Part shown: positions 1-64,000 of the stretch, one piece after another
Layout: each line of letters starts with the position of its first letter
Numbering within the stretch: the first letter of the stretch is position 1
NCBI GenBank assembly: GCA_015067715.1
Contig: SVLY01000006.1
Coordinates: forward strand, 1-64,000
DNA from: Oscillospiraceae bacterium
GTDB lineage: Bacteria; Bacillota; Clostridia; Oscillospirales; QAMX01
Length of the DNA: 64,000 bases
Direction: 5' to 3'
The notes under the pieces: generated by a model
Seen by the model: the letters and a program-made list of their open reading frames with translations, nothing else
Told to the model about the DNA's origin: nothing
Database searches by the model: none
Translations under genes and position numbers: made by a program

Positions 1-1131
1 TCTCAGCTCCCGGGGAGATACGGCGCGGCCGGTGTAGGGGCTGAACTCGTGGAGGTCGGCGCCACGGACGATAAGGCGCTTTCTGTTGAGCTCCATAATT
101 CCGTTTTTAATGCGGATCTCTCTGAAGCCCACCCGGGCGCTCTCAACGTCGGTGACCTTGCCCTCTCCGTCCAGCATTTCAAGTACAGCCGTGTAGAGAT
201 ACGGATCCTCGCAGTCCCATAGCTTGGGAGCGGGAAGGGAGAATTTTTCGTTTATAACGTACCTTGCCTCAAGGTAACGTGTGTGGTCGGCAAAACGGGC
301 TGTGGTGTGGGCGGCAAAAAGATTGCCGTCCCTATCAAAAAGGGAAACTCTCACCCGACAGCTTCCAAAGTACGGCACGGTGTTGTCCGGCCAGATCTTA
401 AGCCCCAGCTCTGCGTTTTCCAAAGTGTCCCCGAAAAGGGGCTCCAGCTTGAAATCTTCGATGTGGAGCGGAGCTTTTGAGATGAGCGTCACGTCGCGGT
501 AAATGCCGTGGACGTGCCAGTAGTCCTGGTCCTCAAGATAGCTTTGGGGGCTGTAGCGGTAGACCTTTACCGCCAGAGTGTTTTCCCCGGGGTGGAGAAG
601 TTCCGTCACGTCGAACTCGGCGGAGAGCTTGCTGTCCTCGGAAAAACCGAACTCACAGCCGTTTACCCCAAGGTGAAAGGCTGTCTCAACTCCGCCGAAA
701 TTAAGGTAGAACCTTCTTCCGTCCCAGCCCTGGGGCAGGGTGAAGGTGCGGTAAAAGCAGACGGTGAGGTTCTCTTTGGGAATAAGGGGTGCGCTGAGAT
801 CGGAAAGATCCTGGGTGACGGCGATCTCGTAGCTCTTGTCCTCCCGGTTAAAGGGGTAGATAACGTTTGTGTAGACCGGTTTTCCAACACCGTGGAGCTC
901 CCAGCAGGAGGGGATGGGCATTTTTTCATAGCCGGAAAAATCTGCTCCTGCCCAATCTGCGGGAACGGCCTCGGGACAGGGGGAGACGGAATAACTCCAC
1001 TCTCCGTTGAGGCAGAGCTTGTACGGAGATGCGCCCATGGCCTTTGCGGACTCAAGGTCGGCATAGGCGCCGTAGGGGGAGTGCATGGTTCTGCGGTTTT
1101 TGGAAGAGACGATCTCAAACTGTGAAAACAT
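1..1131 (-). CDS. Glycoside hydrolase family 2 (beta-galactosidase type), C-terminal part outside window
   Basis: This is the N-terminal part (at least 377 residues) of a large GH2 enzyme, probably a beta-galactosidase. The ATG at 1131 follows an AAGGAAGG ribosome site, and the frame stays open to base 1. The jelly-roll sugar-binding domain is recognisable from WELHGVGKPVYTNVIYPF near residue 75 and YWHVHGIYRDV near residue 205. The immunoglobulin-like domain follows, and the sequence RGADLHEFSPYTGRAV, equivalent to the RGVNRHE segment of LacZ, lies just before the edge. The catalytic glutamates would lie beyond the window, so substrate specificity is inferred from the family. No signal peptide is visible, which suggests a cytoplasmic enzyme acting on imported oligosaccharides. 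Confidence 0.9.
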   Translation of the reverse strand, partial: MFSQFEIVSSKNRRTMHSPYGAYADLESAKAMGASPYKLCLNGEWSYSVSPCPEAVPADWAGADFSGYEKMPIPSCWELHGVGKPVYTNVIYPFNREDKSYEIAVTQDLSDLSAPLIPKENLTVCFYRTFTLPQGWDGRRFYLNFGGVETAFHLGVNGCEFGFSEDSKLSAEFDVTELLHPGENTLAVKVYRYSPQSYLEDQDYWHVHGIYRDVTLISKAPLHIEDFKLEPLFGDTLENAELGLKIWPDNTVPYFGSCRVRVSLFDRDGNLFAAHTTARFADHTRYLEARYVINEKFSLPAPKLWDCEDPYLYTAVLEMLDGEGKVTDVESARVGFREIRIKNGIMELNRKRLIVRGADLHEFSPYTGRAVSPRELR

Positions 1132-1170
1132 GGGGGGTGCACCTTCCTTAAATCTCAGCTTCTTTTCTCA

Positions 1171-1200
1171 ATTATACCATACCAACCCCGGCAAAAACAA
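1171..1200 (-). promoter_or_regulatory. Putative sigma-A promoter of the GH2 gene
   Basis: On the minus strand TTGTTT is followed after 18 bases by TATAAT, about 40 bases upstream of the GH2 start codon. The -10 box is perfect and the -35 box is partial. Confidence 0.5.
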
Positions 1201-1209
1201 TGGGGAGGG

Positions 1210-1238
1210 TTGAAAAAAAGAGGGCATGGGAGTATAAT
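1210..1238 (+). promoter_or_regulatory. Putative sigma-A promoter of the sigma-factor gene
   Basis: TTGAAA at 1210-1215 and TATAAT at 1233-1238 are separated by 17 bases, upstream of the sigma-factor gene. It is divergent from the GH2 promoter in the same intergenic region. The sigma gene therefore appears to depend on the housekeeping sigma factor, although autoregulation cannot be excluded. Confidence 0.55.
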
Positions 1239-1323
1239 TGGCGTGAAACATTATTTTTATTTTCTTCGAACCTGACCCGGCCGCGGGCGACATTATGGGT
1301 GAAAGCTTTCAGATAACAGCGAG

Positions 1324-2961
1324 GTGAGAAAGGTGCAGCGGGAGCTTCTGTTGGGAGAGATGGATTTCCTCATGGGTCTTTGCATTTCCAAATGCGGGCG
1401 TATTTCTGCCGCAGAGGATCTTGCCCAGGAGACTCTGCTCTCTGCTCTTTTGTATCTGGAAAAGGGCGGAACCTTCCGCGAACCCAGAGCGTTTCTCGCC
1501 TCGGTGGTAAACCGGAAATACGCCGACACGCTCCGCCGGAAATACCGCCGGCCAACGGTATATATGGGGCCGGATGCGGATATTGCCTGCGAGGATGAGG
1601 GGATGGACGAAATACTCCGATCCGACGAGGCTCAGAGCGTCCGCAAAGAGGTGGCACACCTTGGTGAGTCCTACCGGAAGGTCATCGTCGGGCACTATTT
1701 CCACGGAAAAAGCGTGAGGGACCTCTCGCGCGAGCTCTGCATTCCGGAGGGCACGGTGAAAAGCCGTCTGGATGCGGGGAGAAAACTAATTAGGAAAGGG
1801 TTGGAAGAAATGAAAAACTATACCGAAAACAGCTATGCACCGAAAGCTCTCGCCGTGAGAAACAGCGGCCGCTGCGGTCTCAACGGCGAGCCCATGAACC
1901 TTACCGAAGACAGTATTCTGGCTCAGAATCTGCTTATTCTGGCATACGAAAAGCCCGTTACCGTGGCCGAGCTGAGCCGTGCCATCGGCGTCTCTGCGGC
2001 CTACGTTGAGCCCGAGGTGAACAAGCTGGTCTCCGGCGAGCTTATGAAGCGCACGGGTGACGGGAAGGTGTACACCGATTTTATCATCTACGATGCTCTG
2101 GACTTTGTGAAATACGTCCACGAGGCAGAGGCCTTCACCGATAAGTATATCAGCGCCTATACCGGGCCGGTCGAAAAGGCCATAGCCCTTCTGAAGACAA
2201 GACCCTATTACAGCCTTCGCCTTGAGCGTTTTATGATGATAAATGTTGCCCAAAACGGTCTGTACAGCAGTGCTGAAGCCTGCCGGGAAAAGCCCCAGGT
2301 GTTTCCCGACAGACCGAACGGCGGAAGCTGGATAGCCTTTGCAACGGTCTACCCCGAAAATTTCAAAATTCCCGAAGAGCTTCAGGGCAGAGAGGAATAC
2401 GGCATGAGCGGCAGACGGTGCACCGTTTTGGACAACTACCTTGGAAACGGGAAGCTGAAGCTCTACAATTTCGAGACCTCCCTTGACCCCACCGGGTGGA
2501 AAAAACACACGGGCTTTGGGTATTCGAACTTTATGGAGCTTGAGCAGGATATGCTGAAGACCTTCTACGTTGTGAAAAAAGGCATTGCCCCCGAAACCGT
2601 GGATCTGGATACCAGAATGATAAGCGGACTTTCACTTATGGAAGAGCGTGGGTTTATAAGTCTGAGCGGGGACAAGCCGGAGCTTCTGGTGCCCGTGCTG
2701 AACGGAGCAGAGGAGCGGGAGTTTTTTGATATCTGCCGGGGCGCGGCTGAGAGCTTTGGGGAGAAGATACGCGAGCCTCTTGCAGAGTATTGCAGAACCC
2801 ACGTAAAGCCCATTCCGCCCCATCTGGACAGTGTGCCCGACCAAAAACGCACCATGCCCTACGAGCCGGATACCATGATGTTCGTGTACGGCGCAATAGC
2901 CCGGGGTATCCACCCGAGGGATATCGGACCTGCGCCGGAGACCGTTGTTGTTTTCGACTGA
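1324..2961 (+). CDS. ECF-type sigma-70 factor with long C-terminal extension
   Basis: The first ~165 residues are an extracytoplasmic-function-type sigma factor. Region 2 contains AAEDLAQETLL near residues 29-39. Region 4 contains the helix-turn-helix GKSVRDLSRELCIPEGTVKSRL near residues 129-150. ECF factors are normally about 160-200 residues, but this one runs to 545. The extension begins with a winged-helix-like segment (EKPVTVAELSRAIGVSAAYVEPEVNKL in outline, about 209-235) and continues with ~300 residues I do not recognise. No anti-sigma gene is adjacent, so the extension may do the sensing. The exact start is uncertain: GTG 1324 is used, an in-frame stop lies at 1300-1302, and a second GTG lies at 1333. 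A ten-codon frame (ATG 1295) ends over the GTG. Confidence 0.8.
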   Translation: MRKVQRELLLGEMDFLMGLCISKCGRISAAEDLAQETLLSALLYLEKGGTFREPRAFLASVVNRKYADTLRRKYRRPTVYMGPDADIACEDEGMDEILRSDEAQSVRKEVAHLGESYRKVIVGHYFHGKSVRDLSRELCIPEGTVKSRLDAGRKLIRKGLEEMKNYTENSYAPKALAVRNSGRCGLNGEPMNLTEDSILAQNLLILAYEKPVTVAELSRAIGVSAAYVEPEVNKLVSGELMKRTGDGKVYTDFIIYDALDFVKYVHEAEAFTDKYISAYTGPVEKAIALLKTRPYYSLRLERFMMINVAQNGLYSSAEACREKPQVFPDRPNGGSWIAFATVYPENFKIPEELQGREEYGMSGRRCTVLDNYLGNGKLKLYNFETSLDPTGWKKHTGFGYSNFMELEQDMLKTFYVVKKGIAPETVDLDTRMISGLSLMEERGFISLSGDKPELLVPVLNGAEEREFFDICRGAAESFGEKIREPLAEYCRTHVKPIPPHLDSVPDQKRTMPYEPDTMMFVYGAIARGIHPRDIGPAPETVVVFD

Positions 2962-2978
2962 GCGTAAAAAAAATAACG

Positions 2979-3014
2979 GCCTGCCCGGTTTTTGAGGATC
3001 GGGCAGGTCGTTTT
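2979..3014. terminator. Bidirectional terminator between the sigma-factor gene and the CBS gene
   Basis: The inverted repeat GGCCTGCCCG / CGGGCAGGTC is flanked by an A-run on the left and a T-run on the right. It can terminate both of the convergent genes. Confidence 0.8.
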
Positions 3015-3019
3015 TGCGG

Positions 3020-3436
3020 TCAGACGGTGGGGGATATCCCCTTTTGTTCGGCAAGCCAGGCGATAACTCCCCGACGGGTGAGAATTCCGCAGAGGGTGTT
3101 CCGGCTGTCGATTATGGGAACGAAGTTCTGGTTCAGAGCCGAGCCGATAACCTCGGCTTCGGTGGCGTCGATGCTGATGGGCGGACAGAAATCTCTGCGA
3201 ACAAGCTCGGCAACGCTGTGTTTTTCCATTTCCTGCAGGTCGAGAGCACCGGCACTGAGGATAAATCTCAGAAAATCACCCTCGCTTACGCAACCGATAA
3301 AGTGACTTTCCTCGTCCAGAACGGGAATTGCGGTGTAGCCGTTTCGGGTCATGATCTCCCAACCCTGGCGCACTGTCTGTTTTTCGCTGAGAAGCACGGT
3401 ACAGGCGCGGGGTATCATTATTTTTGCGATGTTCAT
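3020..3436 (-). CDS. CBS-domain pair protein
   Basis: A stand-alone protein of 138 residues made almost entirely of two CBS motifs (a Bateman module). The first ends in VLDEESHFIGCVSEGDFLR and the second in PIIDSRNTLCGILTRRGVI. Such modules bind adenosine nucleotides and regulate partner proteins, but no partner is indicated by the neighbourhood. Start ATG 3436 is supported by GGAGTG ten bases upstream. It is convergent with the sigma-factor gene and shares its terminator. The ligand and target are unknown. Confidence 0.85.
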   Translation of the reverse strand: MNIAKIMIPRACTVLLSEKQTVRQGWEIMTRNGYTAIPVLDEESHFIGCVSEGDFLRFILSAGALDLQEMEKHSVAELVRRDFCPPISIDATEAEVIGSALNQNFVPIIDSRNTLCGILTRRGVIAWLAEQKGISPTV

Positions 3437-3519
3437 TGGCGATCACTCCTTTTCGTCTCCATTATACCACCCTGTCGCCGGGTATTTGGAGATAAAATGT
3501 AAATTATCGTCTATTTTTA

Positions 3520-5940
3520 TTAACTCAGCTTTTTCAGCGTGAGCGGCCCTTTCAGACCGCCGCCGTTCACCTCGCGCTCGAAGGTGGCGCTGAGCTGGTG
3601 GCCGTCGCAGTGCTTGTGGTCAAAGAGGGAATAGACGTCCGTTACGTTGATGCGGTTGCAGGAGGTGTTTGCAACGCATATCTCAAGGGAGTTTTTCTCC
3701 CGGAGAAGCTCTCCGGAAAAGCGGAGGACGAAGGGGGAAAGAGAGGCAATGCCGATATCCGTTCCGTTCAGCCGTACGCCGGCGGTGTTTTCCACGGCGC
3801 CAAGGTCGAGCTCGTAAAAGTCTCCGCCCAAAAATTCTCCGTCAAGCTCAAATTCTCCGGAATAGGTGGCCTCGCCGGAAAAATCTCTGCCGAAATACTT
3901 TTCCCATGGGCCGCACTCTGCCGGAATACCCTGGGGCGAGGGGACGTTGTCCTTGTGGGCGCCGGTGCGGTCTATGAAGAGCTCTGCGGTCTTTGTGAGA
4001 GTAAAGCCGCACAGAACGGGGCGGACGTCCACGGGGGAGAGAGCGGGCTCAACTCCGTCCGGCGCTGTGTCGGAAAAGAGTATTGCCGCAGTTTCGCCAA
4101 AGTCAAGGGTGAGAGAGGTGGCTTCAAAGGGTTCAACTCTGCCGTCCTCGATCCAAAGGCGGTATGCCGGGCGGTTCTCGGCAAAGCGGATATCGCCCTT
4201 TTGCACACGGCAGTCTTCGTTGAAAACGAGGTAGAGCGTTGCGCCGTCGGGAAGATTTCGCTTTGAAAGGCGGAAATTTTCGTTTTCCACGGCGGCAACG
4301 GGGGTGGCACGGGAGGAGAGGAAGGGGGCAAGCTTTTGGCTCACGTCTTCGGGAACGAGAGCGCCTTCGGGGATCAGCACCTTTTCGTAGGCGGCAAGCC
4401 CCATGGAGAGTCTGCCGTTGTTGATCTCTGCCCGGCGGACGAAATCGTCGTCGATAAGGTCAAAGGAACAGCCCTGTTTTTCAAGCTCAACGCCCAGCGC
4501 GTGGAAGGCGTCGGCATTTTCGCCCCGGCAGACGTTTTCGCAGGGCATATAAAGTGCGTTTTTCACCTCTGCCGTGCCAAGTCTTGCAAGATAGGCCAAA
4601 CGGGAGAGGTATTTGTTTATGGCGTTCAGGTGTTCAAAGCCCGGGCGAACGTCCGTGAAAAGGGGACGGATCCTGGGCTGGGAATAGTGGAGGGAGTTGC
4701 AGTTGAAAACGTTTATGCCTCTCACCGCCTGAGCGCCGAAGACGTAGCGCATTATCTCCGGAGTGGTGCCTTCGCCGTAGCAGGCGAGGCTTTCGGTAAG
4801 GGCGAGACCCGTTCCCACCTGTGCCGCCGCAGAGGATGCAAACCTTGGGAAGAAGGGCACGGAATATTCGACCCTTTGGGTGCTGAGCCCCTCCGGGTAG
4901 ATATGGCGGTAGATAACGTCCACCCCGGGAACGTCGAAGAGTCTGAGCGCCTCAAGGGGTCTTGCGTAACAGGGCAGGCGAAGTATCATGCTCTCAAGGT
5001 CGTGGTCGTTGTCCACGTGGCCGATGGCCATAATGCCGTTTTCGTGGCACCAATCCTGAATGGGCTTGAAAAAGTTTTGGTTGACAAGCTTTGAGACCAG
5101 CCTTCGCCTGTCGGCCATGGCAAGCTTTTCTTTTTCGGTAATCGCAGGCGCCCGGTAGGATATCTGGGGCAGGTAGTCCAGAATATCGTAGCCGTACTCC
5201 TCGAAAAACATATCCTCAAAGCCCCGGGTCCAGCCGTCCGGCTCGACGGCGGCTTCGTCGTCGAAAATATAGGTGTAATAGGTTCCGAAATCCTCGCCGA
5301 GGAACTTTTTGTAGCGCTCGTGGGTTAGCTCCAGGAAAAGCCGGGTGGTCTCGGGATTCATAATGTCGGTGTCGAATTCCTCGTCGTGGTCAACACGGAA
5401 GGCCACGCGGATATAGCGGTATTCAAAGACCTTGGAAACGCCGTCGCAGACGATGGGACCGCGAATACGGGTGAACGTGCCGTCCTGGGCTTTGGTGAAT
5501 GCCGCAAGAAAGCTCTCGTGGTTTTCCGGGGGAGTGTAGGTCATGCCCTTTGCAAGGGGTATCTCAATAGCCGCGGCACGGTGACGGCCAAGCTCGGGGT
5601 GCATTTTGGCGATCTTTTTGCAGGCACTTCCCGAGGGCCAGCCGCCCTCGTCGTAAAGCCACGCCGCAAAGCCCATGGACTTTGCCTTTTGGGTGAAATA
5701 TTTGAAGATCTCAAAGTATTCGTCAGAGAGGTATTCGGGCTTCATGTCCGCGTCCACGGTCTGGGGACGGAAGGCTTTAGGCTCGGGAATAACGTAAACC
5801 GCGCCTATTCCGGCACTTTTCAGCATGGCAAGACCGCGGTCAATGCCCTCTTTGGTTATCTCCGTGTCCCATACCCAGGCATAAGCCGAAGCGTATTGGG
5901 CGGTGGGGTTTTTGAAAAGAGTACGGTCGAAAGCGTTCAT
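3520..5940 (-). CDS. Glycoside hydrolase, GH106-like (alpha-L-rhamnosidase type)
   Basis: An 806-residue protein with no signal peptide. The N-terminal catalytic region carries AWLYDEGGWPSG near residues 95-106, a hallmark of the GH106-related glycosidases of gut Firmicutes and Bacteroidetes. About residues 640-780 look like a galactose-binding-type beta-sandwich (a segment with LDLGAVENTAGVRLNG is typical). The likely role is removal of alpha-L-rhamnose or a similar sugar from imported plant or host glycans, but the specificity is only a family-level inference. Start ATG 5940 follows GGGAGATC. It lies near the GH2 gene on the same strand, separated by the convergent sigma/CBS pair. Confidence 0.7.
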   Translation of the reverse strand: MNAFDRTLFKNPTAQYASAYAWVWDTEITKEGIDRGLAMLKSAGIGAVYVIPEPKAFRPQTVDADMKPEYLSDEYFEIFKYFTQKAKSMGFAAWLYDEGGWPSGSACKKIAKMHPELGRHRAAAIEIPLAKGMTYTPPENHESFLAAFTKAQDGTFTRIRGPIVCDGVSKVFEYRYIRVAFRVDHDEEFDTDIMNPETTRLFLELTHERYKKFLGEDFGTYYTYIFDDEAAVEPDGWTRGFEDMFFEEYGYDILDYLPQISYRAPAITEKEKLAMADRRRLVSKLVNQNFFKPIQDWCHENGIMAIGHVDNDHDLESMILRLPCYARPLEALRLFDVPGVDVIYRHIYPEGLSTQRVEYSVPFFPRFASSAAAQVGTGLALTESLACYGEGTTPEIMRYVFGAQAVRGINVFNCNSLHYSQPRIRPLFTDVRPGFEHLNAINKYLSRLAYLARLGTAEVKNALYMPCENVCRGENADAFHALGVELEKQGCSFDLIDDDFVRRAEINNGRLSMGLAAYEKVLIPEGALVPEDVSQKLAPFLSSRATPVAAVENENFRLSKRNLPDGATLYLVFNEDCRVQKGDIRFAENRPAYRLWIEDGRVEPFEATSLTLDFGETAAILFSDTAPDGVEPALSPVDVRPVLCGFTLTKTAELFIDRTGAHKDNVPSPQGIPAECGPWEKYFGRDFSGEATYSGEFELDGEFLGGDFYELDLGAVENTAGVRLNGTDIGIASLSPFVLRFSGELLREKNSLEICVANTSCNRINVTDVYSLFDHKHCDGHQLSATFEREVNGGGLKGPLTLKKLS

Positions 5941-6049
5941 GGCATCTGATCTCCCGGGGGATGAAAAAATCTATGTTTCGCTCAAAGATATTGTACCACA
6001 AACCGGGTCCCGGTGCAAAGGGGAATTTGAAAAACGTGGGGGAGTTGAG

Positions 6050-6203
6050 CATTTCAATGAAATCGCGCATAGCGCGATGAAATCCTCACTCCGTTCGGAT
6101 GAAATCTGCTTCGCAGATGAAATTAAATCCGTCCCTGCTCCCGACGGAGTCGGATTTCATCACGAAGTGATCTATTCCGTCCGCAAGGACGGATTTAGCT
6201 GAA
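6050..6203. repeat. Array of six small palindromes joined by GAAAT
   Basis: Six hairpins follow one another: ATCGCGC/GCGCGAT, ATCC/GGAT, ATCTGC/GCAGAT, AAATCCG/CGGATTT, ATCAC/GTGAT and CCGTCC/GGACGG. Several are separated by GAAAT. The stems differ in sequence but share the linker, so this is neither a CRISPR array nor a simple tandem repeat. It resembles the intergenic palindromic elements seen in many gut Clostridia and contains no supportable gene. A comparable array lies at 63041-63166. Confidence 0.7.
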
Positions 6204-6241
6204 AAGAACCCACTTTTGTTAAAACAAAAGTGGGTTCTTTT
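6202..6241. terminator. Strong hairpin, terminator-like
   Basis: A near-perfect inverted repeat, AAAAGAACCCACTTTTGTT / ACAAAAGTGGGTTCTTTT, sits directly next to the tRNA-like remnant at 6244. On the minus strand it stands to that remnant as the 6381-6420 hairpin stands to the intact tRNA, which suggests an old tRNA terminator. Confidence 0.6.
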
Positions 6242-6243
6242 CT

Positions 6244-6272
6244 TATGCGGGTAACAGGATTTGTGAACCTGC
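6244..6272 (-). pseudogene. Remnant of tRNA-Leu 3' end (T-arm and acceptor strand)
   Basis: The sequence matches the 3' end of the intact tRNA-Leu at 6421-6450, from the discriminator base through the T-arm, with a two-base insertion in the T-loop. The rest of the tRNA is absent. In its place is the inverted repeat at 6271-6326. It may be a decayed tandem copy or an attachment-site-like duplication. Confidence 0.65.
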
Positions 6273-6349
6273 ATCCAGGCGGAAGTTTGGGATAAGACCT
6301 AAGTCTTGGGATAAGCGCCTGGATGCTGTTAAATCTCCTGCGGAGATTT
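6271..6349. repeat. Nested inverted repeats between tRNA remnant and tRNA-Leu
   Basis: A perfect 11-base inverted repeat, GCATCCAGGCG (6271-6281) and CGCCTGGATGC (6316-6326), encloses a smaller one, AAGAC/GTCTT. It is followed by AAATCTCC/GGAGATTT at 6331-6349. No gene or recognised RNA family is seen here. Confidence 0.6.
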
Positions 6350-6380
6350 AATAGGTTCTGCATCGGCAAACCTGAATTAA

Positions 6381-6420
6381 GAATAAGACCCCCGGGACAA
6401 GCCCGGAGGTCTTATTCTTA
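6381..6420 (-). terminator. Terminator of tRNA-Leu
   Basis: The inverted repeat AATAAGACCTCCGGGC / CCCGGGGGTCTTATT lies immediately downstream of the tRNA 3' end on the minus strand. Confidence 0.75.
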
Positions 6421-6501
6421 TGCGGGTAACAGGATTTGAACCTGCACGGGTGAACCGATGGAACCTAAATCCATTGCGTCTGCCAATTCCGCCATACCCG
6501 C
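6421..6501 (-). tRNA. tRNA-Leu (anticodon UAG)
   Basis: The minus strand folds as a class II tRNA of about 81 bases. The acceptor stem is GCGGGTA/TACCCGC. The D-arm is of leucine type (GGCGGAATTGGCAGACGC). The anticodon stem ATGGA/TCCAT has loop TTTAGGT, giving anticodon UAG. There is a short variable arm, and a T-arm with GGTTCAAATCC. The 3' CCA is not encoded. Its own promoter lies at 6543-6571. Confidence 0.95.
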
Positions 6502-6506
6502 GTATT

Positions 6507-6531
6507 CGGTTGACGGCTTCTCCGTCAACCG
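6507..6531 (-). repeat. Hairpin in the 5' leader of tRNA-Leu
   Basis: CGGTTGACGG / CCGTCAACCG is a perfect 10-base stem with a five-base loop. It lies between the promoter and the first base of the tRNA, so it would be part of the precursor leader. Confidence 0.6.
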
Positions 6532-6542
6532 AGCTTCCGTTA

Positions 6543-6571
6543 ATTATATAATTTTTCGGTCTCTTTGTCAA
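6543..6571 (-). promoter_or_regulatory. Consensus promoter of tRNA-Leu
   Basis: On the minus strand TTGACA and TATAAT are separated by exactly 17 bases. The -35 box overlaps the stop codon of the upstream zinc-ribbon gene. Confidence 0.85.
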
Positions 6572-7062
6572 TAAAGGGAATAGATTATCTCGTAAAAGAT
6601 ATCCTGAAGAATGGGCATAACTGCGGCGCCTGCGATGGCGGCGATTATCACCATGATTATGCCGGTAACAACTGCAATTGCCAGGGAGAGTAGGTAGAAA
6701 AGCAAAATGCCCCGGGCCATGTTGCGCTTGTTTATCTTGTGGCATCCGCCGCAGGCCCAGACGATGGTGAGAACAAAGCCCACAAGGGGAATGCAGAGCA
6801 GAAGAAAATTCCCAACGTACCCCCAGGCAGAAACGGGAGCGTAACGGCTGGTGGGGGCGGGACGGGGATCGGGATCGGCCGGAGGAGTGGGCTGGGGAAT
6901 AGGCTGGGGTTGGGGCTGAGGTTGGGGCTGGGGTTCGGGTTCCGGTTCCGGCTGGGGCTGGGGAATGGCAACGGGCTGGACAACTTCGGCTTTTGTTCCG
7001 CATTCCGGGCAGAACAGATCGCCGTCTTCAAGCTTAGTGCCGCATTCAGCGCAGAATTTCAT
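6568..7062 (-). CDS. Zinc-ribbon membrane protein with Pro-Gln/Glu repeat linker
   Basis: A 164-residue protein of unknown function. Residues 1-25 form a zinc ribbon with two CxxC pairs (CAECG and CPECG). Residues ~30-75 are a low-complexity linker built of PQPQ, PEPE and PQPQ steps. Two or three membrane segments follow (GYVGNFLLLCIPLVGFVLTI and a second stretch LFYLLSLAIAVVTGIIMVII in outline). This layout, ribbon-linker-membrane, is common in Firmicutes proteins but has no assigned activity. The linker may span cytosolic space between the ribbon and the membrane. GGAGAG lies upstream of ATG 7062 at a rather long spacing. Confidence 0.75.
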   Translation of the reverse strand: MKFCAECGTKLEDGDLFCPECGTKAEVVQPVAIPQPQPEPEPEPQPQPQPQPQPIPQPTPPADPDPRPAPTSRYAPVSAWGYVGNFLLLCIPLVGFVLTIVWACGGCHKINKRNMARGILLFYLLSLAIAVVTGIIMVIIAAIAGAAVMPILQDIFYEIIYSLY

Positions 7063-7098
7063 TTTCTTTTGTGTCTCTCCTTCTTTTTTTTTCTGTTT

Positions 7099-7905
7099 TT
7101 ATGCGTTCTTTGGATATACTCCGTAAAGGTGGACGATGTTCAGATCCTCCGGCATATCAAGCCCGTGGGAACCAAGGTCGCCGTCTATCTCGTGACAGCC
7201 GTGATCCATGGCAAAACCGATGAGGGTATCGTGGTGAGCCCAGCTCTTTTTTATCTGAGCCGCAAACTGGGCAAAGGCCATAACGTTTGCCCGAAGCTCG
7301 GCGATAGAGCGCACGCTCTCGGGTGCCCACCGGTGCATGGTGCCGTCGTAATTTCCGTTGTAAACGGCGATAAAATCGTATTTGTCCTCTTCAATAAGTC
7401 TTGAGGCACAGGCGTTTATCTCGGCGACGGTGTCAAAAATGTAATAGTCCATTTCCCGTTCGAGATAAATGTGCGCCATGCTGGACGAGGTGTCTGCAAC
7501 GATTGCGGCCTTTTTGCCGGCGCGTATGAGAGCGTCAAAGAGGGTGTCTATGGTGATAACGGGCTTTTCGTAGCGCGTGATGCCATGGACGGAGGGCTGA
7601 GCGCCGGTGTACATGGTGCCAAAGCACACCGGAGTGACCGAGGGCATCACGGTGCAAAATTCAATGTCCAGAGGTGCAGCGTCGTCGGCGGGGTCAAAAT
7701 AGGAACGGTATTTGTCGTAGATCCACTCACCGATGGCGTCGGGGTTGTACATGAATATCCTGTCGGCTTTTCTTCCGGAGAGCTTTTCTGAAACGTAGTC
7801 GGTGAGCTTTTCACACTTCGGCGCGGCCTGGGCGGGAGCTTCAATGCCCATAACGTCCGCAAGGGCGGCGCAGAGAGTGTCCAGGGAGCGGCTGTTGAGT
7901 CTCAT
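7099..7905 (-). CDS. Alkaline phosphatase superfamily protein (phosphodiesterase/nucleotide pyrophosphatase-like)
   Basis: A 268-residue cytoplasmic protein of the metal-dependent alkaline phosphatase fold. MPSVTPVCFGTMYTG near residues 85-100 resembles the nucleophile segment of type I phosphodiesterases, and a C-terminal DHGCHE near residue 233 resembles the second metal-binding motif. It is much shorter than secreted nucleotide pyrophosphatases. The substrate is unknown. ATG 7905 is preferred because GAGGTGA stands eight bases before it, whereas an upstream in-frame GTG at 7917 lies inside that ribosome site. The PiT gene lies upstream on the same strand with a 63-base gap, hinting at phosphate metabolism. 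Confidence 0.7.
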   Translation of the reverse strand: MRLNSRSLDTLCAALADVMGIEAPAQAAPKCEKLTDYVSEKLSGRKADRIFMYNPDAIGEWIYDKYRSYFDPADDAAPLDIEFCTVMPSVTPVCFGTMYTGAQPSVHGITRYEKPVITIDTLFDALIRAGKKAAIVADTSSSMAHIYLEREMDYYIFDTVAEINACASRLIEEDKYDFIAVYNGNYDGTMHRWAPESVRSIAELRANVMAFAQFAAQIKKSWAHHDTLIGFAMDHGCHEIDGDLGSHGLDMPEDLNIVHLYGVYPKNA

Positions 7906-7968
7906 TGGGGTTATCACCTCGTTTTTTTGAATGGCGTGGTACGAATATATTATATCACATTTTTTTGC

Positions 7969-8907
7969 TTATGCAATATTTAACATAAATTCTGCCACGG
8001 GAACCAGAAAATATCCCAAAAGCGCGCACACGGGAAAGGTGAGTATCCATGCCAAAACAAGGGAGAAAAGGGCGTTTTTTCTGCCGCCTTGCCCCGCCCC
8101 GGCCTGGGCGGCGGTCTTGACGTGGGTGGTGCTCACGGGAATGCCCAGCACGGTCGCGCCCAGCAGCACCGCCGTACCCCCGGCGTCTGCCGCCAGCCCC
8201 TCCGCCCGGGAGCTCACACCCAGGCTTCCTGCAAGGGAGAGCATCCTTTTTCCGCAGAGCGCCGTGCCCAAAGCAAGAACCCCTCCGCACCAGAGCACAG
8301 CCTGCCACGAGAGCCTGCCGCCGGAGCACAGGGCGAAGATGCACATAAACTTCTGTCCGTCCTGAGCCCCGTGGAGCACCGCGCTTGCCCCGGCAAAAGC
8401 AAGCTGAGCTCTTCCCAATGCCTTTTCGGAAAGGGTCTTCCTCCGGAAAAGCCGCTCTGCCAGCCTTCCCCCCAGCCAGCCCGCCCCAACGGATATTCCG
8501 GCCGTTGCGATCATTGCTGCCCAGCGGCCAAAGCCGCCTCCGTGGCCAAAATACATGGCCGCGCCACCAAGTGCCGCCATAAGTCCGTGGCTTTCGCTTG
8601 TGGGCACGGAAAAAAGCCAGGCCGCCCCCGTCCACAAAAGCACCGCCAGCATTGCCCCGGTGAGTGCGGGAAGGTTTTCTTCCCCGGCGGGAAGGCCGCT
8701 TAGCTCTGACAGGGTTCGCGCCACAGCCGGAAAAAACAGCCCCGATACCACCGCCCCGGCAAAATTGCACAGGGCGGCAAAAAGAGAAGCCCTCCGGGGG
8801 CTGAGTACTCCCGAAGCAACACAGGCCGAAACGGAGTTTGGCGCATCCGTTCCGCCGTTTTCAATGATAACCCCCGTTGTGAGTATTGCGGGAAGTATGT
8901 TGTTCAT
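7969..8907 (-). CDS. PiT-family inorganic phosphate permease
   Basis: A hydrophobic 312-residue protein with the internal duplication typical of PiT permeases. Each half carries a signature: GGTDAPNS near residues 18-25 (family GxNDxxNS) together with VPTSESHG, and HGAQDGQKFM together with PVSTTHVKT near 257-265. The family imports metal-phosphate with protons or sodium. Many bacterial pit genes have a phoU-like neighbour, and none is seen here. GGAGGT lies eight bases before ATG 8907. The N-terminal TDAPN differs from the family NDxxN by having threonine in place of asparagine. Confidence 0.87.
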   Translation of the reverse strand: MNNILPAILTTGVIIENGGTDAPNSVSACVASGVLSPRRASLFAALCNFAGAVVSGLFFPAVARTLSELSGLPAGEENLPALTGAMLAVLLWTGAAWLFSVPTSESHGLMAALGGAAMYFGHGGGFGRWAAMIATAGISVGAGWLGGRLAERLFRRKTLSEKALGRAQLAFAGASAVLHGAQDGQKFMCIFALCSGGRLSWQAVLWCGGVLALGTALCGKRMLSLAGSLGVSSRAEGLAADAGGTAVLLGATVLGIPVSTTHVKTAAQAGAGQGGRKNALFSLVLAWILTFPVCALLGYFLVPVAEFMLNIA

Positions 8908-8936
8908 AAGTCGGTACCTCCGGAGTCAAAAAGAAC

Positions 8937-8965
8937 TGTACATTTAAGCCGTAGTGATGTATAAT
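8937..8965 (+). promoter_or_regulatory. Putative promoter of the DUF368 gene
   Basis: TGTACA and TATAAT are separated by 17 bases, about 50 bases upstream of the DUF368 start codon. Confidence 0.5.
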
Positions 8966-9013
8966 ATATATACTGTTGGTTTACGGTGACTTTGACCTTT
9001 GAGAGGACTTACA

Positions 9014-9856
9014 ATGATTAAAATTTTGCTCAACGTGCTCTACGGCTTTATAATCGGCGCGCTCATGCTTTTGCCGGGCGTCAGCGGCGGCACCACCGCC
9101 ATAATCCTCGGCATTTACGACAAGATCGTCTCTGCCGTAAGCTCTTTCAGAAAGAACATCAAAAAGAACCTCATCTTTTTGGGAACGCTTGCTCTTGGCG
9201 GCGGCATTGGCGTTTTGCTTCTGGCAAAACCCCTTGAAACTCTCGTTGGTCTCTGGTACGGCCCGCTGTGCTGTCTGTTTGGAGGTCTGACTATGGGAAG
9301 TGTGCCTATGCTTTTGAAAAAGACCGGTGCAAAGCTGAACCTTAAGGATATTCTCAAGGTCGCTCTCTGGCTGGTCGTCGGCGCGGCGATCGTTGTGGGC
9401 ATTGAGTTCATGCCCGAGGATATGCTCACCCTTGGGGACAGCGGCATTCTCCGCTTTGTTCTGCTTTTTGTGCTGGGCATTATCTTTTCCGTGGGCTTCG
9501 TTCTGCCGGGCATCAGCCTTTCCTACCTTATGCTGGTCTTCGGTGTCTACACGCCTCTTTTGGCGGCAGTTTCCGGGCTGGATATCATGTTCCTTTTGCC
9601 CCTCGCCCTTGGTATTCTGGTTGGCACAGTTCTCACCACCAAGCTTTTGGAGACCTGCATGAACAAGCACCCCCTTCCCACCTACACGGTGATAACGGGA
9701 TTTGTGGCGGGCTCGGTCGTGGCTCTGCTTATGAACGACATTATCCCCAACCTGCCCTGGACCGACGGCTGGTACAATATTCCCGTTTGCGTGGCGCTGT
9801 TTGCCGTGGGATTTGCGGGCGTGTTTTTCTACACCTCCCGCCACGGACTGGACTGA
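9014..9856 (+). CDS. DUF368 membrane protein, PopT-type undecaprenyl-phosphate translocase
   Basis: A 280-residue polytopic membrane protein. The family has two related glycine-rich loops. Here they are LPGVSGGTTAIILGIYDK in the N-terminal half and LPGISLSYLMLVFGVY in the C-terminal half, an internal repeat expected of an inverted-topology transporter. DUF368 proteins have been shown to recycle undecaprenyl phosphate across the membrane for envelope synthesis. That function is assigned here by family. Start ATG 9014 follows GAGAGGA. An upstream in-frame TTG at 8999 is unlikely because the ribosome site lies inside it. Confidence 0.85.
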   Translation: MIKILLNVLYGFIIGALMLLPGVSGGTTAIILGIYDKIVSAVSSFRKNIKKNLIFLGTLALGGGIGVLLLAKPLETLVGLWYGPLCCLFGGLTMGSVPMLLKKTGAKLNLKDILKVALWLVVGAAIVVGIEFMPEDMLTLGDSGILRFVLLFVLGIIFSVGFVLPGISLSYLMLVFGVYTPLLAAVSGLDIMFLLPLALGILVGTVLTTKLLETCMNKHPLPTYTVITGFVAGSVVALLMNDIIPNLPWTDGWYNIPVCVALFAVGFAGVFFYTSRHGLD

Positions 9857-9870
9857 TTTTGGTTCAAATA

Positions 9871-9911
9871 AAGGTGTCTGCAGAAAAAGCGTTCTGCGGA
9901 CACCTTTTTTG
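9871..9911 (+). terminator. Terminator of the DUF368 gene
   Basis: The hairpin AAGGTGTCTGCAGA / TCTGCGGACACCTT is followed by a T-run. Confidence 0.85.
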
Positions 9912-9925
9912 TTGCGTTTTTTCAC

Positions 9926-9954
9926 TTGATTGCAGGGGGATATAGTGGTATAAT
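9926..9954 (+). promoter_or_regulatory. Promoter of the metF-metH operon
   Basis: TTGATT and TATAAT are separated by 17 bases, 35 bases before the metF start codon. The short leader leaves no room for a riboswitch. Confidence 0.65.
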
Positions 9955-9988
9955 CTAATTGTTTTACAGAGCGGAGGTATATCGCCAG

Positions 9989-10867
9989 ATGAAAATTTCC
10001 GACCTTTTGAAAAAAGATACTCTTTCAATATCCTTTGAAGTTTTTCCGCCCAAAACGGAGACCCTGTTTGAAAGCGTAAAGTCCGCCACAGAGGAGATCG
10101 CAAAGCTTCGCCCGGCGTTTATGAGTGTAACCTACGGCGCCGGAGGCGGAACGAGCCAATACACTCTCGACATAGCAAAAAACATAAAAGACCGCTACGG
10201 CGTGCCCTCACTTGCCCACCTCACCTGTGTTTCTTCCACGCGCGAGACCGTGAGAGAGCGGATATGCGACATCAAAAAAGCGGGCATTCAGAATATTATG
10301 GCTCTCCGCGGAGACGTTCCCGCCCATCTTCAGAATGCGGACCGCTCCGGCTGGGACTACCGATATGCCATCGAGCTCGTACGGGACATAAAAGAGTGCG
10401 ACGAGAGCTTTTGCATCGGCGGCGCCTGCTATCCGGAGATACACCCCGAAAGCGCCGACCAGAAGACGGACATTGCCCACCTTAAGGAAAAAGTGGACGC
10501 GGGCTGTGATTTTCTCACCACCCAGATGTTCTTCGACAACAACCTGCTCTATAACTTCCTCTACAAGATCCGCCAGGCGGGTATAACCGTGCCGGTTATT
10601 CCGGGGATCATGCCCATAACCAACGCAAACCAGGTGGCAAGAGCCATATCCCTCTCCGGCTCCTTCGTGCCTCAGCGGTTCAAGAGCCTTGTGGACAGGT
10701 TCGGCTCCGACCCTGCTGCAATGAAGCAGGCGGGCATTGCCTACGCCACCGACCAGATAATCGACCTCTACGCCAACGGCATAACCAACGTCCACGTCTA
10801 TTCCATGAACAAGCCGGACGTTGCCGCCAGCATTCAGAGAAATCTTTCGGATATTTTGGGGAAATGA
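9989..10867 (+). CDS. metF: Methylenetetrahydrofolate reductase
   Basis: This enzyme reduces 5,10-methylene-tetrahydrofolate to 5-methyl-tetrahydrofolate, the methyl donor for MetH. The 292-residue protein has the MetF TIM-barrel features ISFEVFPPKTE at the N terminus, followed by SVTYGAGGGTS and MALRGDVP. GGAGG stands 11 bases before ATG 9989. The start overlaps nothing, and the stop overlaps the next gene by four bases (ATGA), so the two are translationally coupled. Its place before the MetH activation gene and metH indicates a one-carbon/methionine operon. Confidence 0.95.
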   Translation: MKISDLLKKDTLSISFEVFPPKTETLFESVKSATEEIAKLRPAFMSVTYGAGGGTSQYTLDIAKNIKDRYGVPSLAHLTCVSSTRETVRERICDIKKAGIQNIMALRGDVPAHLQNADRSGWDYRYAIELVRDIKECDESFCIGGACYPEIHPESADQKTDIAHLKEKVDAGCDFLTTQMFFDNNLLYNFLYKIRQAGITVPVIPGIMPITNANQVARAISLSGSFVPQRFKSLVDRFGSDPAAMKQAGIAYATDQIIDLYANGITNVHVYSMNKPDVAASIQRNLSDILGK

Positions 10868-11439
10868 ACGTGACAGTCCAAACCAAAACCTACGCTCTTC
10901 CTCCCGTTGACCGGGCAGAGGCTCTGCGTTATGCGGGCTGTCCCGGGGCAGACGGTGAGCTGGAAGAGATTCTTGAAAATTCAATTGAGCTCATAAACGA
11001 AAAGCTCAGCCCCCGGGTGTGCTGGAGCACCCTTCCGGTCACTCTGACCGGGAAACGCTGTGACTTTGGGGCGTTTTCGGTGGACTCTGCAGACCTTGCG
11101 GAGAGTCTTTCGGGCTGTACCCGGGCGGTGGTCTTTGCCGCCACGGTGGGCGTTGATGCGGACAGGCTCATCATTCGCTACGGGAGGCTTTTGCCATCCC
11201 GGGGGGTCATGCTCTCCGCCGTTGCGGACGAGAGGATCGAGGCGCTCTGCGATGAGTTTTGCTCTGAGTTTGGCTCTGTACGTCCCCGTTTCAGCCCGGG
11301 CTACGGCGATCTGCCCCTTGAGACCCAGCAGGATATTTTTGCCCTGCTGAGTTGTGAAAAGCACATCGGTCTCACCTTGAACCAAAGCCTTCTCATGAGC
11401 CCGACAAAATCGGTCACCGCCATCTTCGGGCTGGAATGA
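10864..11439 (+). CDS. Methionine synthase reactivation-domain protein (separate from MetH)
   Basis: A 191-residue protein related to the C-terminal AdoMet-binding activation domain of cobalamin-dependent methionine synthase. The best evidence is RPRFSPGYGDLPLETQQ near residues 140-156 and LTLNQSLLMSPTKSVTAIFG at the C terminus, both typical of that domain. It should reductively remethylate the inactive cob(II)alamin form of MetH. The downstream metH lacks this domain, so the two genes together rebuild the full enzyme. It overlaps metF by four bases and is followed by metH after 36 bases. Confidence 0.88.
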   Translation: MNVTVQTKTYALPPVDRAEALRYAGCPGADGELEEILENSIELINEKLSPRVCWSTLPVTLTGKRCDFGAFSVDSADLAESLSGCTRAVVFAATVGVDADRLIIRYGRLLPSRGVMLSAVADERIEALCDEFCSEFGSVRPRFSPGYGDLPLETQQDIFALLSCEKHIGLTLNQSLLMSPTKSVTAIFGLE

Positions 11440-11475
11440 GCCCTTTCAAATTTAAGTAAAAACAGAGATGATAAA

Positions 11476-13863
11476 ATGAACTTCAGAGAGTTTTTGAAAA
11501 ACAGCATAGTCTGCCTTGACGGAGGCATGGGTACTCTTTTGCAGGCAAAAGGGCTCATGCCCGGTGAGTATCCCGAAAAATGGAACGTCTCCCACCCCGA
11601 GGCGATAACCGGGATACACAGAGCCTATTTCGATGCCGGAAGCAACGTGGTTGCAACCAACACCTTTGGGGCAAACTCTTTGAAATTCAGCCTTGAGGAG
11701 CTTGAAAAAATAATTCCTGCCGCGGTGGAAAACGCCCTTGAGGCAAAGCGTACCTCGGAAAGCAATGGGGAAAAATTCGTCGCTCTGGACATCGGCCCCA
11801 CGGGCAGGCTCATAAAGCCCCTGGGAGATCTGGATTTCGAGGCCGCCGTTGAGGCTTTTGCCGCCACGGTGCGCATTGGCGCGGCCTGCGGCGTGGATCT
11901 TGTTATCGTCGAGACAATGAACGACTGCCTTGAGACCAAGGCGGCCTTGCTGGCTGTGAAGGAAAACAGCGACCTGCCTGTCATCGTCACCAACGCCTAC
12001 GGGGCGGACGGAAAGCTTATGACCGGGGCAACGCCCTCTGCCATGGTCGCCATGCTTGAGGGCATGGGCGCGGACGCTCTGGGTGCAAACTGCTCTCTGG
12101 GGCCGGACAAGCTCCGGGGAGTTGCGCTGGAGCTCGTCTCCCGGGCAAGCGTTCCCGTGGTGTTAAAGCCCAACGCGGGTCTTCCCAGAAGCGAGAACGG
12201 CAGGACCGTTTTCGATATTGCTCCCGCAGACTTTGCAGACGAGGTGGCAGACCTTGTGGAAAAGGGCGTGCGCGTGGTGGGCGGCTGCTGCGGCACCACT
12301 CCGGAATATATCCGCGAGCTTTCCCGCCGGATAAAAAGCCTTGCTCCCGTTCCGGTCACGGACAGGGATCTGACCGTGGTCTCTTCCTACACCCACGCCG
12401 TGACCTTCGGTTCGTCCCCTGTGCTTATCGGAGAACGCATTAACCCCACGGGTAAAAAACGCTTCAAACAGGCCCTTGTTGAAAACGACATGGACTATAT
12501 CTTAAACGAGGGCGCCTCCCAGGAGGAAAAAGGCGTTCACGTTCTGGACGTTAACGTGGGTCTGCCGGGCATAGACGAAAAGGCCATGCTCACCTCTGCC
12601 GTGTTCGAGCTTCAGACGGTCACCGACCTGCCCCTTCAGATAGACACCGCAAACTTTGACGCCATGGAGGCCGCCCTGCGCATTTACAACGGCAAGGCCA
12701 TGGTGAACTCCGTCAACGGCAAGGAAGAGAGCATGAGCGCCGTCTTCCCCCTGGTGAAAAAATACGGCGGGCTGGTGGTCGCTCTCACTCTGGACGAGAG
12801 CGGTATTCCCTCCACTGCCGAGGGACGCTTTGCCATTGCGAAGAAGATCCTTGCAACCGCAGAAAAATACGGTATTGCCAAAAAAGACATTATCTTCGAC
12901 ACCCTTGCCATGACCGTCAGCGCAGACAGCTCTGCCGCAGGCGTGACTCTTTCGGCAATGAAAATGATCGGTGAGCGCCTTGGGTGCAAAACCTCTCTTG
13001 GAGTGTCCAACGTGTCCTTTGGACTGCCAAACCGGGACGCGGTCAACGCTACCTTCTTTGCCCTTGCCCTGGAAAACGGAATGTCCGCCGCAATAATGAA
13101 CCCCTATTCTCCGGATATGATGCGAACCTATTACACCTTCCGGGCGCTGAAGGGCATGGACGAAAACTGCGCTGAGTACATCTCCGTTGCGGACAGCTTC
13201 GTCTCTGCTCCCGTTCAAAAGACCGCTTCCGAAAGCCCGGCAGAGGAGTTTTCCTCCGGCCTTCAGCGGGCGGTGGTAAAGGGCATGAAGGACCGCGCCG
13301 CAGAGCTCACGGGAGAGCTTCTTTCCCATAGGGCACCTCTGGACATTGTGAACGGCGAGATAATTCCGGCCCTTGACCGGGTTGGGGCGGGCTTTGAAAA
13401 CAAGACCGTCTATCTGCCCCAGCTTCTCATGGCCGCCGAGGCCGCAAAAGCCGCCTTTGAGCGCATAAAGGCCGCAATGAGCGCCTCCGCCTCCGGTAAG
13501 GGGAAAATAGTTATCGCCACGGTAAAGGGCGATATACACGATATCGGAAAAAATATCGTTAAGCTTCTGCTGGAAAACTACGGCTTTGATGTCACGGATC
13601 TTGGCCGGGACGTTCCGCCCGAGGCGGTTATTGCCGCCGCAGAGAAAACGGGAGCAAAGCTCGTGGGGCTTTCCGCTCTTATGACCACCACAGTTCCCGC
13701 CATGGAGGAGACAATAAAGCTTCTCCACGAAAAGCTCCCCGGAGTTTTGGTGGTGGTTGGAGGCGCTGTGCTCACAGAGGACTACGCCGCCCAAATAGGC
13801 GCGGACAAATACGCCCGTGACGCCATGGAGACCGTGAGATACGCCGAGAGCATTTTCGGCTGA
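11476..13863 (+). CDS. metH: Cobalamin-dependent methionine synthase lacking the activation domain
   Basis: A 795-residue protein with three modules in order. A homocysteine/zinc domain (1-~300) has ANCSLGPD and GGCCGTT, supplying the zinc cysteines. A pterin-binding domain (~310-570) has ERINPTGKKRFK and the barrel repeats VLDVNVGLPG. A cobalamin cap and binding domain (~590-795) has GDIHDIGKNIV near residue 685, whose histidine coordinates cobalt. It transfers methyl from methyl-tetrahydrofolate to homocysteine. Full-length MetH is about 1,200 residues. The missing C-terminal activation domain is encoded by the gene at 10864-11439. Confidence 0.95.
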   Translation: MNFREFLKNSIVCLDGGMGTLLQAKGLMPGEYPEKWNVSHPEAITGIHRAYFDAGSNVVATNTFGANSLKFSLEELEKIIPAAVENALEAKRTSESNGEKFVALDIGPTGRLIKPLGDLDFEAAVEAFAATVRIGAACGVDLVIVETMNDCLETKAALLAVKENSDLPVIVTNAYGADGKLMTGATPSAMVAMLEGMGADALGANCSLGPDKLRGVALELVSRASVPVVLKPNAGLPRSENGRTVFDIAPADFADEVADLVEKGVRVVGGCCGTTPEYIRELSRRIKSLAPVPVTDRDLTVVSSYTHAVTFGSSPVLIGERINPTGKKRFKQALVENDMDYILNEGASQEEKGVHVLDVNVGLPGIDEKAMLTSAVFELQTVTDLPLQIDTANFDAMEAALRIYNGKAMVNSVNGKEESMSAVFPLVKKYGGLVVALTLDESGIPSTAEGRFAIAKKILATAEKYGIAKKDIIFDTLAMTVSADSSAAGVTLSAMKMIGERLGCKTSLGVSNVSFGLPNRDAVNATFFALALENGMSAAIMNPYSPDMMRTYYTFRALKGMDENCAEYISVADSFVSAPVQKTASESPAEEFSSGLQRAVVKGMKDRAAELTGELLSHRAPLDIVNGEIIPALDRVGAGFENKTVYLPQLLMAAEAAKAAFERIKAAMSASASGKGKIVIATVKGDIHDIGKNIVKLLLENYGFDVTDLGRDVPPEAVIAAAEKTGAKLVGLSALMTTTVPAMEETIKLLHEKLPGVLVVVGGAVLTEDYAAQIGADKYARDAMETVRYAESIFG

Positions 13864-13879
13864 AAACACAAAAAAATAA

Positions 13880-13917
13880 AGATGCTGAAGGTGGAAAAAA
13901 CTTCAGCATCTTTTTTT
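13880..13917. terminator. Bidirectional terminator between metH and murA
   Basis: The perfect stem AGATGCTGAAG / CTTCAGCATCT is flanked by an A-run on the left and TTTTTTT on the right. It serves the convergent metH and murA genes. Confidence 0.9.
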
Positions 13918-13931
13918 ATTGGTTTGTTTTT

Positions 13932-15224
13932 TCAGCCGACCTCGGCGGCGTCGGTATCGTCCGGGATCTCGACCTTGGTAATGTCCGCGCCGATCCGGCG
14001 GAATTTTTCGACGATATCCTGATATCCGCGCTCGATATGGCTGATATTGTCGATCTCGGTGCGGCCCCTGGCGCAGAGACCGGCAATTATCATGGCAACG
14101 CCGGCGCGAAGGTCACAGGCGGAAATGTTTGCGCCGGTGAGCTCGTTAACACAGCGAATGATGGCGGTCTTGCCGTCCACGGTGATGTCCGCGCCCATGC
14201 GGCGAAGCTCGTCCACGTAGCGGAAGCGGTTATCGTAGACCCCGTCGGTGAGAATGCTGGTGCCCTCGGCAATGCAGAGACAGCTTGCTATCTGAGGCTG
14301 CATATCGGTGGGGTAACCGGGGTAGGGCAGAGCGGTAACGTGGGTAGCGCGAAGCTTTCTGTCAAGGGGACGGGTGACGCGGATGTATTCGTCGCCCTCA
14401 GAGAAGTCAACGCCAAGTTCGGCAAATTTGGTGGTTATGCATTCAAGGTGCTTGGGAATGATGTTGTTGATAATAACGTCACCGCCGGTGGCGGCAACTG
14501 CGGCAATAAAGGTGCCGGCTTCGATCTGGTCGGGGATTATGGAGTAGGTTCCGCCGTGGAGCTTTCTGCCGCGGATCTTGATAAGGTCGGTGCCTGCTCC
14601 GCGAATGTCCGCGCCCATGGAGTTTAAGAAGTTTGCAACGTCCACGATGTGGGGCTCTTTGTTGGCGTTTTCGATAACGGTCTGACCGGGGGCGCAGGCG
14701 GCGGCGATCATAACGTTGATGGTGGCGCCGACGGTGCGCTTGTCAAAATAAACGTGACCGGAGCGGATACCGTCCTCGGTGGTGGCGATTATTGAGCCGT
14801 TTTTAACGGAGACCTCAGCGCCCAGAGCCCGGAAGCCCTTAATGTGCTGGTCAATGGGTCTTTCGCCAAAGTCACAGCCGCCGGGAAGTCCGGCTTCTGC
14901 CCAGCCAAAGCGGCCGAGCATTGCGCCCACAAGGTAGTATGAAGCGCGCATTTTGCGCATAAGCTCACAGGGGGGAGCGATCTTCTGAATATTGGTGGAG
15001 TCTATTTCGACCTCGTAATCCCCAAGGCGGCGGACGACGGCGCCCATATGCTGGAGAATTGAGAGCCAGAGGTTAACGTCGCTGATGTTGGGCACGTTGT
15101 CGATGCGGCAAACGCCGTGGACAAGAAGTGCCGCAGGAAGAATGGCGACGGCGGCGTTTTTAGCGCCGGAAATGTCCACGCGGCCATTCAGCGGGTTCCC
15201 TCCGTTAATGATATATTTATTCAA
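13932..15224 (-). CDS. murA: UDP-N-acetylglucosamine 1-carboxyvinyltransferase
   Basis: MurA performs the first committed step of peptidoglycan synthesis, moving enolpyruvate from PEP to UDP-GlcNAc. All signature residues are present in the 430-residue protein: Lys22-Asn23 in SGAKNAAVA, and the catalytic, fosfomycin-reactive cysteine (Cys117) in GGCDFGERPIDQH. The gene begins with TTG at 15224, after GAAGGGA at good spacing. Its promoter is a perfect consensus at 15312-15340. It is monocistronic, ending at the terminator shared with metH. Confidence 0.96.
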   Translation of the reverse strand: MNKYIINGGNPLNGRVDISGAKNAAVAILPAALLVHGVCRIDNVPNISDVNLWLSILQHMGAVVRRLGDYEVEIDSTNIQKIAPPCELMRKMRASYYLVGAMLGRFGWAEAGLPGGCDFGERPIDQHIKGFRALGAEVSVKNGSIIATTEDGIRSGHVYFDKRTVGATINVMIAAACAPGQTVIENANKEPHIVDVANFLNSMGADIRGAGTDLIKIRGRKLHGGTYSIIPDQIEAGTFIAAVAATGGDVIINNIIPKHLECITTKFAELGVDFSEGDEYIRVTRPLDRKLRATHVTALPYPGYPTDMQPQIASCLCIAEGTSILTDGVYDNRFRYVDELRRMGADITVDGKTAIIRCVNELTGANISACDLRAGVAMIIAGLCARGRTEIDNISHIERGYQDIVEKFRRIGADITKVEIPDDTDAAEVG

Positions 15225-15311
15225 CGGTTTTCCCTTCTTTCGGAAGTTGTTCTGTTACCGTTCGTATCCTTAAATGTTACGAAAGTGTTACGGCCATATC
15301 ACGCCGTGTAG

Positions 15312-15340
15312 ATTATACCATCTGATTTGGTTCTTGTCAA
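15312..15340 (-). promoter_or_regulatory. Perfect consensus promoter of murA
   Basis: On the minus strand TTGACA and TATAAT are separated by exactly 17 bases. The start point would lie about 80 bases before the murA TTG codon. Confidence 0.85.
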
Positions 15341-15390
15341 TAGACCTGAGAATTATTTTGATTTTGTTCCGATATTTTCCCCTGCGTACT

Positions 15391-15419
15391 GGACAAACGG
15401 CAAAAAAAAGTGTATCATT
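15391..15419 (+). promoter_or_regulatory. Promoter of the chromate-type transporter gene
   Basis: TGGACA and TATCAT are separated by 17 bases, about 30 bases before the start codon. Confidence 0.6.
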
Positions 15420-15450
15420 ATAGTACCCTTTTTTCGGAGGAAGATACACC

Positions 15451-16029
15451 GTGAAAAATAAAGGTACAAAGACGTCCCTGTGGACGCTGTTCATAACCTT
15501 TTTCAAGCTCTCGGCATTTACATTTGGGGGCGGATACGCCATGCTTCCCCTTTTGCACGAGGACTGTGTTGAGCGCAAAAAGTGGATAACCGACGAGGAA
15601 ATGCTGGATATGCTGGCAATTTCCGAGTCCACCCCCGGCCCCTTCGTTGTAAACGCGGCCACCTTCGTGGGCTACCACCAGGCCGGCGTTCTTGGGGCGG
15701 CGGCATCTACCTTTGGCGTGGCTCTTCCCTCGTACATTGCCATTATGATCATTTCCGTGCTGTTCACCCTTTTCCGGGACAACGTCTGGGTGGACGCGGC
15801 CTTCCGGGGCATCCGGGCGGCGGTGGTTGTGCTTATTATCAACGCCGTTGTAAAGCTCTCAAAAAAGCTGAAATGGAACGTTCTCTGGATAGCCGTTGCC
15901 CTTGGCGCATTTTGCGTGAGCCTGTTTTTGGACATCAACATCATCTTCGCCCTCATCGCCGCCGGTATCGTGGGCGTCGTGTGGACGGTCATTTCCGGCC
16001 GCCGCATGAACAAAAAGGCGGGAAAGTAA
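15451..16029 (+). CDS. Chromate transporter family (CHR) protein, single-domain
   Basis: A 192-residue membrane protein with the CHR-domain signatures FGGGYAMLPLL (residues 26-36) and ESTPGPFVVNAATFVGY. Single-domain members usually occur as two adjacent genes that form one transporter. Here there is only one, followed by a terminator. Family members move chromate or sulfate-like anions, but the physiological substrate in anaerobes is unknown. The start is GTG 15451, preceded by GGAGGAAG. Confidence 0.85.
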   Translation: MKNKGTKTSLWTLFITFFKLSAFTFGGGYAMLPLLHEDCVERKKWITDEEMLDMLAISESTPGPFVVNAATFVGYHQAGVLGAAASTFGVALPSYIAIMIISVLFTLFRDNVWVDAAFRGIRAAVVVLIINAVVKLSKKLKWNVLWIAVALGAFCVSLFLDINIIFALIAAGIVGVVWTVISGRRMNKKAGK

Positions 16030-16095
16030 ATAGCAGTATTTCAAGTAGATAAAACCCCGGAGGAAAGTGTAGTGCTCTTAACGGAGAAATTATAA

Positions 16096-16129
16096 AAAAC
16101 TGACAGGTCAAACCGACCTGCCAGTTTTT
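16096..16129 (+). terminator. Terminator of the chromate-type transporter gene
   Basis: AAAACTGACAGGTC / GACCTGCCAGTTTT has one mismatch and is followed by a T-run. Confidence 0.75.
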
Positions 16130-16211
16130 GCTTATTGGTGGGGTCTGGGCAACTGCCCGGTTAACCGCATCCGGTGGACAGCCGGACGCTCTGCTTGCCA
16201 TGCGCGCTAAT

Positions 16212-16241
16212 CGTAGGGCGGGGGCTTGCTCCCGCCGAAAT
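16212..16241 (+). repeat. REP-like palindrome, copy 1
   Basis: The unit is CGTAG, then GGCGGGGGC TT GCTCCCGCC (a nine-base stem with one G-T pair), then GAAAT. It lies upstream of the S51 peptidase gene. Two further copies lie inside the nearby RAYT transposase gene. The ~295-base gap between the chromate-type transporter and the S51 peptidase holds only the terminator and this repeat. Confidence 0.85.
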
Positions 16242-16324
16242 CCAACAGACTGTGAATGTTGATAATTGATTGTATCTGTGATATAATCAATTCAAGAAAA
16301 TTGACTTTGATAAGGTAAAAGAGT

Positions 16325-16942
16325 ATGAATGGAAGACATTTATTTCTTACATCTAGCGGGTTATCATGTGAAATGAAGAAGATGTTTTTTGATATTATCG
16401 GAAAGCGTCCCGAAGATGTAAAAGTGCTTTGCATCCCTACGGCTGGAATCGAAACAGATGGAGCCAGAGAAGGAATAGCAGTATGTTTACACGAGCTTTC
16501 GTTAATGGGGATTCATTATGAAAATATATTAGTATATAATCTGGAATTATTACTTTCAAAAGATTACAAGAGAACATATTCGGCATATATTAAAGACCCT
16601 TTTCCGATCACCAGACTGTTGACTGTTGAGGAAATAGGGGCGTTTGATGCTGTTTTTGTCAGTGGTGGTGATAGTTCTATACTGTGTCGTGAAATGGTAC
16701 GCACAGGATTCGACGAAGTGATTGCAAAGGCAATTACGAATGGTCTTGTGTATGTTGGCATCAGTGCAGGAAGTATGTATGCGGCAGGAAACTTAGACGA
16801 AGGATTACATATTATTGATAATCCGATAATTCCCCATTGGAATGGTACAAAAACATTTGAATTGCCATATGATAGAGACGAGGTTAAGCTTATTGATGGA
16901 CAAGCAGTTTATATTGAAGATGATTATATTGGTCTAATGTAA
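16325..16942 (+). CDS. Peptidase S51 family protein (dipeptidase E-like), in AT-rich DNA
   Basis: A 205-residue protein of the class I glutamine-amidotransferase-like fold, peptidase S51 branch. The nucleophile elbow is GISAGSM, with Ser147 as the probable catalytic serine, and FVSGGDSSIL near residue 112 matches the preceding glycine-rich strand. Peptidase E cleaves Asp-X dipeptides, but the substrate here is unproven. The gene is strikingly AT-rich (bases 16501-16560 hold 13 G or C of 60), and it is bounded by REP-like repeats and a RAYT gene. Recent horizontal acquisition is inferred. There is a weak ribosome site (AAGG) before ATG 16325. Confidence 0.8.
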   Translation: MNGRHLFLTSSGLSCEMKKMFFDIIGKRPEDVKVLCIPTAGIETDGAREGIAVCLHELSLMGIHYENILVYNLELLLSKDYKRTYSAYIKDPFPITRLLTVEEIGAFDAVFVSGGDSSILCREMVRTGFDEVIAKAITNGLVYVGISAGSMYAAGNLDEGLHIIDNPIIPHWNGTKTFELPYDRDEVKLIDGQAVYIEDDYIGLM

Positions 16943-17245
16943 ATGAAAAGAATTACCAAATCCAACATACCGAATAGTTTACCGTAGCATCCGTTGTGCT
17001 TGCTGCGGTTGCTAACTAAGAGAAAGCGGCGGGATCACGCCTACTTCTCTTATTCTTTTGAATATAGCTTGTCCAATTCCCATTGCTTTGGGTTATTCGC
17101 AATATATTCCGCAATCTCATGATAGTCTTCGCGACCGCGAATCACATGCTCATAAAACGAATTTTGAAACAGCTTATCAATAGGCTGCACCTTTTTACAC
17201 TGTCTGGTTGTAAGAGATTTATACGCACAAACGATATCCATGATC

Positions 17246-17273
17246 TTAGGGCGGGGGCTTGCTCCCGCCGTTT
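17246..17273 (+). repeat. REP-like palindrome, copy 2 (inside RAYT gene)
   Basis: The same GGCGGGGGC TT GCTCCCGCC core as copy 1, in the same orientation on the plus strand, so reversed relative to the RAYT gene. Confidence 0.85.
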
Positions 17274-17401
17274 CCTCCAACAATAGGATCGCATGAATAT
17301 GGTTGGGCATGATCACATATTGGTCAACTTTCAGCGAAGGATATCTTTGCTCCAGCAATACCAACTGCTCCTGCGCAATTTGACCGTATGCGGTATATTG
17401 A

Positions 17402-17432
17402 ATTTCGGCGGGAGCAAGCCCCCGCCCTACGA
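17402..17432 (-). repeat. REP-like palindrome, copy 3 (inside RAYT gene)
   Basis: The same core with CGTAG and GAAAT flanks identical to copy 1, oriented along the RAYT gene. Confidence 0.85.
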
Positions 17433-17646
17433 TACGGGATAACAGGCACCGTCTGCTTTGGGTGCAGATGGTAATAAAATACGCACCGGCGGTGCTGTAA
17501 TCATAGTGATCCAGGCGAGGGTGTTTTCTTTTCGGTAAGTTATTCTCCATAAATATCACCAAGGCTATTATATAGCAAGATCCGCAGTTCACAATGCCGA
17601 CTGCGGATTTTTCCATTAAGAACACGAAGTAAAACTCCGGGGTTTT

Positions 17647-18345
17647 TTATCTTATTGTATAGCCGTTCAGTTTCTTTCTCCGCTCCCGCCAGTCGGGGAT
17701 GTATTTTTCGACCTCGGCGTGGAAGCTTTTTGAGTGGTTTGGATGGAGGAAATGGCAGAACTCGTGGACGATAACGTATTCTGCGCACTCTGTTGGCACG
17801 GAGATAAGAGCCGTGTTCAGGGTGACGGTGTTTTTCGAGGGCATACAGCTTCCCCAACGGGAGGTCATCTTTTTGAACCGGAGCTCCGGAAAGGGGAATA
17901 AACCGTTGAAAAGGGGGTATAGCCCAAGGCAGAGCCCGGTGAGCTCAAGCCTGCACTGTCCCGAAAGCCAGCTCTCCGCCGCGCATCTTACTGCCGCGGC
18001 AGAGCCGAATTCCGGCAGACCCAGCCAAAGCACGTCTCCGGAGAGTGAAAAAACGGGTCGCTCAGACCAGTGCGGATCAAGGGTTAGCTCACGGCCGTGG
18101 TAGAAAAGCTTTTCGGATACGGGGGCAGGGGAGCTTTGACCAAGTCGCAAAAGGGCGTTGCGGACGAAGTCCGACCTCTGTAAAAGCACGGCTCTGGCCT
18201 CGAAAAAGCTCATCCATGACGGATATGAAACGCATACGCGTCCGTCTTGACGGACGCGTATGTTTATGTTTTTCACTTTTTTGGGGGTGAATTCGCAGGC
18301 CGCAGAGATATCTCCAAAGCTTACCGTTTCGGTACGGGCGGTCAT
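17647..18345 (-). CDS. YgjP-like (DUF45) metal-dependent hydrolase
   Basis: A 232-residue protein of the YgjP/DUF45 family, related to SprT-type zinc metallopeptidases. The zinc site is HEFCHFLHPNHSKSFH near residue 193, with HExxH supplying two histidines and a third downstream. RWGSCMPSKNTVTLN, upstream of it, is the other family signature. The physiological substrate is not established. The ATG at 18345 overlaps the recN stop by four bases and has GAGGAG upstream, so it is co-translated with recN. In sporulating Firmicutes this position after recN is usually taken by spoIVB. Confidence 0.85.
   Translation of the reverse strand: MTARTETVSFGDISAACEFTPKKVKNINIRVRQDGRVCVSYPSWMSFFEARAVLLQRSDFVRNALLRLGQSSPAPVSEKLFYHGRELTLDPHWSERPVFSLSGDVLWLGLPEFGSAAAVRCAAESWLSGQCRLELTGLCLGLYPLFNGLFPFPELRFKKMTSRWGSCMPSKNTVTLNTALISVPTECAEYVIVHEFCHFLHPNHSKSFHAEVEKYIPDWRERRKKLNGYTIR
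18233..18262. repeat. Perfect 14-base inverted repeat inside the ygjP-like gene
   Basis: CATACGCGTCCGTC and GACGGACGCGTATG are separated by two bases. They encode IRVRQDGRVCV in the N-terminal domain. No T-run follows on either side. Confidence 0.6.
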
Positions 18346-20048
18346 AAGAGCTCCTCTGTGCGGCGGGCGGCGGAGGCGAGCTGTTCGGCGGCGGCGGCAC
18401 GGATGGCCTCGGAAAAGCCCTCGCCGGCGTTGATGCGGGCGATCTCGGAGATTCGCCCTTCCCGGTCAAGCTCAGTGACCTCGGTGACGGTACGGTCACC
18501 GACCGCACCCTTGCGGATGAGGAAGTGGGCAGATGCAGATGCCGCAAGCTGGCTCAAATGGGTAACGCAGAGCACCTGAGTATCCCGGGAGAGACGGGCG
18601 AGCCTGTCTGCCACGCGGGAGGCGGCAATACCGCTTATGCCGGTGTCGATCTCGTCGAAAATGAGTGTGCCCGGGGAGTTGTCCTCAGAGCCCCCTGCAG
18701 TGCAAAGTGCGAGCATGACCCGGGAAAGCTCACCGCCGGAGGCGCTTCGGGCAAGAGGCCGGAAGCCCTCGCCCCGGTTTGCGGCAAGGAAAAACTCCGC
18801 AACGTCGATACCGTCGTTGCCGAAGATGACCCGTCCGTCCCTCTGACGGGGGTCAAGCTGTACCCGGAACTTTGCCCCTGCCATGCAGAGGTATTCAAGC
18901 TCTCCGCAAACTGCGGCCTCAAGCTTTTTTGCGGCAGAGGCCCGGTTGGCGGACAGGTTCTTTGCGGCGGCAAGTGTGATTTCGTACTGGGTGCGGTATT
19001 CCTCTTCAAGGGCTTTGGCCGCATCCTCGTAGTTTTCAAGGGAGGCAAGCTCGTCTTTTGCCCTGTCCAGATATTCAATGGCAGACTCAATAGATCCGCC
19101 GTATTTTTTGCGGATGGAAGAAAGGGCGGCAAGACGGTCTTCGATGCGGTCTATGTCCCTTTCGGAGAAGTTCAGATTTTCAAGGGCGATGTCCACCCTT
19201 TCGGCGCAGTCCCGGACGGTCAGAGCGGCCTCCTCCAAAGCGGCGGCCGCGGCGGCCATCTCTTCGCCCAAAGCGTCGCCAACGGTGCGGACGAAGCCTG
19301 CGGCAGAGGCGAGCCTTTCGGAAACGGAGTTTTCCTCGTCCCCCAGCTCTCCTGCGGCGCATTTCAGTGCAGAGGCCAGCTTTTCGGAGTCCCGCATGAG
19401 CTTGCGGGATTTTTCCAGCTCCTCAAGCTCTCCGGGCATGAGTGCGGCGCTTTCCAGCTCGTTTATCTGAAATTCAAGTATGGAGGCTCTTCTCTCCCGC
19501 TCGCCTGCGTCCGAAAGCACGGCCTTCTGGCGCTTGCGGATGTCCTTGAGCTTTGCAAGCTCGGCGGAATAGGCGGATTTCAGGTCTGTGTTTGCGGCGA
19601 AGCCGTCCAGAATGCCGATGTGAACGGCGGGGTCCAAAAGCACCCGGCTGTCGTGCTGGCCGTGGATGCTCACAAGACAGGCGCCAAGCTCCTTGAGGGT
19701 TGCAAGCGAGATCGGCGAGCCGTTTGCCCGGCAGACGTTGCGCCCGTCGGCGTAGAGCCGCCGCTCCAGCGAAAGAGTGCCGTCCGGCGAGAGCTCGGCT
19801 CCGGCTTCGGCCAGTATCTTTTCCGCCTTTTCACCGGGAGCGGTGAACCAGCCGGAGACCGCGGCAAAACGCTCCCCCGACCGGATAAGGTCGCGGGAGG
19901 TGCGTTCGCCAAGCAACGCTCCGATGGAGTCGATTATAATTGACTTACCGGCGCCGGTCTCGCCCGTGAGCACGTTAAAGCCCTCGCGAAAGTCCACGTC
20001 GGTCTTTTGAATTACTGCTATGTTTTCAATGTGAAGAAGTCCGAGCAA
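18342..20048 (-). CDS. recN: DNA repair protein RecN
   Basis: An SMC-like ATPase that acts early at double-strand breaks. The 568-residue protein has Walker A GETGAGKS at residues 29-36, two long coiled-coil arms in the middle, the ABC signature SGGELSRVMLALC, and Walker B LIFDEIDTGISG near residue 460. It starts with TTG at 20048 after GGGGG, and is followed by an overlapping ygjP-like gene. argR lies 25 bases upstream on the same strand. Confidence 0.95.
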   Translation of the reverse strand: MLGLLHIENIAVIQKTDVDFREGFNVLTGETGAGKSIIIDSIGALLGERTSRDLIRSGERFAAVSGWFTAPGEKAEKILAEAGAELSPDGTLSLERRLYADGRNVCRANGSPISLATLKELGACLVSIHGQHDSRVLLDPAVHIGILDGFAANTDLKSAYSAELAKLKDIRKRQKAVLSDAGERERRASILEFQINELESAALMPGELEELEKSRKLMRDSEKLASALKCAAGELGDEENSVSERLASAAGFVRTVGDALGEEMAAAAAALEEAALTVRDCAERVDIALENLNFSERDIDRIEDRLAALSSIRKKYGGSIESAIEYLDRAKDELASLENYEDAAKALEEEYRTQYEITLAAAKNLSANRASAAKKLEAAVCGELEYLCMAGAKFRVQLDPRQRDGRVIFGNDGIDVAEFFLAANRGEGFRPLARSASGGELSRVMLALCTAGGSEDNSPGTLIFDEIDTGISGIAASRVADRLARLSRDTQVLCVTHLSQLAASASAHFLIRKGAVGDRTVTEVTELDREGRISEIARINAGEGFSEAIRAAAAEQLASAARRTEELL

Positions 20049-20072
20049 GGTCTTTTTCCCCCGTGGGCAAAA

Positions 20073-20525
20073 TTACTTGAGCATTTTTTTGATCTCTTCG
20101 CAAAGCTGAGCCGCCCGCTCCTGGTCGCGGATGACGAAAAAGATGGTATCGTCTCCCGCAAGTGAGCCAACGACGTGGTTCATGTTCATGGCCTCAACGG
20201 CAATGGCAGAGGCGTTTGCAACGCCGGGAAGGGTCTTGATAACCAGCAGGTTTCCGGCGTAGTCCACGTTGACAACGCTCTCCCGGAAGATGTTGCGGAA
20301 GCGTGAGGTGGTGTCCCCCACAACGTCGCCGGAGGCGGTGGCATAGCGGTATTTTCCGGTCTGGTCAAGTACCTTGATAATGCGGAGCTCTTTTATATCG
20401 CGGGAGACGGTGGCCTGGGTAACGTCAAAGCCCGCGGCGCGAAGTCTGTCTGAAAGCTCCTTCTGGGTCTCGATGGGGTGATCTTCAATAAGCTTGAGGA
20501 TCAGGTTTTGGCGCTGAAACTTCAT
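20073..20525 (-). CDS. argR: Arginine repressor
   Basis: A hexameric arginine-responsive regulator of 150 residues. The N-terminal winged helix spans roughly residues 1-70 and includes QATVSRDIKELRIIKV. The C-terminal arginine-binding and oligomerisation domain contains GSLAGDDTIFFVI. ATG 20525 has GGAGG nearby. Position between tlyA and recN matches the conserved Firmicutes order. No arginine biosynthetic genes are in the window. Confidence 0.95.
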   Translation of the reverse strand: MKFQRQNLILKLIEDHPIETQKELSDRLRAAGFDVTQATVSRDIKELRIIKVLDQTGKYRYATASGDVVGDTTSRFRNIFRESVVNVDYAGNLLVIKTLPGVANASAIAVEAMNMNHVVGSLAGDDTIFFVIRDQERAAQLCEEIKKMLK

Positions 20526-20575
20526 TTTGGGTCTATCCTCCTGCCCCAGGGGGGCATAATGTTCTGTGTTGCGGG

Positions 20576-21364
20576 TCAGTTTTTGCCGAATGCCGCATTA
20601 ACTGCGGCCTCGGGAGAGACGGGAGCAACCGTGTCGGCAAGGTACAAAAGGTATTCCCGGTTTCCGTCGCCCCCGGAGATGGGGCTTGGGATCAGCCCGG
20701 AGACCCTGTACCCAAGGCTTTGGGCAAAGGCGATAACGCTGTGGAGCACCCGGACGTGGTCGGCGGGTCTTTTCACCACCCCGTGCTTGTCAAGGGCGCT
20801 TTTTCCGGCCTCGAACTGGGGCTTTACAAGTGCGATCACCGCACCGGCATTTTCGCACACGGCACGCACGGCGGGCGCGTCCAGTATTTTTGTGAGAGAG
20901 ATAAATGAAACGTCTATTGAGCACAGCTCCGCCCCGGCGGTCATCTCCGGGGAGAGGGTGCGCACGTCGGTCTTTTCAAGGTTTGTGACTCGGCTGTCTG
21001 ATGAAAGAATCGGGGCGAGCTGATCCCTGCCCACGTCCACGGCAAAGACCCCTGATGCGCCCTTTTCCAGCCACACCTGGGTAAAGCCACCGGTGGATGC
21101 GCCGACGTCAAGGCAGACCTTTCCCCTTACCTCGGGGGAAAAGGCCTCCAGAGCGGCAAGGAGCTTGTACGCCCCACGGCCGACGTATTCTTTTTCGGGG
21201 GTGAGTTCAATACTCTGTTCCGGAGAGACCTTTGCGGAGGCTTTGGTTATCTTTTTACCGTCCACGAAAACTCTGCCGGAGGTTATCGCGTTCTGTGCCT
21301 TGGTGCGGCTGTCGCAAAGGCCGCGCTCAAGAAGCAAAACGTCAAGTCGCTTATCTGTTTCCAC
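20576..21364 (-). CDS. tlyA: TlyA family rRNA 2'-O-methyltransferase
   Basis: The 262-residue protein has an N-terminal S4 RNA-binding domain (TDKRLDVLLLERGLCDSR) and a Rossmann methyltransferase domain with LDVGASTGGFTQVWLEKGA. TlyA proteins 2'-O-methylate cytidines in 16S and sometimes 23S rRNA. GTG 21364 is chosen as start: it follows GGAG by eight bases, the homologous N terminus begins there, and it overlaps the end of dxs by 14 bases. A longer frame from 21433 would lie wholly inside dxs. Confidence 0.93.
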   Translation of the reverse strand: METDKRLDVLLLERGLCDSRTKAQNAITSGRVFVDGKKITKASAKVSPEQSIELTPEKEYVGRGAYKLLAALEAFSPEVRGKVCLDVGASTGGFTQVWLEKGASGVFAVDVGRDQLAPILSSDSRVTNLEKTDVRTLSPEMTAGAELCSIDVSFISLTKILDAPAVRAVCENAGAVIALVKPQFEAGKSALDKHGVVKRPADHVRVLHSVIAFAQSLGYRVSGLIPSPISGGDGNREYLLYLADTVAPVSPEAAVNAAFGKN

Positions 21365-23213
21365 GGCAGATCTCCGTTGCCCTGCGGGCAATTCCCGGGG
21401 CGTCAAGCCCGGCCTCGGCCATGAGCCCCTCAACGCTGTCCGCAGAATAGTAGCGGTTTTGGGCGTTTTGGGCGTAGACCTGTCTGTGGGGGAGCATGGA
21501 GGCGAGCCGCGCGGCCATACAGCCGGAGTCGGAAAGCTCCTCGCAGAAGAGAATGGGGCCGGAAGAGAGCCTGTCTATATCCTCTGCGGGCAGGGGAAGA
21601 ATTTGGGTGAGCTTGATTACTGCGGCGGAGATACCCTGTTCATTAAGAAGCTCTGCGGCGGCAAGCACGTTGTCCGTAAGCCGCCCGGCGGTGACGAGGG
21701 TGAGCTCATCCCCTGTTTTAAGCACCGCGGCGGAGTCTTTTGAAGTGTCGCCATCAAATGCCGCTCCCGCACCCCGGGGGTAACGGATGGCGGCGGGGGA
21801 GGAGGGGTCGCTGTGGACGGTGTCCATAACGCTTTCAAGCTCGGCGGAGTTTGCCGGCATGTATATTTTCATGCCGGGCACCAGCGAGAGCATTCCAACG
21901 TCGTAGAGTCCCTGGTGGGTCTCACCGTCCCCGGCGACGAAGCCTGCCCGGTCTATGCAGAACACAACGGGGAGATTCATAATGCCCACGTCGTGCATTA
22001 TCTGGTCGAAGGAGCGCTGGATAAAGGTGGAGTATATGGCGCAGAAGGGACGTATGCCGCCGGCGGAAAGACCTGCCGACATGGTTACGGCGTGTTCCTC
22101 GGCAATGCCCACGTCGAAGTATCTGTTGGGATATTTTTTTGCAAAGCCGTCAAGCCCGGCGCCCTTTTGCATGGCGGCGGTTATGGCAGCGATCTTTTTA
22201 TCTTTTTTGGCAAGCTCACAGAGCTTGTTACCAAAGACTGAGCTCATTGACTCTCCCGAAGAGGGGGGACATACGCCGGTTTTGGGATCGAAGGAGGACA
22301 CGGCGTGGAACTTTTCCGGGTCGGCCATGCTGGGGCCCCAGCCCTTGCCCTTTTGGGTCACGGCGTGGATAACGACGGGGCGGTCGTAGGTCTTTATCTC
22401 GTTGAATATCTGAATAAGGGCAGAGATATCGTGACCGTCCACGGGGCCAACGTATTTAAAGCCCAGGCACTCGAAAAACGCGCTGGGGATAATGGAGTAT
22501 TTAATGCTGTTCTTAATACGTGTAAAGGCGGAATCCAGCATTTCTCCGGCGGGAAGAGCCCGCATAACGGAGTGATAGGTGTTTTTTGCGTCCAGATATT
22601 CCTTGTTCAGGCGCATTTTGGACAGCACCGAGGAAAAGGAACCCACGGTGTTGCCTATGGCCATGCCGTTGTCGTTGAAGACCACAACAACGGGAAGACG
22701 GGACGCACCTGCGTCGTTGAGAGCCTCGGTGACCATGCCCCCGGCAAGGGCGCCGTCCCCCAAAAAGGCGATAAAGCGCCGGTGGGGGTCACCGCCGGAG
22801 AGCCTGTGGGCACGGGCGAGACCCACCGCGGCAGAGACGGAGGTCGATCCGTGACCCGCCACGAAGGCGTCGGTATTGCTCTCGGCAGGCTTTGGAAAGC
22901 CCTCGAGACCGCCTTTTTTACGCAGGGAGGAAAAGCCGGAAAACCTTCCGGTGAGGAGCTTGTGGGTGTAACACTGGTGGCCAACGTCGAAGATAAGCCT
23001 GTCCCGGGAGGTGTCGAAACAGTATTCAAGTGCAACGGAAAGCTCAACCGCCCCCAGGTTCGATGCAAGGTGGCCTCCGGTTTTGGAGAGGCTTTCGATA
23101 AGAAAGCTTCTGATCTCGGTGCAAAGGGCGCGGAGCTCAGAAACGCTGTAGGAATGGAGCTTTTTATTTATATCCGGCGAAGAAAGCCGGGGGTATTTAC
23201 GGTCTTGTGACAT
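21351..23213 (-). CDS. dxs: 1-deoxy-D-xylulose-5-phosphate synthase
   Basis: This thiamine-diphosphate enzyme condenses pyruvate and glyceraldehyde-3-phosphate in the first step of the MEP isoprenoid pathway. The 620-residue protein has GDGALAGGMVTEALNDAG for Mg-ThDP binding and the second-domain motif VGIAEEHAVTMSAGL. ATG 23213 is preferred (GGAG eight bases upstream) over an upstream in-frame ATG at 23252. The promoter is at 23267-23295. It leads the dxs-tlyA-argR-recN run. Confidence 0.96.
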   Translation of the reverse strand: MSQDRKYPRLSSPDINKKLHSYSVSELRALCTEIRSFLIESLSKTGGHLASNLGAVELSVALEYCFDTSRDRLIFDVGHQCYTHKLLTGRFSGFSSLRKKGGLEGFPKPAESNTDAFVAGHGSTSVSAAVGLARAHRLSGGDPHRRFIAFLGDGALAGGMVTEALNDAGASRLPVVVVFNDNGMAIGNTVGSFSSVLSKMRLNKEYLDAKNTYHSVMRALPAGEMLDSAFTRIKNSIKYSIIPSAFFECLGFKYVGPVDGHDISALIQIFNEIKTYDRPVVIHAVTQKGKGWGPSMADPEKFHAVSSFDPKTGVCPPSSGESMSSVFGNKLCELAKKDKKIAAITAAMQKGAGLDGFAKKYPNRYFDVGIAEEHAVTMSAGLSAGGIRPFCAIYSTFIQRSFDQIMHDVGIMNLPVVFCIDRAGFVAGDGETHQGLYDVGMLSLVPGMKIYMPANSAELESVMDTVHSDPSSPAAIRYPRGAGAAFDGDTSKDSAAVLKTGDELTLVTAGRLTDNVLAAAELLNEQGISAAVIKLTQILPLPAEDIDRLSSGPILFCEELSDSGCMAARLASMLPHRQVYAQNAQNRYYSADSVEGLMAEAGLDAPGIARRATEICRGNR

Positions 23214-23266
23214 GGAATTATCTCCGTTCAGGTGTGAAAGGGCAGGGGGCATTTCCCTACCCGGTT

Positions 23267-23295
23267 ATTGTATCACACCGGGAGTTCAAATGCAA
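23267..23295 (-). promoter_or_regulatory. Promoter of the dxs run
   Basis: On the minus strand TTGCAT and TACAAT are separated by 17 bases, about 55 bases before the dxs start codon. Confidence 0.65.
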
Positions 23296-23384
23296 GTGTG
23301 TTCTGTATATATATACGCTTTTTGTATAAATGTCCCGTCTCCGGAGGGATTTTTCGGCAATACGGAGAACTTGTTTTGAAGCTG

Positions 23385-23413
23385 TTGACAACGGCACCCG
23401 ATAATATTATAAT
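23385..23413 (+). promoter_or_regulatory. Perfect consensus promoter ahead of the hydrogenase-Hdr-fumarate reductase operon
   Basis: TTGACA and TATAAT are separated by exactly 17 bases. The first gene, the esterase at 23450, follows after about 35 bases. No terminator is seen from here to 36930, so this promoter may serve all 13 genes. Confidence 0.85.
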
Positions 23414-23449
23414 AATGTAGAATGGCGTAAAATGGAGGTCGAGTGCCTT

Positions 23450-24295
23450 ATGATCTGCGACAAGATAAATCTCAACGAAGAGTTCCCCGGATTACCCATG
23501 AATAAACGGCCGGCTATACTGGAATGCTGCTGCCGTTCTCCGCTGTTTTCTCCCGCTGAAAAGTATCCCGCAATGATCGTTTGCCCCGGCGGCGGATACT
23601 GGGGCACCGCTCCCCACGAGGGCGAGCCCGTTGCTCTGGCAATGCTGGGAGAGGGTATTCAGAGCTTCGTTCTCTGGTACACCGTTCCCGATTCCTCCTG
23701 GCCCCAGTACCATCTTGAGCTTGCCGCCGCAGTGCTCTGGATAAGACGTAACGCCGGGCGCCTGGGTGTGGACGAAAACGCCATCTCCGTTCTGGGCTTT
23801 TCTGCCGGATGCCATCTGGCCGGAAGCTATTCCGTCAACTGGGGAGACCCCATTTTTTACGAAACTCTGGGCGCAGAGCGTGAAGAGCTGAGAGTGAACG
23901 GCATGGTGCTTTGCTACGGCGTGCTCTACTCCGACGGGCCCTACGTCCATAAGGGAAGCATGGACAATCTCTTTAAGGGAAACGCCACTCCCGAGCTTCT
24001 GAAGAAAATGTCCGTTCCGGACAATATCACCCCCGAGACTCCTCCCGCGTTCATCTGGCACACCGCCGAGGACAACGGAGTTCCCGTTGAAAACAGCCTG
24101 GGGGTCGCCGCGGCTATGAGCGCGGCAAAGCGCCCCTTCGAGCTCCACGTCTATCCCCACGGGGGTCACGGTCTGTCCCTTGGATCCTGGCTTGTACAGC
24201 ATCCGGACAACCGCGCCAACGGCAACAAGACCGTTGCAAAATGGATCCGCGACTGCGCCGATTGGGTCAAGAGCACCTTTGGATACGATTTTTAA
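23450..24295 (+). CDS. Alpha/beta hydrolase, acetyl-esterase type
   Basis: A 281-residue alpha/beta hydrolase. The oxyanion-hole segment is CPGGGYWG, the nucleophile elbow is GFSAGCH near residue 118, the acid is probably in HTAEDNGVP, and the histidine in HGGHGLS. Similar proteins remove acetyl or feruloyl groups from plant polysaccharides. There is no signal peptide, so it would act on imported oligosaccharides. ATG 23450 follows GGAGG by 11 bases. It is separated from the hydrogenase by only 17 bases, which is unexpected for an esterase and may reflect fortuitous operon joining. Confidence 0.75.
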   Translation: MICDKINLNEEFPGLPMNKRPAILECCCRSPLFSPAEKYPAMIVCPGGGYWGTAPHEGEPVALAMLGEGIQSFVLWYTVPDSSWPQYHLELAAAVLWIRRNAGRLGVDENAISVLGFSAGCHLAGSYSVNWGDPIFYETLGAEREELRVNGMVLCYGVLYSDGPYVHKGSMDNLFKGNATPELLKKMSVPDNITPETPPAFIWHTAEDNGVPVENSLGVAAAMSAAKRPFELHVYPHGGHGLSLGSWLVQHPDNRANGNKTVAKWIRDCADWVKSTFGYDF

Positions 24296-24312
24296 AGGCA
24301 GGACCGTTTTAT

Positions 24313-25743
24313 TTGGATAACCGATTTACATTAAGAAAATTTGATACCAAGGTCCAGCACCTTAAATACAAGGTACTGCGACAGGTGGCAAGACACGCCT
24401 GGGACGGGGATCTGCTGGAGCACGTTGCGGACATCCCCATGGAGATCGTTCCGGGAAAGATACCCACGATGCGCTGCTGTGTTTACAAGGAGCGGGCGAT
24501 ACTTGCCCAGAGGGTAAAGCTTGCAATGGGCGGCCACAGGGACGATGACCGGGTCATCCACGTTATCGATATCGCCTGTGACGAGTGTCCCGCCGCGGGC
24601 TACGACGTTACCGACTCCTGCAGGGGCTGTCTTGCTCACCGATGTGAGGACGTTTGCAAGAGGGGAGCCATCTCCTTCGACCACAACCACGTCGCCCATA
24701 TCGACAAATCAAAGTGCGTGGAGTGCGGAGCCTGCGCAAAGGTATGTCCCTTTGCGGCCATCGTAAACCGCAAGCGCCCCTGTCAGAACGCCTGTAAGAT
24801 AAAGGCCATATCTATAAACAGCGAGGGTTCCGCCACGGTGGACTATTCAAAGTGCATCTCCTGCGGCGCCTGCGTTTACCAGTGCCCCTTTGGGGCAATA
24901 ACCGAAAAGTCCTACATTCTGGACGCCATCGACCTTTTGAAAAACGGTGATAAGAAGACATACGCCGTTATCGCCCCGTCCTTTGCAAGCCAGTTCACCC
25001 ACGCCAGATCCGGCCAGGTGATCGCCGGGCTGAAAAAGCTGGGGTTTGCGGGAGTAGTCGAGGCCGCCCTCGGGGCGGACATGGTTGCCCTTGCAGAGGC
25101 AAGAGAGCTGGCGGAAAAGGGCTTTCTCACAAGCTCCTGCTGTCCGGCGTTTGTGGAATATATCGAAAAGACCCACCCGGCGCTGCTTTCCCGGGTATCT
25201 TCCAATCTTTCGCCCATGGCGCTTATCTCTAAGCACCTGAAGGAAAAAGAACCGGATTGCTCCGTGGTTTTCATCGGTCCGTGTACCGCCAAAAAGGGCG
25301 AGGTGAAAAAGCCGGAGGTCAGACCCTGGGTGGACGTTGCACTCACCTTTGAAGAGCTTCAGGCTCTGTTTGACAGCCGGGATATCGACATACGCACCCT
25401 TGAAGACGCCGTTCTGGACGATGCTTCGTACTACGGGCGGATATTTGCCCGCAGCGGCGGACTTTCCGATGCCGTTAGACGAGCTCTGGAAGAGCAGGGT
25501 ATTGAATTCGACTTTAAGCCCGTGGTCTGCGACGGTATTGAAGAGTGCCGCGTGGCGCTTATAAAGGCCGGCCATGACCATCTTGACGGAAACTTCATCG
25601 AGGGCATGGCCTGTGTGGGCGGATGCATCGGCGGAGCGGGATGTCTTACCCACGGAGAAAAGAACCGGGCCGGTGTGGACAAATACGGCCGCGAGGCCCA
25701 CGAAAAAAACATGACGGACGCCGCAGGCGCCCTGAACACATAG
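24313..25743 (+). CDS. Monomeric [FeFe]-hydrogenase, group B-like
   Basis: The ~476-residue protein has N-terminal ferredoxin-like clusters (CVECGACAKVCP and CISCGACVYQCPFGAI, plus extra cysteines in CDECP and CRGC) followed by an H-cluster domain. The H-cluster motifs are TSCCPAF (near 273), GPCTAKKGE (near 322) and EGMACVGGCIGGAG (near 430). All cluster cysteines are kept. The Phe after CCPA, Gly before PC and GAG in the third motif depart from group A (TSCCPxW, MPCxxKxxE, GGG) and fit group B. It interconverts protons and H2 with ferredoxin. I choose TTG 24313 after GGCAGGA. No maturation genes (hydE, hydF, hydG) are in the window. Confidence 0.85.
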   Translation: MDNRFTLRKFDTKVQHLKYKVLRQVARHAWDGDLLEHVADIPMEIVPGKIPTMRCCVYKERAILAQRVKLAMGGHRDDDRVIHVIDIACDECPAAGYDVTDSCRGCLAHRCEDVCKRGAISFDHNHVAHIDKSKCVECGACAKVCPFAAIVNRKRPCQNACKIKAISINSEGSATVDYSKCISCGACVYQCPFGAITEKSYILDAIDLLKNGDKKTYAVIAPSFASQFTHARSGQVIAGLKKLGFAGVVEAALGADMVALAEARELAEKGFLTSSCCPAFVEYIEKTHPALLSRVSSNLSPMALISKHLKEKEPDCSVVFIGPCTAKKGEVKKPEVRPWVDVALTFEELQALFDSRDIDIRTLEDAVLDDASYYGRIFARSGGLSDAVRRALEEQGIEFDFKPVVCDGIEECRVALIKAGHDHLDGNFIEGMACVGGCIGGAGCLTHGEKNRAGVDKYGREAHEKNMTDAAGALNT

Positions 25744-25773
25744 ATCACTGACAACAAAGGGAAGGAAATATAT

Positions 25774-26718
25774 ATGAACAAAATCACAATCATAGGCACG
25801 GGAAGCGTCGGCTCCACCATTGCCTACACACTCACCGTAACCGGTCTTGCATCGGAGATCGTCATGATCGACATCAACGGCGCAAAGGCCATGGGCGAGG
25901 CTCTGGACATCCGCCAGGGTACCCCCTTCTGCAACTCCTGCACCATCTATGCCGGCAGCTACGCCGACGCCGCAGGCTCTGACATCGTCATTCTCACCTC
26001 CGGTGTTGCACGTAAGCCCGGCCAGAGCAGACTTGACCTTGCCCAGACCAACGTCAACATCACCAAGACCATCATCCCCTGGATAACCAAGTACGCCCCC
26101 GACGCCACCTACGTTATCGTTTCCAACCCCGTGGACATTCTCACCTACACCTTCTGCAAATACTCCGGTCTTCCCGAAGAGCGCATCATCGGCTCCGGCA
26201 CCATTCTGGACACCGCCCGTCTACGCTCCCGCCTTTCCGAGTACTATTCCATAAACCAGCAGAACGTCCACGCCTATGTTCTGGGCGAGCACGGCGATTC
26301 CTCCTTCATTCCCTGGTCCGTTGCCAATATCTCCAACGTTCCCATCGACGCCTACCGCGACTCTCTCATCCACACCGACGCCGTTTACCCCGAGCTTATC
26401 ACTGAAGAGGTTGAGGAATACGTCCGCAAGTCCGGCGCCCGTGTTATCGAGCGCAAGGGAGCCACCTTCTACGCAGTTTCCATCTCCGTATGCCACCTGT
26501 GCAAATGTCTGCTCAGCGGCATAGACACTACCCTCACCGTTTCAACCATGCTCCACGGCGAGTACGGCATTGAGGACATCTGCCTCAGCCTTGTGAACGT
26601 GGTCGGCAAAAAGGGCGCCCACAGCAAGCTTCTGCTTCCCCTTACCGACAGCGAGCTTGCCGCTCTCCACAAGAGCGCAGAAAGCCTGAGAAACGTTATC
26701 AACAATATCTCCATCTGA
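25774..26718 (+). CDS. LDH/MDH superfamily dehydrogenase with malate-type specificity arginine
   Basis: A 314-residue NAD-dependent 2-hydroxyacid dehydrogenase. Overall it looks like an L-lactate dehydrogenase (GEHGDSS with catalytic His173, DTARLR with Arg149, ERKGATFYA). However, the residue that sets substrate choice, Gln102 of lactate dehydrogenases (NQKPGETR), is Arg80 here (VARKPGQSR), as in malate dehydrogenases. In known enzymes that one change converts lactate to malate dehydrogenase. With fumarase next door, oxaloacetate reduction to malate is the better call. The NAD-binding GTGSVGSTIAY is at the N terminus. GGAAGGAAA precedes ATG 25774. Automatic pipelines would probably label it ldh. 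Confidence 0.78.
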   Translation: MNKITIIGTGSVGSTIAYTLTVTGLASEIVMIDINGAKAMGEALDIRQGTPFCNSCTIYAGSYADAAGSDIVILTSGVARKPGQSRLDLAQTNVNITKTIIPWITKYAPDATYVIVSNPVDILTYTFCKYSGLPEERIIGSGTILDTARLRSRLSEYYSINQQNVHAYVLGEHGDSSFIPWSVANISNVPIDAYRDSLIHTDAVYPELITEEVEEYVRKSGARVIERKGATFYAVSISVCHLCKCLLSGIDTTLTVSTMLHGEYGIEDICLSLVNVVGKKGAHSKLLLPLTDSELAALHKSAESLRNVINNISI

Positions 26719-26751
26719 GACGACCGAGTATAAGAAAGGAAGATATATCAA

Positions 26752-28128
<1,377 letters not shown>

Positions 28129-28150
28129 TTAACAGAGGAGAACCGAAAAG

Positions 28151-28939
28151 ATGAAACTTAGCTATTTCCCGGGATGCACCCTGAAAAACAAAGCCGCAGA
28201 CCTTGACCGCTACGCAAGGCTTTGCGCCGAGGCTCTGGGTGTTACTCTGGAAGAGATCGAAGAGTGGCAGTGCTGCGGAGGCGTGTTCACCACCTCCACG
28301 GACGAGGTCGCAACAAAGCTTGCCTCCGTCCGGGCTCTTGCAGACGCCAAAAAGCAGGGCAGACCTCTTGTCAGCGTTTGCTCTGCCTGCCACAACGTTA
28401 TAAAGCAGACCAACCACGCCATGCAGACCAACGCCGAATTTGCGGACAAGGTCAACCGTTACATGGCTCCCGAGAGCTACGACGGCTCTGCCGAGGTCGT
28501 CCACTATCTGGAGATGCTCCGGGATATCGTTGGCCTTGACAAGCTCGCCGCCGCAGTCAAAAACCCCCTTAAGGGCAAAAAGATCGCCGCCTACTACGGC
28601 TGTCTTCTGCTGAGACCGGGCTCCGTTATGGCAATGGACGATCCCGAAAACCCCAGGATCATGGAGGATATCATCACCGCCATCGGCGCCGAGCCTGTTA
28701 TCTACCCCTACCGCAACGAGTGCTGCGGAGGCTACGTGGTTATGGAAAGCCCTGAGCTTGCGGGCAAAATGAGCAAAAAGGTCACCCAAAGTGCTCATGA
28801 GAAGGGCGCAGACCTCATCGTCACCGCTTGTCCCCTCTGCCGCTACAATCTTGTGAAGAACGGCTCTGACACTCCCGTTGTCTATTTCACAGAGCTTCTT
28901 GCCCAGGCTCTCGGTCTGAAGGAGGGCGAAGATGAGTAA
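28151..28939 (+). CDS. hdrB: Heterodisulfide reductase-like subunit B (two CCG domains)
   Basis: A 262-residue protein with two CCG domains, each able to hold a non-cubane Fe-S cluster. The first set of ligands is Cys9, Cys41-Cys42, Cys77 and Cys80. The second is Cys151, Cys191-Cys192, Cys227 and Cys230. Both sets are complete, as in methanogen HdrB, where the clusters split the CoM-S-S-CoB disulfide. The organism is bacterial, so the physiological acceptor here is unknown. hdrC overlaps the end by eight bases. Nearby fumarate-reductase genes suggest electrons may be passed on rather than used on a disulfide. Confidence 0.92.
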   Translation: MKLSYFPGCTLKNKAADLDRYARLCAEALGVTLEEIEEWQCCGGVFTTSTDEVATKLASVRALADAKKQGRPLVSVCSACHNVIKQTNHAMQTNAEFADKVNRYMAPESYDGSAEVVHYLEMLRDIVGLDKLAAAVKNPLKGKKIAAYYGCLLLRPGSVMAMDDPENPRIMEDIITAIGAEPVIYPYRNECCGGYVVMESPELAGKMSKKVTQSAHEKGADLIVTACPLCRYNLVKNGSDTPVVYFTELLAQALGLKEGEDE

Positions 28940-29324
28940 TCCCATGGAAAACGTCCGCGAAGAGATAATCCGCCGAAGCGGAGTTGACCCCAAAAAGTGC
29001 ATGCGCTGCGGCAAGTGCTCCGGCACCTGTCCGGCTTACGACGAGATGGAGTACCATCCCCACCAGTTTGTCTACATGGTGGAGTCCGGGGATATAGAAC
29101 CCCTGATGAAGTCCGAATCCGTCTACCGCTGTCTTACCTGCTTTGCCTGTGTGGAGAGATGTCCCCGGGGCGTTGAGCCTGCAAAGCTTATCGAGGCAGT
29201 CCGCCTTGAGGTCATCCGTGCCTCCGGCGCAAACCATATGACCCCCGACCACGTGCCCGCCCTGCTGGACGACGAGATCCCCCAGCAGGCTCTGGTAAGT
29301 GCGTTCAGAAAATATACCAAGTAA
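28932..29324 (+). CDS. hdrC: Heterodisulfide reductase-like subunit C
   Basis: A 130-residue ferredoxin-like protein with two [4Fe-4S] sites, CMRCGKCSGTCP and CLTCFACVERCP. In the Hdr complex this subunit carries electrons from HdrA to HdrB. The ATG lies inside the hdrB coding end (eight-base overlap), a sign of coupled translation. There is no membrane segment, so it belongs to the soluble HdrABC type rather than the membrane HdrDE type. Confidence 0.92.
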   Translation: MSNPMENVREEIIRRSGVDPKKCMRCGKCSGTCPAYDEMEYHPHQFVYMVESGDIEPLMKSESVYRCLTCFACVERCPRGVEPAKLIEAVRLEVIRASGANHMTPDHVPALLDDEIPQQALVSAFRKYTK

Positions 29325-29339
29325 GGAGGAAAAGACTTT

Positions 29340-31334
29340 ATGCAGAGAATAGGTGTTTTTGTCTGCTGGTGCGGAAGCAATATTGCCGGAACAGTTGACG
29401 TTCAGGCTGTATCCGAGGCCCTTAAGACCGAGCCCGGCGTTGTCTTTTCCACCAACTATCAGTATATGTGCTCCCAGGCAGGTCAGGACATAATCAAAAA
29501 TGCCATTGCCGAGCATAAGCTCACGGGCATCGTCGTCTGCTCCTGCTCACCCCGTATGCACGAGGCGACCTTCCGCAAGACCGCCGCGGCGGCAGGTCTC
29601 AACCCCTATATGGTGGAGATCGCCAACATCCGCGAGCAGTGCTCCTGGGTACATAAGGATATGCCCATCGGCACCGAAAAGGCCATCATCCTTGGCAGAG
29701 CGGCAATTGCAAAGGTAAACCTCAACACCCCCCTGACTCCCGGCGAAAGCCCCGTTACAAAGCGCGCTTTGGTCATCGGCGGCGGTATTGCCGGCATCCA
29801 GACCGCTCTGGATATTGCCGACGCGGGCTTTGAGGTGGACATCGTTGAGAAAAAGCCCACCATCGGCGGCAAAATGGCTCAGCTGGACAAGACCTTCCCC
29901 ACGCTGGACTGTGCCGCGTGTATCCTCACTCCCAAAATGGTGGACGTTGCCCAGCACGAAAAGATCCGCATCTTCTCCTACAGCGAGGTTGAGGCTGTTT
30001 CGGGCTTCGTTGGCAATTTTGACGTTAAGATAAAGAAAAAGGCCCGCTTCGTGGACGAGACCAAGTGCACCGGCTGCGGCCTCTGCACCGAAAAGTGCCC
30101 CCAGAAAAAGGTTCCCAACGAGTTTAACCTGGGCATGGACAACCGCCGTGCGGTCTACATTCCCTTTGCCCAGGCAGTTCCCAAGGTTGCCACCATCGAC
30201 GCGGACTACTGCAGTATGCTGAAAAACGGCAAGTGCGGCGTATGCGCCAAGGTGTGCACCGCCGGCGCCATAGACTACAAACAGCAGGATCAGACCATTG
30301 AAGAAAAGTACGGCGCCATCGTCGTTGCCACGGGCTTTAACCCCATCAGCATGGACAAGTTCGATGAATATGCCTACAGCCAGTCCAAAGATGTTATAAC
30401 CTCCCTTGAGTTCGAGCGTCTCACCAACGCCGCAGGTCCCACCGCGGGCAAGCTCCTGCGCCCCTCCGACGGAAAGCATCCCCACACCATCGTGTTCGTC
30501 CAGTGCGTGGGCTCCAGATGCGACTCCTGCAGTGAAAAGGGCAAGGAATACTGCTCGAAGATCTGCTGTATGTACACCGCAAAGCACGCCATGCTCACCC
30601 GGGACAAGTATCCGGACACCGAAGTCTACGTGTTCTACATCGACGTTCGTACCCCCGGCAAGGCCTTCGACGAGTTCTATCGCCGCGCCGTTGAGGAATA
30701 CGGCGTTCACTATATCAAGGGCATGGTGGGCAAGGTCGCTCCCGAGGGCGACAAGCTCATGGTCCGTGCCAGCGATCTGCTTGCAAACAAGCAGCTGAAC
30801 ATCGAGGCTGACCTTGTGGTTCTTGCCGCCGCCATCGAGCCCGACAAGAGCGCCCGTCCCCTTGCAACCATGCTCACCGCCAGCATGGACACCAACGATT
30901 TCTTCACCGAGGCTCACCCCAAGCTCCGCCCCGTGGAAAGCCCCACCGCAGGTGTTTTCCTCTCCGGCGCGTGCCAGGGTCCCAAGGACATTCCCGAGAC
31001 AGTCTCCCAGGCGGGAGCCGCCGCGGCAAAGGTCATCGGTCTGCTTGCCAAGGATAAGCTCACCGGCAACCCCTGCGTTGCATCTTCCGACGAGCTTATG
31101 TGCAACGGCTGTTCCTCCTGCGCCAACGTCTGCCCCTACGGCGCCATCACTTACGAAAACAAGGAATTCCGTATGCCGGACAGAACCGTTGCCATCCGCC
31201 GGGTCGCAAAGGTAAACCCCGCCGTTTGCCAGGGCTGTGGCGCGTGTACGGTGGCCTGTCCCTCCGGAGCCATGGACCTTAAGGGATTTGCAAGCTCACA
31301 GATCATTGCGGAGGTGGATGCAATATGCCGGTAA
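29340..31334 (+). CDS. hdrA: Heterodisulfide reductase-like subunit A (electron-bifurcating flavoprotein)
   Basis: In characterised complexes HdrA holds the FAD that splits electron pairs between ferredoxin and HdrB. The 664-residue protein has an N-terminal cysteine domain (VCWCGSNIAGTVDV), FAD-binding GGGIAGIQTALDIADAG near residue 146, the HdrA-specific CAACILTPKMV cluster site, an inserted ferredoxin domain with CTGCGLCTEKCP, and two C-terminal [4Fe-4S] sites near 588-640 (CNGCSSCANVCP, CQGCGACTVACP). Length and order match full-length HdrA of methanogens and sulfate reducers. It overlaps mvhD by ten bases. Confidence 0.93.
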   Translation: MQRIGVFVCWCGSNIAGTVDVQAVSEALKTEPGVVFSTNYQYMCSQAGQDIIKNAIAEHKLTGIVVCSCSPRMHEATFRKTAAAAGLNPYMVEIANIREQCSWVHKDMPIGTEKAIILGRAAIAKVNLNTPLTPGESPVTKRALVIGGGIAGIQTALDIADAGFEVDIVEKKPTIGGKMAQLDKTFPTLDCAACILTPKMVDVAQHEKIRIFSYSEVEAVSGFVGNFDVKIKKKARFVDETKCTGCGLCTEKCPQKKVPNEFNLGMDNRRAVYIPFAQAVPKVATIDADYCSMLKNGKCGVCAKVCTAGAIDYKQQDQTIEEKYGAIVVATGFNPISMDKFDEYAYSQSKDVITSLEFERLTNAAGPTAGKLLRPSDGKHPHTIVFVQCVGSRCDSCSEKGKEYCSKICCMYTAKHAMLTRDKYPDTEVYVFYIDVRTPGKAFDEFYRRAVEEYGVHYIKGMVGKVAPEGDKLMVRASDLLANKQLNIEADLVVLAAAIEPDKSARPLATMLTASMDTNDFFTEAHPKLRPVESPTAGVFLSGACQGPKDIPETVSQAGAAAAKVIGLLAKDKLTGNPCVASSDELMCNGCSSCANVCPYGAITYENKEFRMPDRTVAIRRVAKVNPAVCQGCGACTVACPSGAMDLKGFASSQIIAEVDAICR

Positions 31335-31759
31335 ACGAATACAAGCCCCTTATCGTTGCCTTCTGCTGTAACTGGTGCTCCTACGCCGGTGCGGACCTTG
31401 CGGGCAACAACAGACTTAACTATCCCGCGGACGTAAAGATCATCCGCGTTCCCTGTTCCTGCCGGGTCAACCCCATGTTCATCCTTCGCGCCTTCCAGCG
31501 CGGAGCGGACGGTGTTATCATTTGCGGCTGTCACCCCGGAGACTGCCACTATACCTCCGGCAACTATTACACCCGCCGCAGAATGGCTCTGCTGTTCTCC
31601 ATGCTGGACTATCTGGGCATCGAACGTGAGCGCACCAGAGTGGAGTGGGTCTCTGCCGCGGAAGGCGCAAAGTTTGCCGCCACAATGAACGATTTCGCCA
31701 AAACGGTTGCCGCCCTTGGTGAAAACAAAAGACTGGAGGATCTCAGATGCAAAAAATAA
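31325..31759 (+). CDS. mvhD: MvhD/FlxD-type electron-transfer subunit
   Basis: A 144-residue [2Fe-2S] protein of the methyl-viologen hydrogenase delta family, with CCNWCSYAGAD, VPCSCR and CGCHPGDCHY. It links an electron-input module (hydrogenase or the NADH-oxidising FlxABC) to HdrA. Here the partner genes that follow are Flx-like, not hydrogenase subunits, so FlxD is the better functional name. It overlaps hdrA (ten bases) and the next gene (13 bases). Confidence 0.9.
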   Translation: MPVNEYKPLIVAFCCNWCSYAGADLAGNNRLNYPADVKIIRVPCSCRVNPMFILRAFQRGADGVIICGCHPGDCHYTSGNYYTRRRMALLFSMLDYLGIERERTRVEWVSAAEGAKFAATMNDFAKTVAALGENKRLEDLRCKK

Positions 31760-32736
31760 CACGGGATGCCCTTGTCAATAAGGCTCTGGCCCTTCTGGAT
31801 AACGGAACTGTGGACCGTGTTCTGGGCTGGAAAAAGGGCGAGCTCGCCTACGACGTTACCCCCGCCGTCTTTACAGACGGCAAGAGCATCGGGGAGGGCT
31901 TTGTCTGGAACGATTTTTGCGGAGCAAACTTCTCCAAATACCTCATTGCCGAGACCAAAAAGACCGGAAGCAAGGTGCTTGTTTTCCTCAAGCCCTGCGA
32001 CACCTACAGCTTCAACCAGCTCCTCACCGAGCACCGTTTCGACCGTGAAAAGGTCTATGCCGTGGGCATTCCCTGCGAGGGGATGACCGACGTTCACAAG
32101 CTCCGCGCCGCTGTGGGCGAGGGCATCTGCAACGTCGAAGCCGATGGCGATATGCTTGCCGTTTCCACCGTCTACACCGACGAGCCCGTAAACGTGCCTG
32201 CCGCCGAGGTCATGCTGGAGAGATGCCTTGTGTGCAAGAGCAAAAAGCACGTGGCTTACGACGAGCTTCTGGGAGAGGAGGGCGAGGTCGCCGAATCTGC
32301 CCGTTTCGATCAGGTGGCCGAGCTCGAGGCTCTCACCCCCGACGAAAGATTTGCCTTCTGGCAGAACGAGCTTTCCCGCTGTATCCGCTGCAACGCCTGC
32401 CGTGACGTTTGCCCGGCCTGCACCTGTGAAAAGTGCGTTTTCAACAACCCCTCTTCCGGAGTTGAAAACAAGGCGGCGGCCAACAGCTTTGAAGAAAAGA
32501 TGTTCCACATCATCCGCGCGTTCCACGTTGCGGGCAGATGCACCGACTGCGGCGAGTGCAGCCGCGTATGCCCCCAGAGAATTCCCCTGCACCTGCTGAA
32601 CAGAAAATTCATCAGCGATATCGACAATTTCTACGGCGAATATCAGGCCGGAGCAGAGGTCGGTTCCCGTGCGCCCCTTGTGAACTACGATCAGGACGAC
32701 CTGGAGCCCTCCGAAGTTTTCGGCGGAAGGGAGTGA
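31747..32736 (+). CDS. flxC: Flx-type iron-sulfur protein (4Fe-4S dicluster)
   Basis: A 329-residue soluble protein with a C-terminal pair of [4Fe-4S] motifs, CIRCNACRDVCPACTCEKC and CTDCGECSRVCP. The N-terminal half resembles the beta subunit of F420-type hydrogenases and formate dehydrogenases (LVFLKPCDTYSFNQ). A further CLVCKSKK lies in between. Proteins like this occur as FlxC in Flx-Hdr clusters of sulfate reducers and other anaerobes. It probably relays electrons between the FlxA-type flavoprotein and FlxD. The assignment of letter C rather than B is by gene order and could be swapped. Confidence 0.75.
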   Translation: MQKITRDALVNKALALLDNGTVDRVLGWKKGELAYDVTPAVFTDGKSIGEGFVWNDFCGANFSKYLIAETKKTGSKVLVFLKPCDTYSFNQLLTEHRFDREKVYAVGIPCEGMTDVHKLRAAVGEGICNVEADGDMLAVSTVYTDEPVNVPAAEVMLERCLVCKSKKHVAYDELLGEEGEVAESARFDQVAELEALTPDERFAFWQNELSRCIRCNACRDVCPACTCEKCVFNNPSSGVENKAAANSFEEKMFHIIRAFHVAGRCTDCGECSRVCPQRIPLHLLNRKFISDIDNFYGEYQAGAEVGSRAPLVNYDQDDLEPSEVFGGRE

Positions 32737-32743
32737 GGCAGAT

Positions 32744-33769
32744 ATGCGTAAATGTTCCCTTTCTGAAATGAACAAGGTCTTTGCCCGGATCGCCTCGGCA
32801 CAAAAGCTCTATCTCCCCGTGGACGGAGAGGCCGGAGCGGAATATAAGCTCTGGGAAGAGGGCACGGAGTGGAGCAACGCTCTCAACACCGTGAAAAGCC
32901 CCAAGGACTTTTTCTTCCCCCAGCTTGAAAACCTTATGGAGTTCAAGGTCACAGGCAAAAGCATTGAGGTCATCGACACCCGCAAGGCAAGCGAGGATTT
33001 CGTTGTTTTCGGCGTTCGCGCCTGCGACGTGAAGAGCTTCGAGGTGCTGGATCGGGTCTTCCTCGTTGACCCGGTGGACAGCTATTACGCTACCCGCAGG
33101 GAGCACGGCACCATCGTCTCTCTGGCCTGCACCCGTCCCACCGAGACCTGCTTCTGCCGGACCTTTGGCATAGACGCAACGGAGCCCCAGGGCGACGTTG
33201 TCACATGGAAGACCGAAACCCAGCTCTTTTTCGAGGCAAAGACCCAAAAGGGTCAGGCCTTTATGAGCCTTATCGAAGATCTCACCGAAGAGTGCGACGG
33301 TTCTGAGGTTGAGGCTCAGAAGGAAAAGACCGGGAAGATCCTGGCCCGTCTGCCCCTGGCAAACCTCTCTGCCGATGCCTTTGGCGCCGACAAGACCGAC
33401 AAATTCTTTAACGCACCCGAATGGAAGACCCTTTCCGAGGCCTGTCTTGGATGCGGCACCTGCACCTTCGTGTGTCCCACCTGCCAGTGCTACGACATTA
33501 AGGACTTCAGCACAGGCTCCGGCGTCGTGCGCTTCCGTTGCTGGGACTCCTGTATGTACTCCGACTTCACCAAAATGGCCCACGGAAACCCCAGACTTAC
33601 CCAGCTTGAGCGTTTCCGCCAGCGCTTTATGCACAAGCTTGTTTACTATCCCACCAATAACGACGGTATGTTCAGCTGTGTGGGCTGCGGACGCTGTCTG
33701 TCCAGCTGCCCCATCTCCATGAACATCGTCAAAGTAATGAAGACCTTAGGAGATAAAGCAGATGACTGA
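32744..33769 (+). CDS. flxB: Flx-type iron-sulfur protein (sulfhydrogenase beta/AsrA-like)
   Basis: A 341-residue protein of the family that includes sulfhydrogenase beta and anaerobic sulfite reductase subunit A. The family segment FGVRACDVKSFEVLDRVF is at about residues 90-107. Two C-terminal [4Fe-4S] sites are CLGCGTCTFVCPTCQC and CVGCGRCLSSCP. It pairs with the flavoprotein that follows and overlaps it by eight bases. In this family the pair oxidises NAD(P)H and delivers electrons to a partner complex, here HdrA through MvhD/FlxD. Confidence 0.8.
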   Translation: MRKCSLSEMNKVFARIASAQKLYLPVDGEAGAEYKLWEEGTEWSNALNTVKSPKDFFFPQLENLMEFKVTGKSIEVIDTRKASEDFVVFGVRACDVKSFEVLDRVFLVDPVDSYYATRREHGTIVSLACTRPTETCFCRTFGIDATEPQGDVVTWKTETQLFFEAKTQKGQAFMSLIEDLTEECDGSEVEAQKEKTGKILARLPLANLSADAFGADKTDKFFNAPEWKTLSEACLGCGTCTFVCPTCQCYDIKDFSTGSGVVRFRCWDSCMYSDFTKMAHGNPRLTQLERFRQRFMHKLVYYPTNNDGMFSCVGCGRCLSSCPISMNIVKVMKTLGDKADD

Positions 33770-34595
33770 CCGCAATGAAATGCTTATTCCGGTGGTCGGC
33801 GTTATCACCGACGTCCGTATGGACACCCCCGACGTAAAGACCTTCCGCGTTGTCACTCCCGACGGTGTCAAGCCCTTTGCCCACATGCCGGGACAGTGTG
33901 CAATGCTCTCCATTCCCGGAGTTGGCGAGGCGATGTTCTCCATAACCTCTTCTCCCACCAACACCGAGTTCATGGAATTTTCCATTAAAAAGTGCGGATG
34001 TGTTACCGAATGGCTCCATCAGGCCGAACCCGGCCAGCAGATTACCGTCCGCGGCCCCTACGGAAAGCCCTTCCCCGTTGAGGAGGACCTCAAGGGCAAG
34101 GATCTGCTCTTCATCGCAGGCGGTATCGGCCTTGCGCCCCTTCGCTCCGTTATCAACTACGTTCGCCACTACCGCGAAAACTACGGCAAGGTTCAGATAG
34201 TTTACGGCGCCCGCTCCAAGGACGATCTTGTGGACTACAGCGAGATCATCAACGAGTGGATGACCGACGACGGCATTGAAGTGAACCTCACCATCGACCG
34301 CGAGCAGGAAGGCTGGGACGGACACGTTGGCTTTATTCCCAACTTCGTCAAAGAGCTTTCTCCCGACCTTAACAAGACCGTTCTCATGTGCGGCCCTCCC
34401 ATTATGATCAAGTTCACCCTTCAGGGACTTATGGAACTGGGCTTTAAGAAGACTCAGGTGTACACCACCATGGAGCTTCGCATGAAGTGCGGCATTGGCA
34501 AGTGCGGCAGATGCAATATCGGCTCAAAGTACGTCTGCAAGGACGGTCCCGTTTTCCGCTTCGACGAGCTGGACGAGCTTCCGGACGAGTATTGA
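33762..34595 (+). CDS. flxA: FlxA-type FAD/NAD(P)H oxidoreductase (sulfhydrogenase gamma/AsrB-like)
   Basis: A 277-residue ferredoxin-reductase-like protein. The FAD domain includes RGPYGKPFPVE, the nucleotide domain begins with GGIGLAPLRSVINY, CGPPIMIKF is typical of the C-terminal region, and a [2Fe-2S] site CGIGKCGRCNIGSKYVC closes the protein. It should be the NADH (or NADPH) entry point of the Flx-Hdr complex. No residue lets me choose firmly between NADH and NADPH. ATG 33762 lies inside the end of the preceding gene after AGGAG. Confidence 0.87.
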   Translation: MTDRNEMLIPVVGVITDVRMDTPDVKTFRVVTPDGVKPFAHMPGQCAMLSIPGVGEAMFSITSSPTNTEFMEFSIKKCGCVTEWLHQAEPGQQITVRGPYGKPFPVEEDLKGKDLLFIAGGIGLAPLRSVINYVRHYRENYGKVQIVYGARSKDDLVDYSEIINEWMTDDGIEVNLTIDREQEGWDGHVGFIPNFVKELSPDLNKTVLMCGPPIMIKFTLQGLMELGFKKTQVYTTMELRMKCGIGKCGRCNIGSKYVCKDGPVFRFDELDELPDEY

Positions 34596-34618
34596 TTTTT
34601 GTCACAAGGAGAATTCAC

Positions 34619-35293
34619 ATGGAAAATATGGTTAACATTTTTCTGTTCGGAAAGAAATATTCCGTTCCGGACAATCTGACTATAATGTGCGCAATGGAAT
34701 ACGCGGGCTATCAGCTGGTTCGCGGATGCGGATGCCGCAACGGCTTCTGCGGCGCCTGCGCCACCATTTACCGCATTAAGGGCGACCGCGAGCTTCACGC
34801 CTGTCTGGCCTGCCAGACCAAGGTGGAGAACGATATGTACATTGCCACCCTTCCCTTCTTCCCCCTTATCAAGCAGGTCTACGACATGAACACCGTCAGC
34901 CCCACCCAGGCCGTTATGATGCAGCTCTACCCCGAGATCTACGCCTGCATCGGTTGCAACGCCTGCACCAAGGCCTGCACCCAGGAGCTCAAGGTCATGC
35001 AGTACATCGCCTACGCCCAGCGCGGAGACTTTGAAAAGTGCGCCGAGGAGAGCTTTGACTGCGTTATGTGCGGCGTCTGCTCTTCCCGTTGCCCCGCCGG
35101 AATTTCCCATCCCCAGGTGGCAATGCTTGCCCGCAGAATAAACGGCAAGTATCTTGCTCCCGACTGCGGCCATCTTGAAGACCGGGTCCGCGAGATCAAG
35201 GACGGCACCTTCACCGAGCTTATCGAGGCGCTTATGCAGAAGCCCGTTGAAGAGATGAAAGAGCTCTACAACACCCGCGAGATCGAGAAATAA
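34619..35293 (+). CDS. Fumarate reductase iron-sulfur subunit (soluble type)
   Basis: A 224-residue FrdB/SdhB-like protein. The [2Fe-2S] ligands lie in CGCRNGFCGACATIY plus a later cysteine in ELHAC. The two further clusters use CIGCNACTKACTQ and CVMCGVCSSRCP. Methanogen thiol:fumarate reductase TfrB has the same front half but also a C-terminal CCG domain. That part is absent here, while complete CCG domains are supplied by the separate hdrB gene. ATG 34619 follows AAGGAG. An in-frame ATG at 34487 would lie within the previous gene. Confidence 0.85.
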   Translation: MENMVNIFLFGKKYSVPDNLTIMCAMEYAGYQLVRGCGCRNGFCGACATIYRIKGDRELHACLACQTKVENDMYIATLPFFPLIKQVYDMNTVSPTQAVMMQLYPEIYACIGCNACTKACTQELKVMQYIAYAQRGDFEKCAEESFDCVMCGVCSSRCPAGISHPQVAMLARRINGKYLAPDCGHLEDRVREIKDGTFTELIEALMQKPVEEMKELYNTREIEK

Positions 35294-35311
35294 AAGGAGG
35301 AGAAGGCTAAT

Positions 35312-36916
35312 ATGTATTCCGAAAAATTTCAGCAGTCCCTCAAGCTTGTTGAAGAGGCCAGAGAGCGCAATATCGCCTACGAGCCCGACCGCATGACTGC
35401 AAAGCAGAAGGAAGACCTTCTTGCCGCCTACCATCCCGACTACAAGCAGGATCAGTTCGAGATCCTTAAAATAGGTCCCAACAAGGGCGAAAAAGTCCCC
35501 TGTGAGCTGGCCGAGATGCTCCAGGCTCACAGCCGCATTTCGAATATCAGCGTTGACCTTGAAAACCCCGACTACGACGTTGACGTTCTCGTCATCGGCG
35601 GCGGCGGCGCAGGCTCTTCTGCCGCCATCGAAGCCCACGAGGCCGGCGCAAACGTTATGATCGTCACCAAGCTCCGTATTGGCGACGCCAACACCATGAT
35701 GGCCGAGGGCGGCATTCAGGCCGCCGACAAGCCCAACGACAGCCCTGCCATCCACTTTGTGGACGCTTTCGGCGGAGGTCACTTTGCCGCAAAGCGCGAG
35801 CTTCTCTCAAAGCTGGTCTGCGACGCTCCCGAAGCGATCCTCTGGCTTTCCGAGCTGGGTGTTGAGTTCGACAAGATGCCCGACGGCACCATGGTCACCA
35901 CCCACGGCGGCGGCACCTCCAGAAAGCGCATGCACGCCGCAAAGGACTATTCCGGCGCCGAGATCATGCGCACCCTTCGCGACGAGGTTCTGAACCGTCA
36001 GATCCCCGTGGTGGACTTCACCGCCGCTATCGAGCTCATTCTCGACGACAAGGGCAATGCCGCAGGCGCAGTTCTTATGAACATGGAGACCCGTGACCTG
36101 CTGGTCGCCAGAGCAAAGACCGTTATCATCGCCACCGGCGGTGCGGGACGTATGCATTACCAGGGCTTCCCCACCTCCAACCACTACGGCGCAACTGCGG
36201 ACGGCCTTGTGCTGGGCTACAGAGCCGGCGCAAAGCTTCTCTACGCCGACACTCTTCAGTACCATCCCACCGGCGCAGCCTACCCCGAGCAGATCTTCGG
36301 CGCTCTTGTCACCGAAAAGGTCCGCTCCCTTGGTGCAAAGCTTGTGAACGTGAACGGCGAGGTCTTCATGCATCCCCTTGAGACCCGTGACGTTTCCGCC
36401 GCATCCATCATCCGCGAGTGCAGCACCCGCGGCAACGGCGTGGACACCGGCGACGGTCAGGGCGTCTGGCTGGACACTCCCATGATCGAGCGCATCGGCG
36501 GCGAAGGCACTATTATGAAGCGCATTCCCGCCATGTGGAGAATGTTTGAGAAATACGGCATAGACATCCGCTACGAGCCCATTCTCGTCTATCCCACTCT
36601 CCATTATCAGAACGGCGGTCTGGACATCACTCCCGACTGCATGACCACCGGCGTTGAGAACCTCTTCGTGGCCGGCGAGGCCGTTGGAGGCATCCACGGC
36701 AGAAACCGCCTTATGGGCAACTCCCTGCTGGACATCATCGTCTTTGGCCGTCAGGCCGGCAAGAGCGCCGCCGCCGTTGCGGCAAACACCTGTGTCGGCA
36801 AGCTCAGCCTTGACCACGTTGCCGCCTTCGAGGCCGAGATCGCCTCTTCCGGCATCGAGACCGAAGCTGTCTCTCCCAAGCTTTTGCCCAACTACACCGG
36901 CAAGGCAAGCATCTGA
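35312..36916 (+). CDS. Fumarate reductase flavoprotein subunit (soluble type)
   Basis: A 534-residue FAD protein of the fumarate reductase/succinate dehydrogenase family. FAD-binding VIGGGGAGSSAAIEAHEAG begins only near residue 91, after an unusual leading region. Active-site features are QYHPTGAAYPEQ, TRDVSAASIIREC, YPTLHYQNGGLDI and GNSLLDIIVFGRQAGK. At the place where FrdA/SdhA have SHT, whose histidine binds FAD covalently, this protein has ANT (GDANTMMAEGG), so FAD should be non-covalent. No membrane-anchor gene follows. It is the last gene before the operon hairpin, and GGAGGAG precedes ATG 35312. It is probably fumarate-reducing, given the context. Confidence 0.88.
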   Translation: MYSEKFQQSLKLVEEARERNIAYEPDRMTAKQKEDLLAAYHPDYKQDQFEILKIGPNKGEKVPCELAEMLQAHSRISNISVDLENPDYDVDVLVIGGGGAGSSAAIEAHEAGANVMIVTKLRIGDANTMMAEGGIQAADKPNDSPAIHFVDAFGGGHFAAKRELLSKLVCDAPEAILWLSELGVEFDKMPDGTMVTTHGGGTSRKRMHAAKDYSGAEIMRTLRDEVLNRQIPVVDFTAAIELILDDKGNAAGAVLMNMETRDLLVARAKTVIIATGGAGRMHYQGFPTSNHYGATADGLVLGYRAGAKLLYADTLQYHPTGAAYPEQIFGALVTEKVRSLGAKLVNVNGEVFMHPLETRDVSAASIIRECSTRGNGVDTGDGQGVWLDTPMIERIGGEGTIMKRIPAMWRMFEKYGIDIRYEPILVYPTLHYQNGGLDITPDCMTTGVENLFVAGEAVGGIHGRNRLMGNSLLDIIVFGRQAGKSAAAVAANTCVGKLSLDHVAAFEAEIASSGIETEAVSPKLLPNYTGKASI

Positions 36917-36929
36917 GTATATAACCGTT

Positions 36930-36962
36930 AACCGGCACAGCAAATTTGCTGTGCCGGTTCTT
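36930..36962 (+). terminator. Terminator of the hydrogenase-Hdr-fumarate reductase operon
   Basis: A perfect inverted repeat, ACCGGCACAGCAAA / TTTGCTGTGCCGGT, begins 14 bases after the last stop codon. The T-run after it is weak (TTCTTC). Confidence 0.75.
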
Positions 36963-37004
36963 CAAATCCGGTAATACGAAGGCTTATTAAAAGGAGGATT
37001 AACA

Positions 37005-38588
37005 ATGCAAAACCGGGCTTTCAAACTGTGTGTGATCTGCGGTGTTCTTTTTTCTCTGCTGGTTTTAGCCGGTTGCAAGGGCTCTCTCAGGGCGGTAAAG
37101 CCGGTCTCGGAGCAGTATGAATACACTCAAAGGGAAAAGACCTGCTTTTTCCCCTCTTTCACCAACGAAAACGAAAAGACGGAAATTCTGAGCGTTTCCA
37201 CGGATGAGGGCTATTTCGTCTGTATGACAACGGACGAAGCCCGGGCAGATTTATTCGTCAATTCTCAGCGCACCTTGCTGCGTTTTCTTCGGGCGAACGG
37301 GGTGGAGCTGCGGGAGCTGAACTACTTTTGCGTAAATTACGACGATAACTTCAGCGAAAGCGGAAAAGATAACGCCTATATTGCCCTTTCTTCCGCAGAG
37401 ACCTGGCGGCAGGTGCTTGTGACCCTGCAGGCGCTCTGGGGAGACTTTACCGATTACGGCTACGTCTATGCAATGGCAAACGCCGTTGCAGCTCAGCTTG
37501 GGTGGGAAACGGATGCTGTGATTTTGCCAGAGCAGGGGGCAATGGATGAATTCTTCTGCCAAAACCCAAAAGCGCTGAACCTTTTGTACCCCGCTTTTAC
37601 GGAGCTCTATGCAACGGAGGAGACCGTTTGGTATTCAAAATCGCTGAGTCTTTCGCTTTTTGAAGAAGTTGACCTGGCTGACGCGCTGAAAAAGCCGGTG
37701 GAAACACAGCTGGATGAGTTTGAAAAACTTCTTTTGGGCTATTCCGGGGAGATAGGAGCCCAATTTTCGCCCCAGACCTTTGGCTATGGGTACCGGGGGA
37801 CTTATCTGCCCCTTTGCATTCAGACGACCTACGCCACGCATATTGTAGACCGGGGCTACGAGGATTATTTTGCTGAAACCTATGGGGATATTTTCAGCGA
37901 TTACGTAACCGTATACCAAACTGCGGAGAACCTCGACCGTGAGACCGTTGAAGCGGTCAGGCGTTTTGGTCTGGAGGACAGGGCGGGAAACGTCAACGTA
38001 AACTGGCTTTCCGAATACAGTGCGGAGACGAAATATGCAAAGCGCTGGGTCAACCTGTATTATTTCGGAATGGGGGAGATCTACGTCACGTCGGTCTTTT
38101 CCCATAGCCATGAATATTACCACCACGTTGCCCGCCTGATCAACCCGGATTCGGCTGTGACCGGGTCGTGGCAAAACCAGGCCTTTTGCGAGATCGGCCG
38201 CTCCTATTCCCCTTATGCTCAGCTCGCCGCGGAATACCAGTGCACCCAGGATCCGAAATCGGCGGAGCTTTTCAATTCCTTCGCCGGACACGATTTCCGG
38301 CCGGGGAGGGACGATTATTATGAAGCAATGGATATCTCCTGTTATGCTCTGGACGAGCTTCGCCTCAGTCTTGACCAAAGCGGCAGCGGCCCGTCCATCA
38401 ATTCAATCACCCACTACCTGATCGGAATATACGGAGAGGACGCAGTAATTGACCTGATGCTGTATCCGGATACGGTCTTTGAGGTCACCGGCAAAACCTG
38501 GGAGACTTTAGAGGCCGAATGGAAACAGCAGCTTGGGGAAAAATACGCCGGAAAAGAAATTCCGGACTGGCTCTGGGAGTTGCGATAA
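37005..38588 (+). CDS. Secreted lipoprotein with HEXXH motif, possible zinc peptidase
   Basis: A 527-residue protein I do not recognise. It starts with a lipoprotein signal peptide ending in the lipobox LVLAGC (Cys25), so it should be anchored outside the membrane. Residues 369-374 read HEYYHH, an HEXXH motif typical of zinc metallopeptidases. A glutamate 20-40 residues later (for example in NQAFCEIGRSY) could be the third ligand. The C-terminal region contains HYLIGIYGEDAVIDLML. AAAGGAGG precedes ATG 37005. It has its own ribosome site after the operon hairpin and a terminator after it. Confidence 0.7.
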   Translation: MQNRAFKLCVICGVLFSLLVLAGCKGSLRAVKPVSEQYEYTQREKTCFFPSFTNENEKTEILSVSTDEGYFVCMTTDEARADLFVNSQRTLLRFLRANGVELRELNYFCVNYDDNFSESGKDNAYIALSSAETWRQVLVTLQALWGDFTDYGYVYAMANAVAAQLGWETDAVILPEQGAMDEFFCQNPKALNLLYPAFTELYATEETVWYSKSLSLSLFEEVDLADALKKPVETQLDEFEKLLLGYSGEIGAQFSPQTFGYGYRGTYLPLCIQTTYATHIVDRGYEDYFAETYGDIFSDYVTVYQTAENLDRETVEAVRRFGLEDRAGNVNVNWLSEYSAETKYAKRWVNLYYFGMGEIYVTSVFSHSHEYYHHVARLINPDSAVTGSWQNQAFCEIGRSYSPYAQLAAEYQCTQDPKSAELFNSFAGHDFRPGRDDYYEAMDISCYALDELRLSLDQSGSGPSINSITHYLIGIYGEDAVIDLMLYPDTVFEVTGKTWETLEAEWKQQLGEKYAGKEIPDWLWELR

Positions 38589-38607
38589 ATAAAGCCCGGG
38601 TTTCAAA

Positions 38608-38642
38608 AACCCTCCCTGCGGCAATTTGCCCCAGGGAGGGTT
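38608..38642. terminator. Bidirectional terminator between the HEXXH lipoprotein and the Gfo/Idh/MocA gene
   Basis: AACCCTCCCTG / CAGGGAGGGTT, a perfect 11-base stem, lies between convergent genes. Confidence 0.75.
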
Positions 38643-38661
38643 ATGTTTCAGGCTATTGTTT

Positions 38662-39720
38662 TCAACACTTGCCAAGGCCGAGACCGCGAAGGTCGGCGAT
38701 GGTGTTGTTCTTTTCGGCTTCGTAGGTCTTCCAGATAACGCGGAGGCCCTGGAGGGTGTCTCTGCCGTTGGTGAGGGGAGTTTCGCCGGTGCGCACGCAG
38801 TGGGCAAAGTGGGCGATCTCGAACTGAGTCTGCTTTGAGACCTCGCCCTCGCGGCTCCAGACGATGGAGTAACGCTTGCTGTCGCTGTCGGTGTGGCCGG
38901 GCTTGTGGGTGCCCTGGCTGTTGTAAACGCGGACTTCGCCGGCATCGTGGTCGTATTCCAGCATGGCCTTTTCAGTCTGGATCTGGAAATCGTAGCCCAT
39001 TTTTGTGCCTCTTGCGCCCCAGGTTGCGCCGTGGTAGCCAAGAGCGCCGCTTTCGAAGCTCATAGAGAGAACGCTGGTGCCCTCGCGCATCATCCAGGGA
39101 GTTCCGACCTTGGTGCCAAAGTGGCAGCCCTTGACAGGCTCGCCCAGGAACCAGAGCATGAGGTCAACGTAGTGACAGCCGTGGCTGAAAAGCTGGCCGC
39201 CGCCAATGCGGGAGGTGATGAGCCAATGGGGCTTGTCGTCGGTGAGCTCGGCGCCGGTGAGCTGTTCGGTCCATACGGACATCTGGATGACCTTGCCGTA
39301 TTCGCCGCTGTCCACCATTTCCTTGAGCTTTCTGATCCCGGGCCAGAAGCGAACGGGGTAGGCGCACATAAGGGTAACGCCCTTTTCCTCGCAGGTCTCA
39401 ATAAGGCTGAGGCACTCTTCTTCGGTATTGCAAAGGGGCTTTTCCATGAGAATGTGCTTATTCTTTCTTGCGAAGAACATACCGCACTCGTAATGGAGGT
39501 CGTGGGGCAGAGCGATGAGAACAGCGTCCACCTTGTCCACCAGATCTTCGTAGTTGGTGGTGATGTAGGGGTTGTTGAGCACGTCGGCAACTGCCTGGGC
39601 GTGTTCGGGAATAATGTCGCATACGGCGACGATCTCAACGTCCTCCACCATGTTCACCGCGCTTGCGTGGGTGGCCATCATGTTACCGCAGCCGATAAGG
39701 CCGATCTTGAGCTTTTCCAT
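38662..39720 (-). CDS. Gfo/Idh/MocA family oxidoreductase
   Basis: A 352-residue NAD(P)-dependent sugar or inositol dehydrogenase-type protein. The N-terminal Rossmann motif is IGLIGCGNMMATHASAV, and the family motif EKPLCNTEEEC lies near residue 95. The C-terminal half carries the substrate domain, including GGGQLFSHGCHYVDLMLW. The substrate is unknown. It is divergently transcribed from an AraC-family regulator and lies near an alpha-galactosidase, which points to carbohydrate metabolism. AAAGGGGA precedes ATG 39720. Confidence 0.88.
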   Translation of the reverse strand: MEKLKIGLIGCGNMMATHASAVNMVEDVEIVAVCDIIPEHAQAVADVLNNPYITTNYEDLVDKVDAVLIALPHDLHYECGMFFARKNKHILMEKPLCNTEEECLSLIETCEEKGVTLMCAYPVRFWPGIRKLKEMVDSGEYGKVIQMSVWTEQLTGAELTDDKPHWLITSRIGGGQLFSHGCHYVDLMLWFLGEPVKGCHFGTKVGTPWMMREGTSVLSMSFESGALGYHGATWGARGTKMGYDFQIQTEKAMLEYDHDAGEVRVYNSQGTHKPGHTDSDSKRYSIVWSREGEVSKQTQFEIAHFAHCVRTGETPLTNGRDTLQGLRVIWKTYEAEKNNTIADLRGLGLGKC

Positions 39721-39738
39721 GGGAATATGTCCCCTTTC

Positions 39739-39767
39739 TTGACATTTGTTTTAGCTTTTGCTATAAT
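39739..39767 (+). promoter_or_regulatory. Perfect consensus promoter of the AraC-family gene
   Basis: TTGACA and TATAAT are separated by exactly 17 bases, about 85 bases before the AraC-family start codon. A second -10-like TATAAT lies at about 39800. The -35 box is only 19 bases from the divergent Gfo/Idh/MocA start, so a regulator bound here could affect both genes. Confidence 0.75.
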
Positions 39768-39852
39768 CAGTTTACCACAATGAGTTAAAAAAGTATTTGT
39801 ATAATCGGATAAAAATTTTGCACCATCGGCACGGGAAAGGAGGGGAGAAAAA

Positions 39853-40728
39853 ATGAGCCAAAACCAGGATTACGTCCGCACGGACCTTAAGGGCTTTCTT
39901 TCGGTGGGCTCCATTGCCTCGGTCTGGACGATCGAGACCGGTGGACAGATTGCCGCCGGAGAGTCCCACGATTTTCCGGAGCTGGTCTACGTTCGCCGTG
40001 GGCCCTACAGCGTTAAGATAGACGGCGAGCCCCTCGTCCTCCGGCCCGGCCAGCTTATGATATACGCCCCAAATTCCTACCATCAGGGTCACCTGCCCTG
40101 CGATGCGACCCTGTGCATTGTGGGCTTTGAGGCTCAGCTTCCTCTGACAGCCCCGATCTACAACACCCCCATAATGCTCTCGGAGAAACAGCGGGATGCC
40201 ATGGAGGAGATAATCTCTCTTGGCAGCGGGCTTTTCCGCCCGGCGCCCTTGGGTCTCGGCTTGCGGGGGATGATACCCTGCGAGGGGGTTGCGGACTACG
40301 GTTTTCAACAGCTTAAAAACCGCCTTGAGCTCTTTCTGATCGATATTTACAGCTCTCTCTCCCAAAGCTCAAAGCCCAGCCTTGGGGCAAACCGGGAAAA
40401 CTTCCGCAACGAACAGCTTTCCCGGGTGCAGGACTATATGCTTGAAAACATTTCCCGGGAGCTCAGCCTTTCCCTTATCGCCTCGGAGTGTTCCATGAGC
40501 GTGCCCCAGCTTAAGCTCCTCTTCCGTGAGACCTGCGGATGCGGACCCATCGCGTGGTTCATAGACCAGAAGCTTGCCGCCGCAAAGGCTATGATCCGCG
40601 AGACCTCTCTGAGCTTCACCCAGATATCCGAAAGGCTTGGTTTTGGCTCGGTGCACTATTTTTCCCGTCAGTTCAAGGCTAAGACCGGCATGACACCCTC
40701 CGAATACGCCCGAAAGGTGGGTAAATAA
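39853..40728 (+). CDS. AraC-family transcriptional regulator with cupin sensor domain
   Basis: A 291-residue regulator. The N-terminal ~140 residues resemble a cupin effector domain (VRRGPYSVKIDGEPLVLRPG and a YHQGH metal or ligand segment). The C-terminal ~100 residues hold the double helix-turn-helix, including SLSFTQISERLGFGSVHYFS and the family close FKAKTGMTPSEYARK. It is divergent from the Gfo/Idh/MocA gene, its most likely target, and may also act on the GH36 gene. GGAGGGGAG precedes ATG 39853. Confidence 0.9.
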   Translation: MSQNQDYVRTDLKGFLSVGSIASVWTIETGGQIAAGESHDFPELVYVRRGPYSVKIDGEPLVLRPGQLMIYAPNSYHQGHLPCDATLCIVGFEAQLPLTAPIYNTPIMLSEKQRDAMEEIISLGSGLFRPAPLGLGLRGMIPCEGVADYGFQQLKNRLELFLIDIYSSLSQSSKPSLGANRENFRNEQLSRVQDYMLENISRELSLSLIASECSMSVPQLKLLFRETCGCGPIAWFIDQKLAAAKAMIRETSLSFTQISERLGFGSVHYFSRQFKAKTGMTPSEYARKVGK

Positions 40729-40730
40729 AA

Positions 40731-40768
40731 AAGGCTCCAAAGCAGATATTGCTTTGGAGCCTTTTTTG
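40731..40768. terminator. Bidirectional terminator after the AraC-family gene
   Basis: AAGGCTCCAAAGCA / TGCTTTGGAGCCTT is flanked by A- and T-runs and serves two convergent genes. Confidence 0.9.
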
Positions 40769-40769
40769 A

Positions 40770-41366
40770 TCAGTTCAGAATATAGCCCGAAAGTTCAACT
40801 GCAACGGGAACCATGACAACTCCGGGACAGAGGGCCTCCAGGGAGCACATTCCCCCCAGCATGGCGTAGACGGCGGCGCTGTTGTTGTCCGTCAGCACCC
40901 AGCCCTCGTCGGTGAGGCGGAGGTTGATTTCCACCGTGGAGCCGACGCGGCTGTTGCCCGGGCGGCAGAGAAGCTGGGCAAGTCTTCTGTTGCTGTTGTC
41001 GGCATAGGATGCCCCCTCGGATTCAAGCTCTTCTATCAGCCTGGCACTGAGCTCGGCCATGTCGGTGTTGGTGATATCAACGGTGACCGTGGCTCTTTCG
41101 CCGTCGATGCTGTGGGAGACGATCTTATAGGAAAGGCCGGAGCAGATCTTTTTTGCAATGCTGTCGGTGCTGTCCAAATTGGCAAACTCCCTTCCCCAGT
41201 GGGCCTCCATTTTTTCGGTGTCGTAAGCCTTGACTGCGGCAATGGCGTCTTCAACGGTCTCTCTGGGATCCGGCACGGCGGTGCAGGAGGTGAGGCACAA
41301 AAGGCTTATGCTGATAAGAAGAACCGATGCGGCAATGGCGGCGGTGTTTCTGAGTGTCTTTTTCAT
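40770..41366 (-). CDS. Small secreted lipoprotein of unknown function
   Basis: A 198-residue protein with a lysine-rich N terminus, a hydrophobic stretch and the lipobox LCLTSC, so it is probably a membrane-anchored extracellular lipoprotein. The rest (VEDAIAAVKAYDTEKMEAHW, then an alternating alpha/beta pattern ending in LTDEGWVLTDN) resembles small DUF4878/NTF2-like domains. That likeness is weak. The start is ATG 41366, with GGAGAT nine bases before it. A longer frame from 41396 lacks a ribosome site. Confidence 0.7.
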   Translation of the reverse strand: MKKTLRNTAAIAASVLLISISLLCLTSCTAVPDPRETVEDAIAAVKAYDTEKMEAHWGREFANLDSTDSIAKKICSGLSYKIVSHSIDGERATVTVDITNTDMAELSARLIEELESEGASYADNSNRRLAQLLCRPGNSRVGSTVEINLRLTDEGWVLTDNNSAAVYAMLGGMCSLEALCPGVVMVPVAVELSGYILN

Positions 41367-41492
41367 ATTTGTATCTCCTTTGTATTTCCTGATCACAGCA
41401 GTATTGTAGCATTTGTTCTGTCCCTAAAACGGGACAGTGAAAAAGCTTTTCCTGATGTATCTCTATGCGGAAACCAAAGGCCATATGAAAAG

Positions 41493-41523
41493 ATCCCCAT
41501 GAGGTTTTTCTCCTCATGGGGAT
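41493..41523. terminator. Hairpin downstream of the GH36 gene
   Basis: ATCCCCATGAGG / CCTCATGGGGAT is a perfect 12-base stem with a seven-base loop, starting nine bases after the GH36 stop on the minus strand. Confidence 0.75.
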
Positions 41524-41531
41524 AAATAATG

Positions 41532-43358
41532 TCAGAGTGCCTTGTATTTCAGAATAAGGCTGTTTTTGGCCTTGGGAATCGTAAGACAGATACCCTCGAT
41601 CAGCTCGGCGCCGGAAAGGGTGAGCTTTGTTTCGGCAAAGACCTCGTCCACGACGGTGACGGAATAGGTCTTTTTGGGGTCAACGGCGGAAAGTGAGAAG
41701 GTCATCTGAGGGATATCGCTCTGCTCTCTTCTGAAGGCGTAGAGGGCGCCGCTGTCCTCAAGGGCCAGCTGGTAGGCGCTCCACACGGTCTCGTCAACGG
41801 TGGCAGGAGTGAGGGGGTAAAAATCTCCGTCCCAATAGGTGCGCATTTCGTCCACCTCTTTGAGCACCCTTCGCCCCTGTTCAAAGTCAAAGTCGGGGTC
41901 GAAAATATGGAAGTTTGCCGCCATGCCGTGGGTGGCGGTGGAGCGGACGGTGTAGGCGTCGATATCCCACACGGCGCAGTCGTGGTAGGGCAGGTAACGG
42001 GACAGGCCGAGAATCTGGTTGTGGTTCCAGACGGTGACACGGCGCTCTTCGTTTTCGGGGAAACAGCCGGTGTCGCTTCGCCAGAGGGTCACCGAGCGCA
42101 TGGACGTTTCAAGGTCCAGTCTTCTGCCGCCGGAGGCGCAGTTGTCTATCCAGAGGTCTGGGAAGGCGGAGAGGATCTCGTCCCACATGGTGTAGAGACC
42201 CTCGATATATTTCAGCTCGGTAATGCCGACCCTTCCGGGCTTGTCGTTTTTGCGCCAGTAGGGCAGGGGATCAATGTTGAAATCCTGGCGGTAGATGTCG
42301 ATTCCGTTGTTCCGGATCATGGAGATGAGAGTGTCCGTAAGGTATCGCCTGGCGGCAGGGTCGGAGAGGTTGTAGACTCTGGTGGGGTCATCGGGGGTGA
42401 GGGTCAGGAGTTTGTCGGTCTGGGGATAGAGGTCACTGCCCTCGTAGACCCGCTCGGGCTCAAACCACACCACGAATTTCATTCCCTTTTCGTGGACGTA
42501 GTCCGAAACAGGCTTCAGACCGTTTGGAAAGCCGGGGCTGAAGCGGAAATTGCCAACGCCGTGGGGGAAGCCCTTGTAAAACCATGCGGCGTCCAGCCAG
42601 AGGGTATCGATATACGAGAGATTAACTGCGGCATCGGCGGTCTTTATCTGACCGGCTTCGGTTGCCCACTTACCCTCAACGGAGGAACCGTCCAGAGCCT
42701 GGAAATATCTGTCGAAGCACTGTATGGCTATGGGGAGTTTGAACTTGTCGCCAAGGCGTGTGTAGGGGGAGAAATCGCTTTTAACAGTTCGGCGGAAGGT
42801 GCGCAGGTTTTCGTCCCTCTCACAGCCGAAAACGGCCAGAACCGAAGGGAATCTGACAGCCTCGCCGGGCTCAAGGTAAAAATCGCAGTCTGCGACTCCG
42901 ACGGAGACGTTTACACCGCCGGGAAGGGGAGTGATATCCTTTTTCCACTGGCCTGTCCAGCCAATGCCAAAGGCAACTGCGCCGCCCTCCCAGTCCAGGT
43001 CAAAATAGGGAAAGCCCGTTCTGTCAGAGGAGCGTCCGCCGGTGGGCTGTTCGGTATAGGCCTTTGTGAGCTCAAAGTCCAGGGGTAAAAAGCTCGTGGC
43101 TCCGCAATCGTCCCCCTGAAGGGTGTGGTAACAGAGGTTTTTCCCTGTGGAAAGAGTGAGATCCAGGGTTTTGGCATTGGTAACCCGGGGTGAGTTTTCG
43201 CTTCCGCAGTTTTTAAGGCGCAAAAGCGCAAACTGTGCTCTGGGAGATACGTTTTTGTGCTCTAAGGTGGCAACAAGTCCGCCCTCCAAAGCGTTCTCGC
43301 CGGGGAGAAGAGTGTACTTAGTACCGTTTACAACGATACTTCCGCAAAGCTTATCCAT
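41532..43358 (-). CDS. Alpha-galactosidase, glycoside hydrolase family 36
   Basis: A 608-residue enzyme that removes alpha-linked galactose from raffinose-type oligosaccharides or galactomannan fragments. GH36 signatures are LWLDAAWFYKG, FVVWFEPERV, the nucleophile aspartate in YRQDFNIDP (near residue 357), DNCASGGRRLDLE, and the acid/base aspartate in LWRSDTGC (near 426). No signal peptide is visible, so it is cytoplasmic. It is somewhat shorter than the ~720-residue members. The nearby Gfo/Idh/MocA gene and AraC regulator suggest a small sugar-use locus. Confidence 0.9.
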   Translation of the reverse strand: MDKLCGSIVVNGTKYTLLPGENALEGGLVATLEHKNVSPRAQFALLRLKNCGSENSPRVTNAKTLDLTLSTGKNLCYHTLQGDDCGATSFLPLDFELTKAYTEQPTGGRSSDRTGFPYFDLDWEGGAVAFGIGWTGQWKKDITPLPGGVNVSVGVADCDFYLEPGEAVRFPSVLAVFGCERDENLRTFRRTVKSDFSPYTRLGDKFKLPIAIQCFDRYFQALDGSSVEGKWATEAGQIKTADAAVNLSYIDTLWLDAAWFYKGFPHGVGNFRFSPGFPNGLKPVSDYVHEKGMKFVVWFEPERVYEGSDLYPQTDKLLTLTPDDPTRVYNLSDPAARRYLTDTLISMIRNNGIDIYRQDFNIDPLPYWRKNDKPGRVGITELKYIEGLYTMWDEILSAFPDLWIDNCASGGRRLDLETSMRSVTLWRSDTGCFPENEERRVTVWNHNQILGLSRYLPYHDCAVWDIDAYTVRSTATHGMAANFHIFDPDFDFEQGRRVLKEVDEMRTYWDGDFYPLTPATVDETVWSAYQLALEDSGALYAFRREQSDIPQMTFSLSAVDPKKTYSVTVVDEVFAETKLTLSGAELIEGICLTIPKAKNSLILKYKAL

Positions 43359-43429
43359 AATTTTTATTACCTCACAGCAGGTACAGGTTTTTGTTTAGTA
43401 TAGCACAGGCTGAAATGAAAGTAAAGCCG

Positions 43430-44467
43430 TTATTTTTCAAACACGGGGGAATAGGCTTCGTCAACGGAGTCTTTAACGGGCTCGATCCCGCCCACAAAGA
43501 CCATTCTTTTGTCCCGGGTTATCAGTATGGCGCAAACGCCGTGCTCCCGGCAGAATTCAAGAGCATCTTCCTCGCCCATAACGAACAGGGCTGTGGAAAG
43601 AGCGTCCGCTCTGATTCCGGAGGGGTCGACGACCGTTGCGGACAAAAGATCGCTCTCTGCCGGGTGGCCGGTTTTGGGGTCGAGAATATGGTGGTAGAGC
43701 TTTCCGTCGTGGGTGAAATACCGCTCGTAAGCCCCGGATGTGGAAACGCAGACGCTCTCCACCTGGATGACCGCGGCAAAACCGTCGGACAGGGGATCCC
43801 GAAGGGCGACCTTCCATTTTACCCCGCCGGGCTTAGTGCCCACGGCACAGACCATGCCCCCGAAGCTTCCAAAGGCGCTCTCCACCCCGTTTTCCCGGGC
43901 AAGGGCGGCAAATCTGTCTGCGGCATAGCCCTTGGCAATGCCCCCAAGGTCGATTTGAACTCCGTTCAGCTCAGGCTCACCGGAAGGGGAAAAGCATATC
44001 TTGCCGTAACCGGCGCTCTCAAGTGCGAGAGAAATATCCTCCTCATCCGGCACTGTCGCCGCACCGCCGCCTCCAAACCCCCAAAGCCGGGAAAGGGAAA
44101 GCAGAGTGGGGTCAAAGGCGCCCTGGGTCTCGCGGGAGACGGCAATTGCACGGGCAATAAGCTCGTCCAGCTCGGCGTCCCGGACGCTTTCGCCGCTGTT
44201 CAGACGGTAAAGGGAGCTTTTTTCACTGTGAGCAGAGCAGAGAGCCTCAAGTCGAACGGTCTCTTCGTTGGCAAGGGATAGGAATTTTTCTCCGTTGTCC
44301 CCGTAGGCCTTGAGCTCAACGTAGGTGTCCATTGCAAGAAAGCCAAGCTCCGCGGGGGTTTGGGCTCCGCAGGCGGAAAGGAGCAAAAGCAGAGCCAAAA
44401 GAAAAACACATCTCACGCTCCCACCTCTGTGGGAGCGAAAGATGTGTTTGAGTTTGTTTCCGGACAT
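43430..44467 (-). CDS. apbE: FAD:protein FMN transferase (ApbE), lipoprotein form
   Basis: ApbE attaches FMN covalently to threonines of exported flavoproteins. The 345-residue protein begins with a signal peptide and lipobox LLLLLSACG, then AMDTYVELKAYG, DLGGIAKGYAADR and HHILDPKTGHPAESD, all typical. ATG 44467 is chosen (GGGGGA eight bases upstream). A longer frame from 44521 would overlap rsgA. It follows rsgA by 13 bases at the end of the housekeeping run, where rpe and thiN stand in Bacillus. No FMN-binding substrate protein is seen in the window. Confidence 0.92.
   Translation of the reverse strand: MSGNKLKHIFRSHRGGSVRCVFLLALLLLLSACGAQTPAELGFLAMDTYVELKAYGDNGEKFLSLANEETVRLEALCSAHSEKSSLYRLNSGESVRDAELDELIARAIAVSRETQGAFDPTLLSLSRLWGFGGGGAATVPDEEDISLALESAGYGKICFSPSGEPELNGVQIDLGGIAKGYAADRFAALARENGVESAFGSFGGMVCAVGTKPGGVKWKVALRDPLSDGFAAVIQVESVCVSTSGAYERYFTHDGKLYHHILDPKTGHPAESDLLSATVVDPSGIRADALSTALFVMGEEDALEFCREHGVCAILITRDKRMVFVGGIEPVKDSVDEAYSPVFEK
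44407..44446 (-). repeat. Long hairpin at the 5' end of the apbE coding region
   Basis: CACATCT, two unpaired bases and CGCTCCCAC pair with GTGGGAGCG, two unpaired bases and AGATGTG around a four-base loop. That is 16 pairs in all, beginning about 21 bases after the start codon. Confidence 0.6.
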
Positions 44468-44480
44468 AGGGTGATTCCCC

Positions 44481-45356
44481 CTATTTGTATTTATTCTTTT
44501 CCGCCTCCAGCATAGCCTCACGAAGCTTTATGTAGGATGTGTGGCGGGATTGGGCAACCTCGCCCCGGGAGATGGCGGCGGTAACCGCACAGCCCTCGTC
44601 GGTGCTGTGGCCGCAGTCCTTCCATCGGCAGTTGCAAAGGTGGGGTCGGAATTCCGGGAAGGTATTGGGAAGCTCTTCGTAGTCTGAAAAGCCCATTTCG
44701 ATAACGTCAAAGGCGGAATAGCCCGGGGAGTCCGCAAGGTAGCCGCCGGAGGGAAGCCTGTGCAGGCGGATGCGCCTTGTGGTCTGCTTTCCCCGGCCGA
44801 TCTTTTCGCTGAGCTCGCCAACGTCCTCTTCAACGCCAATGTCAAGGGCGTTGAGCAGGCTGGATTTTCCAACGCCGGAGTTGCCCGTGAGCAGGCATAT
44901 TCCGTCGCCCAGAGCCGCTTTGAGCCGGTCGAGCCCTTCTCCGCTTACGGTGCTCACGGGGAAAACGTCGTAAAGGGGGGAGTAGAGCCTCACGAGTTCT
45001 TCGCCGGAGGCAAGGTCGGTTTTGTTTATGCAGATCATGGGGCGTATGCCCTTGTATTCTGCCAGAGCCGTGAGAGAGTCTATGAACTGCTCGGGGGTCT
45101 GGGGAGGAGCGGCAGATGCCACAATGAGCAGGCTGGTTATATTTGCCGCCGGAGGGCGGACAAGGTCGTTTTTCCGGGGCTCGATAGAGGCGATAACGTA
45201 GCCGCCCTGGGCCTTGTCCAAAAGCACCCTGTCCCCGGCGAGGGGCTGGATGCCGCTTTTGCGGAATTTGCCCCGGCAGCTGCAGTTTATGGAGCCGGTC
45301 TCTGTTTCGACCGTGAAGGAAGAACCGGAGACCGAAACAACAAGTCCCTCTACCAT
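44481..45356 (-). CDS. rsgA: Ribosome small subunit-dependent GTPase A
   Basis: A circularly permuted GTPase that checks late 30S assembly. In the 291-residue protein the motifs come in permuted order: G4 INKTDL near residue 106 precedes G1 GNSGVGKSSLLN near 160, followed by G3 (DSPGYS). The N-terminal OB fold and the C-terminal zinc site (CNCRWKDCGHSTDEGC) are present. The ATG at 45356 overlaps the prkC stop by one base (TGATG), so the two are coupled. Confidence 0.95.
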   Translation of the reverse strand: MVEGLVVSVSGSSFTVETETGSINCSCRGKFRKSGIQPLAGDRVLLDKAQGGYVIASIEPRKNDLVRPPAANITSLLIVASAAPPQTPEQFIDSLTALAEYKGIRPMICINKTDLASGEELVRLYSPLYDVFPVSTVSGEGLDRLKAALGDGICLLTGNSGVGKSSLLNALDIGVEEDVGELSEKIGRGKQTTRRIRLHRLPSGGYLADSPGYSAFDVIEMGFSDYEELPNTFPEFRPHLCNCRWKDCGHSTDEGCAVTAAISRGEVAQSRHTSYIKLREAMLEAEKNKYK

Positions 45357-47359
45357 CAGTTCACCTTGACGTACTGGGAGGTCCAGAACACGGAGTCAAT
45401 ATAGACCTCGATGAGCTTCACTCCGTAGCCGGCGACCTCAAGGGTGACGGCCTTTTCGCCCTTTTCCATGGTCTCTGCAAAGACTCTCACACCGTCGGCG
45501 TAGACCTCAAAGTAGAACCTGTCGGGGTAGTAGGAGGATGTGGGGAGCTCAACGGTGATATAGCCCGTGGTGGTGATATCCGGGTCGTAGGTCCACTGAC
45601 CCTGAGCGTAATAGTCGTTGCCGGAGGTGGTCTCCGCAGTGGTGGCCTCAATGCAGACCACCAGGTTGACGGAGGTTCCCTTGGGAACAAAATTGTTTGC
45701 CGGGGAGCTCTGGCTGATGACCGTGCCAACGTCGTGGTCCTCGCTTACGGCGTATTCAATGTCGCCGATGTTGAGGCCTGCGGCATAGAGCATGTTTCGC
45801 GCGTCGTCAAGGTTGCGGCCCATAAGATTGGGCACCTCAACGGTCTCAAGGTCGTTACCGGAGCTTATCTGGAAGATAACGGTGGAGCCTTCAACAATGG
45901 TGTCTCCGGCAATGGGGGTGGTGCTTACGATATAGTATTTCTCCACTGAGGAGGAGGAGATGAACTCGAACTGAATGGTGACGGACTTGTCCATCAGAGC
46001 TTTAAGGTCGCTGTTGGCGGTGGTGTAAAGCCAGTTGTGGTAGTCCGGCATCTGGGCGGTGCGTGGGCCGAGGCTGAGAGTGAGCTTGATGGTACTGCCT
46101 TCCTTGGCGGTGCTTCCGCCGACCTTATCCTGGCGGATGATAACTCCCGCGTCGTGGGCGGCGCTGTATTCTTCGCCGTCGATAACGAAGTCAAAGTTCA
46201 GCGTCTCGTCGTTTACAACGCTGTCCCAGGTCCGTCCTACGAGGAAGGGCACGGGGACGTCGTCCGACCCGGCTTCGGGGCTGAGGATGGTGATCCACAG
46301 GGTGATGGCCACGGCGGCAAGGAGCATGAGCGCCGCAAGGGTGGCAACAATGGGGAAGAAGTTGATCTTCTTTCTCTCACCGGAGATCTTTTCGGTCTTT
46401 TCCCTCTTGCGGGAGTGGGCCTTTTCGGCGGCGGCAAGGTTTGCCGCAGAGGAAACGCTGTAGGGCTCGAACTTGATCGTGTCCCCGTTGGTGCTGTGAA
46501 CGTAGTTTCCCTTGGGAACGAAGCCCACGGGATCCTTGCGGAAGCCCTCGATCTCGTCGATCATCTCTCCGGCGTCGTGGTAGCGGGTGTTAAGATCGCC
46601 GCACATGGCCTTGAGGGTGATGATCTCCAAAGATTCGGGAATATTGGGGTTCACCTTTCCGGGAGGCTCGGGAACGGAGTTGATGTGCTGCATTGCAACT
46701 GCAAGGGGGCTGTCCCCGGTGAAGGGCAGGCGGCCGGTGAGCATTTCGTAGAGCATGACGCCGACGGAATAGATGTCCGCCCGGCCGTCGATATTCTCGC
46801 CCCGGGCCTGTTCGGGGGCAATATAGTGAACGGTGCCAAAGGCCGCGCCCTTTGTCTGGGTGATATCCTTTGCCTCCATAACGCGGGCAATGCCAAAGTC
46901 CATCACCTTGACCGTGCCGTCGCGGAGGATCATGATGTTCTGAGGCTTGATGTCCCGGTGAACGATCTTTTTCAGATGGGCGTGCTCAAGGGCCTTGAGT
47001 ATCTGCAGGGTGAAGTGCAGAGCCTCCTTGATGGAGAGTACCTCGCGCTGGTTGATATACTGCTTGAGGGTAATGCCGTCCACGATCTCCATGACGAAAT
47101 ACTCGTTCTGGGAGGAAGAGCTTACGTCGAAGACCTTGATTATATTGTTGTGGTTCAGCCTTGCCATGGCCTCGCTTTCGGCGTGGAATCTGCGGCGCAG
47201 ATCCTCGTCGCTTCGGAGCTCCTCCTTGAGGACCTTGACGGCAACGAGCCTGTTGAGCTTGCGGTCCCGGGCGCGGTAGACAACGGCCATGCCGCCTGTG
47301 CCGATGACCTCGTCGATCTCGTATCTGTTATCTAAAACCTTGTTAAGATAGTTTTCCAT
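45356..47359 (-). CDS. prkC: PASTA-domain serine/threonine kinase
   Basis: A 667-residue membrane kinase. The cytoplasmic kinase domain (residues 1-~275) has GTGGMAVVYRA, the catalytic HRDIKPQNIM and DFGIAR. A single membrane segment lies at about 335-356 (IVATLAALMLLAAVAITLWI). Three PASTA-type repeats follow outside (DVPVPFLVGRTWDSV, QMPDYHNWLY, EVPNLMGRNLDDARNML), which sense peptidoglycan fragments in the family, and the C-terminal ~90 residues form an extra beta domain. It is paired with the cognate phosphatase gene 14 bases upstream. Confidence 0.95.
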   Translation of the reverse strand: MENYLNKVLDNRYEIDEVIGTGGMAVVYRARDRKLNRLVAVKVLKEELRSDEDLRRRFHAESEAMARLNHNNIIKVFDVSSSSQNEYFVMEIVDGITLKQYINQREVLSIKEALHFTLQILKALEHAHLKKIVHRDIKPQNIMILRDGTVKVMDFGIARVMEAKDITQTKGAAFGTVHYIAPEQARGENIDGRADIYSVGVMLYEMLTGRLPFTGDSPLAVAMQHINSVPEPPGKVNPNIPESLEIITLKAMCGDLNTRYHDAGEMIDEIEGFRKDPVGFVPKGNYVHSTNGDTIKFEPYSVSSAANLAAAEKAHSRKREKTEKISGERKKINFFPIVATLAALMLLAAVAITLWITILSPEAGSDDVPVPFLVGRTWDSVVNDETLNFDFVIDGEEYSAAHDAGVIIRQDKVGGSTAKEGSTIKLTLSLGPRTAQMPDYHNWLYTTANSDLKALMDKSVTIQFEFISSSSVEKYYIVSTTPIAGDTIVEGSTVIFQISSGNDLETVEVPNLMGRNLDDARNMLYAAGLNIGDIEYAVSEDHDVGTVISQSSPANNFVPKGTSVNLVVCIEATTAETTSGNDYYAQGQWTYDPDITTTGYITVELPTSSYYPDRFYFEVYADGVRVFAETMEKGEKAVTLEVAGYGVKLIEVYIDSVFWTSQYVKVN

Positions 47360-47373
47360 ATTTCCTCCGGTCT

Positions 47374-48108
47374 TCAGAACACCAACAGTGTGACGGTGAT
47401 ATTGTCCGGACCGCCGCGGTCGTTTGCCATGGCCACAAGCCGTCTGACAGTTTCCTGGGGGGTCCGTCCGGACATGACCTCTGCCATAAGGTCACTGTCC
47501 TCAACCATGTTGGAAAGTCCGTCCGTACAGAGCAGAAGCACGTCGCCCTTTTGGGGGCGAACCTCGTAAAACTGGGGTGAAATGCTCTTTTCCGTTCCAA
47601 CGGCACGGGTGATGTAGTTTCGGGAGGGGTGATGCTTGGCTTCCTCGGGGGTGAGCTCGCCCCGGCGGAGCATCTCCTGGGCAACGGAGTGGTCGGTGGT
47701 TATCTGCATGACCCCGTCGCGGTTGATAAGGTAGGCTCTGCTGTCACCCACGTTCATAACGCAGACGTCGTTTTTATCTGCGCAGGCCGCAACAACGGTT
47801 GAGCCCATGCCGGAAAAAAGCTCGTCCTCAAGGGATTTGTCGTAGGTGTAGGTGTTGGCGGTGCGGATGGCCTCGTTCATGATGGCCTTCATGTAGGAAA
47901 TGCTCATTTTGGGGAGCATGCGCTTTTTGACCTCGGAGACGAAAATGGTGAGAGTCATGTCCGAGGCAACGTTGCCGGACTTTGCACCGCCCATTCCGTC
48001 GCATACCACGCAGAGCGCCTGCTCGTCGCTGTGGATAACGTTGATATAATAGTTGTCCTGATTGTCTTTTCTTCGTTTACCGGTATCGGTAAGTCCTGCG
48101 GCGATCAT
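47374..48108 (-). CDS. prpC: PP2C-type serine/threonine phosphatase
   Basis: A 244-residue metal-dependent phosphatase that reverses PrkC phosphorylation. Metal-binding motifs are VCDGMGG near residues 35-41, NVGDSRAYLI, LLLCTDGLSNMV and DRGGPDNITV at the C terminus. Position directly before prkC matches the conserved Firmicutes pair. GAAGGGA precedes ATG 48108. Confidence 0.95.
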   Translation of the reverse strand: MIAAGLTDTGKRRKDNQDNYYINVIHSDEQALCVVCDGMGGAKSGNVASDMTLTIFVSEVKKRMLPKMSISYMKAIMNEAIRTANTYTYDKSLEDELFSGMGSTVVAACADKNDVCVMNVGDSRAYLINRDGVMQITTDHSVAQEMLRRGELTPEEAKHHPSRNYITRAVGTEKSISPQFYEVRPQKGDVLLLCTDGLSNMVEDSDLMAEVMSGRTPQETVRRLVAMANDRGGPDNITVTLLVF

Positions 48109-48170
48109 CGTTTATCGGTTCCCTTCTTTCTCTGTGTGGTCAGGGGTTCAATTTGCGCTTTTGCGCCTTC

Positions 48171-49196
48171 TCAGCTGGCCCAAGCCCCGTCTATGTCTTT
48201 GCCCAGCCTTCGGCGGAGGGTGACGTTGACGCGGCCTTTTTCCAGCGCTTCGGTAAAGGCGGCAAGGTCTGTGGGTGTGGAGGGGTGGAACGGGCTTTCT
48301 GCGATCTCGTTTAAGCGGATAAGGTTAACGTGGGCGTCCTTTCCTCTCAAAAGCCGCACAAGCTCTCTTGCGCAGGCGGGAGTGTCGTTAAGCCCGGCGA
48401 TCATTGCGTATTCGTAGCTCACCCGGCGGCCGGTGGCCTTTTGGTAAGCGGTTGCGGTGTCGATAAGCTCCTGCACCTGCCAGCTTTTGTTCACGGGCAT
48501 TATCTTCGTGCGGATATCGTCAAAGGGGGCGTGCAGGGAGACGGAAAGGGTTATGCCAAGCTGTTCCTTCTCCAGCATTTTTATCTTCGGTACGAGGCCG
48601 CTGGTGGAAAGCGAGATATGTCTCTGACCGATATTGAAGCTCTCAGGAGAGGAGACCGTGCGGATGAAATGCACCGAGGCCTCGTAGTTGTCAAGAGGCT
48701 CTCCCGTGCCCATCATAACTACACCGTCCACACGCTGACCGGTCTCTTTCTGAGCCGCGGCGATCTCGCCCAGCATTTCCGATGGGTTCAGCCCCCGGAG
48801 AAGCCCGTCCAGCCCGGAGGCGCAAAAGGCACAGCCCATTCTGCAGCCCACCTGGGTGGAGATGCAAAGGGTGTTTCCGTGGTTGTAGCGCATGAACACC
48901 CCTTCAACGAAGCTTCCGTCCCCAAGGGCAAAGAGGTATTTCTCCGTTCCGTCGGATGAGACCTGCTTCGACGCCACCGTCACCTTGGGAACGGCAAAGC
49001 GCCTGGAAAGCTCATCCCGGAGGGTAAGGGGGAGGTTCGTAAGGTCGGGAATGTCCCGGCCGGAAAGAATTCCCTGCCTTATCTGTGAGATGCGGAATTT
49101 GGGCAGCTTCAGCTCCGCCAGAGCAGCTTCCAGCTCAGGTCCCGTCATGGAGAGAATATCCAGTTTTTGGGGGTCTCCGGGAACGGGCAGAAGCAT
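48171..49196 (-). CDS. rlmN: 23S rRNA (adenine2503-C2)-methyltransferase
   Basis: A radical-SAM enzyme that methylates A2503 in the peptidyl-transferase centre. The 341-residue protein has the cluster motif CRMGCAFC near residue 115, GTGEPLDNYEA, and the family N terminus KLDILSMTGPELEAALAE. AAGGAG stands seven bases before ATG 49196. It belongs to the leftward run between rsmB and prpC. Confidence 0.95.
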   Translation of the reverse strand: MLLPVPGDPQKLDILSMTGPELEAALAELKLPKFRISQIRQGILSGRDIPDLTNLPLTLRDELSRRFAVPKVTVASKQVSSDGTEKYLFALGDGSFVEGVFMRYNHGNTLCISTQVGCRMGCAFCASGLDGLLRGLNPSEMLGEIAAAQKETGQRVDGVVMMGTGEPLDNYEASVHFIRTVSSPESFNIGQRHISLSTSGLVPKIKMLEKEQLGITLSVSLHAPFDDIRTKIMPVNKSWQVQELIDTATAYQKATGRRVSYEYAMIAGLNDTPACARELVRLLRGKDAHVNLIRLNEIAESPFHPSTPTDLAAFTEALEKGRVNVTLRRRLGKDIDGAWAS

Positions 49197-49225
49197 TGTT
49201 TTCTCCTTGAATACTTGTTTTTTTC

Positions 49226-50539
49226 TCAGGCCTTGCGGCGGAGCTTTGAAATAAAGAAGCCGTCGGTGCCGTGAACGTGGGGGAGCAGGGTGAGGTATCC
49301 CTTTTCGGCGCGGAAGGGAGCTTCCATGTCTTCAAAGAGGGGCTCAAGGCAAAATTCGGGGTTGTTTTTCAAAAACTCAAAGAGCACGTCCTCGTTTTCC
49401 CGTCTGAGGACGGTGCAGGTGGAATAGACCACGGTTCCGCCGGGGCGGACGTAGGTGGAAAGGGCTGTGAGAAGCTTAAGCTGAAGAGCGGGAAGCTCTG
49501 CGGCCTCGGCAAGGTCGCGGTAGCGTATGTCCGGCTTTTTGCGGATTATGCCAAGCCCGGAGCAGGGAAGGTCTGCGATGACCTTGTCCGCTCTGCCGGC
49601 AAGCGCCGGATCGGGGAGGGAAGCGTCGCGAATGGCGGTCTCCACACAGGTCACCCCAAGGCGTTTTGCGTTTTGCTCTATGAGCTCAAGCTTGTCTTCG
49701 TAGATGTCGAAGGCAAGGAGCTTCGCCTTGTTTTGGCTCAGCTCTGCGGCGCAGAGGGTCTTTCCGCCGGGAGCGGCGGCACCGTCGATTATAAGCTCTC
49801 CCGGTTGGGGGTCGAGAGCCTTCACCGCAAGCCAGGAGGATGCGTCCTGAACGCTGAAAAGTCCGGCGGAATACTCTGCCAGACCCGTGGGGCTCACGCC
49901 GCCAAGAGAGTTCAGCTTAAGGCAATCTCCGATCCATTTTTCGGCGCCGTATCCGGCAAGCTTTTGGCAGAGCTCATCTGCGTTTGTCCGAAGGGTGTTT
50001 GCCCGGAGGGTGACCGGGGGAATGCTGTTGTTTGCTTTCAGAAGAGCTTCAACGTCGGAAACGCTCCCGGAGAACAGGGACACAAGCTCTTCGGGATGGG
50101 AATAGGTCACGGAAAGCCGCTCGGTCTCCGTGGAAAACTCAAGGCTTTCACGGGGGTCTTCGGCAATGCGGCGGAGAATGGCGTTCACCATTCCGGCGGC
50201 CTTGAAGTTTCCGGTTATCTTTGTGTGCTTGACTGCCTCGTTCACAGCGGCAGAGGAGGGGATCTTGTCGCAGAAGATAAGCTGATACGCCCCGACCCGG
50301 AGAATATTTCTCACCTTGGGGTGGAGCTTCGAGAGCTTAAGCTTACAGTGCCGGGAAATTCTGCGGTCGAGGTATATCTTGTTCTGCAGAACGCCGTAAT
50401 ACAGGCGCGAGGCAAGGGCGGCGTCCCTGGGGTCAAGGTCGTAGCCCTGAAGAAAATCGTTGAGAAGGGCGTCGGAATAGGCGCTTCGCCTTTCCTGTTC
50501 GCCCAGCGCGTTCACCGCGCAAAGTCTTGCGTCCGTCAT
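49226..50539 (-). CDS. rsmB: 16S rRNA (cytosine967-C5)-methyltransferase
   Basis: A 437-residue two-domain enzyme. The N-terminal NusB-like RNA-binding domain has RLYYGVLQNKIYLDRRIS. The C-terminal SAM methyltransferase has DGAAAPGGKTLCAAEL, with the two catalytic cysteines in DLPCSGLGIIRKKPDIRY and YSTCTVLRREN. Its ATG overlaps the fmt stop by four bases (ATGA). Confidence 0.95.
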   Translation of the reverse strand: MTDARLCAVNALGEQERRSAYSDALLNDFLQGYDLDPRDAALASRLYYGVLQNKIYLDRRISRHCKLKLSKLHPKVRNILRVGAYQLIFCDKIPSSAAVNEAVKHTKITGNFKAAGMVNAILRRIAEDPRESLEFSTETERLSVTYSHPEELVSLFSGSVSDVEALLKANNSIPPVTLRANTLRTNADELCQKLAGYGAEKWIGDCLKLNSLGGVSPTGLAEYSAGLFSVQDASSWLAVKALDPQPGELIIDGAAAPGGKTLCAAELSQNKAKLLAFDIYEDKLELIEQNAKRLGVTCVETAIRDASLPDPALAGRADKVIADLPCSGLGIIRKKPDIRYRDLAEAAELPALQLKLLTALSTYVRPGGTVVYSTCTVLRRENEDVLFEFLKNNPEFCLEPLFEDMEAPFRAEKGYLTLLPHVHGTDGFFISKLRRKA

Positions 50540-51492
50540 CCCAGAATATCTCCTGCGGCGATCTGTCGGCCGTTGATAAGGTCGGCAACGGCGGTCTCCT
50601 TTTTACCCTCGGGAGAGAGGCGTAAAAGCTCAACGGCGCCCGCTCCGCAGATAACGGCGGCGGTCTTTTTGGTGGGGAAGAAGACCGTGCCGGGCTGGCC
50701 GGCGGGAACTTCGCCGGAAAAGAGCTTCATGGCGTTTATGCGAAGCTGTTTTCCGTTTCGGATAGTTGTGGCTCCGGGGTTGGGAGTGACGGCGCGGAAG
50801 GTGTTATAGACCGCACGGGCATCGGCTGAAAAATTCAACCTTGCCTCGGTCTTTTCGATCATTGCCGCGTGAGTGGCAAGAGCGTGGTCCTGGGGGGTGG
50901 CAGATGCCTCTCCGGCAAAGATGCTGTCAATGCCACGGGCAAGAAACTCTCTGCCAAGGTCTGCCAGACGTGCGGAAAGGTCGCCGTAGGTCTCGTCCGG
51001 GAGGATCTCGGTCTCCAGATCGGAAATAACGTCCCCCTCGTCCACGCCCAGAGAGAGGTATTGCAATGACAGGCCGGTGGTCTTATCCCCGTTCATAATG
51101 GCGCGCTGAATTGGGGCGGCGCCGCGGTAGCGGGGGAGAATGGAGCCGTGGAGGTTGATGCACCCGAGTCTGGGATAGTCCAGCACGTACTGGGGCAGAA
51201 TTCTGCCGTATGCCACCACGACGATAAGGTCGGGACGGGTCTCGTCCAGAATATACTGCCCGGCGCCGTCCTTGAAGGTGGTGGGCTGGTAGATAAGGCT
51301 TTCGTCCACGCCGTGTTCAAGGGCGCAGGTCTTAACAGGGGGGAAGGTGAGCTTCATGCCCCTGTTTTTTGCGCTGTCCGGACGGCAGACGACGCCGGTT
51401 ATATTGTAGCCGTTTTCAAGCAGATGGGCAAGCTGAACGGAGGCAAAGTCCGGTGTGCCCATGAAGAGAATACGGGGAGATTTATCGGTCAT
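50536..51492 (-). CDS. fmt: Methionyl-tRNA formyltransferase
   Basis: This enzyme formylates initiator Met-tRNA. The 318-residue protein has FMGTPDFASVQLAHLLENG at the N terminus, the catalytic block NLHGSILPRYRGAAPIQ and DEGDVI. def lies upstream and rsmB overlaps downstream, as in most Firmicutes. Confidence 0.96.
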   Translation of the reverse strand: MTDKSPRILFMGTPDFASVQLAHLLENGYNITGVVCRPDSAKNRGMKLTFPPVKTCALEHGVDESLIYQPTTFKDGAGQYILDETRPDLIVVVAYGRILPQYVLDYPRLGCINLHGSILPRYRGAAPIQRAIMNGDKTTGLSLQYLSLGVDEGDVISDLETEILPDETYGDLSARLADLGREFLARGIDSIFAGEASATPQDHALATHAAMIEKTEARLNFSADARAVYNTFRAVTPNPGATTIRNGKQLRINAMKLFSGEVPAGQPGTVFFPTKKTAAVICGAGAVELLRLSPEGKKETAVADLINGRQIAAGDILG

Positions 51493-51537
51493 TGAGAAAA
51501 GAACGCCCCTTTCGGTGGTTTTTGGGGGAGAAAAAGC

Positions 51538-52044
51538 TTACTTCAGCTTGGCTTTTGCCTTTTTGGTCTGCTGTTCCCGGCGGACAGCCTCTTCGTCCAG
51601 GAATTCGTAGACCTTGGAATCGAAGAGAATACCGTCCAGGTGGTCGTTTTCGTGGACGAAGCACTCGGCGATAAGTCCGTCGGCGGAGTCCTCGAAAAAC
51701 TCGCCGTGCTCGTCCTGGGCGCGGATCTTTACCCATGCGGGGCGCTTCACTCTGCCCCAGACGTCGGGCAGGCTGAGGCAACCCTCAACACAGTCCTGCT
51801 CACCGACGGTCTCAAGGATCTCGGGGTTGATATACTCTTTAAGCACGCCGTTGTTGTTGATAACGAAAATACGTCTCACAGTTCCTATCTGGGGTGCGGC
51901 AAGGCCCACACCGTTTTCTTCAAGAAGGGTGGCTTTCATATCCTCGATAAGTCTGTGAAGACGGCGGTCAAACTTTGTAACGGGGTGGCAGACGGCGTTA
52001 AGGCACTCGTCCTCGCCCTTGACGATAACTTTTTTGACAGACAT
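51538..52044 (-). CDS. def: Peptide deformylase
   Basis: A metalloenzyme that removes formyl from nascent proteins. The 168-residue protein has the three motifs GVGLAAPQIG, EGCLSLP and HENDHLDG, the last carrying the catalytic glutamate and two metal histidines. ATG 52044 with AAGGAAA upstream is used. An in-frame ATG at 52068 lacks a ribosome site. Confidence 0.95.
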   Translation of the reverse strand: MSVKKVIVKGEDECLNAVCHPVTKFDRRLHRLIEDMKATLLEENGVGLAAPQIGTVRRIFVINNNGVLKEYINPEILETVGEQDCVEGCLSLPDVWGRVKRPAWVKIRAQDEHGEFFEDSADGLIAECFVHENDHLDGILFDSKVYEFLDEEAVRREQQTKKAKAKLK

Positions 52045-52074
52045 AGTATTTCCTTTCGAAACTTGCAAAATGCT

Positions 52075-54501
52075 CTATTCAAACGGATTGAATACGGCGG
52101 AAATGCCGATACCGTTGTATATTCTCTGTGACATAAACCCCCGCAGTACGGCGGACACAGCGTCACGGACGGGCTTTGTGTCGGTCGTTTTGGCAATAAC
52201 CCGGTAGCGAAGCTTGTTGTTCACCCGGAAGACCGGTGCCGGAGAGGGTGGGAAGACGGTGCTTCCTGCAAGCCGGGCTGAAAGCTCTTCCGAAACGTGA
52301 GCCGCGGCGGCGTAGAGTCTGGAATTTTCCAGACCCGTGAGCTCAAGCACCAAAAGCTCGCAGAAGGGGGGGTACATAAAGGCTTTGCGAAATTCGCTTT
52401 CGCTTTTGAAAAAGCTTTGGTAATCCTGGGCGGCGGCGGCGCGAAGCACGGGATCGCCGGGGGCAAAGGTCTGGATAACGGCGCGGCCGCCAAAGCTTCC
52501 GCGTCCCGCGCGGCCAACGGCCTGGGTTATCATTGAGAAGGTCCTCTCCGATGCCCGGAAATCCGGCACGTTCAAAAGCTGGTCCGCATCCAGAACGCCC
52601 ACGAGGGTGACGTTTGGAAAGTCCAGACCCTTTGCTATCATCTGCGTGCCCAAAAGCATGGGCACGTTTTCGTCTCTGAACCGGGAGAGAAGCTTTTCGT
52701 GGCTCTCCTTTCCGGCGGTGGTGTCCGCATCCATGCGGATTATCCCGAGCCCCGGGAAAAGCTTTGAAAGCTCTGCCTCGGCTTTTTGTGTGCCGCCGCC
52801 TTCGCGGGTGAGGTCGGTACTGCGGCAGGTGGGACAGTTCTCGGTGAGTCTTTCGGAGTGACCGCAGTAGTGGCACATCATTCTGTTGTTTGCTGAGTGG
52901 TAGGTGAGAGATACCGAACAGTTGGGGCATTTCACCGTGTTTCCGCAGCTCCGGCACAAAAGGCTTCGGCTGTTGCCACGGCGGTTTAAAAACAGTATGG
53001 CCTGCTGTCCGGCGTCGAAGGTGCGCTCAAGCTCGGAAGCCAGAACGGAGCCTATCATGCCCCCGTTGCCACGGCGAAGCTCTTCGCCCATGTCGGAGAA
53101 TATGACCCGGGGCAGGGTCGCCTCTCCGTAGCGGTCAGAGAGGGTGAAGAGGCTGTATTTCCCTGAGACCGCGGAGTACATCGTCTCCACAGAGGGGGTC
53201 GCGGAGCCCATGAGCAAAAGTGCGTTGTGGGCAACGGCGCGGTATTTTGCAATGTCCCGGGCGTGGTATTTCGGGGATTGCTCTGAGCGGTAGGTGTATT
53301 CCTGCTCCTCGTCCATAACGATGAGGCCGATATTGTCCAGAGGGGCAAAAACTGCGCTTCTGGTGCCGACAACGACCCTTGCCTTTCCCGAGCGAATGCG
53401 CTTCCACTCGTCCAGCCGTTCGCCAACGCTGAGGGCGGAGTGGACGATGGCCACTTCATCGCCGAAATAGGACGTGAATCTGTTCAGAAGCTGGGGTGTG
53501 AGGCTTATTTCCGGCACCATGACGATGGCGGTCTTTCCCCGGGAAAGTACCCGGCGGATAAGGCTGACGTAAACGAAGGTCTTTCCGCTTCCGGTAACCC
53601 CGTGGAGAAGCGCGGCCCTGGGGCTTTGGGTCAGACAGAGCTCGTCAAGCCCGGAAAGGGCTTCCTGCTGGGCCCGGGACAGAACCGGATCAGGAAGGAG
53701 CTCATGGGGGATACTTCGTTTTGAGATGAAGCGTGATACTTCTGCCTCTCTCATGGCAAGCACGCCGGAGCGCACCAGACTTTTCACGGTCTGGGTGGAG
53801 GCGCCGGTGTAATAGCTGACCTCGCGGAGGGAATACTCGTTTCCGTCCCGGAGAAAGTCCACCACCTCGCTCTGCTTTGCCCCAAGGCGCGTACCCTCCG
53901 GCACGGAGACCAGACGGACGTAGCTGACGGTCTTGTCGCCAACGTTCCGGAGCTCGTGCCTGTCGGAGAGGACCAGCTTTTTCTTCACAAGGGAATCAAG
54001 CTTTTTGGGCGTGTCCTCTTCGGGAAAGGCCTTCGCCAGCTCTGCGGCAGAGACGTCTGCGGCCTTTTGGCACAAAAACTCATATATCGGGCGGAGCTTG
54101 CTCTTTGGGGACAGGGGAGCGGGAGCCTCTTCCGGGGGAACGGCGCGGTAGTTGATCTCGGTGTGAAAATCAAGTCCCACGGGTATCATGGCTTTGACAG
54201 CGTCGTAGCAGGTGCAAAAGCACCTGTCGCGCATCCAAAGGCAGAGTTTGATGTCCTTTTCGCTGAGCACCGGCTCGTTGTCCAATGGGCGGAGCACGGT
54301 CTTGAGCTTGTGTCCGGCGGGGTCGGGTTCGGAATTGCCGGCTTCAAGAACAATTGCCTGAACGTGGCGGTTTCCGCCCCCAAAGGGCACCAGCACCCGC
54401 ATTCCGGGCAGAAGCTCCATTCCGGCGGGCACGAGATAAGTGTAGGGTCTGTCGTAGGCATAGCTGTCCGCGCGAACGGCGACTTTTACAGTTCTGCTCA
54501 T
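52075..54501 (-). CDS. priA: Primosomal replication protein N' (PriA helicase)
   Basis: A superfamily 2 helicase that reloads the replisome at stalled forks. The 808-residue protein has an N-terminal fork-binding domain, Walker A GVTGSGKT, the DEAD-box-like DEEQEY, and the zinc-binding insertion CRSCGNTVKCPNC / CHYCGH / CPTC. In Bacillus coaBC lies between rpoZ and priA. It is absent here. Confidence 0.95.
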   Translation of the reverse strand: MSRTVKVAVRADSYAYDRPYTYLVPAGMELLPGMRVLVPFGGGNRHVQAIVLEAGNSEPDPAGHKLKTVLRPLDNEPVLSEKDIKLCLWMRDRCFCTCYDAVKAMIPVGLDFHTEINYRAVPPEEAPAPLSPKSKLRPIYEFLCQKAADVSAAELAKAFPEEDTPKKLDSLVKKKLVLSDRHELRNVGDKTVSYVRLVSVPEGTRLGAKQSEVVDFLRDGNEYSLREVSYYTGASTQTVKSLVRSGVLAMREAEVSRFISKRSIPHELLPDPVLSRAQQEALSGLDELCLTQSPRAALLHGVTGSGKTFVYVSLIRRVLSRGKTAIVMVPEISLTPQLLNRFTSYFGDEVAIVHSALSVGERLDEWKRIRSGKARVVVGTRSAVFAPLDNIGLIVMDEEQEYTYRSEQSPKYHARDIAKYRAVAHNALLLMGSATPSVETMYSAVSGKYSLFTLSDRYGEATLPRVIFSDMGEELRRGNGGMIGSVLASELERTFDAGQQAILFLNRRGNSRSLLCRSCGNTVKCPNCSVSLTYHSANNRMMCHYCGHSERLTENCPTCRSTDLTREGGGTQKAEAELSKLFPGLGIIRMDADTTAGKESHEKLLSRFRDENVPMLLGTQMIAKGLDFPNVTLVGVLDADQLLNVPDFRASERTFSMITQAVGRAGRGSFGGRAVIQTFAPGDPVLRAAAAQDYQSFFKSESEFRKAFMYPPFCELLVLELTGLENSRLYAAAAHVSEELSARLAGSTVFPPSPAPVFRVNNKLRYRVIAKTTDTKPVRDAVSAVLRGFMSQRIYNGIGISAVFNPFE

Positions 54502-54551
54502 TTGTCCCTTGACCCCTCACTTACTGATTATTTGTTGCGGCGCGGAAAAGC

Positions 54552-54884
54552 TCAGGCGTTTTCTTCCTCTGCCTCTTGGGCGGTTTCTTCGGCAGCTTCC
54601 TCTTCGGGAGCTTCTTCACCGGCATCCTGGGCGGTTTCAAGAGCTTCAACGGATTCTTCGCCCATGAGCTTTTCCATATCGGCCTTCTGCTCTTCAGTGA
54701 GGTTATAAATGTACTTGCCTTCGGCGATCTCGCAAACGGCCAGTCTTACGGGCTTGTCGGTGAGCTTAATGCCCTGGGCGGCGGCCTCTTCGGAGATCTC
54801 CCGGGCGCGCTTTGCGGTTACGTTTACAAGAAGGTAGCGGTTGCCGATCTTCTCGATAAGGGAGTCAAGAGTGGGATAAAGCAT
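54552..54884 (-). CDS. rpoZ: RNA polymerase omega subunit
   Basis: A 110-residue protein. The omega fold covers residues 1-65 (LIEKIGNRYLLVNVTAKRAR and a central KPVRLAVCEIAEGKYIY). The C-terminal ~40 residues are a strongly acidic tail rich in Glu and Ala, longer than in typical omega. Omega aids beta' assembly and stability. AAAGGAA precedes ATG 54884. Located between priA and gmk as in other Firmicutes. Confidence 0.9.
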   Translation of the reverse strand: MLYPTLDSLIEKIGNRYLLVNVTAKRAREISEEAAAQGIKLTDKPVRLAVCEIAEGKYIYNLTEEQKADMEKLMGEESVEALETAQDAGEEAPEEEAAEETAQEAEEENA

Positions 54885-54914
54885 GGTTGTATATTTCCTT
54901 TCAGATGATATGGG

Positions 54915-55491
54915 TTATGCCAGTTTTTCTTTGATGATGTCCATGATCTTGCCGGAGGCGTTTTCAACGGAGTCGTTGCAGATAACGTAGTTGAACTCGC
55001 CGGAGCGCAGACATTCGGACTCGGCAATGCGAAGGCGCTTTTCAATGCTTTCGGGGCTGTCGGTGCCGGCCGGAAAGACGGCGGCGAAGCTCCTCGAATG
55101 AGGGGGGAGTGATGAAAACGGAGACCGCTTCGGGGAAAATGGAGCGCATATTTGCCGCGCCGACCACCTCGATGTCGAAAACGACGATGTCTCCGGCGGA
55201 GATATGCTCGTGGATGGGAGCAAGGGGAGTGCCGTAGAAATTGCCGGCGAACTCTGCAAACTCTGCAAAGCCGTTGACCTCAACCAGCTTTGCAAAATCC
55301 TCCCGGGTAACAAAGCTGTAGTGGACTCCGTCGATCTCGCTGGGGCGGGGAGCTCTGGTCGTCATGGAGACGGAAAGATAGAGCTCTCTGCCAAGTTCGG
55401 TGCGGAGCTTTTCCCGGAGCGCTTCGATAACTGTGCCCTTGCCGACACCCGAAGGACCGGAAACGATCAGGAGAAGACCTTTTTTACTCAT
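54915..55491 (-). pseudogene. gmk: Guanylate kinase with a frameshift (apparent two-base loss)
   Basis: Guanylate kinase converts GMP to GDP and is essential in most bacteria. The frame from ATG 55491 has Walker A SGPSGVGKGT, SVSMTTRAPRPSEIDGVHY and FDIEVVGAANMRSIFP. Near 55066-55073 it then leaves the family sequence and stops at 55042. The family sequence resumes in another frame (TDSPESIEKRLRIAESE to the end at 54915). The expected junction, LSGRGTDS, needs GGCCGGGGCACC, but the DNA reads GGCCGGCACC. Restoring two bases gives 192 residues, the normal length. A sequencing or assembly error is more likely than a true loss. It overlaps remA by eight bases. Confidence 0.9.
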
Positions 55492-55777
55492 TGTCGACCA
55501 CCTCTTCATCTTCTTCGTCATCTGTGCCGTCGTCCCAGTTTGACGCGCGGTTTGCCACGGTCTCGGGCTGGAGCGCCGAGAGAATGACGTGGTCGCTGTC
55601 TGTGACGATAACGGCTCTTGTGCGGCGTCCGCAGGTACCGTCTATGAGCATGCTCTTTTCACGGGCTTCCTGAATTATCCGCTTTATTGGGGCGGATTCG
55701 GGGCTTACGATGGCAATTATTCTGCCAACGGAGACCATGTTTCCAAATCCGATGTTAACAAGTCTGACTTCGTTCAT
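55484..55777 (-). CDS. remA: RemA-like regulator (DUF370)
   Basis: A 97-residue protein almost identical in pattern to RemA, the DNA-binding matrix and osmoprotection regulator of Bacillus. Key stretches are [20 protein letters not shown] and [14 protein letters not shown]. The C-terminal ~25 residues form an acidic tail ([16 protein letters not shown]) longer than usual. Located between yicC and gmk as in Bacillus. Its target here is unknown. Confidence 0.93.
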
Positions 55778-55800
55778 ATTTCTCTGTCACCTTTCGCCTT

Positions 55801-56679
55801 TTACTCAAGGTTCTGGATCTGCTCGCGGATCTTTTCCAGCTCACATTTCATCTCAAGCACAAGGCCGGTGACCTCGAGGTCGTTTGCCTTGGAGCCGATG
55901 GTGTTGATCTCGCGGTTGATCTCCTGAACCAGGAAGTCCAGCTTTCTGCCAACGGCGCCGCCGGCAGAGAGTATCTCGGAGAGCTGAGCCAGATGGCTTG
56001 AAAGGCGAACGGTCTCCTCGTCGGTGGCGGTGCGGTCTGCAAAGATCGCCGCCTCGGCGAGGATTCGCTGCTCGGTAACGCCGCTCTCACCCAGCACCTC
56101 GGTCATTTTTGCGGTGAGTCTGGCGCGGTATTCCGCAACGATCACGGGCATTCTGGCCTGGACAGTGTCCTTCATTGCGCCGATGGCGCCGCCCTTTTCG
56201 ATGATGTCGGCGGCAAGCCTTGCGCCCTCTTCGCCGCGCATTTTGTTGTAGGCTTCAAGGGCGGAATTCAGCTCGGAAAGCACCTGGGCCAAAAGCTCGT
56301 CCCTGTCCTCTTCGATCTTTGCAACGGTGAAAACGTCGGGCAGAGTGGCAATGCGCATGGCGGAAATATCATTTTTCAGCTCAAATTTGTCGGAGAGAGC
56401 GGTGATGTTTTCGATGTACATTGCGGCGGCCTGTTCGTTTACGGAAACGGAAACGTCGCCTGCGGCGTATTCAATGCCGATGAAAACGTCCACCTTGCCG
56501 CGGGTAACGCCGGAGGCCTTGATGGCTGCCTTGACGGGCTCTTCGAGGTACATGTAGATCTTGGGACAGCGGACAGAACAGTCCAGAAAGCGGTTGTTCA
56601 CGGATTTCAGCTCAACGGTGAGGGTCTTGTTTCCGTAAACCCCCTGGCTTCTGCCGTAGCCGGTCATGCTTTTGACCAT
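55801..56679 (-). CDS. YicC/YloC family endoribonuclease
   Basis: A 292-residue protein with the family start MVKSMTGYGRS and a C-terminal DUF1732 segment LDFLVQEINREINTIGSKAND. YicC-family proteins have been reported to act as endoribonucleases in RNA turnover. ATG 56679 follows AAAGGAATG. It stands at the usual place before remA and gmk. Confidence 0.93.
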   Translation of the reverse strand: MVKSMTGYGRSQGVYGNKTLTVELKSVNNRFLDCSVRCPKIYMYLEEPVKAAIKASGVTRGKVDVFIGIEYAAGDVSVSVNEQAAAMYIENITALSDKFELKNDISAMRIATLPDVFTVAKIEEDRDELLAQVLSELNSALEAYNKMRGEEGARLAADIIEKGGAIGAMKDTVQARMPVIVAEYRARLTAKMTEVLGESGVTEQRILAEAAIFADRTATDEETVRLSSHLAQLSEILSAGGAVGRKLDFLVQEINREINTIGSKANDLEVTGLVLEMKCELEKIREQIQNLE

Positions 56680-56725
56680 AGCGGTTTTATCATTCCTTTC
56701 AGTTGCGCTTTTGTTGGGGAATTAA

Positions 56726-59491
56726 TCAATAGTCGGAGGAGCGGCGGTATTGCATTTCCTGCCAGTCCTCGCGGCTGATAAGCAGTTTTCGGGACTTTGC
56801 GCCCTCGGAGGGGCCAACGATACCGCAGGCTTCCATTTGATCCACTATTCTTGCGGCGCGGGCAAAGCCCACCTTCAGCTTGCGCTGGAGCATGGTTGCA
56901 GAGCACTGGTTGGTGCTCAGACAGAAGCTTACGGCCTCTTCGAAAAGCTCGTCACGCTCCTCGTCGGGATCCTCGTCGCCGTCGGAGCCGCCGCCGTCTG
57001 CGGCGCGGTCGATCTGGCGCATGATCTCTTCGCTGTAGGTGACCTCAACGCCGTTCTTGATAAAGGCCACAACGCTTTCGATCTCCGGAGAGGATACGAA
57101 ACAGCCCTGAACACGTCTGGGCTTGGTTGCGCCGATGGGGAGGAACAGCATATCGCCCCGGCCAAGGAGTGTCTCGGCGCCGTTGCGGTCGAGGATAATA
57201 CGGGATTCAAGGGAGCTTGCAACGGAGAATGCGATACGGGAGGGGATGTTTGCCTTCATGGTGCCCTTGATAACGTCCGCGGAGGGGCGCTGGGTGGCGA
57301 CCACCAGGTTCATGCCGGCGGCGCGCGCCTTTTGGGCAAGGCGGCAGATAGAGGCTTCGACTTCCTTGGGGCTGGTCATCATAAGGTCGGCAAGCTCGTC
57401 GATAACGATGATTATGCGGGGCAGCTTTTCAAGATGCTGAGCCTCGGGGTTACCCTCGTTTTCGGCGTTCATGCGGTCGACGGCTTCGTTGTACTCCGCA
57501 AAATTGCGGAAACCAAAGCCGTTGAAGCGCTTATAGCGCTCTTCCATTTCCATGACCGCCCATTGCAGAGCGCCGGCGGCTTTTTTATAGTCGGTGACAA
57601 CGGGGATGAGCAGGTGGGGAATGCCGTTGTAGGAGGCAAATTCCACCATCTTGGGGTCGATGAGGATGAGCCGCAGATCCTCGGGGCTGGATTTGTAGAT
57701 AAGGCTGATGAGAAGGGAGTTGATGCAGACGGATTTACCGGAGTTTGTGGTACCGCCCACAAGAACGTGGGGCAGACGGGAGATATCGCCCACAACGGGA
57801 CGGCCGCTTATGTCCTTGCCAAGGGCAAAGGTGGCGCCGGACTTGGCGTCGGCAAACTCGCTTGCCTCGATAACGTCACGGAGGAAGACTGTCTCAACGT
57901 TGCGGTTGGGAACCTCGATGCCAACGGCGAATTTTTCGGGAATGTCGGAAACGCGGACGGACTGAGCTCCCATTGCAAGGGCGATGTCCTCGGAAAGGCC
58001 GGAGATTCGGGCGATCTTAATGCCGCTTCCCAGCTGGATCTCGTATCTGGTGACGGCAGGGCCGCGGGTCACGCCGACGATACGGGCTTCAACGCCGAAG
58101 CTTGCCAAAGTGGCGATGAGCTTTTCCTGGTTGGCTCTGGTTTCGGCCTCGGTGAGCTCGCGGCTGGGGGGAGGAGCGCTTTTTAGCAGCTCAAGAGGCG
58201 GGAAAACGTATCCCCTGAGGGGATCGGTGATCTCGGATGCGGCCTGGGCGACGGCCATTTCAAGCTCCTCGGCGGACATTGTGGGCCGGGGGCGGCTGGA
58301 GTCCGTGCCGGGATTGTCGGGATCCTCAACCATTGCGCTGTCGTCGGGGTCGGGGGTGCTTTCAAAGGGGAAGGCGATCACCTCGCCGGTGCCGGGGTCA
58401 ACGCTGTCGCCGTAGTCGGGACGCTCCTCCCATGGGGGAAGCTCGTCGGCATCGTCCGAAATGCCGGTCTCGGCCTCCACGGAGGCCAGCAGACGGGAGA
58501 AGGGAGTTTCGCCCGGGTCGGTCTCGGGTTCGGGCTCGGGAGTTTCGGGAACCTTGACCTTGCCCTCTCCGGCGGGAGTGGCGTGGACGGTGTAGAAATT
58601 GTCGGATTCAGGCTCGGGCTCGCTTACGGCAACGGGAGCGGCGGTCTTTTTGGCAACGGAGTCCGGCGTGGGGAAGACGGGCTCGTCGGGCTTTTCGTTT
58701 GCGGGAGTTGCCATGGGCATATCGCTGTCCAGGGCAAAGTCGATGCGCCGGGTCTTTGCATCGGTGCGGGCGCGAAGCTCTGCGCGCTGGATCGCCTCGG
58801 CGTCGGCCATTTTTCTGGCTTCGGCCTCGGCGGCCTCCTGCTCTGCGAGAATTCTTTTACGCTCGGCCCGTTCAGCCTTGCGGGTGACGCGCATCTCGTG
58901 GGCCTTTTCGCCGGTCTTTTCCATTTTGTCCGAGGCCTTGTTCATGATCAGCGAGAGGGGAATGCGGAGTATGACCAGGGCAAGCCCTGCGGCAAGGACG
59001 AAGAGCAGTATTGCCGCGCCGACTCCGGAGAGCGCCCAGGAGAGGATCTCGGTCAGACCGCCGGCAATAAGGCCGCCGCTGGTGTATTCGGCACCGTCGG
59101 CACAGAGCTTGCCAAGAGTGCTCCAGGTGTAGTTGTTTTTGGGAAAGACGGCGGTGAAAAGGTGGCCGATGGAGCCCACCAGCAGGGGCAGACAGCCTAC
59201 AGCCCCCAGCCAAAGGGCACGCAGGTTTTTGTTCAGCCGCATGAGCACGTGCCCGGCGATCACGGCGAACACAAGGGGCAGGGCAAACAGGCCGGGGCCC
59301 AGAAGCCAGGCGAAAAATTTGTTTATAAAGGCCAGCACCTTCGCGTTGGGGGCAAAAAAGCCCACCACCATCAGCACGGCCAGCAGAAGAAAGACGACAA
59401 CAGCCCCCTGGCGCCATTTGCGCACGGTATCCCCGTGTTTTGCTCCGCTGGGAAGGGCGCGTTTTTCTTCGGATTTCTTTGTTTTAGCCAA
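56726..59491 (-). CDS. ftsK: DNA translocase FtsK/SpoIIIE
   Basis: A 921-residue DNA pump for chromosome segregation at the septum. Four or so membrane segments lie in residues ~25-190, followed by an acidic, proline-rich linker (~200-440). The motor has Walker A GGTTNSGKSVCIN and Walker B IIIVIDELADLM, and the C-terminal gamma winged helix includes STNQCSATMLQRKLKVGF. The start is TTG 59491 after GGAGG. I cannot tell FtsK from SpoIIIE by sequence alone. An extended -10 promoter lies at 59577-59582. Confidence 0.93.
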   Translation of the reverse strand: MAKTKKSEEKRALPSGAKHGDTVRKWRQGAVVVFLLLAVLMVVGFFAPNAKVLAFINKFFAWLLGPGLFALPLVFAVIAGHVLMRLNKNLRALWLGAVGCLPLLVGSIGHLFTAVFPKNNYTWSTLGKLCADGAEYTSGGLIAGGLTEILSWALSGVGAAILLFVLAAGLALVILRIPLSLIMNKASDKMEKTGEKAHEMRVTRKAERAERKRILAEQEAAEAEARKMADAEAIQRAELRARTDAKTRRIDFALDSDMPMATPANEKPDEPVFPTPDSVAKKTAAPVAVSEPEPESDNFYTVHATPAGEGKVKVPETPEPEPETDPGETPFSRLLASVEAETGISDDADELPPWEERPDYGDSVDPGTGEVIAFPFESTPDPDDSAMVEDPDNPGTDSSRPRPTMSAEELEMAVAQAASEITDPLRGYVFPPLELLKSAPPPSRELTEAETRANQEKLIATLASFGVEARIVGVTRGPAVTRYEIQLGSGIKIARISGLSEDIALAMGAQSVRVSDIPEKFAVGIEVPNRNVETVFLRDVIEASEFADAKSGATFALGKDISGRPVVGDISRLPHVLVGGTTNSGKSVCINSLLISLIYKSSPEDLRLILIDPKMVEFASYNGIPHLLIPVVTDYKKAAGALQWAVMEMEERYKRFNGFGFRNFAEYNEAVDRMNAENEGNPEAQHLEKLPRIIIVIDELADLMMTSPKEVEASICRLAQKARAAGMNLVVATQRPSADVIKGTMKANIPSRIAFSVASSLESRIILDRNGAETLLGRGDMLFLPIGATKPRRVQGCFVSSPEIESVVAFIKNGVEVTYSEEIMRQIDRAADGGGSDGDEDPDEERDELFEEAVSFCLSTNQCSATMLQRKLKVGFARAARIVDQMEACGIVGPSEGAKSRKLLISREDWQEMQYRRSSDY

Positions 59492-59576
59492 GAGAGATTA
59501 CCTCCGTGATATGTGAAAAAAAGGTGATTGCAGACGGGAAAAATCCTGCCGGGTCTTTTAGACAAGACTTCAATAT

Positions 59577-59582
59577 ATTATA
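59577..59582 (-). promoter_or_regulatory. Extended -10 promoter ahead of ftsK
   Basis: TGGTATAAT on the minus strand is an extended -10 box. No good -35 box is seen at 17 bases. It is the likely start of the leftward run. Confidence 0.5.
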
Positions 59583-59652
59583 CCACACAAGCAACCAAAT
59601 TGGAAGTACTAAATTAGGGTGAAAGAGTTAAAAAACCATTCGGAAAGGGCAG

Positions 59653-59689
59653 AAAAAAGCTGTCTGTTCAGTGGATGAGCAGACAGCTT
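59653..59689 (-). terminator. Terminator of the small membrane-protein gene
   Basis: The stem AAGCTGTCTG / CAGACAGCTT is followed on the minus strand by a T-run, downstream of the gene at 59734. Confidence 0.85.
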
Positions 59690-59733
59690 CGGAGAAAAAA
59701 CAGATTTTAAGCCAAAGGTGGGGGGAGGGGCGC

Positions 59734-60294
59734 TCAGTCGAACTGGTCATAGCCCCCGCGATATACCCAGAGCCTTCTTCCCAGAGCGTAAAGCCCGGTT
59801 CGGAGACCTGTGGCGGCAAGCAGCGTTGCAAGCACCGAAAGCTCCTCAAAGCGCAGAACGTTCCGCAAAAACAGAAAGGGCATGTAGGCTATAAGACCGT
59901 TCACCCAGGAGGCGTCGGACTTTGTGTACATGATGTAGAGCACCACGGCCGGCAGGGCGTAGACAAGGGTGACGCCAAGGTCGGAAAAGAAATACTCCCT
60001 GGTGGGTATCTTTTCTTTTTTGGTTATCTTAACGCCCATGCGCCATGCAATTAAGCAGGTAAAGAACAGGTAAAAAATATAGCCCGTGAGACAGAGGATA
60101 AGGCTTTCGTCCACGGGGGCACGCTCGAGCAACGGGCGGAGCCAGAACCCAAAGGAGAACATTCCAAGCAGGCTTCCGCAGACGGAAAAGAAAACGGTTA
60201 TGACAAAAAGCAGTATGCAGCGGAGGATGGTTCTTTTTGTTTTTGTGTCCGACAGACCTGTTTTGGCTTTTTTGATAACGTCTTTTACTTTCAT
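59734..60294 (-). CDS. Small polytopic membrane protein, unrecognised
   Basis: A 186-residue protein with about four membrane segments (for example ILRCILLFVITVFFSVCGS, SLILCLTGYIFYLFFTCLIA and VTLVYALPAVVLYIMY). It begins with a basic N terminus and ends in RRLWVYRGGYDQFD. I do not recognise a family. ATG 60294 has GGAGGG upstream, and the gene has its own terminator. It is divergent from xthA. Confidence 0.75.
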   Translation of the reverse strand: MKVKDVIKKAKTGLSDTKTKRTILRCILLFVITVFFSVCGSLLGMFSFGFWLRPLLERAPVDESLILCLTGYIFYLFFTCLIAWRMGVKITKKEKIPTREYFFSDLGVTLVYALPAVVLYIMYTKSDASWVNGLIAYMPFLFLRNVLRFEELSVLATLLAATGLRTGLYALGRRLWVYRGGYDQFD

Positions 60295-60368
60295 AGCAGC
60301 CCTCCGGAGATGATTATTTCCTGTTCTTATAATAGCACAATGTGCTCCGATATTCAAGAGCGCATCCG

Positions 60369-60397
60369 TTTACAAAAAGTTTTTTTCGTGGTATAAT
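60369..60397 (+). promoter_or_regulatory. Promoter of xthA and the MATE gene
   Basis: TTTACA and TATAAT are separated by 17 bases, about 25 bases before the xthA start codon. Confidence 0.75.
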
Positions 60398-60423
60398 TCC
60401 GTTGAGAGAATAAGAGGAAAGGG

Positions 60424-61188
60424 ATGAGCCAAAACTTGCGACTTATATCCTGGAACGTCAACGGCCTTCGGTCCTGTGTGGGCAAGGGTCTTGGCGAATT
60501 CATAGAAAGAGAAGCTCCGGACGTTTTCTGCCTTCAGGAGACGAAGCTTCAGCCGGAGCAGAACCCCTTTGAGCCCGAGGGCTATTTCCGATGGTTTAAC
60601 AGCGCCGAGAAAAAGGGCTATTCCGGCACGGCGGTGTTTTCGAAGACGGAGCCTGAAAACGTCACCTTCGGTCTGGGAATTCCGGAGCTGGACACCGAAG
60701 GGCGTGTGATCACGGCTGAATTTGAGAGCTTTTATCTTGTGTCCTGCTACACCCCCAACGCCCAGCGGGAGCTGACCCGTCTGCCCTTCCGCATGGTCTG
60801 GGAGGATGCCTTCCGGGGATACGTTACGGCCCTTGCTGAGAAAAAGCCAACCCTCATCTGCGGCGATCTGAACGTTGCCCACGAGGAGATAGACCTTAAA
60901 AACCCGAAATCCAACCGGGGCAACGCCGGCTTTACGGATCAGGAGCGGGAAAAGTTTTCTGCCCTGCTGGCCTCCGGCTTTACGGACAGCTTCCGCCATC
61001 TTCACCCCGAGGAGGAAAAATATTCCTGGTGGAGCTATATGTTCAAGGCCAGGGAGAAAAACGTGGGATGGAGAATAGACTATTTCCTCGTATCCACCTG
61101 CGCCCGGGACAGGATAGTTTCTGCGGACATCCTGACCGAGGTCACGGGTTCGGACCATGCGCCTGTAGTGCTGGAATTTGAAGCTTAA
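60424..61188 (+). CDS. xthA: Exodeoxyribonuclease III
   Basis: An AP endonuclease and 3' exonuclease of base-excision repair. The 254-residue protein has SWNVNGLRSCVGKG, FCLQETKLQPEQ (metal-binding Glu), CGDLNVAHEEIDLKNPKSN, and the C-terminal catalytic TGSDHAPVVLEF. GAGGAAAGGG precedes ATG 60424. The MATE gene follows after 15 bases. Confidence 0.95.
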   Translation: MSQNLRLISWNVNGLRSCVGKGLGEFIEREAPDVFCLQETKLQPEQNPFEPEGYFRWFNSAEKKGYSGTAVFSKTEPENVTFGLGIPELDTEGRVITAEFESFYLVSCYTPNAQRELTRLPFRMVWEDAFRGYVTALAEKKPTLICGDLNVAHEEIDLKNPKSNRGNAGFTDQEREKFSALLASGFTDSFRHLHPEEEKYSWWSYMFKAREKNVGWRIDYFLVSTCARDRIVSADILTEVTGSDHAPVVLEFEA

Positions 61189-61203
61189 GGAGTTCATTTT
61201 ACT

Positions 61204-62580
61204 GTGGCAAGAGTAACAGATATGACCGTGGGAAATCCCACGAAGCTTCTTGTGGGCTTTGCCCTGCCCATGATGTTCGGCAACCTTTTCCAGCAGATGT
61301 ACAGCCTTGTGGACACCCTCGTGGTGGGCAGGGGCGTTGGCGTTAACGGTCTTTCCGCCGTTGGCTCTGCGGGATGGCTGGACTGGTTTTTCCTGGGAAA
61401 CATAATGGGACTTATGCAGGGCTTTATGGTGCTCATCTCCCAGCGCTTCGGCGCGGAGGATCTCAAGGGCATGAGAAAGGCCGTTGCAATGTCCATATAC
61501 CTGGCAATTGCGGCAACCGTGCTGTTTACAACGGTCGCCCTTCTCACCGCCCGCCCCATTCTTGAGATACTCAAGACTCCGGACGCCACCATCGACATGT
61601 CCCACAGCTACATACGCATTGTCTTCATGGGCATTCCCATTATCGTTATCTACAACCTGCTGGCCTCCATCCTCCGTGCACTTGGAAACAGCAAGGTTCC
61701 CCTTGTGGCGATCATTATCGCATCCGTTATGAACATCGGCCTTGACGTTCTCTTTGTCATCGGCTTTAAGTGGGGTGTCGTTGGCGCTGCCGCCGCAACC
61801 GTTACCTCTCAGCTTTTCTCTGCGGTATTCTGCTTTATTGCCGTGCTGAGAGTCCCTCAGCTGAAAATGGAAGCCGAAGACTTCAGGCCCGACTGGCCGG
61901 TCATGGGCAGGCTTCTCAAGCTGGGTCTGCCCCTTATGTTCAACAGCTTCGTCATCTCCGTGGGCGGACTTGTGGTTCAGTATATCGTCAACGGCTTCGG
62001 TCCGGTCTTCGTGGCGGCTGTCACTGCGGCAAACCGGGTTTGCGGACTTATGGAGCAGGCCGGCGTTTCCGTTGCAACGGCGGCAGGTACCTTCACCGGC
62101 CAGAACTACGGCGCCAAAAAGTTTGACCGCATTCGCCAGGGCGTGAACAGGGCAATGATGATCTCCGTTTCCATCGCCTGGATTCTGGGCGCCATCGTTG
62201 CGGTGTTTGCCCGGCCCATCATCAGGTTCTTCGTTGAGGACGAGCCCGAAGTGGTGGAGCAGGTGGTGGATATGGCTCACCCCTATATGCTCATCATCTG
62301 CGGATTTCTCTGGATGCTCTACCTGCTCTACGTTTACCGCACCTCTCTCCAGGGGATGGGTGACTCCATTACGCCCTTTGTTTCGGGCATTATCGAGCTG
62401 ATCTTCCGTATCGGCATAGTGCTTGCCCTGACCCGTTTCGTGGGTGAATACGGCGTGTATTTTGCAGAGGTCTCTGCCTGGGCGGGCGCGGCAGTACTGC
62501 TGGTCACGGTGTATTACTTCAAACTTAATAAGCTCTGTCCCCGGGGGAAAAAATCTCCGGAAGCTGGAATTGAAGCCTGA
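61204..62580 (+). CDS. MATE-family efflux transporter
   Basis: A 458-residue membrane protein with about twelve helices and two related halves. The family N terminus MTVGNPTKLLVGFALPMMFG, and GNLFQQMYSLVDTLVVGR just after, are typical of the DinF/Firmicutes MATE branch, which exports cationic drugs or metabolites with sodium or protons. The substrate is unknown. The start is GTG 61204, following AAGGAG by 11 bases. Confidence 0.92.
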   Translation: MARVTDMTVGNPTKLLVGFALPMMFGNLFQQMYSLVDTLVVGRGVGVNGLSAVGSAGWLDWFFLGNIMGLMQGFMVLISQRFGAEDLKGMRKAVAMSIYLAIAATVLFTTVALLTARPILEILKTPDATIDMSHSYIRIVFMGIPIIVIYNLLASILRALGNSKVPLVAIIIASVMNIGLDVLFVIGFKWGVVGAAAATVTSQLFSAVFCFIAVLRVPQLKMEAEDFRPDWPVMGRLLKLGLPLMFNSFVISVGGLVVQYIVNGFGPVFVAAVTAANRVCGLMEQAGVSVATAAGTFTGQNYGAKKFDRIRQGVNRAMMISVSIAWILGAIVAVFARPIIRFFVEDEPEVVEQVVDMAHPYMLIICGFLWMLYLLYVYRTSLQGMGDSITPFVSGIIELIFRIGIVLALTRFVGEYGVYFAEVSAWAGAAVLLVTVYYFKLNKLCPRGKKSPEAGIEA

Positions 62581-62592
62581 AGATTTAGTTGA

Positions 62593-62641
62593 AATAACCC
62601 ACCTGTTTCCCTGTGTTGCCCGGGAGAACAGGTGGGTTATT
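62593..62641 (+). terminator. Terminator of the xthA-MATE operon
   Basis: AATAACCCACCTGTT / AACAGGTGGGTTATT is a perfect 15-base stem with a GC-rich loop. It starts 12 bases after the stop codon. Confidence 0.85.
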
Positions 62642-62755
62642 GTGTTGAAAACAGAGGTTACTGCGGAAAATGATGGAACTGTAAAGTTAAGACACTTTTC
62701 ACGTGGGTCTTAAGGTGTAAAGCAAAAGAACAGACCGCGTAAAGTGTTTTGCACC

Positions 62756-63027
62756 GTTTCCACAAAGTTTTCCACAGTTTTCCACAGTGTGAATATGTGG
62801 ATAATTTCGGTTCAGGCCGGTATAAACAGAGTCAGATAAAACGGTCTTGTGTTATGGGTCGTCATTTTATTTGGCGGTAAAGGGCTGTTTGTCGGATAAT
62901 GTCAGTAAATATCGAATAATATGCCATAAGAAATTTTTATGGCGCAATAAGCCCCGTGTGAATAAATACAGAGTATGCATTCTGTATATCCTGTGGAAAA
63001 CTCTGTTCAAACCGTGAGTTTTCCACA
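62756..63027. other. Cluster of DnaA-box-like sequences around an AT-rich stretch
   Basis: Six nine-base sequences resemble the DnaA box TTATCCACA: GTTTCCACA (62756), TTTTCCACA (62768 and 62778, ten bases apart), a perfect reversed box TGTGGATAA (62796), TGTGGAAAA (62992) and TTTTCCACA (63019). The ~185 bases between the two groups are AT-rich and hold no gene. This layout recalls bacterial origins, but no dnaA or dnaN gene is in the window. With the neighbouring terminator and palindromes it accounts for the ~760-base gene-free stretch 62581-63342. Confidence 0.5.
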
Positions 63028-63040
63028 ATTGCCCCAGGTG

Positions 63041-63166
63041 TGCGAGGCCTTCCATGTGGGAAGTCTCGCAGTTTTATTCGCCTTAAGGCGAGTTGTATTG
63101 CTTCGCAGTTATATTCGGCTAAAAGCCGAGTGTTATTCGCTTTGCGAGTTTAGGAGCGAATAAAAT
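63041..63166. repeat. Second array of small palindromes
   Basis: A larger hairpin, GCGAGGCCTTCC / GGAAGTCTCGC, is followed by CGCCTTAAGGCG, a GCGAAGC-type stem (minus strand), CGGCTAAAAGCCG and CGCTTTGCG. They are separated by short A/T-rich linkers of the form GTT-ATT. The design is like the array at 6050-6203, with different stems and linkers. No gene is seen. Confidence 0.65.
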
Positions 63167-63196
63167 ATCACTATTAATATACTTTTTAAGACAGTA

Positions 63197-63229
63197 AAAC
63201 GGATGTGCAGAAATTCTACACATCCGTTT
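63197..63229. terminator. Hairpin between palindrome array and DUF5714 gene
   Basis: AAACGGATGTG / CACATCCGTTT is a perfect 11-base stem about 115 bases downstream of the DUF5714 stop on the minus strand. Confidence 0.6.
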
Positions 63230-63342
63230 AATATTTGTCTCATACCATAACAAGTAACATTTAGGCATCCAAATGTCACTTGTCAGGGAGACCTAAAACC
63301 CTTTTCCAAACAAATATCACCTATTCGATAAATTGGAATTTG

Positions 63343-64000
63343 TCACTCTGTGTAGTTTTTGTGGAAAGGGCATTTTTCCTGTCTGCATTGATTGTTCAAG
63401 TGTGAACGAGTGCAGATCACAGAGTTCAGCTTCATATCGATATGTATTTTTTCGCTCGTGAATTTGATAGCTTCTATGATAGCAAGATAGGAATCTCTTT
63501 TACAGCAACGGGGGCCACCATTTTTGCCTATCGCATCTAATGCTCTTGCTGTCATCTGGTTGGATAATCCCCAGGCTTCACCTGCCAAAGGAGTGGCTTT
63601 CAAGGCAATGGAGATAAACATTCCCGTGCTGATGCCTGCACCGCACGCGCCCCAAAATCCGCACGCGCCGCCGGGGACTTGCTTTCCTCTTTTCTGAATT
63701 TCTCCAAGTGCGAACGCGAGATCAATTTCACCGCCTGCGTTTTTGTAAGCCGTCAGAAGCGCTGAGCCGACCATCGTATGATGCTCGGGGCCGTGCATAT
63801 GGCAAGACGGCATACTCATCATTTCTTCTAAAATCTCAATCGGATCATTGGATTTACTGTTCAGACAAATTGCAATAATACTGTCCATTCCGCTTGTATG
63901 GCATTCATCGCAGACGAAATGACCGTTGACACATCTTGTTTTACTGTATTGTTTTTTGTGGCAAAGCACACATTCCATTTCCTCGTCTGCATTGAGGTAT
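63343..64000 (-). CDS. DUF5714 cysteine-rich protein, N terminus outside window
   Basis: A cysteine-rich protein of unknown function. ECVLCHKK and HFVCDECHTSGMDSI look like zinc or Fe-S ligand sites. SMPSCHMHGPEHHTMVG and GACGFWGACGAGIS are typical of DUF5714 proteins of anaerobes, and CCKRDSYLAI and CRQEKCPFH close the domain. The frame is open to the window edge (YLNADEE precedes the ATG at 63978). That ATG has its ribosome-like GAGGAA directly against it, so the true start is probably outside. Base composition is more AT-rich than most neighbours. Confidence 0.75.
   Translation of the reverse strand, partial: YLNADEEMECVLCHKKQYSKTRCVNGHFVCDECHTSGMDSIIAICLNSKSNDPIEILEEMMSMPSCHMHGPEHHTMVGSALLTAYKNAGGEIDLAFALGEIQKRGKQVPGGACGFWGACGAGISTGMFISIALKATPLAGEAWGLSNQMTARALDAIGKNGGPRCCKRDSYLAIIEAIKFTSEKIHIDMKLNSVICTRSHLNNQCRQEKCPFHKNYTE

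Follow-up and report, generated by a model that had tools for sequence, protein, structure and literature searches.

In-frame inverted REP hairpins in a RAYT transposase gene: a putative split REPIN carrying the enzyme's own target sites

Why a RAYT (TnpA-REP) gene should hold two oppositely oriented copies of its genome's REP palindrome within its own reading frame is the question raised by this locus of an Oscillospiraceae bacterium. The window, by which we mean the whole stretch of DNA analysed (64,000 nucleotides of contig SVLY01000006.1), contains the gene and three copies of the repeat (Table 1). The encoded protein matches the NCBIfam model NF047646 (REP_Tyr_transpos) with an E-value of 3.7e-17 and 62.6 bits, against a curated equivalog cut-off of 80; the same model is matched by 52 of 52 aligned homologues. 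A Pfam search of the window RAYT itself gave no domain. The predicted structure (pLDDT 88) has as its top PDB match 4er8 (E 1.4e-8), the E. coli TnpA-REP in complex with a REP hairpin. Together with the invariance of its motifs, this match identifies an IS200-like fold with an HUH motif and a single tyrosine. The catalytic role of Tyr-149 is presumed by analogy with TnpA-REP and the IS200 transposases. His-84, His-86 and Tyr-149 all fall outside both in-gene REP copies, as the preliminary description of this locus had held.

Table 1. Positions of the RAYT gene, its motifs and the REP copies in the window
Feature	Position	Strand	Remarks
RAYT / TnpA-REP gene	17050..17550	-	166 aa, 498 bp; ATG at 17550, stop 17050-17052
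HUH motif, His-Ile-His (H84, I85, H86)	17293..17301	-	invariant in 52 homologues
Presumed catalytic tyrosine Y149 (YIANNP)	17104..17106	-	invariant in 52 homologues
Site 1: REP GTAGGGCGGGGGCTTGCTCCCGCC, gene-sense orientation	17407..17430	-	GTAG foot; codes V41-A48, before the HUH motif
Site 2: site-1 REP on the opposite strand (iREP in gene sense)	17246..17269	+	foot GTAG mutated to TTAG; codes T93-K101
Coding spacer separating the two hairpins	17270..17406	-	137 bp, holds the HUH motif; read from the sequence
Extragenic copy of the window gene's REP	16213..16236	+	about 0.8 kb past the 3' end of the RAYT gene

The 20-bp core of the repeat, GGCGGGGGCTTGCTCCCGCC, lies at 17250-17269(+) and 17407-17426(-) within the gene and at 16217-16236(+) outside it. 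In a shuffled control, allowing up to three mismatches, 0.03 matches were expected and none of 100 shuffles reached three matches. The core positions and the profile match thus bear out the earlier report of a RAYT gene with two in-frame, opposite copies of a genome-wide REP and a third copy outside. The genome-wide count it had called for gave 65 perfect copies of the 20-mer in 2.69 Mb (none for the reversed pattern) and only a handful with one or two mismatches; the GTAG foot is exact in nearly all perfect copies. The repeat therefore has the GTAG foot, GC-rich imperfect palindrome and high copy number of a REP, and departs from the usual extragenic location in having two copies inside the RAYT frame. 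The probability that at least two of 65 randomly placed copies would fall within one 498-bp gene is about 7e-5; the REP pair inside the RAYT gene is real and not a product of chance. No copies were found in a same-genus genome that has no RAYT match. The 20 longest other frames with the window REP gave no Pfam domain, a weak test since the RAYT itself also gives none.

The in-gene pair consists of inverted REPs with outer GTAG feet, as in a REPIN, the window site-2 foot being TTAG; this copy may for that reason be inactive. The short spacer and mobile multicopy unit of a REPIN are not found, as the window gene has a 137-bp coding spacer and the pair is single-copy. Nor does the gene have the close REP flanks of a REPtron, its nearest outside copy being some 0.8 kb off; close flanks are seen in its paralogues L032 and L034 and in several homologues. 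We note that elsewhere in the genome (G000 C26, C35, C36, C61, C62, C4) the window gene's REP and that of paralogue L036 recur 82 bp apart in the same orientation, within mosaic blocks of repeats in which REP families of different RAYTs are combined.

In the structure model, site 1 sits at the tip of a predicted beta-hairpin (strands E38-41 and E49-52) and is read as VGRGLAPA(EI). Site 2 is read as TAGASPRPK and lies in the predicted loop joining the HUH strand (E84-91) to the tyrosine helix (H103-121). Both peptides are those given in the preliminary description, which had also pointed out that neither in-gene orientation contains a stop. The latter is correct, and the 24-mer is open in five of six frames, but such openness is not special. 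Of shuffles of the 24-mer 96% are at least as open, as are about 68% of GC-rich GTAG hairpins generated at random. The proposal that evolution shaped the palindrome to read as an acceptable peptide in both directions is not sustained by these controls. It is further weakened by the family, in which the peptide varies with the hairpin (VGRGLAPA, VGTGVLDC, VGAIHESP, VGEGLCAL) and the pairing and the match between the sites stay.

Homologues were taken from the family's genomes and from GTDB genomes (80 loci) and 90 were aligned, a sample in which the window gene's relatives are over-represented. In 64 of the 90 a GTAG hairpin precedes the HUH motif and its reverse complement lies between HUH and tyrosine, always in this order. 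The count uses a strict definition (GTRGG plus hairpin at site 1, hairpin plus CCYAC at site 2), which the window gene, L094, L118 and L124 miss through one foot alone, both hairpins being present. Across the alignment site 1 follows the first beta-strand region (..LLS-V-G..) and site 2 follows MPNHIHxxL; the site-1 foot is read in a common phase in 67 of 71 occurrences. Many hairpin types occur across genes, yet the two sites of one gene have an identity of 0.95 versus 0.57 between genes, and the best of 10,000 permutations of the own-pair identity reached 0.65. On this sequence evidence the hairpin pair is an architecture of the gene family and not of the window gene alone. About a quarter of the homologues lack at least one of the two hairpins, yet their proteins look intact (L085, L087, L144, L154, L166, L168), from which it follows that the protein can do without the hairpins; the E. 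coli TnpA-REP (4er8) is without both the site-1 and the site-2 additions. Outside Bacillota, site 1 was seen only in an Omnitrophota gene, the others having REPs in the HUH-Y loop alone, sometimes in both orientations. The split matched pair thus appears to be a variant of the HUH-Y insertion theme that is largely clostridial in this relative-biased sample. Two irregularities were also observed. The REP-coded peptide is multiplied in frame at site 1 or site 2 in L130, L142, L149, L157 and L167 (for example VGTGVLDCPQTVGTGVLDCPQI in L149), and a close homologue, L078 (G010 C10), has a frame break and an altered hairpin at site 1 and an intact site 2.

Nine genes with the window's REP type, sharing 50-81% protein identity, were compared at four-fold degenerate third positions. 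Within the hairpins 511 of 526 such positions (97%) are identical, against 255 of 753 (34%) in the remaining gene. The rest of the gene is thus near saturation, and the DNA of the hairpins is itself conserved, beyond the peptide. The protein is under purifying selection, as judged from the window gene and L090, whose proteins are 81% identical although their four-fold sites agree at only 12 of 35. Two RAYT paralogues lying 25 kb apart (L199 and L200, G032 C23) are 70% identical in protein, and all four of their hairpins are identical; their four-fold identity is 14/15 in the hairpins and 14/31 elsewhere. A synonymous-codon null was exceeded at the two sites in 28 and 30 of the 90 genes (p<=0.02), compared with 0-2 genes for four control segments. 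It is conceivable that the sites are simply coding loops whose peptides are conserved for protein function, the palindromes being incidental, and the peptides are indeed alike within a clade (VGRGLAPA / TAGASPRP). We judge this explanation extremely improbable: it is contradicted by the difference in four-fold identity and by the synonymous null, exceeded at both sites, and clades that differ completely in their peptides nevertheless keep both the pairing and the match between sites.

The hairpins change in a manner that preserves their stems. Differences between site 1 and site 2 within genes comprise 7 compensatory changes in the paired arms, 4 in one arm and 14 in the loop. Among the 26-nt types the stem shows covarying positions and retains one mismatch; a non-Watson–Crick pair in the stem is retained in most hairpin types. 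In L093 and L097 the two arms carry paired changes that their relatives lack, made at both sites together. Since both hairpins are in the transcript and fold, they might be kept for translation control, acting as mRNA hairpins (through pausing, stability or binding of the RAYT to its own transcript) and not as DNA targets; autoregulation of this kind would account for their location in a RAYT gene. This too we consider improbable, although less so than the coding explanation. The two sites match as reverse complements of each other, loop and foot included, which fits DNA ends and not a one-strand RNA signal, and the stem mismatch is kept.

A protein tree built with both sites removed groups the REP types with the RAYT clades. 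Three RAYT genes of the window genome bear three different private pairs rather than its most abundant REP. This dominant 65-copy REP is absent from the genome's other RAYT genes, each with a pair of its own. The REP of paralogue L036 has 44 pattern matches in the window genome, nearly all equal to its site 1, and the exact REP of L034 is found solely at its own locus. The REP of L032 is found within the gene and again in a REPIN directly after the apparent stop codon, as two variants in the same order. This REPIN had been a candidate for a dispersed copy on another contig; its flank reads as the end of the L032 gene itself, and it is most likely placed just behind the gene's own stop, the contig being broken there. 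All of the 31 other genomes contain their searched REP type, in 2 to 96 copies with none in the controls; for part of these counts one type pattern is broad and takes in related REP types, and the genomes are mostly draft MAGs in which copies elsewhere may be missed. In G022 the sole two copies of the type are the in-gene pair, and G028 and G046 have one extra each. Around L148 about twelve copies of its own REP lie within 18 kb, several of them spaced at 81 bp just upstream of the RAYT, and a second RAYT copy, 100% identical, lies 788 bases downstream of L131, perhaps duplicated recently or produced by the assembly.

The preliminary description had treated both in-gene copies as insertions of the genomic repeat. 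The private pairs speak against this, as does the homologue in G022 (L091), which has the same peptides, both copies in the gene and no further copy in 2.1 Mb, the kind of case that the description itself had named as refuting; an account by random insertion of genomic copies alone is disfavoured. The main rival to our own reading is a more elaborate form, in which REPs repeatedly land in, or exchange with, two tolerant surface loops, the enzyme acting near its own gene and the in-gene copies being functionless. The match between sites and the conservation of DNA would then result from genomic REP copies constantly replacing those in the gene, or from conversion of one inverted copy by the other. 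Chakrabartyella piscis (G040), with two REP subtypes, one at each in-gene site, is consistent with such selfish hot-spots, as are the extra in-frame units piled at the sites of the five homologues named above, the loss of hairpins from some homologues and the known occurrence of REPs inside other genes (PMC3733652). Repeated replacement by REP copies, rather than selection, could indeed lie behind the DNA-level conservation. We regard hot-spots as a possible explanation and not as the probable one. Position, phase and orientation are constant over dozens of lineages, the most abundant REP of the window genome is missing from its other RAYT genes, and the exact pair persists in G022 with no other copy to replace it.

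Our preferred reading, which we consider probable, is that a split REPIN lies within the frame of the gene and gives it cognate recognition sites of its own, kept as functional DNA. The fixed position and orientation, the match of the hairpins within each gene, the conservation of DNA beyond protein and the private pair of each RAYT are its observed basis. The two halves of the split REPIN would be the REP at the beta-turn before HUH and, in the loop that leads from the HUH strand to the tyrosine helix, the inverted REP that matches it. The encoded RAYT would recognise both hairpins as its cognate sites, each strand presenting one of them in readable form, and the encoded peptides would be passive surface loops. 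For known TnpA-REP proteins, binding of the GTAG-tagged strand but not of the iREP has been described (PMC8266576); if this strand preference holds here, the gene product would find one site on each strand of its own gene, and we infer that this is the reason for keeping the pair. The enzyme would thereby act on its own gene, by binding or cleaving single-stranded DNA, by autoregulation or by copying of the segment. Transposase and target, inherited together, could seed REP and REPIN families, and the architecture suggests that the enzyme and the DNA it targets pass to descendants as a single piece.

In several genomes the extragenic copies are arranged as inverted pairs, GTAG feet outward, with starts about 100-115 bp apart, compared with about 160-170 bp for the in-gene pairs. 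These REPINs of other genomes have the polarity of the in-gene pair and a shorter, non-coding spacer. Their spacers in G026, G031 and G032, compared by eye, showed no evident likeness to the gene, and the idea that they are gene remnants is not backed there. At two loci, C53 and L119, a copy of the site1-to-site2 segment that is without HUH lies directly downstream of a RAYT gene. The copy in the window genome (C53:13049-13201) comprises 141 bp, is 97% identical to the segment with the HUH part deleted, ends near both feet and starts at a CT, reported as the cleavage point of TnpA-REP (PMC8266576). The locus as a whole (L068, G000 C53:12058-13201) consists of paralogue L034, a plain partial tandem duplicate upstream, the HUH-less copy downstream and a further REP adjoining. 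L119, from Omnitrophota, has a copy of its own middle part without the HUH segment, some 560-740 bases from the gene start. This copy reaches further into the gene than that of C53, making tandem duplication with decay an alternative origin. Judged by sequence, both copies look like products of loss of the HUH segment. Tentatively, the RAYT gene might be the progenitor of its REPINs, with the in-gene REP and iREP as working mobile ends and small REPINs formed by loss of the HUH-coding segment; we hold this to be rather doubtful, somewhat more so than the hot-spots. The internal-deletion derivatives of autonomous transposons would be a parallel.

The observations bear on how RAYT and REP stay matched and on how REPINs originate. 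Carrying its own target pair, a gene of this kind would couple enzyme and target in a single inherited unit, would account for the private REP family of each RAYT and would give a testable source of new REPINs. It is also a clear example of selection or homogenisation at the DNA level acting through coding sequence, the peptide following the hairpin. In the IS200/IS605 elements an HUH/Y1 transposase recognises hairpin ends in single-stranded form; those hairpins are outside the coding region, whereas the RAYT pair here is within it. With REPINs, the pairs of inverted REPs that RAYTs mobilise (PMC3116915, PMC8049555), the in-gene pair has in common the outer GTAG feet, the inversion and hairpins shared with the extragenic REPINs of the genome; it differs in its coding spacer with HUH and in being single-copy at that spacing. 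Intragenic REPs of other genes and the Rickettsia palindromic elements (PMC3733652) are likewise palindromes read in frame, but they occupy varying sites in many unrelated genes, in contrast to two fixed sites in a transposase gene. The non-Watson–Crick pair kept in the stems of the family resembles the stem mismatch that the E. coli TnpA-REP requires (PMC8266576).

The closest known relatives are the tnpA-REP genes of subclass 2.4, equated with Group 4 of Bertels in the table of Quentin 2018 (PMC6006769), where in-frame REPs are described as lying "generally" between HUH and Y. The motifs of the subclass are NH[IFV]H, WQ, YIxNNP and a variable, REP-bearing HUH-Y insertion. By motif comparison, the window protein has NHIH, YIANNP and the HUH-Y insertion, with FQ in place of WQ and an invariant Gln-129. 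We found no report of a second site, of a matching inverted pair or of DNA-level conservation in the literature, including the main text of Quentin 2018. Subclass 2.4 and the window gene are alike in NHIH/YIxNNP and in an in-frame REP placed in the HUH-Y surface loop, away from the active site. Most non-clostridial homologues have REPs only in that loop, sometimes in both orientations together. Unlike subclass 2.4 as described, the window family adds a REP before HUH, and its pair is inverted, matched within each gene and conserved as DNA.
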